36,427 bases of DNA from positions 1 through 36,427 of IMG/VR virus record IMGVR_UViG_3300017951_000045; one strand, given 5' to 3'. Origin of the DNA: a virus. The notes below the pieces were generated by a model. The model saw only the letters and a program-made list of their open reading frames with translations. It had not been told where the DNA came from and made no database searches. Positions 1 to 36,427 of the stretch are shown here, in pieces (within the stretch, counting starts at the first letter, position 1; the number at the start of each line of letters is the position of its first letter). A program made the translations under genes and the position numbers.

Positions 1-1
1 T

Positions 2-208
2 CTGGGTAAAGAGCATGGCAAACTCTCTATCATCTACACCAAGCATGGACAAAATGCTCCACTTAAAATGTGGCGGCATTACAAAGCTCAAGAATCATTC
101 AATGAGACCCACGCTTGGGATCTCTTTGACAACATGCTAGAGAAGGGCTTCGTGCCTTTCCCTCACACCTCACTCATTCAAATCGCACACGCATTCAAAG
201 CTAACTAA
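2..208 (+). CDS. Hypothetical protein, 3' part only
   Basis: An open frame enters from the left edge and gives the last 68 residues of a protein before a TAA stop. It starts with LGKEHGKLSIIYTKHG and contains MWRHYKAQESF. The piece is polar, with no membrane segment or Cys motif, and I do not recognise the family. Its stop overlaps the next start in a TAATG junction, which supports real translation and coupling to the small gene that follows. The start lies outside the window. Confidence 0.6.
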   Translation: MGKEHGKLSIIYTKHGQNAPLKMWRHYKAQESFNETHAWDLFDNMLEKGFVPFPHTSLIQIAHAFKAN

Positions 209-321
209 TGTTCGGATTCATTGCTAATGCCTTCACTTCTTTTGTTCAAGAAGTAGCTTCAGCTGTAGTGTCTATGGCATTTGCCATGGTCGTCAACTTT
301 GTTACTTCACAATTCTTATGA
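208..321 (+). CDS. Small hydrophobic protein, 37 aa
   Basis: This short frame begins with an ATG overlapping the previous stop (TAATG) and ends in a TGA overlapping the next start (ATGA). Both junctions favour a translated gene. The product begins MFGFIANAFTSF and is almost entirely hydrophobic or small-residue, with AVVSMAFAMVVNFV in the middle, so one membrane-spanning or membrane-binding helix is likely. No family is recognised. Its function is unknown; a small membrane-acting early protein is only an inference. Confidence 0.5.
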   Translation: MFGFIANAFTSFVQEVASAVVSMAFAMVVNFVTSQFL

Positions 322-935
322 GACATGAACTTACACCGCTAGAGAATAAGTTAGTTCTTATTCAAGGCTGGTTTAAAGAACATAGAAAGCAAAATGACTC
401 TGCTCATCTGTTGCTTTCTAATACACACGTATATGAACTGAATCCCAACACTGCATACATGAAATCACCTCCTCTCTTCATTCTTGATCATCTATGGGTT
501 ACAGAACCAGGGGCAGAAAATACAAAAGGCAGAGAACTTTTTACTAAACAGTTTTTTGTTGGCCGCGTTAAACCCTACATCAGGACTAACAAAAGTAAAG
601 ACTATGGTGTAATAGGTGAGCATTTTCAAGATCTAGATAAAATCCTTTATCAAGTTTCTTGGAAACTCAAACAAATTGAACAAAAGTCACTAAAGCAATC
701 TATAAAACATAAAACAGAGATGCAATTATATTCAAATGTTTTAGATACTATTACTAATACAAATAGTCATTTTGTTGGTATTAATACATCAACAAATGAA
801 TGGATTGAAATGTATAAAGATTTGTTAACCAAAGCCACTGTGCGTTATAACAAAGCGTACAAAACTGAATGTAAACAAAACAAAAAACAAAAAACTCGTA
901 TCATTCTCCCACCTTCCACTAAAGGTTTCTCATGA
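318..935 (+). CDS. Hypothetical protein, 205 aa
   Basis: A soluble-looking 205-residue protein with a Lys-rich second half (IEQKSLKQSIKHKTEM, KTECKQNKKQKTRI) and a basic C-terminus. No catalytic motif or membrane segment is visible, and I do not recognise the family. The gene overlaps its neighbours by four bases at each end (ATGA junctions), so it belongs to the same translationally coupled cluster. Its second half is notably more AT-rich than the following gene. A nucleic-acid-binding role would suit the basic tail but is not shown. Confidence 0.6.
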   Translation: MRHELTPLENKLVLIQGWFKEHRKQNDSAHLLLSNTHVYELNPNTAYMKSPPLFILDHLWVTEPGAENTKGRELFTKQFFVGRVKPYIRTNKSKDYGVIGEHFQDLDKILYQVSWKLKQIEQKSLKQSIKHKTEMQLYSNVLDTITNTNSHFVGINTSTNEWIEMYKDLLTKATVRYNKAYKTECKQNKKQKTRIILPPSTKGFS

Positions 936-1579
936 ACCAAATCACACCAACCAAATTGGATAAGCTCAATACCTTTGAGCTTTACAAACACTATGCTGCC
1001 CTATCGAGCAGTCTGTCTCTCCTTACTCCTGACTCCAAAGAGCTGGCACTCTCTGAACTGGAGCATTGCGCCAGGCTCCGGTCTAGCAAAATTGATGGTA
1101 TCCACTACCATCTCACCCAACATGAAAAGCTAGTTGAAGTTGGAGTAGAAGAAAAGAAAAAACTAGACTCTGCAATCAAACACCATAAGGCAGAGATTGA
1201 AGCACTGCGTTCCATCCTTAAAGAAATCAGACGTCGTGGTTTTACTGACGGCAACAAAATTACTGGTAAGAACTATGAGTTCAACATTTCTCCTTTGCCC
1301 ACACCCTCAGTAGAAATAACCGGCAGTGTTGATGACTGGTCCACTGACGACCAGCAGCGGTTCGCTATGGTTGAAGAGGTAATCACTACCACCATTACTA
1401 AATCCTTAGATGGCAAGAACATCCTTCGGGCAGATGAAAAAATCAAGCATCGACACGTACCAAATCTCGACGCAATCAAAGACGCCCACGCCCAAGGTCA
1501 CATCCTCCCTAAAGGAGTACAAGTCGTACAAAACCACCGCATCACAGTCAAACGTATCCTTAACGCCAATGAAAACTGA
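932..1579 (+). CDS. Gp157-like coiled-coil protein
   Basis: The 215-residue product has the layout of the siphovirus Gp157 family. An N-terminal helical region is followed by a long charged coiled coil (about residues 60-105, including EVGVEEKKKLDSAIKHHKAE). A short beta segment then reads GKNYEFNISPLPTPSVEITG, where the family usually has a phrase ending in PSVEI. Gp157 proteins are phage-encoded; the founding member was linked to phage resistance in Streptococcus thermophilus, but the biochemical role is unsettled. They often sit near recombination genes. Here the protein lies in a small-gene cluster, overlapping the previous gene by ATGA and the next by 11 bases. The family call is from motif order only. 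Confidence 0.6.
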   Translation: MNQITPTKLDKLNTFELYKHYAALSSSLSLLTPDSKELALSELEHCARLRSSKIDGIHYHLTQHEKLVEVGVEEKKKLDSAIKHHKAEIEALRSILKEIRRRGFTDGNKITGKNYEFNISPLPTPSVEITGSVDDWSTDDQQRFAMVEEVITTTITKSLDGKNILRADEKIKHRHVPNLDAIKDAHAQGHILPKGVQVVQNHRITVKRILNANEN

Positions 1580-1874
1580 ACCTACAACTTGGACCAAATT
1601 TCATCCTTCATTACAAAAAAGTTTCTATAACTCTTTAGAAGTTCCTACTTCTGAAGCTGATGCAATTGTTAAAGAGCAGTGCCACAAGCACGCTGTCTCT
1701 GATATTGAAATGCAAATGCAAGCTTTAGATTCTGAAATGGAATTAGAGAATCGTCAGGATGTCCCTTACAACGCAGGTAAAATTGATCAACTTCATGAAC
1801 GTCGCATTAAATTAATCAATGCAAAACGTTATCACACGAACGCTGCTCATGCTTACTGGTATTATATGCAGTAG
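1569..1874 (+). CDS. Hypothetical protein, 101 aa
   Basis: I chose the ATG at 1569, which gives 101 residues and an 11-base overlap with the previous gene. The frame stays open upstream to 1410, but that would run through the Gp157-like gene. The product is acidic to neutral, with a probable helical middle (EADAIVKEQCHKHAVSDIEM, then HERRIKLINAKRYH). It looks like a short coiled-coil protein. No known family is recognised. Confidence 0.6.
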   Translation: MKTEPTTWTKFHPSLQKSFYNSLEVPTSEADAIVKEQCHKHAVSDIEMQMQALDSEMELENRQDVPYNAGKIDQLHERRIKLINAKRYHTNAAHAYWYYMQ

Positions 1875-1887
1875 TTATTAATACACT

Positions 1888-2085
1888 ATGTACGAGTATA
1901 CGATTGAAGAATCACGCTTTGGTTTATTTACCAGTGTTCTTACTGACGGTACTCGTATGGTGACAGGGATGACTGAAGAAGCAGTGCGGTATTGCACTGA
2001 TAATATTCACATCCCTGTTATGCAAGGAACTTTTGATGGTTGGACCAGTGCTCCTAAAGCGAGTGTTGTAGGTGGCAAACTTTAA
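1888..2085 (+). CDS. Conserved small phage protein, 65 aa
   Basis: Short protein starting MYEYTIEESRFGLFTSVLTD and ending ASVVGGKL. The phrases TGMTEEAVRYCTDNIHIP and GTFDGWTS resemble, from memory, a small family common in cyanophages with no assigned function. It probably folds as a small alpha/beta domain. The gene sits 13 bases after the previous stop, in the same orientation as the rest of the cassette. No catalytic residues or transmembrane segment can be pointed out. Confidence 0.55.
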   Translation: MYEYTIEESRFGLFTSVLTDGTRMVTGMTEEAVRYCTDNIHIPVMQGTFDGWTSAPKASVVGGKL

Positions 2086-2100
2086 AAACAATCGATACTA

Positions 2101-2370
2101 ATGACCAACCACCCACTAACTGACGAGCTTTGCTGCCAAATCTGGCACGACAACAAAGACGACTGGCTCAAGTGGCAAGACCCCTGTCCATCTACTCGAC
2201 GAGTCATGCGTACCGCTACCGATTGGCAGTTGAAACAAGTAACCAAATGGTTAAAAAGTAATACTGAAGATTACGTGGGTGCAGGCTGTTATTTCCTCAC
2301 GGAATCTTTTCTTGATGACTTCAAGAAAGCAATGCGCCCCACCACCACCACACAGGAGGACGACCAATGA
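2101..2370 (+). CDS. Conserved small phage protein, 89 aa
   Basis: The product begins MTNHPLTDELCCQIW and contains RTATDWQLKQVTKWLK, a phrase like one I recall in many cyanophage small proteins of unknown function. The C-terminal end (MRPTTTTQEDDQ) is partly dictated by the DNA, because the ribosome-binding site of the next gene, CACACAGGAGGAC, lies inside the last codons. The stop overlaps the next start by ATGA. No enzymatic motif is visible. Confidence 0.55.
   Translation: MTNHPLTDELCCQIWHDNKDDWLKWQDPCPSTRRVMRTATDWQLKQVTKWLKSNTEDYVGAGCYFLTESFLDDFKKAMRPTTTTQEDDQ
2346..2361 (+). repeat. Copy 1 of a 16-base repeat carrying a ribosome-binding site
   Basis: CACCACACAGGAGGAC occurs here and again at 2603-2618. 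Each copy contains a full AGGAGG Shine-Dalgarno core within the last codons of one gene and just upstream of the next start. The duplication suggests that neighbouring small genes and their start signals arose or spread by recombination between such copies. Confidence 0.7.
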
Positions 2371-2624
2371 GCAATACATGCAAGTACTGGGATTGTGGTT
2401 GGTGTTACGCCCTTGACAATGTAGAGACAAATGCTGACTCCCAGAGTGCTTGCGTTAATTCATCTGTTTGCCCTTATTTAGTGCGAACAGAAGTCGTAGA
2501 TCTTCCACAAGCAAATTCTGATGTTTGTGGTGAAGAAGGTATTGAACGTGCTCTACAACGAACGTTTGAAGAGAATGATGAATTGATGCGTAAACTGGCA
2601 GACACCACACAGGAGGACAACTGA
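2367..2624 (+). CDS. Cys-rich small protein, possible metal binder, 85 aa
   Basis: The N-terminal half carries a dense Cys/Trp pattern: CKYWDCGWCYALDN, then SACVNSSVCPYL. This spacing suits a small zinc-binding or disulfide-stabilised knuckle; Cys residues lie near positions 5, 10, 13, 29 and 35. The second half is acidic and helical, ending in TTQEDN. I recall similar Cys/Trp small proteins in cyanophages, with unknown function. It starts by ATGA overlap with the previous gene behind a strong AGGAGG and ends by TGATG overlap with the next. Confidence 0.55.
   Translation: MSNTCKYWDCGWCYALDNVETNADSQSACVNSSVCPYLVRTEVVDLPQANSDVCGEEGIERALQRTFEENDELMRKLADTTQEDN
2603..2618 (+). repeat. Copy 2 of the 16-base ribosome-binding-site repeat
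   Basis: This is identical over 16 bases to 2346-2361 and lies six bases before the ATG at 2624. A looser third version, CAGCAGGAAGACAACA, sits at 2774-2789 before another ATG that opens only a five-codon frame. Confidence 0.7.
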
Positions 2625-2797
2625 TGACTAACCAAATCACACTCGGCGAAGCCCTGGAGCTTGTTACATTTGAGCAGGATGTTGACGGCACTTGGTATGT
2701 CACTCGTGTCCATGACGATGTCAAAGGCGATGTCATAGGCACAGTCCACGGCACAATTGGCGGTCGCGACTGGCAGCAGGAAGACAACAATGACTGA
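2624..2797 (+). CDS. Small glycine/valine-repeat protein, 57 aa
   Basis: An ATG overlapping the previous stop (TGATG) and preceded by AGGAGGAC opens a 57-residue frame. The product starts MTNQITLGEALELVTF and contains VKGDVIGTVHGTIGGRDW. The alternating hydrophobic and Gly pattern looks like a tiny beta-ladder repeat, and I recall similar V-x-G-x-V-x-G segments in cyanophage small proteins. Its function is unknown. The perfect Shine-Dalgarno sequence and the overlap support expression. Confidence 0.55.
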   Translation: MTNQITLGEALELVTFEQDVDGTWYVTRVHDDVKGDVIGTVHGTIGGRDWQQEDNND

Positions 2798-2831
2798 CGC
2801 ACAGTAAAATAAAATAAAGTATTACTAAAAG

Positions 2832-3104
2832 ATGAACTCCAAAAATTACGAAGAGCACATCTATTACATCCTTGATAACTTTACAAAAGGGGGTACACCT
2901 CTCACTGCATTTCTTGGTGGTCGCATGGAATGGCAGGTCACAACACTAGTTGCTGGCCTGCTTGCTAATCAAAATATCTCTCAAGCTCTTGATTCAGAAG
3001 AAATTGTAGAAGCTGCTATTACGTATGCCAATATTATTCAAAATAAATTATCTCAATATGAAGGTTCTACTGTTGATAATCTTGAAAGATTAATGGATAA
3101 ATAA
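2832..3104 (+). CDS. Hypothetical protein, 90 aa
   Basis: A 90-residue, probably all-helical protein with MNSKNYEEHIYYILDNF at the start and a Gly-rich patch, KGGTPLTAFLGGRMEW. There is no transmembrane segment or Cys motif, and I do not recognise the family. The gene begins after a 34-base gap from the previous gene. A poor ribosome-binding site lies upstream, and the leader (AAATAAAATAAAG) is AT-rich and could hold a promoter. It continues the plus-strand small-gene cassette. Confidence 0.55.
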   Translation: MNSKNYEEHIYYILDNFTKGGTPLTAFLGGRMEWQVTTLVAGLLANQNISQALDSEEIVEAAITYANIIQNKLSQYEGSTVDNLERLMDK

Positions 3105-3132
3105 TAGAATTAATTACCTTTACATACGCAAA

Positions 3133-3327
3133 GTGTCCAAGCCTGTTGCCCAAATGAAGTTTCATTTGGAACTTGAAGTAGCTTACGATCCGTTCCAAGG
3201 TCGTACTCCAGAAGAGTTCGCAGAAGTAGTCCATGATGATTTGCATCGTGTCCTTAATGACTTCCGCGAAGACGATGTTGAAGCTATCTTTAGTGATGTA
3301 GTCTCCGTTGAACTCCTCGCCCAATGA
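3133..3327 (+). CDS. Hypothetical small protein, 57-64 aa
   Basis: The longest version starts at GTG 3133 (64 residues). An in-frame ATG at 3154 gives 57 residues beginning MKFHLELEVAYDPFQGRT. Neither start has a clear Shine-Dalgarno, so the choice is open. The product has an amphipathic strand, then an acidic helical part (TPEEFAEVVHDDLHRVLND, EDDVEAIFSDV). It overlaps the next gene by ATGA, which supports the frame. The family is not recognised. Confidence 0.5.
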   Translation: MSKPVAQMKFHLELEVAYDPFQGRTPEEFAEVVHDDLHRVLNDFREDDVEAIFSDVVSVELLAQ

Positions 3328-3587
3328 ACACAGATTACCTCGCAGGCTGGAACGTCCAATCCGAACAACAAAAGGCTGATTTCATGGAGCACATGTACAA
3401 ATGCTCCGGTCGCACCAATGGGTTATTTACTGGGCTATGGGAAAATTTTTGCTTAACTGAAGCTGGTCCCTATTGCAGACAAATGTATTTCGATCGCAAA
3501 AAAGCTATTGAAGAATACGTTAAATTAGAAGCAGAAAAAACTTCTGTTAATCAAACAGAAGAATTTGTGACCACACTCCATGACTGA
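3324..3587 (+). CDS. Conserved small phage protein, 87 aa
   Basis: The product contains YKCSGRTNGLFTGLWENF, a phrase I recall as typical of a small cyanophage family of unknown function. The N-terminus (YLAGWNVQSEQQKADFMEHM) and C-terminus are helical and acidic. It starts inside the previous stop (ATGA) and overlaps the next gene by eight bases. It has neither a signal peptide nor a membrane helix. A role in early takeover of the host is a guess from position only. Confidence 0.55.
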   Translation: MNTDYLAGWNVQSEQQKADFMEHMYKCSGRTNGLFTGLWENFCLTEAGPYCRQMYFDRKKAIEEYVKLEAEKTSVNQTEEFVTTLHD

Positions 3588-3885
3588 CGCAAAAACATCA
3601 AGAGAAAATATGCATGACACTAGTCATGCTATGACCTCTATGGATGCAGAAAGCAAGTACCAAGCCTATAAAAAGCTGGTACTTGCCTTTGAAGACATCC
3701 TCTCTAGTTCTTGTGAACCTTACGATGTCTTAGAACAACACCGTCTTACCGGTGAAGACATTCATAATGCATTGCAAGAAGCTATTCATATGCAAAAGGA
3801 ATGGCACAATCAAGAAGTAACCATCTTAGATGATTTACTTGCTCTTAGTAAGTTTGAGTCTTCTCCTAGCTTTACTTTTGATTGA
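3580..3885 (+). CDS. Hypothetical helical protein, 101 aa
   Basis: The last gene of the first plus-strand cassette encodes 101 residues with a helical, acidic make-up (SKYQAYKKLVLAFEDILSS, HNALQEAIHMQKEWH). It overlaps the previous gene by eight bases. The first 12 bases, ATGACTGACGCA, are identical to those of an abortive five-codon frame at 2790, which suggests shuffled gene starts within the cassette. A rho-independent terminator follows about 80 bases after the stop. The family is not recognised. Confidence 0.55.
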   Translation: MTDAKTSRENMHDTSHAMTSMDAESKYQAYKKLVLAFEDILSSSCEPYDVLEQHRLTGEDIHNALQEAIHMQKEWHNQEVTILDDLLALSKFESSPSFTFD

Positions 3886-3961
3886 TTTCAGGATGTTCCA
3901 TTGGATCTTGTAAATCTTTACAGATTGCACAAGCTCTTTTATAAAACATATTATCTGTTTG

Positions 3962-3990
3962 ACCCACCTGCTCAAGGTGGGTTTTAATTT
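3962..3990 (+). terminator. Rho-independent terminator ending the first cassette
   Basis: ACCCACC (3962-3968), a seven-base loop and GGTGGGT (3976-3982) form a perfect 7-bp stem followed by TTTTAATTTT. It closes plus-strand transcription after the 101-residue gene. The minus-strand gene on the far side ends right at this hairpin, so the site separates convergent units. Confidence 0.8.
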
Positions 3991-4160
3991 TAGACCAGTT
4001 TTCCTTTTGGTGTTTGTCCATAGTAATACTGATGGAATGCTAACTTGCTGTGTACTTTGTCTGCTTTACGAATAATTCGTTGTGCCTCCTCTCGTGTTGT
4101 GCATTGATCTGCTTCAACACTAAGATTATGTAATTTTTGGTGTTGTTTCTTTGGATTCAT
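3990..4160 (-). CDS. Small basic protein, 56 aa
   Basis: On the minus strand an ATG at 4160 overlaps the TGA of the upstream membrane-protein gene (ATGA junction) and opens a 56-residue frame ending at the terminator. The product starts MNPKKQHQKLHNLS and continues with TREEAQRIIRKADKVHSK before a Tyr-rich end (FHQYYYGQTPKGKLV). It is strongly basic and probably one or two helices, so nucleic-acid or membrane-surface binding is possible. It fills what would otherwise be a gene-free gap. No family is recognised. Confidence 0.6.
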   Translation of the reverse strand: MNPKKQHQKLHNLSVEADQCTTREEAQRIIRKADKVHSKLAFHQYYYGQTPKGKLV

Positions 4161-4378
4161 TTTGCAGACCTCCCGGTTCCTATATTCGTTATTAATGCTA
4201 AGACAGTTGCAGTCATACCAGCAAATGTAACTTCTACACGTTTTCCTATCTCAGGGCAGTCATTTAAACCACCGTTGTTCTTGCAGTACTGTACTGCCAT
4301 GCCTAAAAAATAAATTTGAGAAATAAAAATTATACCTAAAAAACTTAATAATACTTTTTCTTTTTGAGATAAATACAT
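4157..4378 (-). CDS. Small membrane protein with two helices, 73 aa
   Basis: The product has a short charged start (MYLSQKEK), a long hydrophobic helix (VLLSFLGIIFISQIYFLGMA), a polar loop with Cys and Asn, and a second, weaker hydrophobic stretch (VTFAGMTATVLALIT). Two transmembrane segments with a short loop would suit a holin-type or other small phage membrane protein. It lies downstream of tail genes, not beside the endolysin, so a holin role is only a possibility. It starts by TAATG overlap with the previous gene and ends by ATGA overlap with the next. Confidence 0.6.
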   Translation of the reverse strand: MYLSQKEKVLLSFLGIIFISQIYFLGMAVQYCKNNGGLNDCPEIGKRVEVTFAGMTATVLALITNIGTGRSAK

Positions 4379-4590
4379 TAGTTTTCTTTTAAATAATGAT
4401 CAACATATTCTTCTCCGTTTTCTTCTCCGAATAAAGTAATCCTTAGTCTTGCTCTCTCTTTTGAATATGACGCATGGTTTCCTACAGGAGCAATTTTATT
4501 AAATAAAAATGATTCAATCAAATACAAAATATCCGGATCAATATCATCTGGATTTATTTCTTTTCCTTTCCAGTAAATAGTATTATGCAT
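4378..4590 (-). CDS. Hypothetical protein, 70 aa
   Basis: A 70-residue acidic protein starting MHNTIYWKGKEINPDDIDPD, with YLIESFLFNKIAP in the middle. It looks soluble and mixed alpha/beta. It is bracketed by TAATG junctions on both sides, so it is co-translated with the 168-residue structural protein upstream and the membrane protein downstream. It may be a small virion or assembly accessory factor, judging by position only. I do not recognise the sequence. Confidence 0.55.
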   Translation of the reverse strand: MHNTIYWKGKEINPDDIDPDILYLIESFLFNKIAPVGNHASYSKERARLRITLFGEENGEEYVDHYLKEN

Positions 4591-5096
4591 TATGCTCCAA
4601 GATTTAATGTAGATATAGTTTTTGTTTTTTTAATAATATCGCCTGCAGTATTTAGTTGCTGCTGAGAACTCAAGTCTTCTGACCACACCGCATCTGCAAT
4701 GCCAGAAGCAGTTAAGCTTCCTTCTTCTGAAACAATAACTTGCTGTGTCAATGAACTTGTTCTCATTGCAATAATCACATTAAATGATCCCAAAGTATTA
4801 ACAAACAATCCTGCTGTATCCGGCACAGGGAATAAATTACCCTCCACAATTAAAGTATGATCTGACTCTTGTGGTCGTATCTTCCAACCGTTAGTTAAAA
4901 AGTAATAGGCTCCAAGTAATACGCCACCGCCTAAAGCGTTGCCACCAACGCTATTCTGAAAAGCTGGTTGAAATTTTAAATTGTCTCCTGAAGTTGTCCA
5001 TTCTTTCCAGCGACTATATACTTCACTGGCTGAAAACTGTGTTAAACCAGAAGCACAGACAATTAATTTATTTGAACCGTCAAAACTAAAAGACAT
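4590..5096 (-). CDS. Probable virion structural protein, 168 aa
   Basis: The 168-residue product starts MSFSFDGSNKLIVCASGLTQ and includes VYSRWKEWTTSG, GNLFPVPDTAG and ASGIADAVWSEDLSS. The opening beta layout plus the YSxWKEW phrase is echoed in the 528-residue protein encoded at 6692-8278 (LYSFCKEEWKDD), so the two appear to share an N-terminal domain that may mediate attachment to the tail or baseplate. The ADAVW phrase near the C-terminus is common in phage tail proteins. It lies at the downstream end of the adhesin block. Confidence 0.6.
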   Translation of the reverse strand: MSFSFDGSNKLIVCASGLTQFSASEVYSRWKEWTTSGDNLKFQPAFQNSVGGNALGGGVLLGAYYFLTNGWKIRPQESDHTLIVEGNLFPVPDTAGLFVNTLGSFNVIIAMRTSSLTQQVIVSEEGSLTASGIADAVWSEDLSSQQQLNTAGDIIKKTKTISTLNLGA

Positions 5097-5110
5097 GTTA
5101 CTTATTCAAC

Positions 5111-6661
5111 TTATGGGTTTTCATATTGCCTATCTTCTTGTTGTTGGATAGGTAAGCTTCTACTAGTTGACGTATCAACGTTGGAAAGCTTTTGATAAAT
5201 ATAGCCTAAAGCATGAATCACAATATCAACAGAAGATACACTAATCGAGAATGATTCTGATGTACCAGAGTTTTCTACACCTGCTACTTCTGTAGTTGTT
5301 CCTGCATTATAAATACGTATTTCTGTATTTAACTGCAAATCTGTCAAGGTCAAAGTAGAACTAGTTTGGAAAGTAACCGTAAGACCTGCTTGCTTAAGAA
5401 TTGATGGTGTAGCACCGCCTGATACATTAATGGTCACACTTCCTGTAGAAGCAGTAAATTCAATTGCAGAGTCAGCTTGACCATCAGCTGCGTTATAACC
5501 ACTAAAACTATTGCCAACAAAACTAATTGTTCCTGTACTAATGCTTGTAGTAATAGCATGTGTATTTGAACCACGAGTAAATGAACAATTAGAAATATTT
5601 GCTAAATCATTTCCTGCAACAACTGGATCACTGTTTTGAAACGTACAATTAGAAATTGAACCACTGTTTAATGTAACTGCACCACAGTTTTTCCATGTTG
5701 AGTTTGTAGTTGTTGTACTACTTGATAATGTTGTTGTGCCCCAATCCAAAAACGTTGTGTTGGTTAAAGTTACAGTAGCTAAATTGGTTGCTGATCCAGA
5801 ATCAAAAAATCCAAGATCAGTTGTATCTAAACCAATAAACAAACAACCATTAAATGTTGCAGTAGTTTGGCTGCCTGCAAGAATAATTCCTGAAAAATTA
5901 GAAGCTGTCTTTTGATTAACGCCGGTAGGGTTATTGTTTGTTTTTGTAAGCACAGCATCAACATCATTAAATACAGTAGTCGTTGTCGTATCATCTGCAC
6001 CAATACGAACACGACCTTGTAAGGATGTACCTGCTGCTGTTGGTTGCAAAATGCCATAGGCATTTGCATTTAAAGCATCTTCTGTTGCAATATCATTAAA
6101 TGTTAAATCCGGATCAGGACTACCACCGCCTGTTGCATCAATACCTGTACCATAACGAATAACATCAACACCGAAATTAACGCCTTTAACTGAAACGGAA
6201 TTACTCATAATCCCGCCAAAATAACGTGGTGTTGTACCTGCTCCAGCACCAATCACATTATCTGGCGTTGCAGTAGGATCTACTGGATAACAAATCCAGC
6301 CACCATATTTATATGTATCTGAACCGTTTACATAAAATTCATCGCGTGCGCTAGCACTGGCTCCTAAAGTAATTCGTAATCCACCATTAGCTCTAGTATC
6401 ACCTGCACCAGGTGTAGTGGAATACATCCATACATAAACATGATCGCCTGTTCCAAACGTTTGAGATGAGCCTGCATCAGCATGCATCCCTTTGGTTTCT
6501 TGCTTAACCTGTTTGGAAATTGATGTACTACCTTGAATAAAATAATCAGTTTCTTCTGAAGTACCTGCCTGTCCACCACCCAAGGCAGACCAGTCTCCCA
6601 ACGTACCTGGCTCTGCGTTATTAACCAGAGTCAAATCAGTTGTGATTGACTGAGCTGCCAT
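5111..6661 (-). CDS. Virion adhesin with beta-helix repeats, 516 aa
   Basis: This protein is rich in Thr, Ser, Gly and Asn. Its middle part repeats short N-x-(T/S)-F phrases such as TFNGCLFIGLD, SISNCTFQNSD and NISNCSFTRGSN, the pattern of a right-handed parallel beta-helix. This fold is frequent in phage tail spikes and receptor-binding proteins that bind or cut host polysaccharide. The first part (about residues 1-180) resembles a carbohydrate-binding or jelly-roll region. No hydrolase active site can be named. The gene lies 30 bases after the 528-residue gene in the minus-strand structural operon. Confidence 0.6.
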   Translation of the reverse strand: MAAQSITTDLTLVNNAEPGTLGDWSALGGGQAGTSEETDYFIQGSTSISKQVKQETKGMHADAGSSQTFGTGDHVYVWMYSTTPGAGDTRANGGLRITLGASASARDEFYVNGSDTYKYGGWICYPVDPTATPDNVIGAGAGTTPRYFGGIMSNSVSVKGVNFGVDVIRYGTGIDATGGGSPDPDLTFNDIATEDALNANAYGILQPTAAGTSLQGRVRIGADDTTTTTVFNDVDAVLTKTNNNPTGVNQKTASNFSGIILAGSQTTATFNGCLFIGLDTTDLGFFDSGSATNLATVTLTNTTFLDWGTTTLSSSTTTTNSTWKNCGAVTLNSGSISNCTFQNSDPVVAGNDLANISNCSFTRGSNTHAITTSISTGTISFVGNSFSGYNAADGQADSAIEFTASTGSVTINVSGGATPSILKQAGLTVTFQTSSTLTLTDLQLNTEIRIYNAGTTTEVAGVENSGTSESFSISVSSVDIVIHALGYIYQKLSNVDTSTSRSLPIQQQEDRQYENP

Positions 6662-6691
6662 ATTTTATTCCGCTTATCTCTTAGTAGTCTA

Positions 6692-8278
6692 TCAAGGGTT
6701 GCTGTAGTTACGCTCAAGCGGAGCAACCAGGGAGATACTATTTTCTTTTGATCTTGCAATTGTACTTTCAACAGAAACATACTGACCTGTTGATAAGCCA
6801 ATTGCAACTACAGTTACATCTGCATCTGTGTTTGCAGTTCGTCCACCTTGAACATTGTTGTCATAGTCAAAAGAAACTTCAACAAAATCTTGAGCGCCTA
6901 CATCACCCATTGCAGCTTGAGTAATAGTAAATGTACTACCCGCTGATTCAGTAGAAATTGTTTGTTGTACTAATTCAATTTGATTGGTGGTTACAGATGC
7001 AATCTTGTAATAGCCGTCGTTAGAACTAGTACCTTGTACATGAATGTATTCATCAACTGCGAAAGCAGTTGTAAAGTCAGTACTGCTGCTATTAATTAAA
7101 TCAGGTGCTGTAAAACTAATGTCAGTACCTTCTACTTCATCTGCAGCATGAACAATAACTGCATTAGCAGTTCCATAGTTACCAGCAGGGTTAGTAGTGT
7201 AGAACATCCGCCAAATTGCAGATGCATCGTTCTCTAAGTTGCCGTTAAAGTCAATTGTTGTTACTGCCACAAATGCAGCAGTATGTACAGCGCCATTGTT
7301 ATCACAGAAGAAATAACGGTTGATGTCAACAAGCTGAGTATTATCAATGTAAACACCAACGCCACCACCTTGGTCATTGGTAACTGCAAGGGTGTAAAGA
7401 TTGTCTCCAATAAATTCTGAAAACTGATCAGTAAGTTTACCAATTTGACCACTAGTTCCTGCATCAATATCAGTTGCTTTCCGCAATTGACGTTGAAGCC
7501 ATTGATAAACTTGTTCTGCAGTACCGTTATTAGCATCAACAATAATGCCAAATTGATAAGTAGTTCCGGCAATATCTCTTGATTGAGGTGTTGCGTAGAA
7601 CGTAACACTCATACCCGTATAAGGGGAAAGAGTATCAATATCGTTATCAGAAACAGTAACCTTAGAATCTGAACTTGTCTGCAGCGGGAAACGATAAGCA
7701 ATGGGCTGCATATTGCCCGTCACACCAATTGCTGTCAGGTCAGACTTGCCGTAAATCTGAGCTTGTTCCCTTACATACAAATCAAAAGAAGCCCTACGGT
7801 CAAAGCCATCTCCATAGGCTCCATCACCATTTGGGTCACTTAAAGTTTGAACCGCTTGATTGACCTGACCACTTAATTGGACATTGGTAGCGCCAGCTCC
7901 CTGATCAAAATAAAGCTGGTCATCAGCTTCAATTGAACCCAGGCCAACAATACCTGCCCATTCTTGTGTCGTATTGCCGCTGGTATTTTTAACTGCCCAA
8001 CCGGCAGTACGAATCAAATAACGAGACGCATCGTTAGCAAAATCCCAGCCTTCGACTAATTCAAAAGATTCGTCGGTAATTGGAATAAACGGAAACTCAA
8101 AGGGAATTAAAGTTGCATCGTCTTTCCATTCTTCCTTACAGAAAGAATACAATGCTTTAAGCGTCACACCATCGGTTGAAAGGTTGCCCGCCTCAGACAA
8201 AGTAATTGTCTTTGCTGTAGTGTTAAAAGCAACTTCTGTTCCTTGGTTTAGGTTATCGGGATCAACGATTAAGGGCAT
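6692..8278 (-). CDS. Probable tail structural protein or adhesin, 528 aa
   Basis: The N-terminus (TITLSEAGNLSTDGVTL then LKALYSFCKEEWKDD) shares layout with the 168-residue protein encoded at 4590-5096. The rest is long, beta-rich and aromatic-poor, with FEFPFIPITDESFELVEGWD and repeated Asp-Gly turns, as expected for a trimeric tail fibre or baseplate wedge protein. No catalytic motif is seen. It is transcribed with its neighbours on the minus strand, with gaps under 35 bases. Structural identity is inferred from composition and context. Confidence 0.6.
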   Translation of the reverse strand: MPLIVDPDNLNQGTEVAFNTTAKTITLSEAGNLSTDGVTLKALYSFCKEEWKDDATLIPFEFPFIPITDESFELVEGWDFANDASRYLIRTAGWAVKNTSGNTTQEWAGIVGLGSIEADDQLYFDQGAGATNVQLSGQVNQAVQTLSDPNGDGAYGDGFDRRASFDLYVREQAQIYGKSDLTAIGVTGNMQPIAYRFPLQTSSDSKVTVSDNDIDTLSPYTGMSVTFYATPQSRDIAGTTYQFGIIVDANNGTAEQVYQWLQRQLRKATDIDAGTSGQIGKLTDQFSEFIGDNLYTLAVTNDQGGGVGVYIDNTQLVDINRYFFCDNNGAVHTAAFVAVTTIDFNGNLENDASAIWRMFYTTNPAGNYGTANAVIVHAADEVEGTDISFTAPDLINSSSTDFTTAFAVDEYIHVQGTSSNDGYYKIASVTTNQIELVQQTISTESAGSTFTITQAAMGDVGAQDFVEVSFDYDNNVQGGRTANTDADVTVVAIGLSTGQYVSVESTIARSKENSISLVAPLERNYSNP

Positions 8279-8287
8279 GATTTATTT

Positions 8288-8608
8288 TTAGTTAACTAAA
8301 ATTGAGGTTACCTCTCCTGAACTATTATAGCTGATTGTTTTAGTTGTACTAAAGTTTCCTACTGTTTTTTCAATGGTGCTAATGTTTCCATCGACATCAT
8401 ATGTAAATGATATTTGTTTTACCCCACCTGAAATTTCAGTTACATTTCCAGAAGAATCATAAGTAAAAAAAGTAGAGTTATTTTCAGAGTTCAACGTAAG
8501 ACCTGATAAGGTCTCAAGTGTCGGCTCAATAACATCCAGCTTGGTAGTAACAGCAAAAAAACCTAAGTTACCTAATGCTGCTCCCCTTAATAGATCTCCT
8601 TTTGCCAT
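8288..8608 (-). CDS. Small beta-repeat protein, 106 aa
   Basis: The product starts MAKGDLLRGAALGNLGFF. Its second half reads FFTYDSSGNVTEISGGVKQ, then FTYDVDGNISTIEK, then ISYNSSGEVTSI. This gives three copies of a roughly 20-residue Y-(D/N)-x-x-G-x-(V/I)-(T/S)-x-I unit like RHS/YD-type repeats. Such repeats form beta hairpins in surface proteins. It may be a small virion accessory or a separate fibre tip. It lies between two large structural genes with gaps of 5 and 9 bases. Confidence 0.6.
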   Translation of the reverse strand: MAKGDLLRGAALGNLGFFAVTTKLDVIEPTLETLSGLTLNSENNSTFFTYDSSGNVTEISGGVKQISFTYDVDGNISTIEKTVGNFSTTKTISYNSSGEVTSILVN

Positions 8609-8613
8609 AAAAA

Positions 8614-9891
8614 CTACCTAGTGGTTTCTTGCCAGCCAACTGAAGCTAAAATATCTGATCCAGCTACATCAGTGGATGCAATTAAAATCATTTCAAAAGG
8701 TGTTGATGTAAAGCTATTACGTTCCAGCTGGTACTGAAGCAGGTCTGAACGATGTAGTTCAGATGTTGTAGACCCTTGATTTGAGCCAACAGAAAAACCT
8801 GCAGTTAACACTTCGCCATCTCCTTGGCTATATCCGGTAGCAGTAATGTTGTACTCAACTAATGAATCAGTACTTGTAGTTGTCCAAGTGCCGCCGGTTG
8901 TAGTTCCGTTTTGTACAATTTCCCAGCAATAGTTTGCATTGTTAGTAATGCCTAAAACATTTAATGAGTCAAGAATTGCTACCCCATCTAATTTATCTGC
9001 TTTAAGACGTAAAGAAATTACAGGGTATTTAGTAGAAACTAAAGTCAAGTCACGTGGACTTGCAATTGGTAACTTTGCTTCAGCTCCGTCACCTCTAAGT
9101 TCATAACCACCTTCTGATAAAATTGTTGCACAAATTTGTTTTAATGTGCTGCTACTAGCTGTTACATCTGTATTAGTAATTTCTACTCTTACTGGTAACG
9201 TTGCAGTCGTAACATATGTGCTTTGTATTTCATTTGCATGCTGGAAAGAATGGCAATGAATATAGGCGCCATTAATAATAAAGCCACAACGTACAGTGCC
9301 GGAACCAAGCCATTCAAAATCAAACCATACAATTTGTACTTTTGAAAGATCTAAATTAATTCCAGAAGGACCTGTACCATTTAATTGATCTACATTCCAA
9401 TCTGTTTGTTTAACTGCTGTATCAACAAGAGAGCCAGTAACTGAACTACGTTTTACAAAAGCAGGTTCTTCCGTTCCCTCTTGTTCTAAATAAAAACCAT
9501 TCTCTGTTCCAAAGTAACCAATACGTTGCCTTAAATTTGCTTTGGCTTCATTAAAATTAAAAGATAAAATTGATAGCAGTGATTTGCCAGGTTGATAATT
9601 AAAAACTCGTGTTGTTTCTCTTAATACCTCCGCTCCTGAAGCGGTGGTTACATTCATATCAATCAAACCTTGATCACTATTAAAACTAGAGCTGCCTCCA
9701 GCTGTTGTTGACTCTGCCCATTTACCATTGTCTACATAACGATGGGCAGAGTCAAATAAAGTATAAGGATTTGATACTCTTAATCGGCCAAAGGCATCGG
9801 TACTTGTTGTGCCAGAAGTTTGTATTGTTTGCGGATTAACAACATAAACAGTACTGACTAATTCAGAATTATAGTAACGTCCTTGGCTCAT
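8614..9891 (-). CDS. Virion structural protein or adhesin, 425 aa
   Basis: The N-terminus MSQGRYYNSELVSTVYVVN is shared with the next two genes upstream (9933-10910 and the 46-residue gene at 10939), so it is probably an anchor to the tail. The body contains FGRLRVSNPYTLFDSAHRY and a beta-rich stretch (VQIVWFDFEWLGSGTVRCGF, GAYIHCHSFQHAN) that suits a concanavalin-like or jelly-roll domain. I recall similar proteins annotated only as structural in marine phages. No enzyme motif is visible. It is transcribed with the surrounding minus-strand block. Confidence 0.6.
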   Translation of the reverse strand: MSQGRYYNSELVSTVYVVNPQTIQTSGTTSTDAFGRLRVSNPYTLFDSAHRYVDNGKWAESTTAGGSSSFNSDQGLIDMNVTTASGAEVLRETTRVFNYQPGKSLLSILSFNFNEAKANLRQRIGYFGTENGFYLEQEGTEEPAFVKRSSVTGSLVDTAVKQTDWNVDQLNGTGPSGINLDLSKVQIVWFDFEWLGSGTVRCGFIINGAYIHCHSFQHANEIQSTYVTTATLPVRVEITNTDVTASSSTLKQICATILSEGGYELRGDGAEAKLPIASPRDLTLVSTKYPVISLRLKADKLDGVAILDSLNVLGITNNANYCWEIVQNGTTTGGTWTTTSTDSLVEYNITATGYSQGDGEVLTAGFSVGSNQGSTTSELHRSDLLQYQLERNSFTSTPFEMILIASTDVAGSDILASVGWQETTR

Positions 9892-9932
9892 TTGTATTTA
9901 ATCCTTTTGTTTATTTTACAATCGCCTACCTA

Positions 9933-10910
9933 TTAGGCTTTTAAGACATAACTTGAACTAGTGGTGTTGTAATAAAGTTCTCCTGTTGTAAGGCCACCTG
10001 TACCAGCAGCTGCATCATCAACATATTCACCAATACCTAATGCAGAACGAAGACCTGTTCCTTGAACTGGCTTAAATTTTGAGTCTGCGCTGACGTACTG
10101 CAGAATATCTCCATCAGCTAAAGGCGTTGTCGGAGAAGCTGTTAAAGCCAGCGACCATGTGCCCGGTCCACCTACCTGACTGGAATTGTTGAAACTAGGG
10201 TGCCTAAGCCTTAAACTTGATCCATTGCCTGTTCCTGTTTGATAAACAGCTTCAGTTACTTCAATAGTAGTGCTTTGAATGTCAACGTTGATAGGGAATG
10301 AAGCGACATTTCTTAAGTAATCAAGAATTGTCCCTGCCCCTTCTCCTTCTGGAGCAAACGACCAGTAAGTGTACGCAGAGCCAATGATGCCAAGTCCAAC
10401 ATTACCTGAAGAGACGTTATTGGTTTGTACATGGGCGGTGTTGCGGCTGATTGGAGCTGTTCCGCTTGCAGGTTGCAATGCAAAATCACTTAGAGTTTCA
10501 AAGCTCTGGTAAATTACTTGACCATTTACATATAAATCATTTCCTGTTGAAGTAAGATGTGAGTCACCAATAAATACACTACCGCTACTAAAATATCCAC
10601 TGCTAAAAGGCAGTGCTGCACTACCTAAATTACTGCCGCCACTAACAACAGGAAGAATATCAGAACCAACAGTTAAGTCACCCGTTACAGTTAAAGGGCC
10701 ATCAGTTACAATCAAACCATTCCCTGAAATGGTTTGTGTTTGTCCGTCAGTATCTTTTTTTAAATAAAAAACTTCATAGTCACCAGAGGCTGCAGTAACT
10801 GCTCCGGTACGGCCAAAGACGGAATCAACCGCACTGCCTCCTCCTGAAGTCATGTTTACAACGTAAACAGTGCTTACTAGTTCACCGGAAACATAACGTC
10901 CTTGTGACAT
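9933..10910 (-). CDS. Tail fibre protein, 325 aa
   Basis: The product begins with the shared anchor MSQGRYVSGELVSTVYVVN, followed by DSVFGRTGAVTAASGDYEV. The VFGRxGxVxAxxGDY phrase is widely seen in phage tail fibres. A repeating Leu/Thr/Gly region follows (GNGLIVTDGPLTVTGDLTVG), typical of a triple-stranded fibre shaft. The C-terminal part (GLRSALGIGEYVDDAAAGTG, then LTTGELYYNTTSSSYVLK) resembles a fibre tip. It probably acts at the tail end in host recognition. Confidence 0.7.
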   Translation of the reverse strand: MSQGRYVSGELVSTVYVVNMTSGGGSAVDSVFGRTGAVTAASGDYEVFYLKKDTDGQTQTISGNGLIVTDGPLTVTGDLTVGSDILPVVSGGSNLGSAALPFSSGYFSSGSVFIGDSHLTSTGNDLYVNGQVIYQSFETLSDFALQPASGTAPISRNTAHVQTNNVSSGNVGLGIIGSAYTYWSFAPEGEGAGTILDYLRNVASFPINVDIQSTTIEVTEAVYQTGTGNGSSLRLRHPSFNNSSQVGGPGTWSLALTASPTTPLADGDILQYVSADSKFKPVQGTGLRSALGIGEYVDDAAAGTGGLTTGELYYNTTSSSYVLKA

Positions 10911-10938
10911 CTGACTATCAAATACTTATCTATATATT

Positions 10939-11079
10939 TTAGCCTGAAGCATTTACAACATAAACTTTCCTAAACAACGTCCCGTCTTGCCATGCTCCAG
11001 TTTCACCTGAAGTAAAAGTCGTTTCGTTTACCACTACTACTGCATCGACCAGCTCTCCTGAATACCAAATCCTAGGCAT
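10939..11079 (-). CDS. 46-residue protein with only the fibre anchor motif
   Basis: An ATG at 11079 opens a 46-residue frame: MPRIWYSGELVDAVVVVNET and so on, ending RKVYVVNASG. It aligns with the N-terminal anchor of the next two proteins (RYVSGELVSTVYVVN) and then repeats the YVVN phrase. It is either a free-standing anchor or adaptor or the stub of a lost fibre gene. It lies 28 bases upstream of the 325-residue fibre gene and is first in the minus-strand block. A short AGGA-containing stretch lies inside the frame, but no clear Shine-Dalgarno precedes the start. Confidence 0.5.
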   Translation of the reverse strand: MPRIWYSGELVDAVVVVNETTFTSGETGAWQDGTLFRKVYVVNASG

Positions 11080-11143
11080 AATTAATTGCTGTTAATTCCT
11101 GTATCTATCTTAAAATGTAGAATATTGTGTAAGTAATTAGATC
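11080..11143 (+). promoter_or_regulatory. Divergent promoter region between the fibre block and dps
   Basis: These 64 AT-rich bases separate the minus-strand structural block from the plus-strand Dps gene, so they must hold at least one promoter. A TTGCTG at 11086 and TAAAAT at 11111 (19-base spacing) are a loose sigma70-like pair pointing to dps. No operator palindrome is obvious. The boundaries are those of the gap, not of a mapped site. Confidence 0.3.
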
Positions 11144-11683
11144 ATGTTTAGCGGGACTCCTGAACAACCACCTGAACCCAGACCTCAAGGGAAAGAAGAA
11201 CCAGTAAGCAATGATCCACAGGGCAAGCCAAAGAGTGAACCCGTAGCTCGATTGGCTAATGAATTGATCAAGCTTTCCGGCCATGCTGCAAATCTGATGC
11301 TCCAGTCGCACCTGTTGCATTTGAATTATGAGTCCGGGAATTTCTTTGGCGTACACAAGTTTTCCAAGGAACAATACGAAAAACACCAGGCGCAATTGGA
11401 CCGCATAGGCGAACTTGTTAGGTCCTTGGACTTCTTGATGCCCATGTGTTCCAAAGGATTGCTTGGTGCTTGTAAAGGGTTTAGTCATATCACTGCCTAT
11501 GCAGGAGCATCAATGCTGATTACTTACTACGAAAACTTAGAAGCCTTTGGTATGGCATGTAAAAAAGTCGCTAAACTTGCTGGCAAAATGGAAGCTTATG
11601 ATATCGAAAATTACTGTGGTGAACTAATTGAAGATTGCTTTAGTGCTTCATGGATGGTTAAGGCCACTCTGCGTAATAGTTGA
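11144..11683 (+). CDS. dps: Dps-like miniferritin
   Basis: A 179-residue protein with the Dps/ferritin-like four-helix pattern. The phrase LHLNYESGNFFGVHKFSKEQ followed by YEKHQAQLDRIGEL places His59, His71, Asp86 and Glu90 with spacings of 12, 15 and 4. These match the H51/H63/D78/E82 iron ligands of E. coli Dps. The C-terminal ENYCGELIEDCFSASWMVKA fits the usual last helix with Trp. Dps dodecamers bind DNA and oxidise and store iron, protecting DNA from peroxide. Residues 1-35 form a Pro- and charge-rich tail (EQPPEPRPQGKEEP), longer than usual and possibly a DNA- or virion-binding arm. The gene stands alone on the plus strand between minus-strand genes, so it may be a separately expressed cargo gene. 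Confidence 0.75.
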   Translation: MFSGTPEQPPEPRPQGKEEPVSNDPQGKPKSEPVARLANELIKLSGHAANLMLQSHLLHLNYESGNFFGVHKFSKEQYEKHQAQLDRIGELVRSLDFLMPMCSKGLLGACKGFSHITAYAGASMLITYYENLEAFGMACKKVAKLAGKMEAYDIENYCGELIEDCFSASWMVKATLRNS

Positions 11684-11998
11684 ATCCATATCCTTTGGGA
11701 TATAGCTACGACCGTGGAGGATAAAATCTTCTACGGTCGTATTAAATGCTAAATACTGTATCGCTGTATTCATTCTATTCTCATCATCTTTAAACATACC
11801 TAGTCCTTTATTACAGTTCATGCATAAAAGACCACGTACTTTTCCTGTCTTGTGGCAATGGTCTACTGCTAAATTTTTTTTAGGCTTTTCTTTGCAGATA
11901 GCACAACAATGATCTTGATCTTTTAACATCTGCTCATATGTTTCTTCTGTGATGCCATATCTGTATTTCAAGTTATCCTTTCGTCGTGCCACGCACAC
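11648..11998 (-). CDS. Endonuclease VII-type HNH nuclease
   Basis: The 116-residue product has the endonuclease VII signature: a basic, aromatic start ending in YGITEETYEQML, CAIC (32-35), AVDHCHKTGKVRG with the catalytic Asp-His pair (about 46-49), CMNC (59-62) and NKGLGMFKDDE. The four Cys bind zinc, and the DHCH segment is the His-Me finger active site. T4 endonuclease VII (gp49, 157 aa) cuts Holliday junctions and branched DNA before packaging; short versions like this are also common as free-standing nicking or homing nucleases. The start is a GTG at 11998, the first after an in-frame stop. Its 3' end overlaps the convergent Dps gene by 36 bases. Confidence 0.8.
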   Translation of the reverse strand: MCVARRKDNLKYRYGITEETYEQMLKDQDHCCAICKEKPKKNLAVDHCHKTGKVRGLLCMNCNKGLGMFKDDENRMNTAIQYLAFNTTVEDFILHGRSYIPKDMDSTITQSGLNHP

Positions 11999-12021
11999 AT
12001 TTAATCTTTCTAAATAATAAC

Positions 12022-12050
12022 AAAAAAAGAGGGCGATTAAGCCCTCTCTT
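12022..12050 (-). terminator. Rho-independent terminator of the glycan operon
   Basis: AGAGGGC (12029-12035) and GCCCTCT (12042-12048) pair over 7 bp around a six-base loop. Read on the minus strand the hairpin is followed by seven T residues (12022-12028), so it ends the minus-strand unit that includes the gene at 12109-13383. On the plus strand the tail is CTTTCTTCC, so weaker two-way action is possible. Confidence 0.8.
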
Positions 12051-12108
12051 TCTTCCTTAAACCGTTGAACCTTGGGAACTATTGTTTACTAGATTTATGG
12101 AGTTCGAC

Positions 12109-13383
12109 TTACTCCTCCCTAACGATAGCAAAAATTAAATCATCGTATCTATTACGGGTCTCACGAACATCAAATACGCGAATACCGTCTTTAAACATTT
12201 CAGGCACACAATCTGACAACTGATCCAGGTGAGAGGGAGACTGGATGTCTTCAATAATAAGTACGCCTCCAGGATTCAAGAACTTGGAGTAATGCATCAG
12301 TGAAAACTTCTGACTGTCTAATGTATGGGGACCATCATCAATAATGATGTCATAGGTCTCTACACCCAAAGTTTCAATACCGGTTTTGGTATATGCATCC
12401 ATTTGATAAAAGTCATAACGATCAGGATCTAATTGATCCCAGATCACATCAGGAACAATATCCTGAATATCAACTAAAGTCATCTGCGCATTAGGCAGCC
12501 ACTCATGCCATAGCAAAGCAGAACCACCGTGCTGGATACCAATCTCCAACAACTTACAAGTACTCATGTCGCGGTACTGATCTAACAAATACGCATAGAT
12601 ACCTGTGAAATTATGAATTGTATTTTTATCAGTGCCACCTGAATATTCAAAACCGTTGATATTAAGATCTACCAACATACGTGCCATCTTTTCATTAGGC
12701 TCTTTCCAATGAGGTTGATCCATTGCCACGCCGTTTAAGTAATCCTTACTATATATATTTCTACCATAAGGTTGGGTATAGTGGTATGCTTTATCCTTTA
12801 AATTCATGTTAGTTTCCCAATAATTCTTGGCTTTTGGTTTGCCGCTTCCAATCCAAAACTCACGCATAAAACGTAAAGGATCTGATAAATAGCTGTCTTC
12901 ACAATTAACTGCTACATACGACGCTTTCGCCCACCAGAAACCTCCTGAATAGTGCGGCCAATATCCCATGGATGTATCTTCCTGCCAATTGATCCCAGTA
13001 GTCTCATAACCAGATTCCAAATCTTCCACACACTGCTTCCAGTTATGTACACAGAAGAATTGCATAACGCGCCGCCAATCTTCTGTATACTTCGTTTTGC
13101 GCGAGGAACCTTTGGTGTGGATATACAAGGCATAACCACTGGGATTTTCTTTGCACCAATCTCGTAGTGCTTCCAAAGTATTTGTTTCTTCCTGTTTGTT
13201 CTGATTCTCGACAGCAACAGCACGCTCTGGAACAGCGAGAAGATCAAGGCTCCCGTTAAAGCCAATATGAAAATAACTAAGTTGCTCATATAAGTTGCTT
13301 GTTAATAACGCACCAAGTTGTTCTTGGTACATTTCCTCCCAACCGTTACCAGGATAAACGTGATAAAAAAGTGCTAAATTCAT
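12109..13383 (-). CDS. Fused glycosyltransferase and SAM methyltransferase
   Basis: Two domains are visible in 424 residues. Residues 1-215 look like a bacterial/phage glycosyltransferase-like domain: MNLALFYHVYPGNGWEEMY, YALYIHTKGSS (84-94), DWRRVMQFF and HYSGGFWWAKASYV (144-157). The HTKG and SGxFWWA phrases are hallmarks of this family. Residues 230-424 are a class I methyltransferase: LLEIGIQHGGSALLW (SAM-binding loop, 278-292), MTLVDIQ, YDIIIDDGPHT (344-354) and NPGGVLIIEDIQ (370-381). These resemble sugar O-methyltransferases of macrolide and cephalosporin-hydroxylase-like type. The fusion would let one protein add a sugar and methylate it, or methylate the acceptor. It overlaps the C-methyltransferase gene by four bases and is last in its operon. 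Confidence 0.75.
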   Translation of the reverse strand: MNLALFYHVYPGNGWEEMYQEQLGALLTSNLYEQLSYFHIGFNGSLDLLAVPERAVAVENQNKQEETNTLEALRDWCKENPSGYALYIHTKGSSRKTKYTEDWRRVMQFFCVHNWKQCVEDLESGYETTGINWQEDTSMGYWPHYSGGFWWAKASYVAVNCEDSYLSDPLRFMREFWIGSGKPKAKNYWETNMNLKDKAYHYTQPYGRNIYSKDYLNGVAMDQPHWKEPNEKMARMLVDLNINGFEYSGGTDKNTIHNFTGIYAYLLDQYRDMSTCKLLEIGIQHGGSALLWHEWLPNAQMTLVDIQDIVPDVIWDQLDPDRYDFYQMDAYTKTGIETLGVETYDIIIDDGPHTLDSQKFSLMHYSKFLNPGGVLIIEDIQSPSHLDQLSDCVPEMFKDGIRVFDVRETRNRYDDLIFAIVREE

Positions 13384-14597
13384 TTACCAACTCCGTAAAC
13401 ATGATCCTGGATTTCATCGATATAGATATCAGGGAGCATTGTAATGATCCGTCCTTGATAGCCATCCTGTCTAAGCTTGGTACGGATGTAACCTGCGAAG
13501 TTGTGCGCCAAGATAACAACGTTATCCGGCTTATCTTTCAAGAAAAACTCCCGATCAACAACCTCTAAGCCAACGCCTGGCACATACTTCCCTTGCTTAT
13601 GGGGAGTGTCATCAACAACATAACTATCTTTATATATTGAAAATGAGTTAAGAGCATTGAGATAAACACAACCTTTTGCTGCAGCACCAAAGAAAACAGT
13701 CTTACCTTTTAACTTATTTAAGAAAATAGAATCACGGGCGATCTTATGAAATGTGCGTGAATAAAACGCATTGTAGTCATACGATTCTTCTTCTTTAATA
13801 AACTTTTCTGCAGCTTCTGTATCTGCATATTCTTTCTTATTTGTAATCCATAGACGCATAGATCCGCCATGAATATCTACCTCTTCTGCATGGTAGATTT
13901 TTAACCCAAATTGGGATAATAATTTTTTCAGGGGCTTTACAAGCCAGTAGTAATAATGTTCGTGATAAAACTGATCGAACTGGATAGTTTGTAAAGTACG
14001 TAACGTATAAGGAAACTCCAGAATCCAGGTACCGTCAAGCTTTTCAGCAATACCTTCAACAAACTTGGCTGCGTTTGGTGTATGCTGAAATGCGTTTGTT
14101 GTAGTGATGAGGTCGGCTTTCGGCACATCGCTATCTTTATTAAAGTAATCGTTGATATATGTAATGCCAGCCTCTTCGTTTAACGTGCGAAATGTTTGAC
14201 TTGCATCGCAGTTATAAAGATTTAACTTCTCGTCTGTTTGACTTTGAAAAGCTTTAAGTAACGTGCCATCATTTCCGCCAATATCAAGAATGGTGTCATG
14301 GCGTAGATGTTTAATTGAATGCCAAAGTTGTCTGCAATGTTGTACATAGGGCATGCTAATGCCCGAATAATATAAATAATCCTTATACAATTCGTCAGAA
14401 GGAACTACAGTATCCAGCTCAATACATAAGTCATTGTCAATTAGTGCACAAAGGGGATATTGGCGTGCTGCCAATGAAGCCTCTTTGCTTCGACAAAGAT
14501 TATTGACCAGGGGTTGAGTTCCTAGGTTAAGTAAAATCTTAGTTCCAACGTAGCTTTTGTCTTCTTGTTGGATCGAAATGCCAATGCTCGATGCCAT
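13380..14597 (-). CDS. Sugar C-methyltransferase homologue (TylCIII/TcaB9 type)
   Basis: The 405-residue product follows the order of NDP-hexose C-methyltransferases. An N-terminal region has LLNLGTQPLVNNL. Then come YSGISMPYVQHC, the SAM loop ILDIGGNDGTLLKAF (103-117), FYHEHYYYWLVKPL, and a C-terminal Rossmann part with VFFGAAAKGCVYLNAL. Family members methylate C-3 of a keto-deoxysugar. The usual N-terminal zinc site is incomplete: the first CxxC is absent and only Cys50 and Cys58 remain in PLCALIDNDLCIEL, so the N-terminus may be cut short or the site lost. The start at 14597 overlaps the upstream GT2 gene by 59 bases. The downstream ATGA overlap ties it to the fusion enzyme. Confidence 0.75.
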   Translation of the reverse strand: MASSIGISIQQEDKSYVGTKILLNLGTQPLVNNLCRSKEASLAARQYPLCALIDNDLCIELDTVVPSDELYKDYLYYSGISMPYVQHCRQLWHSIKHLRHDTILDIGGNDGTLLKAFQSQTDEKLNLYNCDASQTFRTLNEEAGITYINDYFNKDSDVPKADLITTTNAFQHTPNAAKFVEGIAEKLDGTWILEFPYTLRTLQTIQFDQFYHEHYYYWLVKPLKKLLSQFGLKIYHAEEVDIHGGSMRLWITNKKEYADTEAAEKFIKEEESYDYNAFYSRTFHKIARDSIFLNKLKGKTVFFGAAAKGCVYLNALNSFSIYKDSYVVDDTPHKQGKYVPGVGLEVVDREFFLKDKPDNVVILAHNFAGYIRTKLRQDGYQGRIITMLPDIYIDEIQDHVYGVGK

Positions 14598-15273
14598 ATT
14601 TGTCCCAAGGTTTGTCGTAGGTTTCTGAACCTGGAGGTCCGCCCCATTTCTCTATATAATACTGATAATTCTTTTGAAATGTAAACTGATTTTTGCGTTG
14701 AAATTCAGGTTTACTTCTCAACGTAGAAGAACGATCATGCTCTGCTGACATAGGAATTTTCATTACATGCAGACCAGATTGTTTAATTCGGTACCGATAG
14801 TCATTGTCCTCAAAATAACCAGGGAAAAAATTCTCGTCTAAGAAGCCGACATTCTCTAAAAGGCGTGGTGTCCACATGAATCCACACATGCAATCCGTCT
14901 CGTTCTCTCCTAAGAACGCACCGTTTGGTAATGATCCAGTTTTATAAAGCAGTTCTGACAGCTGCCCTGGTTTAACCCACCAATCAAAACCAGTAACAAT
15001 CCAGTGTCTGCAGTCCGTATTATCTCTGATAATTTGATTTACGCTGCCAGGGTAGCCTGCATTTTGGTTGTTTTGTACTACAACAACTTCTTCTATATGC
15101 TTCGGCTTGTTATCACAAATCCAATCAATGGCTTCTTCCACACTAGAATCTAACCCCATTGAATTGTCTAAGATGTAATACCGCTTTAAAGGTACGTCAA
15201 TTGTTTGAAAATGCTTGACTAATTTATTTCCTTGAGTAAGGATCGGTACTCCGATTATATCCAGACGTTCCAT
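14539..15273 (-). CDS. GT2-family glycosyltransferase
   Basis: The 244-residue product shows the GT-A fold signs of family 2: VPILTQGNKLVKHF at the start, VVVQNNQNAGYPGSVNQI (64-81), HWIVTGFDWWVKPG (90-103) and VGFLDENFFPGYFEDNDYRY (142-161). In typical rhamnosyl- or galactosyltransferases the second-last motif contains DxD; here it reads FDWW, a variant seen in this branch. The EDND segment supplies the probable catalytic base. It adds a sugar from a nucleotide donor to a glycan or protein. It is the first gene of the minus-strand glycan operon and overlaps the C-methyltransferase gene by 59 bases. Confidence 0.75.
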   Translation of the reverse strand: MERLDIIGVPILTQGNKLVKHFQTIDVPLKRYYILDNSMGLDSSVEEAIDWICDNKPKHIEEVVVVQNNQNAGYPGSVNQIIRDNTDCRHWIVTGFDWWVKPGQLSELLYKTGSLPNGAFLGENETDCMCGFMWTPRLLENVGFLDENFFPGYFEDNDYRYRIKQSGLHVMKIPMSAEHDRSSTLRSKPEFQRKNQFTFQKNYQYYIEKWGGPPGSETYDKPWDKYGIEHWHFDPTRRQKLRWN

Positions 15274-15314
15274 TAATTTAGGTGTACAATAAAAATTAAT
15301 ATACAGGAAGCTGC
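15274..15314 (+). promoter_or_regulatory. Divergent promoter region between glycan operon and nuclease gene
   Basis: Only 41 AT-rich bases separate the minus-strand glycan operon from the plus-strand nuclease gene, so both promoters must lie here or reach into the genes. GTGTACAATAAAAATTAATA contains TACAAT-like and TATTAAT-like -10 elements on opposite strands. The plus-strand ribosome-binding site ACAGGAAG ends eight bases before the GTG start at 15315. Confidence 0.35.
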
Positions 15315-16163
15315 GTGCCTGTTAACGACCAGTCTGAAACTGTCTTCGATATTTACAATCGAGATCCCAAAGGATTTTTAGAATTAAATTCCAAGCCTGC
15401 ACGAATTACTATTAATGGCAAGCGCCATTATGAAACCCCTTTCCATACAGGGCCAGCTGCATCTGTAACTACAATCATTTCTGAAACTGCATCAGAAGCT
15501 AATAAAAAGAAGCTTGAGATGTGGTCTAAAAATAATCCTGGTGTCAAAGAAGCTGCAGCAGAACGTGGTACTGCGATACATAGCTGTATGGAGATGTTCC
15601 TGAAAAAAGAAGAGTTTGACGTTCCAGTTGAATATCAGGATTTTTGGACTGGTATGCCTGACATTCTTTCGCAATTTCAAGAAGTTCTTTGGGCAGAAAC
15701 ACCCTTGCGTGATGACCACCAGTTCGCTTTATCTTCAGACGGTATTGGACGCGTGTGGGGTAGGGACGAGGAAGAGAGACCATGGGTCGGTAGTCCTGAC
15801 ATCATTGGTGTTGCAGGCAACAAGCTCACACTTGCTGACCTCAAGACGAGTGTAAAACCATATTGTCGTTGGTGGCCTAAAGATTTAGAGAAGGGTTCTA
15901 TTGAATGGCGAAACCGTCTCGGTGGATACATGAAATTCAATAAATGCTGTCTGCAACTAGGTGCTTATGCGTTAGGGATTGAACAAACTTTGAATATGAA
16001 AGTGCAGCAGGCTGCAATTATTGTCTCTACTCCTGAAGGCACTCAGCTCTTTAAGATCTCCAGGCGTCACTTGGACTCTTGCCAAGATAAATGGTTGAAA
16101 GTAGTAAACGAATACTACTCTCAACTTGATCGTTGCATTATGTATGATCCGGACAATATTTAA
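15315..16163 (+). CDS. PD-(D/E)XK family nuclease
   Basis: The 282-residue protein has the ordered motifs of RecB/Cas4-like phage exonucleases. AAERGTAIHSCMEMF has the motif I His (about residue 89). GSPDIIGVAGNKLTLADLKT has Asp162, Asp175 and Lys177, forming the D...(D/E)xK core. CLQLGAYALGIE has the QxxxY motif (214-218). These enzymes cut DNA, usually as 5'-3' exonucleases in replication or recombination. The start is GTG, chosen because AGGA sits at the right distance and no ATG follows for over 80 codons. It is convergent with the next gene, six bases away. The exact substrate is not readable. Confidence 0.75.
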   Translation: MPVNDQSETVFDIYNRDPKGFLELNSKPARITINGKRHYETPFHTGPAASVTTIISETASEANKKKLEMWSKNNPGVKEAAAERGTAIHSCMEMFLKKEEFDVPVEYQDFWTGMPDILSQFQEVLWAETPLRDDHQFALSSDGIGRVWGRDEEERPWVGSPDIIGVAGNKLTLADLKTSVKPYCRWWPKDLEKGSIEWRNRLGGYMKFNKCCLQLGAYALGIEQTLNMKVQQAAIIVSTPEGTQLFKISRRHLDSCQDKWLKVVNEYYSQLDRCIMYDPDNI

Positions 16164-16169
16164 AAAATA

Positions 16170-17096
16170 TTATTGCCGAATTAAATCATAAGCTTCAGTC
16201 GTAACAGCTCCACCATAAGTATTCATGTAATCATCAAGAAATTGTTTTACTGCTTCTTGATTCTGTCCTTCAACATTCAATAGTTTTTCTACTTCACCCT
16301 TGGTAATCTGATTGCCAAACATGTCTTGATAGCGTCGTACATCAGCTGCTTTAACAGCTTGATCTTCTTCGTATGCACCAGACAGGGCCTTTGATTCTTC
16401 GGTTTCAAACCGCTGACCCATCTTTAATTTATTGGTAATCATCTCATCGTAGATTTTTCGTAAATCATTTAAACTATCAATATTTTTTATTCCTAGTTGT
16501 TGTTGCACTGCCTTTGAGCCAGGGATATCTCTAGCTCCTAAACTCCTAGCTGCACTAATAAACTTGTTGTATTCAGGTGTGCCAATGGCTTGGACATTAG
16601 GATCTACTCCTGAATAGCCAAGGAGCTTATCAAACGTGCCTCCTTTTGATGCAACCTTAAAATATTCTTTTTTTGGTTCTGCTAAATTTTTAAATTGTGA
16701 TTGAAACAACTTAATGCCTTCAATTTCTGCAGCAGCAGGAGTTTTAGAATAACCAGGGAAATAACCACCATCACTCAAAACAGGAGTCGTGCCGCCATCA
16801 GCACCTCCTTGTTGTCCTTTTCGCATAGCTTCGTAAGTAGCTTCAATTGCAGAAGCTGCTCGTTCAGGACTACCTTCTGTTGCTTTTTGAGAAGAAGTTT
16901 GGCCCGGTTGAAACCTGCCAGTGCTACCCATAAACTCTGCATAATTACCAATCCCAGCAGCTTCAAAGTTTGCGGCTCTATTAGCATCTTGCTCAGCACG
17001 CCTTTCTCTTACATAGCTAACATTCTGATCATCTCTATCTTTTAAATAATTTCTAATACTATCTAAAATAGCTTCTGACTGAGTATTGGCTGCCAT
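16170..17096 (-). CDS. Hypothetical protein, possibly a virion component, 308 aa
   Basis: A 308-residue soluble protein with a helical, charged N-terminus (NYLKDRDDQNVSYVRERRAE), a Gly/Ser/Gln-rich linker near residues 55-110 (GRFQPGQTSSQKATEGSPER) and a helical C-terminal half (GQRFETEESKALSGAYEEDQ). It has no enzymatic motif, signal peptide or membrane segment. A disordered linker between helical parts is common in phage internal or tail-associated proteins, and its neighbours on this strand are structural, so a virion role is plausible. The function is unknown. Confidence 0.5.
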   Translation of the reverse strand: MAANTQSEAILDSIRNYLKDRDDQNVSYVRERRAEQDANRAANFEAAGIGNYAEFMGSTGRFQPGQTSSQKATEGSPERAASAIEATYEAMRKGQQGGADGGTTPVLSDGGYFPGYSKTPAAAEIEGIKLFQSQFKNLAEPKKEYFKVASKGGTFDKLLGYSGVDPNVQAIGTPEYNKFISAARSLGARDIPGSKAVQQQLGIKNIDSLNDLRKIYDEMITNKLKMGQRFETEESKALSGAYEEDQAVKAADVRRYQDMFGNQITKGEVEKLLNVEGQNQEAVKQFLDDYMNTYGGAVTTEAYDLIRQ

Positions 17097-17115
17097 GTCA
17101 AGGACTTATTTAATC

Positions 17116-17123
17116 TATTTATA
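17116..17123 (-). promoter_or_regulatory. TATAAATA late-promoter-like element
   Basis: The minus strand reads ATATATAAATAGATTAAATAAG upstream of the ATG at 17096; the TATAAATA core lies 20-27 bases before the start. This octamer is the T4-type late promoter. No sigma-gp55 homologue is visible in this window and AT-rich DNA gives chance matches, so the call is tentative. Confidence 0.25.
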
Positions 17124-17198
17124 TATTCTATTGCACTTGATATAAGCTTCCGGATTAGCAAGCTATAGGATATTAAAACTGGAAACAGAAGACGCCCC

Positions 17199-17372
17199 AT
17201 GGAGATTACAATTGCCACGGGGCAGTGGATTCCTGCTATCGCATCGGCTATGGTTGGCGCTGCCGATGGTGATACCTTTCTGCTGCCTTCAAATGCTCAT
17301 AAACATGCTTTTGAAATAGCTAAAAAAATTACAAAATCTACAAAACAATTTAAAGTGAGGATTCACAAGTGA
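17199..17372 (+). CDS. Small protein upstream of the primase-helicase, 57 aa
   Basis: ATG 17199 opens a 57-residue frame whose TGA overlaps the GTG start of the primase-helicase (GTGA), which suggests translational coupling. The product begins MEITIATGQWIPAIASAMVG, continues FLLPSNAHKHAFEIAKKITK and ends basic (STKQFKVRIHK). It looks like a strand-plus-helix mini-domain with no transmembrane segment. No family is recognised. A helper of the replication protein is a positional guess. The 100 bases upstream (17097-17198) hold no other gene and probably hold divergent promoters. Confidence 0.5.
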   Translation: MEITIATGQWIPAIASAMVGAADGDTFLLPSNAHKHAFEIAKKITKSTKQFKVRIHK

Positions 17373-19966
17373 AGCGAATGTCCAACGCTCTTCAACCAGG
17401 GGAAATTAATCTTGGACTGATTCCGGTTGATTGGCCTTTAACTCCCCTTGGCGATAAAAAAAATCCATATCTTGCTGGCTGGCAAAATAAACCTCAAACT
17501 GTTTCAGAAATCTCAAAAGAGATTGAAGCTGATACTTGTAAAGCAGTTGGCCTGCTCTCAGGCCCTGTATACAACGAACCTTATGGCTTGGTCTGGGTTG
17601 ATATTGATGGACCTACTGTCTATAAAACAATTCAAGAAATATCAGGCACCTCTGTAGAACAGGCTTTACCTAAAACACTCACAATCCTTAGCGGTAAAGA
17701 AGGCCGAGAGCGGAAACTTTACAAAGTTTTTAAGAAAGATTGGGACAAATTTATTAGGAATAAATACGCATGGCATGCAGAAGGTACAGGTGAAAAGCTT
17801 GAAATTCTTTGGAAGCGTCACCAAGGCGTCCTGATGGGTAGCCACCCAGATACAGATGGCTACTACACAAAACCAGATGAAGATTTTACTTTCGTAAATG
17901 ATCTGCCAGAAATTCCTGTCTGGGTCTTAGCTGGTATTGGTGCAAAGAATGCCAAGCAAGGTATCCCTGAAGAAACACAATCAAGAATGTTTGGCGAAAA
18001 CTTCGCCATCAATACCAAAATTGGTCATGAACATGAGATCAAAGAGGCTATCCGTGCCCTTTGGTCCTTGCCTTCTGAGTATGCTGATGATTATGACACC
18101 TGGTTAACAGCTGGACAAGCACTGCATTTTGTTGATGAAACCTTAGTTGATGAATGGGATGAATGGTCCAAGCAATCAGAGAAATATAAAGAGGGTGCAT
18201 GCCATGAAAAATGGCGCAGCTTTGACAAAGGTGGTGGCCTTACCGTTGGTAGCCTATATAAAGAAGCTCAAAAGCATGGATTCCAATTCTCACAAGACCA
18301 TAAAGTAATGCCAGTTTCAGACGATTCTATTGATGCACTCAGTGATTTACTGACAAGTATGTTAAACAATGAGCCGATTATGCCAGATAGTTTAGTAGAA
18401 ACTTTTGCTAACAAAAAATCTTTTATTCCTAGTGGTGAAACCCTGGAAGATAAAAGTAAGCGTAATGCTCCCGCTGATGAAATCTTAGATATTCTTACCC
18501 AGATGTATCAGGGTAATTTACTATTTTCTTCTGCATCAAATAAGTTTTGTTTGTATGAATATGAAGTCAGTGGACTGTGGTCTACATTGACTCAGCCACA
18601 GATGAAAAGAGACCTCTGGGCTAAACTTAAACTGCTTAAAAATACAGTGCTGCCAAGGGGTTTTGGCCTTAAGCTTGTTAACGATATGTACGATGGACTT
18701 TCTCAAGTTCTTCAACATGATTATTGGAATCAAGATAAGTCTCTAATCCTTTTCCGTAATGGTGTTTTTGATATCAGTACTGGTGAGTTAGGTGGATTTA
18801 AGAAAGAATATTACATCAATCGTTCATTGCCTTATGACTACGATCCATATGCCACCTGTGAACCAATCATCAACTGGTTGTATTTCACACAGCATGGCGA
18901 TAAAGAACGTGTGCAACTTCTTCGTGCATGGCTAAGAGCAGTCCTTACTTCTGCTGATGACATCCAAAAGTTCCTTGAAGTTGTTGGTCCTGGTAAATCA
19001 GGTAAGTCATCTTTTGCCAACCTTTGCCATGCCTTAGTTGGTTTTGAAAATGCGACAGTGTCCACACTGGAGCGTATTGAAAAAAATAGGTTTGAAACTG
19101 CTGAGATGGTAGATAAGAAACTTATCCTTTTTAATGATGTTGAACGGTATGGCGGTAACGTAACCATGCTCAAAGCATTGACTGGTACCGATCTAATCTC
19201 ATCTGAACACAAGTACCGTCAAACCAAAACTGACTTTAAATTTGATGGCCTTATCGTCATCACTGCTAATGAACAAGTTCAATCCACTGACCCAAGCTCC
19301 GGTCTACATCGTCGCCGTCTCACCGTTCCCTTCGATCGACCTTTCACAGGTAGCTCTAAAGAGCAAACCACACTCATCAATTGTGGACCCCACGGAACTA
19401 CTGGAATATTTACTGAACACTTACCAGGTCTTGTCAACTGGCTTCTGAAAATGTCAGAAGATGAAATGCGGGAATACCTGATGGAGACTTCCAAAAAGGT
19501 CCCGTATTTCCAGAAGTACAACACCCGTCAACAAGTCAGAGCTAATCCACTAATCGATTGGCTGAATCAAAACTGTATCTTCTTCCCGATGAAAGGTACC
19601 TTTGTTGGTGATTGTCGCCCTGCTCCTCGGGAAAGCCGTTACTACTACGCCAATACAGATAAAAAACTCTATGCAAATTACTGCGAGTTCTGTCGCTGTA
19701 ATGGCGGTAATGCAATGTCACGTTCTCGTTTTGAGAACATGCTCCTTGATATTCTTAATCACCAGCTCAATATCAATGTTTATAAACTCCCCAATATCCG
19801 TATGGTGTTTCTCCAGAACATCTTATTAAGGGAGTCAGAACAAACCCGTAATCTGGAAGATTATCCTTCTATTGTGGAGCTTGCACAGAACCCTGAGCAA
19901 TATCGTGGTCTTTATGGTGATGTCCGCATTAGATATAACGAATCCAAAGTAGAAGAATCAGAGTAA
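17369..19966 (+). CDS. Replicative primase-polymerase / SF3 helicase
   Basis: This 865-residue protein combines an N-terminal archaeo-eukaryotic primase (prim-pol) domain with a D5/P4-type superfamily 3 helicase. The primase part shows VWVDID (metal-binding Asp pair, 75-80), TILSGKEGRERKLYKV and QGVLMGSHPDTDGYY (152-166). A PriCT-like segment follows near 225-300. The helicase has VVGPGKSGKSSFANL (Walker A, about 538-552), DKKLILFNDVE (Walker B, about 582-592) and FDGLIVITANEQ (motif C). It would prime and unwind phage DNA at the replication fork. The start is GTG with GAGG upstream, overlapping the 57-residue gene; ATG 17378 is an alternative. No DNA polymerase gene is visible in this window. 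Confidence 0.85.
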   Translation: MKRMSNALQPGEINLGLIPVDWPLTPLGDKKNPYLAGWQNKPQTVSEISKEIEADTCKAVGLLSGPVYNEPYGLVWVDIDGPTVYKTIQEISGTSVEQALPKTLTILSGKEGRERKLYKVFKKDWDKFIRNKYAWHAEGTGEKLEILWKRHQGVLMGSHPDTDGYYTKPDEDFTFVNDLPEIPVWVLAGIGAKNAKQGIPEETQSRMFGENFAINTKIGHEHEIKEAIRALWSLPSEYADDYDTWLTAGQALHFVDETLVDEWDEWSKQSEKYKEGACHEKWRSFDKGGGLTVGSLYKEAQKHGFQFSQDHKVMPVSDDSIDALSDLLTSMLNNEPIMPDSLVETFANKKSFIPSGETLEDKSKRNAPADEILDILTQMYQGNLLFSSASNKFCLYEYEVSGLWSTLTQPQMKRDLWAKLKLLKNTVLPRGFGLKLVNDMYDGLSQVLQHDYWNQDKSLILFRNGVFDISTGELGGFKKEYYINRSLPYDYDPYATCEPIINWLYFTQHGDKERVQLLRAWLRAVLTSADDIQKFLEVVGPGKSGKSSFANLCHALVGFENATVSTLERIEKNRFETAEMVDKKLILFNDVERYGGNVTMLKALTGTDLISSEHKYRQTKTDFKFDGLIVITANEQVQSTDPSSGLHRRRLTVPFDRPFTGSSKEQTTLINCGPHGTTGIFTEHLPGLVNWLLKMSEDEMREYLMETSKKVPYFQKYNTRQQVRANPLIDWLNQNCIFFPMKGTFVGDCRPAPRESRYYYANTDKKLYANYCEFCRCNGGNAMSRSRFENMLLDILNHQLNINVYKLPNIRMVFLQNILLRESEQTRNLEDYPSIVELAQNPEQYRGLYGDVRIRYNESKVEESE

Positions 19967-19994
19967 CATTGGAGCAGTAATAATTTAAATGTGA

Positions 19995-21245
19995 ATGTCT
20001 AAGCCAAAGATTCTTTGGTCAGCGGATGCTGTTGCTAAAACAGGATTCGCACGGGTGACTGAAAACCTAGTCGAACGATTAAAAGATAAATATGAAATCG
20101 TAATCCTTGCCAATAACTGGTGGGGAGATGCCTGTGAGCTGCAAAAACATTTCAAGATGTACCCCAGCTCCAATCGCTTTCAACAAGAACCCTTTGGTGT
20201 GCAACGCATTCGAGAGATTGTTGATAAAGAAAAGCCCGATATCGTCTTCGTAAATAACGATTGCTGGATTGTCAACCAGCTCTATTCACAAATTAAAGAC
20301 TTCCATGGTGAAGGGCGTTTCAAATTCATTGCCTACATGCCAATGGATTCCTATGCCTGGACTGGTTGTCTTACTGAATACTCCAACAGTTGGGATGGCA
20401 TTATCGTCTATACCGAATTTGGTGCAGCTGAATTCCATGCCTCTGGTGTAACCAAACCGGTTACTGTCATTCCCCATGGCATCACGGATGGTCAGTTCTA
20501 TCCCATGGATAAAGCTGAATGTCGTCGGGTGCTTCACATCCCTGAAGATTCCTTTGTTGTCTTTAACGGCAACCGTAACCAGGCTCGTAAGCGTATTGAC
20601 ATCACGATTGATGCTTTCGCACAATTTGCAGTCGGACGTCCTGATGCCAAACTTTATCTCCATATGGGTCTCAAGGATCAAGGTTGGGACGTCATGCAAC
20701 TGTTTGGCCGACAGATGCGTAAGAACGGTCTTGATCCCAATGGCCGCATCATCATGACTGCACAGTCTCCGCAGCCCCCATCGGTACCTGTAGAAATGCT
20801 CAACATGATCTACAACAGTGCCGACGTCTCCGTTAATACCTGTAAGGGTGAAGGCCATGGTCTGGTCAACCATGAGTCAGCAGCTTGTGGCGTTGCTCAG
20901 GTGGTGCCTAACCACACCTCTCTTAAGGAGATCTTTGAAGGTGCTGCACCCCTGATTGATAACTGCTTCATGGATGTAGACATGAACTACAACCGGGACA
21001 TGCCAGTACCAAGTGCTGAGCATCTGGCGGAGATCCTGGCTGACCTCTATGACAATCGTGACAAGCTTCGTGAGATTGGTGCCAAGTGCTTCGGTCGAGC
21101 AACCGACAAGAAGTACCAGTGGGACACGATTGCGTATCAATTTGAGAATGAGTTTGCAGAGGTACTGAAACCTGCTGAAGAACGAGAGGTAACGGTGATC
21201 AAAAAACCAAAGCGCAGGCGAAAGAAAGAAGCTGTCAGTGCTTGA
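19995..21245 (+). CDS. GT4-family glycosyltransferase
   Basis: The 416-residue protein has the GT-B layout of family 4 retaining transferases. The N-terminal domain starts PKILWSADAVAKTGFARVTE (acceptor side). A middle segment reads TVIPHGITDGQFYP and VVFNGNRNQARKRIDITIDA. The donor site CKGEGHGLVNHESAACG carries the E-x7-E pair (Glu286, Glu294). The C-terminus is a basic tail (KKPKRRRKKEA) that may bind membrane or nucleic acid. It transfers a sugar from a nucleotide donor; the acceptor is unknown. Its second half is visibly more GC-rich than its surroundings, which may indicate a different origin. A strong terminator follows four bases after the stop. Confidence 0.8.
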   Translation: MSKPKILWSADAVAKTGFARVTENLVERLKDKYEIVILANNWWGDACELQKHFKMYPSSNRFQQEPFGVQRIREIVDKEKPDIVFVNNDCWIVNQLYSQIKDFHGEGRFKFIAYMPMDSYAWTGCLTEYSNSWDGIIVYTEFGAAEFHASGVTKPVTVIPHGITDGQFYPMDKAECRRVLHIPEDSFVVFNGNRNQARKRIDITIDAFAQFAVGRPDAKLYLHMGLKDQGWDVMQLFGRQMRKNGLDPNGRIIMTAQSPQPPSVPVEMLNMIYNSADVSVNTCKGEGHGLVNHESAACGVAQVVPNHTSLKEIFEGAAPLIDNCFMDVDMNYNRDMPVPSAEHLAEILADLYDNRDKLREIGAKCFGRATDKKYQWDTIAYQFENEFAEVLKPAEEREVTVIKKPKRRRKKEAVSA

Positions 21246-21248
21246 TCC

Positions 21249-21269
21249 AGGGGCTCCGGCCCCTTTTTT
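21249..21269 (+). terminator. Rho-independent terminator after the GT4 gene
   Basis: AGGGGC (21249-21254), a four-base loop and GCCCCT (21259-21264) form a 6-bp GC-rich stem. The last T of the stem begins a run of six T residues (21264-21269). It isolates the glycosyltransferase transcript from the palindromic region that follows. Confidence 0.85.
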
Positions 21270-21281
21270 CATGTCTTGTAA

Positions 21282-21577
21282 TGAGACAGGTGAGTGAGAT
21301 TCGTGAGTCAAGAAGCTAGTGACCCCCTTATTTTTCTTTTTTTCTCTGTATGCCTACAAATTTGGCATGCAAATCTGTATCCCTGTGGAAAAGGTAACCC
21401 TTGGTTCTCAATAAAGCCTGCGGTAATCGCAATAAGCGGGGGATGGGGTTGCGTTCCAGGAAGGCAGGATTAGAGTGGGAACAAATCTGCACGCCAAATT
21501 TGCACGTCTACTAAATAAAAAAGTTATTTAAGGGGGACAATGCCACTATGTCTCTAAAATCTCACTCACTTGTCTCA
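21282..21577. repeat. 296-base imperfect palindrome in the gene-free stretch
   Basis: Two 96-base arms, 21282-21377 and 21482-21577, are inverted copies with equal spacing. The outer 20 bases match at 19 of 20 positions. The inner 21 bases (21357-21377 against 21482-21502) match at 18 of 21. The 55 bases between them match at about 31, including CCCCCTTA and a CTTTTTT run in the same register, with no gaps needed. The 104-base centre is only weakly symmetric and contains G-rich runs and GCGGTAATCGC. This region (21246-21608) holds no gene that I can support. It could be a replication origin, a multi-site operator, a recombination or insertion site, or the footprint of a small inverted-repeat element. 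It lies one gene downstream of the primase-helicase. Confidence 0.75.
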
Positions 21578-21608
21578 CCTTGAGACTTCAAAACCCTTGC
21601 TATCACTC

Positions 21609-22334
21609 ATGCCACGCAAAAATCCAGCTCCCAACCAGCGCCACAAAACCCTTTCAGACATCAATTACCGTCTCGTTGATCTCAATCGAGACTTAAATGA
21701 GCAAGGTTTTTACCACGGCTTCCCCTGCATGTATGGTCACACCATTCGAGATAAAGAAGAGCATTGGTGTGCGACTTGCGTGAGACGCATCATGAGTAAT
21801 GTCTGTGGCTTTGACGTCAACTTCATCTCAGCTCCTTACCGCAACGAGCTGCCACGTCTCATTGACAAGCTTCCTGACGTATCAGCAACTGAATGCTGGC
21901 CGATCGATAAGCCCTCAATCAGATTCCGTATGCCGTCCTGGAGGACTGCGTTTACGCGTGAAAGCAGTGACAATATCAATATCAGAAAGATTCTCTACAC
22001 AGCCTTCTGGGGTGATGTCGGAAGCCTTTATGTCACGAAGCTAAAGAAGCACACTGGTTGCAGTACTCCCAACTGCATTAACCCACTTCACTTGGCATCA
22101 TCATTTAATCTGCGTCCGGCTCCTAAAGATTTTCATTACAAAGAACTTACATATGACCCCAAGAAAATTACTGTTATGGCATTGCGTGAAGCAAACAATC
22201 TAAGTATTGACGATATCTTAGAAGCGTTGTATAAGCCAACAATTAGAGATCCTAAAATGGGAATAACAGACATCCCTGAAAGGACATATTGTGAGCAATC
22301 CGAATCTATCTCAAAGGGAGAGATCACAATTTAA
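21609..22334 (+). CDS. HNH-like protein with Zn-binding motifs
   Basis: From ATG 21609 the product has 241 residues. An upstream in-frame TTG at 21570 lies inside the palindrome arm, so I prefer the ATG. Residues 36-57 (HGFPCMYGHTIRD... CATC) give a Cys-x3-His...Cys-x2-Cys zinc-binding set. Residues 127-163 contain KILYTAFWGDVGSLYV then HTGCSTPNCINPLHLASSFN, close to the HNH_3 homing-endonuclease pattern in which CxNPxHL carries the catalytic His. A C-terminal helical region may bind DNA. It may be a free-standing nicking or homing nuclease, or a DNA-binding derivative. It is the first gene after the palindrome and overlaps the next gene by 44 bases. Confidence 0.6.
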   Translation: MPRKNPAPNQRHKTLSDINYRLVDLNRDLNEQGFYHGFPCMYGHTIRDKEEHWCATCVRRIMSNVCGFDVNFISAPYRNELPRLIDKLPDVSATECWPIDKPSIRFRMPSWRTAFTRESSDNINIRKILYTAFWGDVGSLYVTKLKKHTGCSTPNCINPLHLASSFNLRPAPKDFHYKELTYDPKKITVMALREANNLSIDDILEALYKPTIRDPKMGITDIPERTYCEQSESISKGEITI

Positions 22335-23235
22335 TCCATTAAATCTTGGTCGATTTAGCACGACAACTGTTCGCCTTTTAACAGGTACGCTTGGTCCTAA
22401 GAGTGAAATCGTCCAGGGGGGATATGGTAACTATACTTATAACCATTGGTTTCAAGTTACTTTAGAACTTCCTGCCTGGATTATTTTAATTAAAGGCGGG
22501 AGTGGTTTATCAACAAGTCAGCCAACTGCTAATACCAATCCTGCTGAAGCTGATCAACGGTTTTCTTTTCAAGTTTATGATCAAAATCGTAATCCTATTA
22601 ATGGTCGTTTTATCCATCAGGAACCCCAAGCTTATTGGGGCCATGTAGCCGGAGCACAATCAGATTTATATAATACTTATTCTCCTGGCAGGATTGATAA
22701 AGGCGATGAAACTTTTTACGAGCTTGAACCAGGGAACTATTTAATTTGTATTTCAGCAAATCGAAATGAATTATTTAATTATGTTGCTGGTTTAGTTCTT
22801 GAATTCCCTAGTGATGACGATCAATTCATCTTATTAGAAGATAATTCTCTTGGATTTTTATTGCAAGAAAGTACGCTAGAAGTTGCTGATGGCGGCGACT
22901 TTGAACAAATTTTTAGTCCAATTACTACTGATGTAACAATATCTGGTGTCAGTGCTTTTACTATTAATGATTGCACGGTATCTTCTGGTGTATTTGTCCA
23001 AGTTAATTATGCAGATTTACAAAGTGATCCGCTGACTTGGGTGATTGGTCCTGACCTAGGTAATTATGGAGAAAACGAAACAGATAACCGTATGTTGTTA
23101 GATGCTACTGAAAATTGGCAATATACTTTACATGTACACTCTTTAAATGAATGGAGATCTGCTTGGCAACGTGACCATGCTCAAGATCAAAAGTTCCCTT
23201 CAGGTGTCTTTGCACCTTATACAAATGCTCTTTGA
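22291..23235 (+). CDS. Probable structural protein, 314 aa
   Basis: GTG 22291, preceded by AAGGA, opens 314 residues with a basic N-terminus (NPNLSQRERSQFNPLNL) and a beta-rich body: YNHWFQVTLELPAWIILIKG, FYELEPGNYLICISANRN and VFVQVNYADLQSDPLTWVIG. The pattern is that of beta-sandwich domains seen in virion decoration or adhesin proteins. No catalytic motif is visible and no family is recognised. It overlaps the HNH-like gene by 44 bases in another frame, and the strong Shine-Dalgarno supports this start. Unlike most structural genes here it is on the plus strand. Confidence 0.55.
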   Translation: MSNPNLSQRERSQFNPLNLGRFSTTTVRLLTGTLGPKSEIVQGGYGNYTYNHWFQVTLELPAWIILIKGGSGLSTSQPTANTNPAEADQRFSFQVYDQNRNPINGRFIHQEPQAYWGHVAGAQSDLYNTYSPGRIDKGDETFYELEPGNYLICISANRNELFNYVAGLVLEFPSDDDQFILLEDNSLGFLLQESTLEVADGGDFEQIFSPITTDVTISGVSAFTINDCTVSSGVFVQVNYADLQSDPLTWVIGPDLGNYGENETDNRMLLDATENWQYTLHVHSLNEWRSAWQRDHAQDQKFPSGVFAPYTNAL

Positions 23236-23237
23236 TT

Positions 23238-23369
23238 ATGCCTAGTTATCTTTTCAAGACGTTGTGGCTACTTTTTCTTTGCTCCATTATGGGATTTGTT
23301 ATATTATCTGTACCGCTTTCTATTGAAAAACCTGCTTTATATCCTGATCAAATAGAAAACCAGGGCTAA
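23238..23369 (+). CDS. Small single-pass membrane protein, 43 aa
   Basis: ATG 23238, three bases after the previous stop codon, opens a 43-residue frame. It starts MPSYLFKTLWLLFLCSIMGF and continues VILSVPLSIEKPALYP to a polar tail. One clear transmembrane helix has a basic residue before it. It may be a phage membrane accessory protein; no family is recognised. A still smaller hydrophobic frame follows directly, so the two could act together. Confidence 0.45.
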   Translation: MPSYLFKTLWLLFLCSIMGFVILSVPLSIEKPALYPDQIENQG

Positions 23370-23372
23370 CCT

Positions 23373-23453
23373 TTGGCTTTTTTTATTTTGTTTATCATTG
23401 GATTTATTTTTTTATGTTTGCTTGTTGCACTCGTAAATGATTTACTTGATTAA
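23373..23453 (+). CDS. Very small hydrophobic peptide, 26 aa
   Basis: A TTG at 23373, just after the previous TAA, would give MAFFILFIIGFIFLCLLVAL and a short acidic end (VNDLLD). It is one continuous membrane helix. The frame is short, the start codon is weak and no Shine-Dalgarno is present, so this may not be translated. It is listed because two tandem membrane peptides would otherwise be missed in this 438-base interval. Confidence 0.25.
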   Translation: MAFFILFIIGFIFLCLLVALVNDLLD

Positions 23454-23509
23454 CAAATACTTAACAAGGAAGTCATTCGCTCTAGAATAAAAACATTAGC
23501 TAATTTCTT

Positions 23510-23671
23510 ATGTCTGATCCCCTTGTACGAGGAAACGAAGATTTGATTACAGAATATTGGACAGGCAAAGCAAAAAACAATAAAGAAAAAAAGTCATCTC
23601 CTGCTGAACAATTTAAAAAGTACTGCCAAGACGAGCCTTGGATGCCAGAATGCAAAAAGTATGACGTCTAA
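23510..23671 (+). CDS. Conserved small phage protein, 53 aa
   Basis: ATG 23510 opens a 53-residue frame starting MSDPLVRGNEDLITEYWTGK, with a Lys-rich middle and the end QFKKYCQDEPWMPECKKYDV. The C-x6-9-P-E-C-x-x-Y-D ending is one I recall from small cyanophage proteins of unknown function, where the two Cys could form a disulfide or bind metal. The gene lies two bases before the start of the next one. AACAAGGAAG, about 40 bases upstream, is too far to be its ribosome-binding site. Confidence 0.55.
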   Translation: MSDPLVRGNEDLITEYWTGKAKNNKEKKSSPAEQFKKYCQDEPWMPECKKYDV

Positions 23672-23673
23672 AG

Positions 23674-24438
23674 TTGTCAAGTCTTATTACCAATGTCCCA
23701 CCAGTTAAAGTCTGGGTACGAAAAGAATATCTCCGTGATCTTCGTGATGGGCATGGTGAGTATGTTCTTGGCTATTGGGTCTCTGTTAAATCCTTACCAG
23801 GGCGGTGCTTCTATTTCGAGACGTATTTACCGACCTATGGTGCGTTATACGACAAGTTACCGATCTCTGCGTTCTTAGCATGGGATCCAGATCATCCTGA
23901 TGCTCCTGTAGCGCCAGATCCTGATCTACCTATTGAAGAATTACAATTTTGGAATTGCTTTAGTTATGAGATTACAACACTTGAAAAAAATCTTACCTAC
24001 ACAATGGAATGGCAAATCCGAACCAAAACCCAAGGTTGTCTTAGTGGGGATTATCTCTTTACTATTGACAGTTATAACGGCGACCGCAGTACAACTGATC
24101 TTTCTTTCTCGGAGACCCCGGACGAACACAAGTCCTTCAATATCATTCAACTGTCAACCGGTCAAATTGCAGCGTATCCCAACAACCGATGCCGTCTTAT
24201 TGACCCTTCTCTGTCGCCCGAAACCCTTGTCACCCCTGACTTCCTTGTCTCAACAAGATACTTTAATGTTGAATATCCCAATGCTAAATGGGGAAGGTTA
24301 GGCGAATCAGAAGAATATTTCTGGAAGACTAAAACGGAAGAAAGTAAAAAAAATTTAACTATTGAACACACCAACCAGATTCCTAACGCAGCCAAATTTT
24401 CTGTTTTTAATATTGATCACGAAAAATTTGATCGGTAG
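23674..24438 (+). CDS. Conserved cyanophage-type protein, 254 aa
   Basis: The product contains VKVWVRKEYLRDLRDGHGEY, followed by GYWVSVKSLPGRCFYFETYL and GALYDKLPISAFL. I recall these phrases as conserved in marine cyanophage proteins of unknown function, possibly virion-associated. A Pro/Asp-rich linker (DPDHPDAPVAPDPDLPIEE) follows, then a beta-rich C-terminal domain (DYLFTIDSYNGD). No catalytic residues or signal peptide can be named. The start is TTG 23674, two bases after the previous stop; no ATG lies near, so the exact start is uncertain. Confidence 0.55.
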   Translation: MSSLITNVPPVKVWVRKEYLRDLRDGHGEYVLGYWVSVKSLPGRCFYFETYLPTYGALYDKLPISAFLAWDPDHPDAPVAPDPDLPIEELQFWNCFSYEITTLEKNLTYTMEWQIRTKTQGCLSGDYLFTIDSYNGDRSTTDLSFSETPDEHKSFNIIQLSTGQIAAYPNNRCRLIDPSLSPETLVTPDFLVSTRYFNVEYPNAKWGRLGESEEYFWKTKTEESKKNLTIEHTNQIPNAAKFSVFNIDHEKFDR

Positions 24439-24464
24439 AATATAGGAGTCGAATCTAATTTACT

Positions 24465-24611
24465 ATGCACGATATTCTTGCTAATCCAATTACCTGGATT
24501 GTAGTCGCTGCTGTGTCTGAAATTATTGCTTTGACTCCTCTGCGGTCAAATAGCATTATTGAACTGGTCTTAAAGGCTCTGCTTCAGCTTAAGCCTGAAG
24601 TAAAAAAGTAA
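24465..24611 (+). CDS. Small membrane protein, 48 aa, possible holin-like
   Basis: ATG 24465, preceded by TAGGAGTC, opens a 48-residue frame. It starts MHDILANPITWIVVAAVSEI and continues IALTPLRSNSIIELVLKALL to a basic end (KPEVKK). One transmembrane helix is followed by an amphipathic helix, a plan common among small phage membrane proteins near lysis genes. It lies about 390 bases from the endolysin gene, on the opposite strand. The stop codon follows directly on an A AAA AAG slippery heptamer, so a longer -1 frameshift product ending at 24790 is possible. Confidence 0.6.
   Translation: MHDILANPITWIVVAAVSEIIALTPLRSNSIIELVLKALLQLKPEVKK
24602..24608 (+). other. Candidate -1 frameshift slippery site A AAA AAG
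   Basis: In the frame of the 48-residue gene the codons are GTA AAA AAG TAA, which gives the X XXY YYZ heptamer A AAA AAG used in bacterial dnaX and some insertion sequences. It ends exactly at the stop. Slipping back one base continues in an open frame of more than 55 further codons, to 24790. A 5-bp stem, ACACC (24620-24624) with GGTGT (24634-24638), begins 12 bases downstream and could stimulate slipping. Confidence 0.45.
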
Positions 24612-24634
24612 AAGGCATTACACCAGATGATGCG

Positions 24635-24790
24635 GTGTTTTTAGCAACGTGGAGTCTGGTTAGTGATAAAAAACGTATTCGTCGTGAGTTGGAACGTCGT
24701 AAAAATATGGCGTTAACATCCCATCGAATCGACGAAGCGATTCGTAAGTATAAAGAAGAAACAAATTGGGATCAGTCGTCTAACGGTTGA
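24635..24790 (+). CDS. Basic protein, 51 aa, or frameshift extension of the preceding gene
   Basis: This frame is open from 24599 to 24790 and encodes ITPDDAVFLATWSLVSDKKR followed by a strongly basic helix (RRELERRKNMALTSHRID) and a Lys/Glu-rich end. The only plausible independent start is GTG 24635, without a Shine-Dalgarno. The frame continues the 48-residue membrane protein if ribosomes slip at 24602-24608. In that case it would form a cytoplasmic, nucleic-acid-like tail of about 110 residues in total. Its 3' end overlaps the convergent gene on the minus strand by 19 bases. Confidence 0.45.
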   Translation: MFLATWSLVSDKKRIRRELERRKNMALTSHRIDEAIRKYKEETNWDQSSNG

Positions 24791-24927
24791 AACCAAAAAA
24801 CTACTCCATCATTTTCTTCTACATAATCTCTAGTAGCGTAAGCGTGGCTCTTTTCTAGAGTTTCACACTTACGCTCTTTATTTAATTCCCAGCATATGTT
24901 GACACGTATTGGCTTTTCTTTTTTCAC
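24772..24927 (-). CDS. Hypothetical small protein, 51 aa
   Basis: I start this gene at GTG 24927, which overlaps the upstream stop as GTGA. A longer version from GTG 24963 (63 residues) is possible but has poorly spaced Shine-Dalgarno bases. The product begins MKKEKPIRVNICWELNKERK, then EKSHAYATRDYVEENDGVVF, and looks like a compact alpha/beta protein with two Cys. No family is recognised. It is the last gene of the lysis and fibre transcription unit, and its coding region contains a long RNA hairpin (24836-24874). Confidence 0.5.
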   Translation of the reverse strand: MKKEKPIRVNICWELNKERKCETLEKSHAYATRDYVEENDGVVFWFQPLDD

Positions 24928-25115
24928 GATGACATAGCTGCTAAAAGAAGTACTATTGAACACACTCCCCAGAAACCAAGGAATGCGATAACGATACTAA
25001 GAAATTCCGAAGGTTCGTTTGCAGATTGCGTATTTTTTATCTCGATCTGCTTTACCGTTCCATCCTCCATTGATTCTGAAACAACATTCGTCAAATCCTT
25101 TTGTGAGGCAGACAT
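24924..25115 (-). CDS. Single-pass membrane protein overlapping the endolysin gene, 63 aa
   Basis: The 63-residue product has a polar N-terminal region (SASQKDLTNVVSESMEDGTV) and a C-terminal transmembrane helix (FLSIVIAFLGFWGVCSIVLL). The first 39 codons lie out of frame inside the 3' end of the endolysin gene; the hydrophobic helix is encoded after the endolysin stop. Overlapping small membrane genes next to an endolysin are typical of holins, antiholins or spanin parts. A single C-terminal anchor with a polar domain could be any of these. The start ATG has little Shine-Dalgarno support; Met16 is an alternative. Confidence 0.55.
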   Translation of the reverse strand: MSASQKDLTNVVSESMEDGTVKQIEIKNTQSANEPSEFLSIVIAFLGFWGVCSIVLLLAAMSS

Positions 25116-25683
25116 TTAAAAGATCATTATCTTTTATCCATCCTAATGCAGATCTAAAAGGATAATGATTTGTCACGTATTCCCAACCTCGCTCTATAAT
25201 TTTTGGGTCTTGTAAAGTTTCAGCGGCACGCTCATAGTTATAACGACCGGTAAGCATTAATACACCGGCACCTTTAAATTTTTTACCGTCACCTGGATAA
25301 ATGTTGCCGATATCAGCTCTCATTTCATAGATTGAACCATCAGCAATTTCAGACATCCAACGGAAGTCACCAGTTTCGTGCATCAGGTTAGCGATGAGCA
25401 TACACATTGCACTTTTATGTTTATCAAAACCAGAAGCTACCAGGAGTTTATTGAAATCAGCACAGAAAGTTGCATCGAATTTATGAGCTGCATAACCCGT
25501 CAGCTGTTGCATTACCTCAGGAGTAATGATTTTAGTTGATAGCTTTTCAGGGGAGGCTCGATAAATTTCTGCAAATTCATCGAGTACATCCTCTGGGATT
25601 TTACCTTCTAAAAAATTCCAGGCTGCAATTTGATGCGACAGCTCTTTGTAATATTTAGCTGCGTTCTTAAGACTTATTGGCAT
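24997..25683 (-). CDS. GH19 chitinase-like endolysin
   Basis: The 228-residue protein resembles the GH19 chitinase/lysozyme-like phage endolysins: IANLMHETGDFRWMSEIAD with the putative catalytic Glu103, YEMRADIGNIYPGDGKKFKG, GAGVLMLTGRYNYERAAE (138-155) and FRINGGWNGKADRDKKYAIC (202-221). These enzymes cleave the glycan backbone of peptidoglycan to release progeny. No signal peptide or membrane anchor is present, so export through a holin is expected, and small membrane proteins are encoded directly downstream and across on the other strand. Residues 1-85 form a helical N-terminal part that may be a wall-binding or accessory domain. The 3' end overlaps the next gene by 119 bases. Confidence 0.8.
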   Translation of the reverse strand: MPISLKNAAKYYKELSHQIAAWNFLEGKIPEDVLDEFAEIYRASPEKLSTKIITPEVMQQLTGYAAHKFDATFCADFNKLLVASGFDKHKSAMCMLIANLMHETGDFRWMSEIADGSIYEMRADIGNIYPGDGKKFKGAGVLMLTGRYNYERAAETLQDPKIIERGWEYVTNHYPFRSALGWIKDNDLLNVCLTKGFDECCFRINGGWNGKADRDKKYAICKRTFGIS

Positions 25684-25689
25684 TTACTT

Positions 25690-26145
25690 TTACCACTGCG
25701 TATATGAATCACTTTTAATGTAAGTTTCTAATTCAGGAACTGTAGTACAGCCTTGAATACCGGTTTCTTTTGTGGTGCAGTTTGTACGAATTGTTTCACG
25801 TTCAGTTTGAACAGCTGCATCAATGCTGGAAGTAGGATCAGAAGGATCTACTGAACGGATAACAACCCAATCAGTTTCAGCAAGCAGATTATAAGCTTTA
25901 TCTTTTGTAGTTTTAATCCAGTTTGTTTTCAATTCAGTTAAGTCTTTGGGATTATCAGGTCCCCAATAAAACCGACGATCGTAACTAGGAGCAGGCGTAG
26001 GTTCTGGATCAGGAGTGTAGACGATACCGATGGCTTCTTTTTCAGCTTCAGTACTGGTTTCTAGCCAATTAGAAGGATAATATTTACCGCTTGAATCTTC
26101 AAAACCTTGCCCTGGCTTTAGGACTTGACCATTTAAGGTGTACAT
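25690..26145 (-). CDS. Putative tail fibre assembly or fibre-associated protein, 151 aa
   Basis: The 151-residue product starts MYTLNGQVLKPGQGFEDSSG and carries a Pro-rich linker (TPDPEPTPAPSYDRR). It then reads KDKAYNLLAETDWVVIRSVD with RETIRTNCTTKETGIQGC. The LLAxTDWxxxR segment is common in phage fibre-assembly chaperones and in small proteins encoded next to fibre genes. Here it lies directly downstream of the 760-residue fibre gene and six bases upstream of the endolysin gene. A chaperone or fibre-tip role is inferred from both. It has no membrane segment. Confidence 0.6.
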   Translation of the reverse strand: MYTLNGQVLKPGQGFEDSSGKYYPSNWLETSTEAEKEAIGIVYTPDPEPTPAPSYDRRFYWGPDNPKDLTELKTNWIKTTKDKAYNLLAETDWVVIRSVDPSDPTSSIDAAVQTERETIRTNCTTKETGIQGCTTVPELETYIKSDSYTQW

Positions 26146-26178
26146 AATTTAAACACTAGTAAATGTATTGTAACTCAA

Positions 26179-28461
26179 TCACCTTGCTCTTGCTAATTTA
26201 AAAGGATTTTCAGCAAAAGCAGCGTAAATCATAAGGTCGCTATCATAATTTATGTCAGCTGTGCTTGAAGTGTTTCGACATTTAAATCCATTAGACAAGA
26301 AATCTAAAGAACTAACAGTTGAACTACTTTCAATTGTAGTGTCATTTGTTATTAACTCTGCAAATGCTAGGTTTACAGGATCTCTTTCTATGTCATAAAG
26401 CACCCAATTTGAACTACGATCACTGTTTTTAATTAAAATCCACTTTGGTGTAAATTCTAAAGCAATAAAAGCTGCATCGTTATCAGTTCTGCTTCCATCA
26501 AAAGTACCAAAAGTACTATATCCTTGAATAGGTGTCCAAACATAAGCAACGAAATTTCGATTATTATTATTAGTTGCAGTACCACCACCTAAAGTAAATA
26601 CTGTGTTATCAGGTTCAGTATCCTGCCATCTATTAGTTGCAGTACTTGCACTACTAGTCTGATTAAGTTGTATATATTGGGTAGCTCCTAATCCATCGTG
26701 ATATATCTGCCAGTTTTCTGTACTACCATCACGTTTTTTAACAATTATGAAAGCAGGTGTTACACCAAGTCCATGTCCTACAGTTGCGCCAGAGTTTCCA
26801 TTACCTGTATAAAGAACAGTTGAAATACCTGCAGTTGTATTAGTGCGGACAGTGGAAGTAATTGTTCCATCTGTATTAGTAACTCCAGAACTACCTGAAT
26901 CCCAGCTCCAGCCTACGTATGTATTTGTAGCTATTCCATTTACATCATTACCACTAGAAAGAACAAAACCATCTGAAGTGAAGCTTGTTAATCCACTGGT
27001 AACAGTAGTTTCGTTGACATTACTATTTACTATTAATTGTTCATTTGCTGCACGCTCTGTGTCATAAATAACATGATTTGTAGTTATGTTTCTACCTTTA
27101 ATCCAAACAATATCTGGACTGTAATTAAGTCCACTAATTGTTTGTGAGCTACTATTATTTCCATTCCATAATGTTGCATCCATTACTTCATTGCTATTAG
27201 TGAAGGTAGGTGTTGGCAGATTTTGAGTGCAAAGTGCAGCATGACTTGCTGGTACGCTGTAACTAAAACTTTGCGAACCAAAGTTGGCTCTGATTTCAGC
27301 ACCGTTAGCACTATTAAAACTTACCGCAAACAACCACGTTCCTGTAATACCTGTAAAGGCAGTGCCTTGACTTACTCCATTTTTATAAAATACGAGATTA
27401 CCTGCATCTAAATCAATAGCAACACCAATAACATCTCCTTGTGCATAGGTTGCACCATAGCTACTATTGGTGCCATTTCGTTTTTGTCCATTACTTAGAT
27501 AAGCATAACCAGTAAAATTTCCAACGTCATCACCAACTCTTCCTCCCTCAGTTGTATCACCACTTTCTATAAGTCCTATATAAAGGGTGCCACTTGTTAA
27601 AACACTAATTGTAAATTCTGCGTACCATTTTCCAGAAGAAAAACACATTGTTGTTGTTCTTCTTCTATTAGTAGTACTAGTTGATGCACATTCAAGATTT
27701 CCATTATCAACTAAGGTGATACTATCAACAAGAGCAATTTGATTAAATAAACAATAATTATTATCTGGACTATCAGTAGTTTGATTAATGGTACCTAAGT
27801 TATTAGGAGTCCAGTTGTTTCCATTGCCACTGCTATCTGTGCCGAGGGCACCAGAATCACTAAAATTTAGATAAAAACCATTGTTACCATATGTTCCTGT
27901 ATATTCTTTTGCTTGCCAAATATTATCAGTATCAAATTCACCAAAATCAGTAGGTGATAATGCTTGTCCATCTACCCAATGCATTTCACTGAAGTAGCCA
28001 TCGTAATAATTACCAACATCTCGTCCTAATCGATGATTAGCACCACCATCATTAAAATTATTACTTGTACCTGTTCCTGTAGCAATGCTGACACCATTAA
28101 GATAAAGTGTATGAGATGTTCCATTTTGAACCCACACAAAATGGTACCAGGCTGCTACATCACGAAAAACACGCGTAGTTTGTATTGCAGTGGTAGAGCT
28201 TGTGTCTACATAAAATTGATCACTGGAGTTAAAACCAATTTGAGAGCCACCAGGTACTCTTAATATAGGATTATCTTGATAAAGTTTAAGGCGTTTTGTC
28301 CAAAAAGAAAAAGTAAATACAGTTTGATCTGTCGGAGTACCAAAGCTACGATCAAAGTGTTCACTATCAGAACTGGCAAGATAAACTGAGTTTTTAGCTG
28401 GTTCAGCAGGGGTAATATTTTGTCCTGCAGCACCGCCAATAGCCTGTCCAAAAATACTCAT
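26179..28461 (-). CDS. Receptor-binding tail fibre with LamG and SPRY domains, 760 aa
   Basis: After a short anchor (MSIFGQAIGGAAGQNITPAE) the protein shows a LamG/concanavalin-like domain (about 28-215): FTFSFWTKRL, WYHFVWVQNGTSHTLYLNGV and DGYFSEMHWVDGQAL. A SPRY-type domain follows (about 270-415): SGKWYAEFTISVLTSGTLYI, YAQGDVIGVAIDLDAGNLVF and YKNGVSQGTAF. The C-terminal half repeats paired modules with YSPDIVWIKGRN, VTPAFIIVKKRDGS and FTPKWILIKNSDRS, each followed by Y-D/H-x-(E/G) phrases. This layout is known from cyanophage tail fibres. The domains suit binding to host surface glycan or protein. It is part of the minus-strand fibre operon. Confidence 0.75.
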   Translation of the reverse strand: MSIFGQAIGGAAGQNITPAEPAKNSVYLASSDSEHFDRSFGTPTDQTVFTFSFWTKRLKLYQDNPILRVPGGSQIGFNSSDQFYVDTSSTTAIQTTRVFRDVAAWYHFVWVQNGTSHTLYLNGVSIATGTGTSNNFNDGGANHRLGRDVGNYYDGYFSEMHWVDGQALSPTDFGEFDTDNIWQAKEYTGTYGNNGFYLNFSDSGALGTDSSGNGNNWTPNNLGTINQTTDSPDNNYCLFNQIALVDSITLVDNGNLECASTSTTNRRRTTTMCFSSGKWYAEFTISVLTSGTLYIGLIESGDTTEGGRVGDDVGNFTGYAYLSNGQKRNGTNSSYGATYAQGDVIGVAIDLDAGNLVFYKNGVSQGTAFTGITGTWLFAVSFNSANGAEIRANFGSQSFSYSVPASHAALCTQNLPTPTFTNSNEVMDATLWNGNNSSSQTISGLNYSPDIVWIKGRNITTNHVIYDTERAANEQLIVNSNVNETTVTSGLTSFTSDGFVLSSGNDVNGIATNTYVGWSWDSGSSGVTNTDGTITSTVRTNTTAGISTVLYTGNGNSGATVGHGLGVTPAFIIVKKRDGSTENWQIYHDGLGATQYIQLNQTSSASTATNRWQDTEPDNTVFTLGGGTATNNNNRNFVAYVWTPIQGYSTFGTFDGSRTDNDAAFIALEFTPKWILIKNSDRSSNWVLYDIERDPVNLAFAELITNDTTIESSSTVSSLDFLSNGFKCRNTSSTADINYDSDLMIYAAFAENPFKLARAR

Positions 28462-28476
28462 TTTTTTATCCTCTTA

Positions 28477-29955
28477 TCAGGAGTATGGTCCTGTACCAAC
28501 GCAGTGAATACTGGTTGCTGTTCTTACAATATAATCCAAACGACTTACACTATTTGCAGTTCCTGAAACTGCAAATCCAGAACCGTCAATAAAATCCCAG
28601 TTTGTGTCGTATGCAAAGGAATGACTTCCTACTCCATCTTGAATAACAAAGATGGAGCCTACTTGACCAGGGGTTACGTTCGTTGGATTTCCTAATGTAG
28701 TTCCACCACTTAAAACAAGGTTGAAGTTACAAGAGGAAGCAAAGTCTGGCGTAGGTGTAGCACTCCATGCAAGGTTAGCAATTTCTGCTACTGCACCATT
28801 TTTTGCAGTGATAACACCTGATTCAGAAATAGAAACACGTTCTACACCTTGTGTAGTGAAGTTAATATTTCCTGCTTCTGCGGTATAAATACCTGTGTCT
28901 TTATCACCGCTAAAGGTAACAGAAGGAGCAGCTGCTGTACCTGAAGCAAAGATTCCACTAACAATATTTGCAGTGGTTGCATTAGCAGTAGTTGCATTAA
29001 CAGTTAAACCACTAATGCTTTGACCTGTAATTGCAGTTGCATTAACGGTCGTACCGGTAATGGTTTGACCTGTGATTGTTACTGCATTAATAGCTGTACC
29101 AGTGATGGTAGTACCTGTAATGCTGGTTGCAGCAAAACCTACGCCACTAATAGTTTGCCCTGTAATTGTTGTGGCGTTAACACTAATTCCACTAATCGTT
29201 TGACTTGTAAAGTTACCAACATTAACAGTCGTACCGGTAATAGTTATACCTGTAATTACAGTTGAAGTTAAGGCAGTGGTATTAACAGAGTCTCCTGTAA
29301 TGGTTGTTCCAGTGACTACTGTGGCGGTAAGAGCAGTGGTATTAACAGATGCTCCCGTGATAGTTAAACCACTGATAGTTCCAGAAACAGTAATGCCGCT
29401 ACTAAAAAGTGCATCACCACTTACGGTGAGTCCACTTTGGATGGTAACTGTTTCAAATGTTGGATTTAAATCAGCTCCAGGGGTATCAGTAAGTTGTTGC
29501 CAAGAGCCATTGCGATATCCTTCAAAGTTACCGGCTTCTGAGTTAAGGCGAATCATGCCTTCTACAGCTGTTGGCCTTTGACCAGAAGTACCGACAGGAG
29601 TTGTGATAGCTCCTGCTCCGCCAAAAGCAACACCAGTTGTACTAACAACAGCTCTTGCTAAGCCACCAACTGCAATACCAACTTCATCAGTAAGTGGTTC
29701 ATATAATCCGGTATCTAAATCTCCTGTAAATGTAATCGACGGATTAGTTACAGTACCTGATGCAAAGGTACCAGTTGTTGTAGTGATGCCACTTAAGGCA
29801 AATAGGCCGCCTTGAATAGAGGCTTCACCACTAACGGTTAAGTTACCACTAACCGTATTTTTATCGACCAGGCTGGAAACGGTGACAGTAACGTTGTCGC
29901 TAACGCCTGAGGTATATGTTATAAAGTCAACCCTTACTTCACCGTATTGTGCCAT
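28477..29955 (-). CDS. Tail fibre with tandem 20- and 15-residue repeats, 492 aa
   Basis: The 492-residue protein is almost free of aromatic residues and rich in Thr, Gly, Ser and Val. Residues 197-316 are tandem repeats: three 20-residue units such as TTITGDSVNTTALTSTVITG, then four 15-residue units such as TTVNATAITGQSISG. Two copies of a tail module (SITFTGDLDTGLYEP at 73-87 and SVTFSGDKDTGIYTA at 345-359) flank the repeats. The C-terminal domain (QVGSIFVIQDGVGSHSFAYD and after) may be the receptor-binding tip. The repeats should form a long beta-structured shaft. It lies 15 bases before the 760-residue gene in the same operon. Confidence 0.75.
   Translation of the reverse strand: MAQYGEVRVDFITYTSGVSDNVTVTVSSLVDKNTVSGNLTVSGEASIQGGLFALSGITTTTGTFASGTVTNPSITFTGDLDTGLYEPLTDEVGIAVGGLARAVVSTTGVAFGGAGAITTPVGTSGQRPTAVEGMIRLNSEAGNFEGYRNGSWQQLTDTPGADLNPTFETVTIQSGLTVSGDALFSSGITVSGTISGLTITGASVNTTALTATVVTGTTITGDSVNTTALTSTVITGITITGTTVNVGNFTSQTISGISVNATTITGQTISGVGFAATSITGTTITGTAINAVTITGQTITGTTVNATAITGQSISGLTVNATTANATTANIVSGIFASGTAAAPSVTFSGDKDTGIYTAEAGNINFTTQGVERVSISESGVITAKNGAVAEIANLAWSATPTPDFASSCNFNLVLSGGTTLGNPTNVTPGQVGSIFVIQDGVGSHSFAYDTNWDFIDGSGFAVSGTANSVSRLDYIVRTATSIHCVGTGPYS
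28984..29370 (-). repeat. Coding repeats of the 492-residue fibre (60- and 45-base units)
   Basis: The repeat region of the fibre gene spans three 60-base and four 45-base in-frame units plus degenerate flanks. The switch from 20- to 15-residue periodicity happens near residue 257. Such repeats can expand or contract by recombination and so change fibre length. Confidence 0.65.
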
Positions 29956-29986
29956 AGTCTTATCAATACATATTTGTTATTCTACT

Positions 29987-32125
29987 TTAGGCCGACCAAA
30001 TTGTTAACACAAATCTTCCTGCACTGCCGCCAGTTCCTGACTCAATAGTCATTGCGCGGTTACCATCGCAACTTGTGTTGACTTTTTCACCTTCATTATA
30101 AAAACCGGTATTTAAATCTCCTGTGAAAGTGACTCCAGGTTCGCCTGATGTACCCCAGGGGAATGCCGCTTGTCCTAAGCTAACATTTAATCCACTCGTA
30201 ATACTAATAGTTTCACCGGTTATTGTGGTACCGGTAATATTTACGAAGGTACCATTAGTAGCTAATACTTCTGTTCCGGTAATTGTTGTACCTGTAATAT
30301 TTACAAACGTACCATTACTAGCTAATACGTCTGTTCCGGTAATTGTTGTACCAGTGACGTTAACGTAGCTAAGGTTTGTACCAATTATAGTTTCACCGGT
30401 TATTGTTGTACCGGTAATATTTACGAAGGTACCATTAGTAGCTAATACGTCTGTTCCGGTAATTGTTGTACCTGTGACGTTAACGTAGCTAAGGTTTGTA
30501 CCAATTGCAGTTGCTGCAAGTGATCTGTTAAAGACACCTGAAGTAAATTCAGCAGTGGTTCCTGTTACTGTTGTAAATATTCCGGTAGCAGCAGTAACAT
30601 TTCCTGTAGCAGTAATGTTTTCTGTTACATCTAAGTTGCCTGAAATAGTTAAGTCACCGCTGAAGAGAAGCTCTGCCAGGGTTGCAGATCCTTCAACATT
30701 AAGATCTCCACGGACAACTAAACCGCTAACATTGCCTGATTCAAAGTAAATATTATTGATACCACTAATGTTGGTATCACCGTCACCAATGATGTCTCCG
30801 CTGGTCCTTAGATCACCAGTTGCAGTAAGTCCGTTATTAAAAACAGTTGTTCCTTGTTGAACTAAAAGACCACTATTAACAATTCTGTTGGTTACATAAA
30901 TTTGGTTAAAACGTGTTACATAACCAGATATGTTGTATCCAGAAAGATTTGTAAAGTAACCGTAAGTTCCAGTTACTGTATTGCCAGTGATTGTTCCACC
31001 AACATACAAATCTTGTTCAATAATTCCACTGCCGCTAATTGTGGCATTTTGTTGAACAATAAAGTTACCGCTAATGGTTTGGTCACCACTAAAGCTTAAG
31101 TTTGTTGCATTTAATGTATCAACATTAATGGCATCAGCATTAACAGTATTGAAGTTTGCTGTTGTTCCGGTTACTGTTCCAAAAGCTGCAGAGGTTCCTG
31201 ATACCCCTTGGAATGTTCCTGTTGTAAATGCAGCAACAGAACCACTAACTACATTGATATTTGCCGTGGTTCCCGTTAAGGTGTTTGTATGGATACCAAG
31301 GGATACGAGCTGAGGAATATTACCGGTAACACCTGTTAAGCTCTGTGCTGTTAAAGAATCATATTCACCAGTATCACCTGTAATAAAGGTACCTGAAACA
31401 AAATCAAAATAACCAGAGGTTACATTTAATACACCAAAGTTGCCTGTATCGCCAGTAATTGTTCCACCACTGATTGTTCCTGTGGTTTGGATACCAGAAG
31501 TAAAAGTACCTGTTGTAACAACAATGCCTGTTGCAATTAAGTTTGATGCATTTAGATATTCAAACCAACCTGATTCAACAACCAGTCCCCGTGGAACCGT
31601 AAGGTCTACAAAGGTACCGCTGACTCCACCAATGGCTTCACCAGTGATCGTGGTTCCAGAAAGGGTGTCGAAATAACCACTGGAAAAATCAGCAGTAACA
31701 CCTGTTGCAATACTGAAATTACCTGAAACTGCCTGCAGATAATCAGTAATTGTATTGTCAATTGTAATTTGAGTGGCAACAATGTTGCCTGTAACTGTTA
31801 AATCATTACTAATATTGACGTCATCTAAGAAGCTAGTGCCGCTTTCAAACGTTGCAAGACCACTAACAGTTAAATTAGATTCTAAAGTTGTCGTGCCACT
31901 AACTGATAGGTAGCCAGAAACTAATAAGTTGCCGACTTCAAAAGGATCAATTTCAGTTGTGTTGACGTAATAAGTATCTAAATAATTACGAAATTCCGTA
32001 AAGGTAATCTTTTTGTTTCTTAAGGCAGGGTCAACCTCAAAAACATCGACCAGGGTGAGTACATCCTGATCGACAATATCCCCGGCTTCAATTGAGGGAA
32101 ATTCGGTTATCTTTCTATTTGGCAC
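29987..32125 (-). CDS. Large tail fibre protein, 712 aa
   Basis: The N-terminus reads MPNRKITEFPSIEAGDIVDQ, then ALRNKKITFTEFRNYL, an opening typical of fibre proteins that attach to the tail or baseplate. The remainder is a very long shaft of Thr/Gly/Ser-rich repeats (LTVSGLATFES, NFNTVNADAINVDTLNATNL and many V-T-G-T-T phrases). It includes five nearly identical 20-residue units close to the C-terminus. The tail end has GVTFTGDLNTGFYNEGEKVN, the same module as in the 492-residue fibre, and a short final strand. It is the first gene of the minus-strand fibre and lysis operon. Its role is adsorption, from composition and context. Confidence 0.75.
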   Translation of the reverse strand: MPNRKITEFPSIEAGDIVDQDVLTLVDVFEVDPALRNKKITFTEFRNYLDTYYVNTTEIDPFEVGNLLVSGYLSVSGTTTLESNLTVSGLATFESGTSFLDDVNISNDLTVTGNIVATQITIDNTITDYLQAVSGNFSIATGVTADFSSGYFDTLSGTTITGEAIGGVSGTFVDLTVPRGLVVESGWFEYLNASNLIATGIVVTTGTFTSGIQTTGTISGGTITGDTGNFGVLNVTSGYFDFVSGTFITGDTGEYDSLTAQSLTGVTGNIPQLVSLGIHTNTLTGTTANINVVSGSVAAFTTGTFQGVSGTSAAFGTVTGTTANFNTVNADAINVDTLNATNLSFSGDQTISGNFIVQQNATISGSGIIEQDLYVGGTITGNTVTGTYGYFTNLSGYNISGYVTRFNQIYVTNRIVNSGLLVQQGTTVFNNGLTATGDLRTSGDIIGDGDTNISGINNIYFESGNVSGLVVRGDLNVEGSATLAELLFSGDLTISGNLDVTENITATGNVTAATGIFTTVTGTTAEFTSGVFNRSLAATAIGTNLSYVNVTGTTITGTDVLATNGTFVNITGTTITGETIIGTNLSYVNVTGTTITGTDVLASNGTFVNITGTTITGTEVLATNGTFVNITGTTITGETISITSGLNVSLGQAAFPWGTSGEPGVTFTGDLNTGFYNEGEKVNTSCDGNRAMTIESGTGGSAGRFVLTIWSA
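30200..30499 (-). repeat. Five tandem 60-base coding repeats in the 712-residue fibre
   Basis: Five consecutive 60-base units encode 20-residue repeats of two alternating types: TNLSYVNVTGTTITGTDVLA and TNGTFVNITGTTITGETIIG. Unit borders are at 30259/30260, 30319/30320, 30379/30380 and 30439/30440. The DNA copies are nearly identical, including third positions, so duplication is recent or maintained by gene conversion. Confidence 0.8.
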
Positions 32126-32164
32126 CCTGCTCTAAGCCAAGTCCTAGAACAATTATAAAACGGC

Positions 32165-32593
32165 TTATTTATCTCGAATTTCAATACGAGGCAGAAGATC
32201 AGTAGTGAAATTCCAAAGACCTTGTCCACCGAGAACGATACCTGCTGAAATCAGGAACATAACACCGAGTTCAGCCAGGGTTAAGTTTCGTCGTACATAA
32301 ACAACTTTAGGTTCCGGCTGCGGAATAGGAGGTTGAATTTGCGGCTGTGGCTGGAAAGGCTGTTGAGGTACCGCAGGTCCATTTGCGACTTGTGCAATTG
32401 CATCTTGCAGAGCTTTTTCACGCATCTGCTGAAAGTTCATCTGCGGACGCATTTGCGGCGGTGGCGGAGGTGCCTGTGTTGCAGCTGAAAATTCTGCAGG
32501 ATTTGAGTACCTAGGCCCTTCCTGATTTTCGTAATACGCTCCTTCTTCTGGAGTATAAGTAGGTTGATTACTAGAAGGGACTTGCTCTTCCAT
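32165..32593 (-). CDS. Pro/Gln-rich protein with one C-terminal membrane helix, 142 aa
   Basis: I start at ATG 32593; a GTG three codons upstream is less likely. The N-terminal two thirds are disordered and Pro/Gln-rich (ATQAPPPPPQMRPQMNFQQM, VPQQPFQPQPQIQPPIPQPE). A basic step (VVYVRRNLT), one transmembrane helix (LAELGVMFLISAGIVLGGQG) and a short charged tail follow. It may be a membrane-anchored phage protein or a virion protein with a hydrophobic segment; I recall comparable proteins near cyanophage structural genes. It precedes the large fibre gene by 39 bases and is divergent from the regulator gene at 32640. Confidence 0.6.
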   Translation of the reverse strand: MEEQVPSSNQPTYTPEEGAYYENQEGPRYSNPAEFSAATQAPPPPPQMRPQMNFQQMREKALQDAIAQVANGPAVPQQPFQPQPQIQPPIPQPEPKVVYVRRNLTLAELGVMFLISAGIVLGGQGLWNFTTDLLPRIEIRDK

Positions 32594-32639
32594 AAATAAC
32601 ACAGTATGTTCATAGAAACTGTAGCATTATTCTTAACAT
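32594..32639 (+). promoter_or_regulatory. Divergent promoter region upstream of the regulator gene
   Basis: These 46 AT-rich bases separate the minus-strand fibre operon from the plus-strand helix-turn-helix gene, so promoters for both directions are expected here. AAATAACACAG and TAGCATTATTCTTAA are possible -10 regions. No palindromic operator stands out. The neighbouring DNA-binding protein is an obvious candidate regulator of this gap, by position only. Confidence 0.3.
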
Positions 32640-33083
32640 ATGTCGGAGCTTAATAAATCACTGGAAAGTATTTCTGGTGAATTGAAAGGCATTAGGAATA
32701 TCCTGGCCTCTATGTGGCATTCTCGCTACAAAGATGGAGAGACGGATCAGGTAAGTCCTGAAATCTATGCTGATGAATACATTTCTACTGAAGAATGTGC
32801 TAAACGCCTTGGCGTAACTGATCAAACAATCCGTAACTGGATTCTCCAAGGCAAAAAGAAACATAAATCTGATTTCTCTGGCTGGGTGCAAGGCATTCAT
32901 TACATCGTCTTGCCCACTGGCCCTAAGAAAAATATTGTGCGTATCCCCTGGAACCAATTGATTCTGTCTTATCAAAAGGGTCCGGATGCAAATCTTCGCA
33001 CCTTTGATGCGACAGGTAAGCATTTATATGAGGCAAATACGCGTGCCCACTGGGACAACGTACCTAAACCTCGCGAAAAGTGA
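32640..33083 (+). CDS. Helix-turn-helix DNA-binding protein, 147 aa
   Basis: Residues 47-70 (YISTEECAKRLGVTDQTIRN then WILQGKK) form a MerR/excisionase-type helix-turn-helix as in HTH_17 proteins. The N-terminal 30 residues are an amphipathic helix (SLESISGELKGIRNILASMW) that may dimerise. The rest contains GIHYIVLPTGPKKNIVRIPW, which resembles the small wing or beta region that follows such motifs. It probably binds DNA as a transcription regulator or recombination accessory factor. No integrase is present in the window, so an excisionase role is not supported. It is the first gene of a plus-strand run and lies one base before the next gene. Confidence 0.7.
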   Translation: MSELNKSLESISGELKGIRNILASMWHSRYKDGETDQVSPEIYADEYISTEECAKRLGVTDQTIRNWILQGKKKHKSDFSGWVQGIHYIVLPTGPKKNIVRIPWNQLILSYQKGPDANLRTFDATGKHLYEANTRAHWDNVPKPREK

Positions 33084-33084
33084 T

Positions 33085-33546
33085 ATGCCACATCGTTTTA
33101 ATAATATCGATATTGATATGCTTACCCTTAAAAACTATAGAGAGAAGTTACCAGAAAGTTTAGCTAATCAAGTTGAACTTTTTGTTCCTCCCTCTGGATC
33201 GTTTGATGATGCAATACTGCGTCGTTATATTGAAGTGATTAAAGAATTTGAATTAGAAGATCCAAATAGTAATATGACACTTGCCAATCGACTTAGGCTT
33301 GCTTTTGTCGATATGAAACCAGATACTATTTGTAGTCGCTTTCCCAATGCTGACTTGCCTCTTAAGCGTAGGCTGCGTTGTGTAGCAGAATATCTAATTC
33401 GTGCTGGAGAATTTGATAAGATGCGTGATGACAATGGTAAATTAATTAAAAAACGAGGAGTTTTAGGCAAGATGGTGGTCATTTACCAACCCTTACCTAA
33501 GATGTTATCGATACTGCAAAAACAAAGGCTATTAAACAATGAGTAG
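33085..33546 (+). CDS. Hypothetical protein, 153 aa
   Basis: ATG 33085, one base after the regulator stop, gives 153 residues; the open frame extends upstream only through the regulator gene. The protein is helical and mixed charged (SFDDAILRRYIEVIKEFELE, MTLANRLRLAFVDMKPDTIC). Its basic C-terminal half (LPLKRRLRCVAEYLIRAGEF, then KMVVIYQPLPKMLSILQKQR) could be a winged-helix-like fold. No family is recognised. Close coupling with the upstream helix-turn-helix gene hints at a shared regulatory task. Confidence 0.55.
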   Translation: MPHRFNNIDIDMLTLKNYREKLPESLANQVELFVPPSGSFDDAILRRYIEVIKEFELEDPNSNMTLANRLRLAFVDMKPDTICSRFPNADLPLKRRLRCVAEYLIRAGEFDKMRDDNGKLIKKRGVLGKMVVIYQPLPKMLSILQKQRLLNNE

Positions 33547-33907
33547 AAGAGAAGATTTAATTAAGGCAGTTTGTGGCAAGGACTTAGAGGGTAATAGCGC
33601 ACGTTATGCGGATGCCACCATTAAACTAATCCTTGGTGATATGGGCAAATATTTTGTTAAATTTTGGAATGCAGAGGGGCCAGGGGTAATGGTCATGCAA
33701 CCAAAATCTGAACGTTCAATGTTTTGGATGACACTGGAAGAACTGCATTCTGCATCGGAGAATGCAGATGATGAATTGTCAGAAACGTTTAGCACCATTT
33801 TGCAATCAGCTCAAAAGATTGATCCAGAAGCAGGTGCTGCCTATATTGTCAACGATGAAAATGGAATGCGTTATTTTGTAATTGATTACAACAAGGCTTC
33901 TGAGTAA
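33539..33907 (+). CDS. Hypothetical protein, 122 aa
   Basis: A 122-residue acidic protein with a helical start (SRREDLIKAVCGKDLEGNSA) and a central beta part (YFVKFWNAEGPGVMVMQPKS). It ends AAYIVNDENGMRYFVIDYNK. The last strand pair looks like a small alpha/beta domain. It overlaps the upstream gene by eight bases and the adenine methyltransferase gene by one (TAATG). The family is unknown; position suggests an accessory factor to the DNA-modification or nucleotide genes that follow. Confidence 0.55.
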   Translation: MSRREDLIKAVCGKDLEGNSARYADATIKLILGDMGKYFVKFWNAEGPGVMVMQPKSERSMFWMTLEELHSASENADDELSETFSTILQSAQKIDPEAGAAYIVNDENGMRYFVIDYNKASE

Positions 33908-34500
33908 TGGCCGTTAGACGTGGTAATACTAAGAGCGAACACTTTGAGTGGATAAGCAACCGTGATTTGGTTGACTCTGCCCATATGCTTATGGGTTCGA
34001 TTGATCTCGATCCTGCTAGCAGTGCATTTGCTAACGAGTACGTCGGAGCAAAAGAATTTTATACCCCTACTGAAGATGGATTAAACGATATGGAATGGCA
34101 TGGAAATGTCTATTGTTTCCCTCCATGTCAACCATATTTCTGGGATAAGAAAAATGATCGTTGGAAAGTGACGCGTGGATTGTCACCTACTTTGACATCT
34201 GGTCATGCCTTATGGTTTCGGACAATGAAACGTAAATGGTTGGCTGGAGAATTTGAACAGGGGATCTATTTTACAAATTATGTAGATTGCATCATGTACA
34301 ACCAGGACATGTTCGATTTTCCTATGTGCATTATGAAGAGTAGACCTCAATTAATCCGTCATTATTATGCGGATGATTCTACTGAAAAGAAAAATACAGG
34401 CGTCTGTTTAATTGTATATATGCAGCCACTAGATAGAGTGGCTGAAGCTACCGAAGAATTTATCGACATTTATTCTGAAAAAGGACGAATTCTCGTATAA
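33907..34500 (+). CDS. Phage Dam-type adenine methyltransferase homologue
   Basis: The 197-residue product matches the plan of phage DNA N-6-adenine methyltransferases (the Dam family of phages T1 and similar). EHFEWISNRDLVDSAH comes first, then SIDLDPASSAFANEYVGAKE (the usual IDLDxAA block, 31-50), FYTPTEDGLNDMEWHGNVYC, and the catalytic position. The family normally has NPPY there; this protein has FPPC (71-74), so both outer residues that hold the target base differ. The enzyme may be inactive, use a different base, or serve only in binding. The C-terminal strands (GVCLIVYM) are intact. The gene overlaps its neighbour by TAATG. Confidence 0.65.
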   Translation: MAVRRGNTKSEHFEWISNRDLVDSAHMLMGSIDLDPASSAFANEYVGAKEFYTPTEDGLNDMEWHGNVYCFPPCQPYFWDKKNDRWKVTRGLSPTLTSGHALWFRTMKRKWLAGEFEQGIYFTNYVDCIMYNQDMFDFPMCIMKSRPQLIRHYYADDSTEKKNTGVCLIVYMQPLDRVAEATEEFIDIYSEKGRILV

Positions 34501-34523
34501 AATATTTGAACTTAGGGAAGGCG

Positions 34524-35108
34524 ATGTCTGTATTAAGCGACAAGGAAATCCGCGAACTTGCCAATAATGGGATGATCACTCCTTTCGAGGATCATCTTGT
34601 TAACAAGGAAAATGATGTTCCTGTTCTCAGCTATGGACTTAGTTCCTATGGTTATGACATTCGTTTGTCACCTAACCAGTGTCTTTTATTCGGTGGTGTC
34701 CAGCACGGAATGTGTGATGCCAAAAATTTTGATCCTGAAATTTTAAAGGAGACTAAATTGCATGGAGACGAGCGAGGAAAGTATTTTATTATCCCTCCTT
34801 ACGGCTATTGTCTTGGTGTTGCTGTTGAACATCTGGCTTTACCCAGAGACATTACCGTGGTTGCCGTGGGTAAAAGCACATACGCTAGGGCAGGAATCAT
34901 GGCAAACATTACTCCAGCTGAAGCTGGTTGGGAAGGTCATTTAACTTTGGAGATTAGCAACTGTACTCCATTGTTTAACAAAATTTATGCCAATGAAGGC
35001 ATTTGCCAGCTCTTGTTTTACCGGGGAGAGGAGTGTGAGGTTGACTATAAAACCCGCAAAGGTAAATATCAAAATCAACCGTATGAAGTAGTCTTATCTA
35101 AGGTTTAA
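34524..35108 (+). CDS. dcd: dCTP deaminase
   Basis: I start at ATG 34524, which has AGGGAAGG upstream; a TTG at 34506 is less likely. The 194-residue product has the Dcd signature blocks: SYGLSSYGYDIRLSP (36-50), VAVGKSTYARAGIMANITPA (113-132), GWEGHLTLEISNCTPL with the catalytic Glu region, and a C-terminal part with Gly and Tyr (YANEGICQLLFYR). It converts dCTP to dUTP, feeding dTMP synthesis and shifting the nucleotide pool toward AT. That suits the AT-rich phage DNA. Its length is typical for bacterial Dcd (193 aa). It follows the methyltransferase homologue by 23 bases. Confidence 0.9.
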   Translation: MSVLSDKEIRELANNGMITPFEDHLVNKENDVPVLSYGLSSYGYDIRLSPNQCLLFGGVQHGMCDAKNFDPEILKETKLHGDERGKYFIIPPYGYCLGVAVEHLALPRDITVVAVGKSTYARAGIMANITPAEAGWEGHLTLEISNCTPLFNKIYANEGICQLLFYRGEECEVDYKTRKGKYQNQPYEVVLSKV

Positions 35109-35130
35109 TATGAAATTGTCTTATTTAAAA

Positions 35131-35156
35131 TTTAACAGTAAAGTTTAATAGTAAAG
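35131..35156. repeat. Two tandem copies of a 13-base AT-rich unit
   Basis: TTTAACAGTAAAG (35131-35143) and TTTAATAGTAAAG (35144-35156) are adjacent and differ at one base. They cover the end of the minus-strand gene at 35145 and the short gap after dcd. They may be part of a termination region or simple slippage; no hairpin is formed. Confidence 0.6.
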
Positions 35157-35501
35157 TTTGCTTGTGGAAGGCTGCGGCTTATCCGCATAGTTAGTTGAAC
35201 CAGCCCTGCCAAATCGATCACCTTCGATAAAAGCAGGGGTTTGTCCTTGCTGATCTGTGTATGGCGCATCGTACTGACGTTTCTTCTGAAACTTTCCGGC
35301 TGAGCGAGCTGACTTTAAGAACTTATCAACACGACGCTCTTGCCCTTCGCCTCTTGTGCCCGCAGCATACGCGGTATCCATTACTTCCTCAGGAAGCCTA
35401 CGAATGTCTACGCGATAGGCTCGGCCGGGAGTAAGGTCAGTCCTTTCTCCGCCAGAAGAACCCGCGTCAATCCTTTTATCGTAGGTATCTGAGTACGCCA
35501 T
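35145..35501 (-). CDS. Hypothetical basic protein, 118 aa
   Basis: The 118-residue product starts MAYSDTYDKRIDAGSSGGER and includes GRAYRVDIRRLPEEVMDTAY, then RVDKFLKSARSAGKFQKKRQ. It is basic, Gly/Ser-rich at both ends and probably partly disordered. No catalytic motif or membrane segment is seen. Such short basic proteins on the structural-gene strand can be virion components, but there is no direct evidence. It is a lone minus-strand gene between two plus-strand runs, convergent with dcd and divergent from the next gene (gap 35502-35537). No family is recognised. Confidence 0.5.
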   Translation of the reverse strand: MAYSDTYDKRIDAGSSGGERTDLTPGRAYRVDIRRLPEEVMDTAYAAGTRGEGQERRVDKFLKSARSAGKFQKKRQYDAPYTDQQGQTPAFIEGDRFGRAGSTNYADKPQPSTSKLYY

Positions 35502-35537
35502 ACTAGAATTATAATTGACTTAAATCGGATTTATATT

Positions 35538-35912
35538 ATGGATTTTTTATCTGCCTTTATGGAAGGTAATGATGAATTAAAGGAACGCATGACGACGTTA
35601 GATACGTTTGGTCAGCCTTTGGATAATGAGGCCAATGATGTTCCTTTATATGATGAATATAATCGTGGTTTGACATTAACGCAGCAAGATATGTCAGATC
35701 GTGTTAACTTATCTGTAGATCCAAGAGCAGAACCGAGATGCGGATTAACAGGAATAATTCCGAGTGCCGAGACGGGAATTATGCAGGGCGCGGAACCTCA
35801 ACCCAGGCAATTAGTGGTGGATATGGGGCAACTATCACCGGAGGAACAGGAGGTAGCGATGAACAAACAACGCAAGCTCAGAACTGGTTTCAACCGGTCG
35901 GGACTGATCTAG
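35538..35912 (+). CDS. Hypothetical acidic protein, 124 aa
   Basis: The 124-residue product starts MDFLSAFMEGNDELKERMTT and is acidic, Asp/Glu/Gln-rich and probably poorly ordered (QQDMSDRVNLSVDPRAEPRC). The last 175 bases overlap the next gene in a -1 phase. A perfect AGGAGG (35850-35855) precedes an in-frame ATG at 35858, which would give a separate 17-residue peptide (MNKQRKLRTGFNRSGLI). The family is not recognised. Confidence 0.5.
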   Translation: MDFLSAFMEGNDELKERMTTLDTFGQPLDNEANDVPLYDEYNRGLTLTQQDMSDRVNLSVDPRAEPRCGLTGIIPSAETGIMQGAEPQPRQLVVDMGQLSPEEQEVAMNKQRKLRTGFNRSGLI

Positions 35913-36250
35913 ACACGCTTTTACTTGGTGATTCTTCAGATACTTTAGAAATTAGTGATTGTCCAGGGGGTATTTGTCCTGTCCCCTGGGCAAAAAAAGA
36001 AAAGGTTGAGGATAACCAGGGGGATGATATTAATCATCCGTCGCACTACACCGAAGGGCGTCGGTTTGAAGCGATTGATGTAATTGAAGACACGATTAGT
36101 CGTGCACCAGATCCTGTTTTAGGTAATTGTCAGGGTCAGATTTTACGTTACATCTTGCGTATGTGGGATAAAGATGATCCATTAAAGAATGCCAAGAAAA
36201 CCCGTTGGTACCTTGATCGGTTAATTCAACATCTAGAATCAGATTCGTAG
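35738..36250 (+). CDS. DUF3310-domain protein (nucleotide kinase-like)
   Basis: The C-terminal half of this 170-residue frame is a clear DUF3310 domain: INHPSHYTEGRRFEAIDVIE (98-117), LGNCQGQILRYILRMWDKDD (128-147) and KKTRWYLDRLIQHL. The family includes T7 gp1.7, a thymidylate/nucleotide kinase. The N-terminal 95 residues are Gly/Thr-rich and then acidic, with DCPGGICPVPW as a possible Cys pair. The only ATG is 35738, which has no good Shine-Dalgarno and lies inside the previous gene. Either the two genes overlap over 175 bases, translation slips by -1 from the upstream frame, or a non-standard start further in is used. Together with dCTP deaminase it points to phage control of thymidine nucleotides. 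Confidence 0.65.
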   Translation: MRINRNNSECRDGNYAGRGTSTQAISGGYGATITGGTGGSDEQTTQAQNWFQPVGTDLDTLLLGDSSDTLEISDCPGGICPVPWAKKEKVEDNQGDDINHPSHYTEGRRFEAIDVIEDTISRAPDPVLGNCQGQILRYILRMWDKDDPLKNAKKTRWYLDRLIQHLESDS

Positions 36251-36280
36251 AATTAAAATAACAGTAGATAGTATTTATTT

Positions 36281-36427
36281 ATGGCACTTTCTCCTGGCAA
36301 AAAGGAAGCTAAGCTTAAAAACATGCTTAGTAAAAAAGAAAAAGAACTTCAAGGTAAAGACAGACAAATCAAGAAATTAGAAGAAGTTAAAGCTAGGTTT
36401 GAAAAAATGAAAGCAGAAAAAGCTGCA
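36281..36427 (+). CDS. Lys/Glu-rich coiled-coil protein, 5' part only
   Basis: ATG 36281 opens a frame that runs off the right edge after 49 codons. It starts MALSPGKKEAKLKNMLSKKE and continues as an almost pure Lys/Glu/Gln helix (KELQGKDRQIKKLEEVKARF), a strong coiled-coil prediction. The rest is outside the window, so no family can be given. The gap before it (36251-36280) is AT-rich, with no clear Shine-Dalgarno. Confidence 0.6.
   Translation, partial: MALSPGKKEAKLKNMLSKKEKELQGKDRQIKKLEEVKARFEKMKAEKAA

Follow-up and report, generated by a model that had tools for sequence, protein, structure and literature searches.

The plasmid pRN1 depends on a stem-loop, about 100 nt in length and located downstream of its replication gene, that is conserved in structure and not in sequence (Berkner et al. 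2014, PMC4234260). A similar stem-loop has been pointed out in the BPP-1-type phages BPP-1, BIP-1 and BMP-1, which carry a protein with the same domain set, and origin loading by the Prim-Pol/SF3 helicase has been proposed for both pRN1 and phage BPP-1 (PMC4234260). PICI origins lie 3′ of rep, with iteron sets on both sides of an A/T-rich region (PMC6092414). In P4, the SF3 primase-helicase gene (alpha) is followed by a terminator and then by crr, two 120-bp iteron-bearing repeats 60 bp apart. For NrS-1, whose SF3 region is related, the part of the report drawn on here gives one recognition site per strand, suggested as the origin; these sites are 8 nt long, and that part describes no large palindrome (PMC7102993).

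We analysed a window, a 36,427-nt contig of an S-EIV1-like cyanophage, that carries a large palindrome in a comparable setting. The gene order is primase-helicase, glycosyltransferase, terminator, palindrome and p241. The proposed initiator is the 865-aa primase-helicase (17369-19966, plus strand), in which Pfam identifies Prim-Pol, PriCT_2, D5_N and SF3/DUF5906 domains. The nearest protein from an isolated phage is that of Synechococcus phage S-EIV1 (49% identity over 98%), and a protein of an IMG/VR contig is 92% identical.

The likeness is closest to pRN1 and BPP-1. As in pRN1, a large stem-loop lies 3′ of the replication gene and past a terminator, here with one glycosyltransferase gene in between, and as in both systems structure is conserved while sequence is not. 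In BPP-1 we find the palindrome indeed present, with arms of 48 bp around a loop of 8 nt, and it shares with the S-EIV1-like palindromes a single order of parts: a central dyad, an A/T core with a G-run, and outer direct repeats. The replication proteins of BPP-1 and the window likewise share one domain set of Prim-Pol, PriCT/helical, D5_N and SF3. Unlike their counterparts in pRN1 and BPP-1, S-EIV1-like palindromes have longer arms (up to 146 bp), spacers of up to about 150 nt, a conserved left-right polarity and usually an intervening glycosyltransferase gene; they also belong to genomes some 80 kb long, and a family A DNA polymerase is among the S-EIV1 genes.

The P4 and PICI parallels are more partial. 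P4 crr repeats are direct, whereas those of the window are inverted and do not form a direct-repeat pair; in P4, moreover, ori is a distinct site about 4.5 kb from crr, and the primase is of another type (PMC4234260). SaPI/PICI origins resemble the window in lying immediately 3′ of the replication gene with two iteron sets, and SaPI5 provides the best structural match to the primase-helicase. They have one A/T-rich region between the iteron sets, whereas the palindromes described here have one A/T core per arm, and the window spacer is not A/T-rich (48% A+T against 60% for the contig). Taken together, the pRN1/BPP-1, P4 and PICI parallels would place the element in a known origin type rather than a new category.

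Among about twenty SF3 primase phages and islands outside the S-EIV1-like group, most lack a large palindrome near the gene, including the Prim-Pol/SF3 phages VP5, PIN1 and Fury; BPP-1 and Microcystis phage Mae-JY02 have one. In Mae-JY02, a palindrome with 65-bp arms and GGGGAAGAT-like repeats (7753-7928 of our locus L132) lies about 100 nt past a D5-type helicase gene and is a second candidate origin of this kind.

Geometry and setting of the palindrome

The palindrome in the window is longer than first reported. Direct alignment of the arms at 21282-21377 and 21482-21577 reproduced the 68 of 96 ungapped pairs and 104-nt centre of the preliminary description, and extension with +1/−1 scoring lengthened each arm to 113 bp (21266-21378 and 21481-21593, both annotated on the plus strand), leaving a 102-nt spacer (21379-21480). 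Recomputation likewise returned the reported match of 19/20 between the outer blocks (21282-21301, TGAGACAGGTGAGTGAGATT, and 21558-21577, both plus strand) and 18/21 between the inner blocks, with all four mismatches transitions. The inner dyads read ACAAATTTGGCATGCAAATCTGT on the left (21356-21378) and ACAAATCTGCACGCCAAATTTGC on the right (21481-21503). Between dyad and outer block, each arm has an A/T-rich core: a left one with a C5/G5 run, placed by the equivalent position in relatives (21321-21349, minus strand), and a right one with a G5 run (21510-21538, plus strand), the richer of the two at 72% A+T.

This symmetry far exceeds chance. The 113-bp arms score 43, against 9.4 ± 1.1 and a maximum of 14 in 200 dinucleotide shuffles, and the region folds as a single strand far better than shuffles both as DNA (z −6.7) and as RNA (z −7.6). 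The first description named two tests that could overturn it, dinucleotide shuffles and conservation in related phages, and the palindrome withstands both. An automated repeat finder did not list it, presumably because its settings were unsuited to long, 70%-matched arms.

The surroundings are largely as first described. No conserved gene lies inside the palindrome, and the strong terminator noted on its left is present as an intrinsic terminator of the upstream operon (21249-21270, plus strand), with a 6-bp G+C-rich stem at 21249-21264 and a T-run. The element had been placed just downstream of the primase-helicase region; a glycosyltransferase gene (19995-21245, plus strand; Pfam/PHROGs) in fact intervenes. 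The first gene downstream is p241 (21609-22334, plus strand), which encodes a zinc/HNH-like protein.

Two neighbouring reading frames merit mention. A 308-aa ORF at 16170-17096 on the minus strand has no family match; it occurs in one relative (L005) among those searched and is thus probably a recent arrival. The frame at 23674-24438 matches PHROG 3704 ("ferredoxin", E 3.5e-90) and no Pfam family, and the label may be unreliable.

Fixed position, changing sequence

The palindrome keeps its place across S-EIV1-like phages. Using the glycosyltransferase and primase as baits, we collected about 90 IMG/VR loci, of which 73 are distinct. The strongest ungapped inverted repeat of the locus falls within the 500 nt past the glycosyltransferase stop in 61 of these 73, and the median palindrome score there is 24, compared with an average of 10 in other windows. 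The shortest arms are about 20 bp and the longest 146 bp; most spacers fall between 0 and about 160 nt, and they contain no gene. By gapped alignment the palindrome emerges, or becomes stronger, in several remaining loci (z 11 in S-EIV1, 9.1 in L086 and 5.7 in L053) and is weak in three (L014, L016 and L072); six loci (L017, L028, L074, L078, L080 and L082) give no sign of it even by gapped search. In L086 the glycosyltransferase gene has been relocated to a site downstream of p241, yet the palindrome still separates the primase cluster from the p241 operon; the element is thus not bound to the glycosyltransferase gene. Each of five S-EIV1-like genomes and the window has a single copy. Shared 11-mers occur elsewhere 15 times against 2.2 expected, all in three genomes. 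We found no earlier description of the palindrome in S-EIV1-like phages among the openly accessible papers searched.

Symmetry persists while the sequence turns over. Palindromes of distantly related genomes are mostly unalike, and left and right arms of one genome score 34.8 against each other on average, a value inflated because arms were picked by that very score, compared with 8.6-9.6 between genomes. Where both members of a pair had changed among alignable relatives, complementarity was restored in 103 of 167 cases, versus 25 of 60 when the register was shifted by one to three bases, although these counts are not independent because the compared pairs share genomes. Among relatives at least 80% identical, all 11 of 11 double changes were complementary. 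These paired changes maintain symmetry and do not support the earlier suggestion that a once better palindrome is decaying. Plus-strand GT mismatches (173) are about as frequent as AC mismatches (165), without strand bias, which indicates that symmetry is kept in DNA and not for the pairing of one RNA strand. To judge from the aligned arms, it could arise from selection or from gene conversion between arms.

In p241 of the window and homologues in 33 loci, a zinc-ribbon accompanies an HNH-like Cys pattern, and the usual HNH catalytic His is seemingly replaced in most (mostly by Arg) and retained in a few. By these residue patterns p241 may belong to a degenerate HNH family, possibly one that only binds DNA; a Foldseek search with the p241 model returned nothing significant. 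Many relatives carry an ORF of about 115-125 aa between palindrome and p241 that is absent from the window, and L086 has a small HNH-like ORF between right arm and p241 (p241 at 11618-12298). The S-EIV1 gene AHV82135 (147 aa) seems to be annotated too short: the homologous frame has 225 aa (16670-17344 in L004, corresponding to about 7030-7704 of S-EIV1 KJ410740) and overlaps the tiny opposite-strand genes AHV82136 and AHV82137.

Arm anatomy and covariation with the primase-helicase

Arms share an order of parts rather than a sequence. From the centre outward, a dyad is followed by an A/T-rich core, often with a G or C run after it, and then by direct repeats; examples are the dyad ATGACACTTT...AAAGTGTCAT, the core CTTATATAAAGATAAAA and the outer direct repeat CCCCAAAGTCGGAAAGTCCG. 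Compact palindromes, such as that of L086, have one central dyad common to both arms, and L084 carries an iteron array of six ATGACACTTT repeats with a 12-bp period. A Gibbs motif search converged on the outer repeat CCCCAAAGTCnG and on no single universal core; the motifs are thus phage-specific. L084 alone has an extra dyad copy just before p241 (8112-8153), which might be an autoregulatory operator or the beginnings of a second site; among relatives, additional operator copies before p241 are clear in no other genome.

The two arms also differ consistently. The more A/T-rich arm is the right one in 40 genomes and the left one in 5, a TATA-like core lies on the right in 32 and on the left in 4 of 59 genomes, and wCGTAA occurs in eight left cores and no right core; these counts are only indicative, because the patterns were written after viewing the arms and the genomes are related.

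In predicted structure the primase-helicase resembles helicases that form rings. Its AlphaFold model (pLDDT 80.8) matches the SaPI5 primase-helicase best among PDB entries (Z 26.8, residues 356-825), and also matches poxvirus D5/E5, NrS-1 (Z 16.9) and papillomavirus E1. By this modelled fold, its matches are helicases of the ring-forming kind, and origins are the site of action of several of them. We take the NrS-1, D5 and ASFV matches as relatives in fold alone. In proteins of the pRN1/BPP-1 type the C-terminus is a winged-helix DNA-binding domain; within the whole-protein model of the window's primase-helicase, the C-terminus has fair confidence, and its alignment with SaPI5 and D5 proteins reaches about residue 825.

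Arm motifs covary with this C-terminal region. Across 39 genomes, arm-motif similarity correlates best with primase residues 706-845 (rho 0.47) and more weakly with the helicase core, p241, the primase N-terminus and the glycosyltransferase. When all other regions are controlled for, residues 706-845 alone remain positive in four of four settings, which combine motif measures and dereplications (partial correlation 0.13-0.30, p 0.002-0.048); for p241, p is 0.04 in a single setting, and neither the glycosyltransferase nor the primase N-terminus has a positive partial correlation. The signal within the primase is not C-terminal alone, as windows 421-480 and 721-780 both stand out. These sequence comparisons give moderate support to covariation of the palindrome with the C-terminal domain of the initiator. 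A DNA-binding role of the C-terminus has been described for P4 alpha and pRN1 ORF904 (PMC4234260), and by analogy the covariation fits such a role.

A proposed replication origin and its alternatives

We consider the palindrome to be probably the replication origin of these phages. Among the roles floated at the outset, this one has the most in its favour: where the element lies, how widely it is conserved, how its motifs covary with the C-terminus of the primase, and the parallels with pRN1, BPP-1, P4 and PICIs. In this model, the dyad and repeat sites of both mirror-image arms would be recognised by the Prim-Pol/SF3 primase-helicase that the phage itself encodes, probably through the C-terminal domain of that protein. 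One helicase ring would be loaded per arm, the inverted arms placing two rings head to head; the A/T-rich cores would melt, the right one before the left, and primers made on both strands would send two forks in opposite directions. Protein binding, melting, ring loading and bidirectionality are steps that we infer. The right arm may double as promoter of the p241 operon, a role compatible with that of an origin.

Some observations weigh against an origin. A glycosyltransferase gene separates the palindrome from the initiator gene in most genomes, and the six relatives without a sign of the palindrome have the same primase. Base composition, proposed earlier as a check, is neutral to mildly unfavourable. 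Averaged over 59 loci, GC skew does break exactly at the palindrome: it is about +0.05 to +0.14 to its left and about −0.03 to its right, and S-EIV1 and two other genomes break there too. At 4-fold sites, however, the change is mostly gene-strand bias, with a residual drop of about 0.1 opposite to the usual sign for a bidirectional origin; skew falls from left to right, and the palindrome is not a minimum of cumulative skew. Because the skew is mostly coding bias, we do not count it for the origin.

The chief competing explanation, which we regard as unlikely, is a promoter-operator hub: a phage regulator, perhaps p241 itself, would bind the symmetric sites and control rightward transcription of the p241 operon, the left arm being a second operator or an antisense promoter. 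Much of the arm anatomy suits it: each arm has dyad and direct-repeat sites, as the early idea of a multi-site operator would have it, the right arm looks promoter-like (TATA-like core in 32 of 59 genomes against 4 on the left; more A/T-rich in 40 against 5), a start codon follows the right arm shortly in L086 and others, p241 is a zinc/HNH-like protein, and L084 repeats the dyad just before p241. What places it below the origin is that the left arm is conserved though it points into the 3′ ends of opposite-strand genes, that every genome checked except L084 has the motifs in a single copy, and that controlling for the primase C-terminus removes the covariation with p241 or leaves it borderline. 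A scan limited to consensus sigma-70 −35/−10 promoters found none at the palindrome of the window, with 1.0 expected.

Other readings fare worse. Long symmetric arms and HNH-like proteins encoded alongside would suit a site of recombination or DNA processing, at which a resolvase or HNH nuclease cuts an extruded cruciform in, for example, concatemer resolution or packaging; yet arms matching at about 70% around spacers of up to about 150 nt are ill suited to extruding one, the catalytic His is mostly missing from p241, the terminase genes of S-EIV1 lie elsewhere and the palindrome covaries with the primase, so we think this very improbable. An RNA hairpin, whether long terminator, structured leader or small RNA, is slightly less credible still. 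The RNA folds far better than shuffles (z −7.6), but the balanced GT and AC mismatches favour the pairing of neither RNA strand and display no tolerance of G-U pairs, a separate compact terminator already stands upstream, and the binding of protein to DNA accounts better for symmetric repeat sites with A/T cores. Least probable of all is the small terminal-inverted-repeat element of the preliminary description, or a remnant of one: inverted arms do flank a centre, but the palindrome occupies the same syntenic place in more than 60 relatives as a single copy, with no multiple or mobile copies, its spacer of mostly 0-160 nt has no gene, and its sequence turns over while symmetry is maintained.

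A fuller form of the origin proposal is speculative, and we lean against it as a whole. It describes a mirror-twin origin in a phage of about 80 kb, in which each arm, with its dyad, A/T core and outer repeats, would be a complete loading site and one protein would load two rings head to head. A built-in polarity from left arm to right would link the start of replication with transcription of the operon that follows, and the sites would evolve rapidly with the C-terminal domain of the initiator, such that relatives do not cross-initiate.

Origins of phages with Prim-Pol/SF3 replicases are mostly not known, and the pRN1-type stem-loop model is based on a handful of sequences. The S-EIV1-like palindromes add sixty to seventy natural variants of constant geometry and changing sequence, which would serve as a readout of the bases that the initiator recognises. 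They make the stem-loop origin model testable in S-EIV1, an isolated phage. If the palindrome is indeed the origin, replication specificity between co-occurring cyanophages would be predictable from sequence alone.
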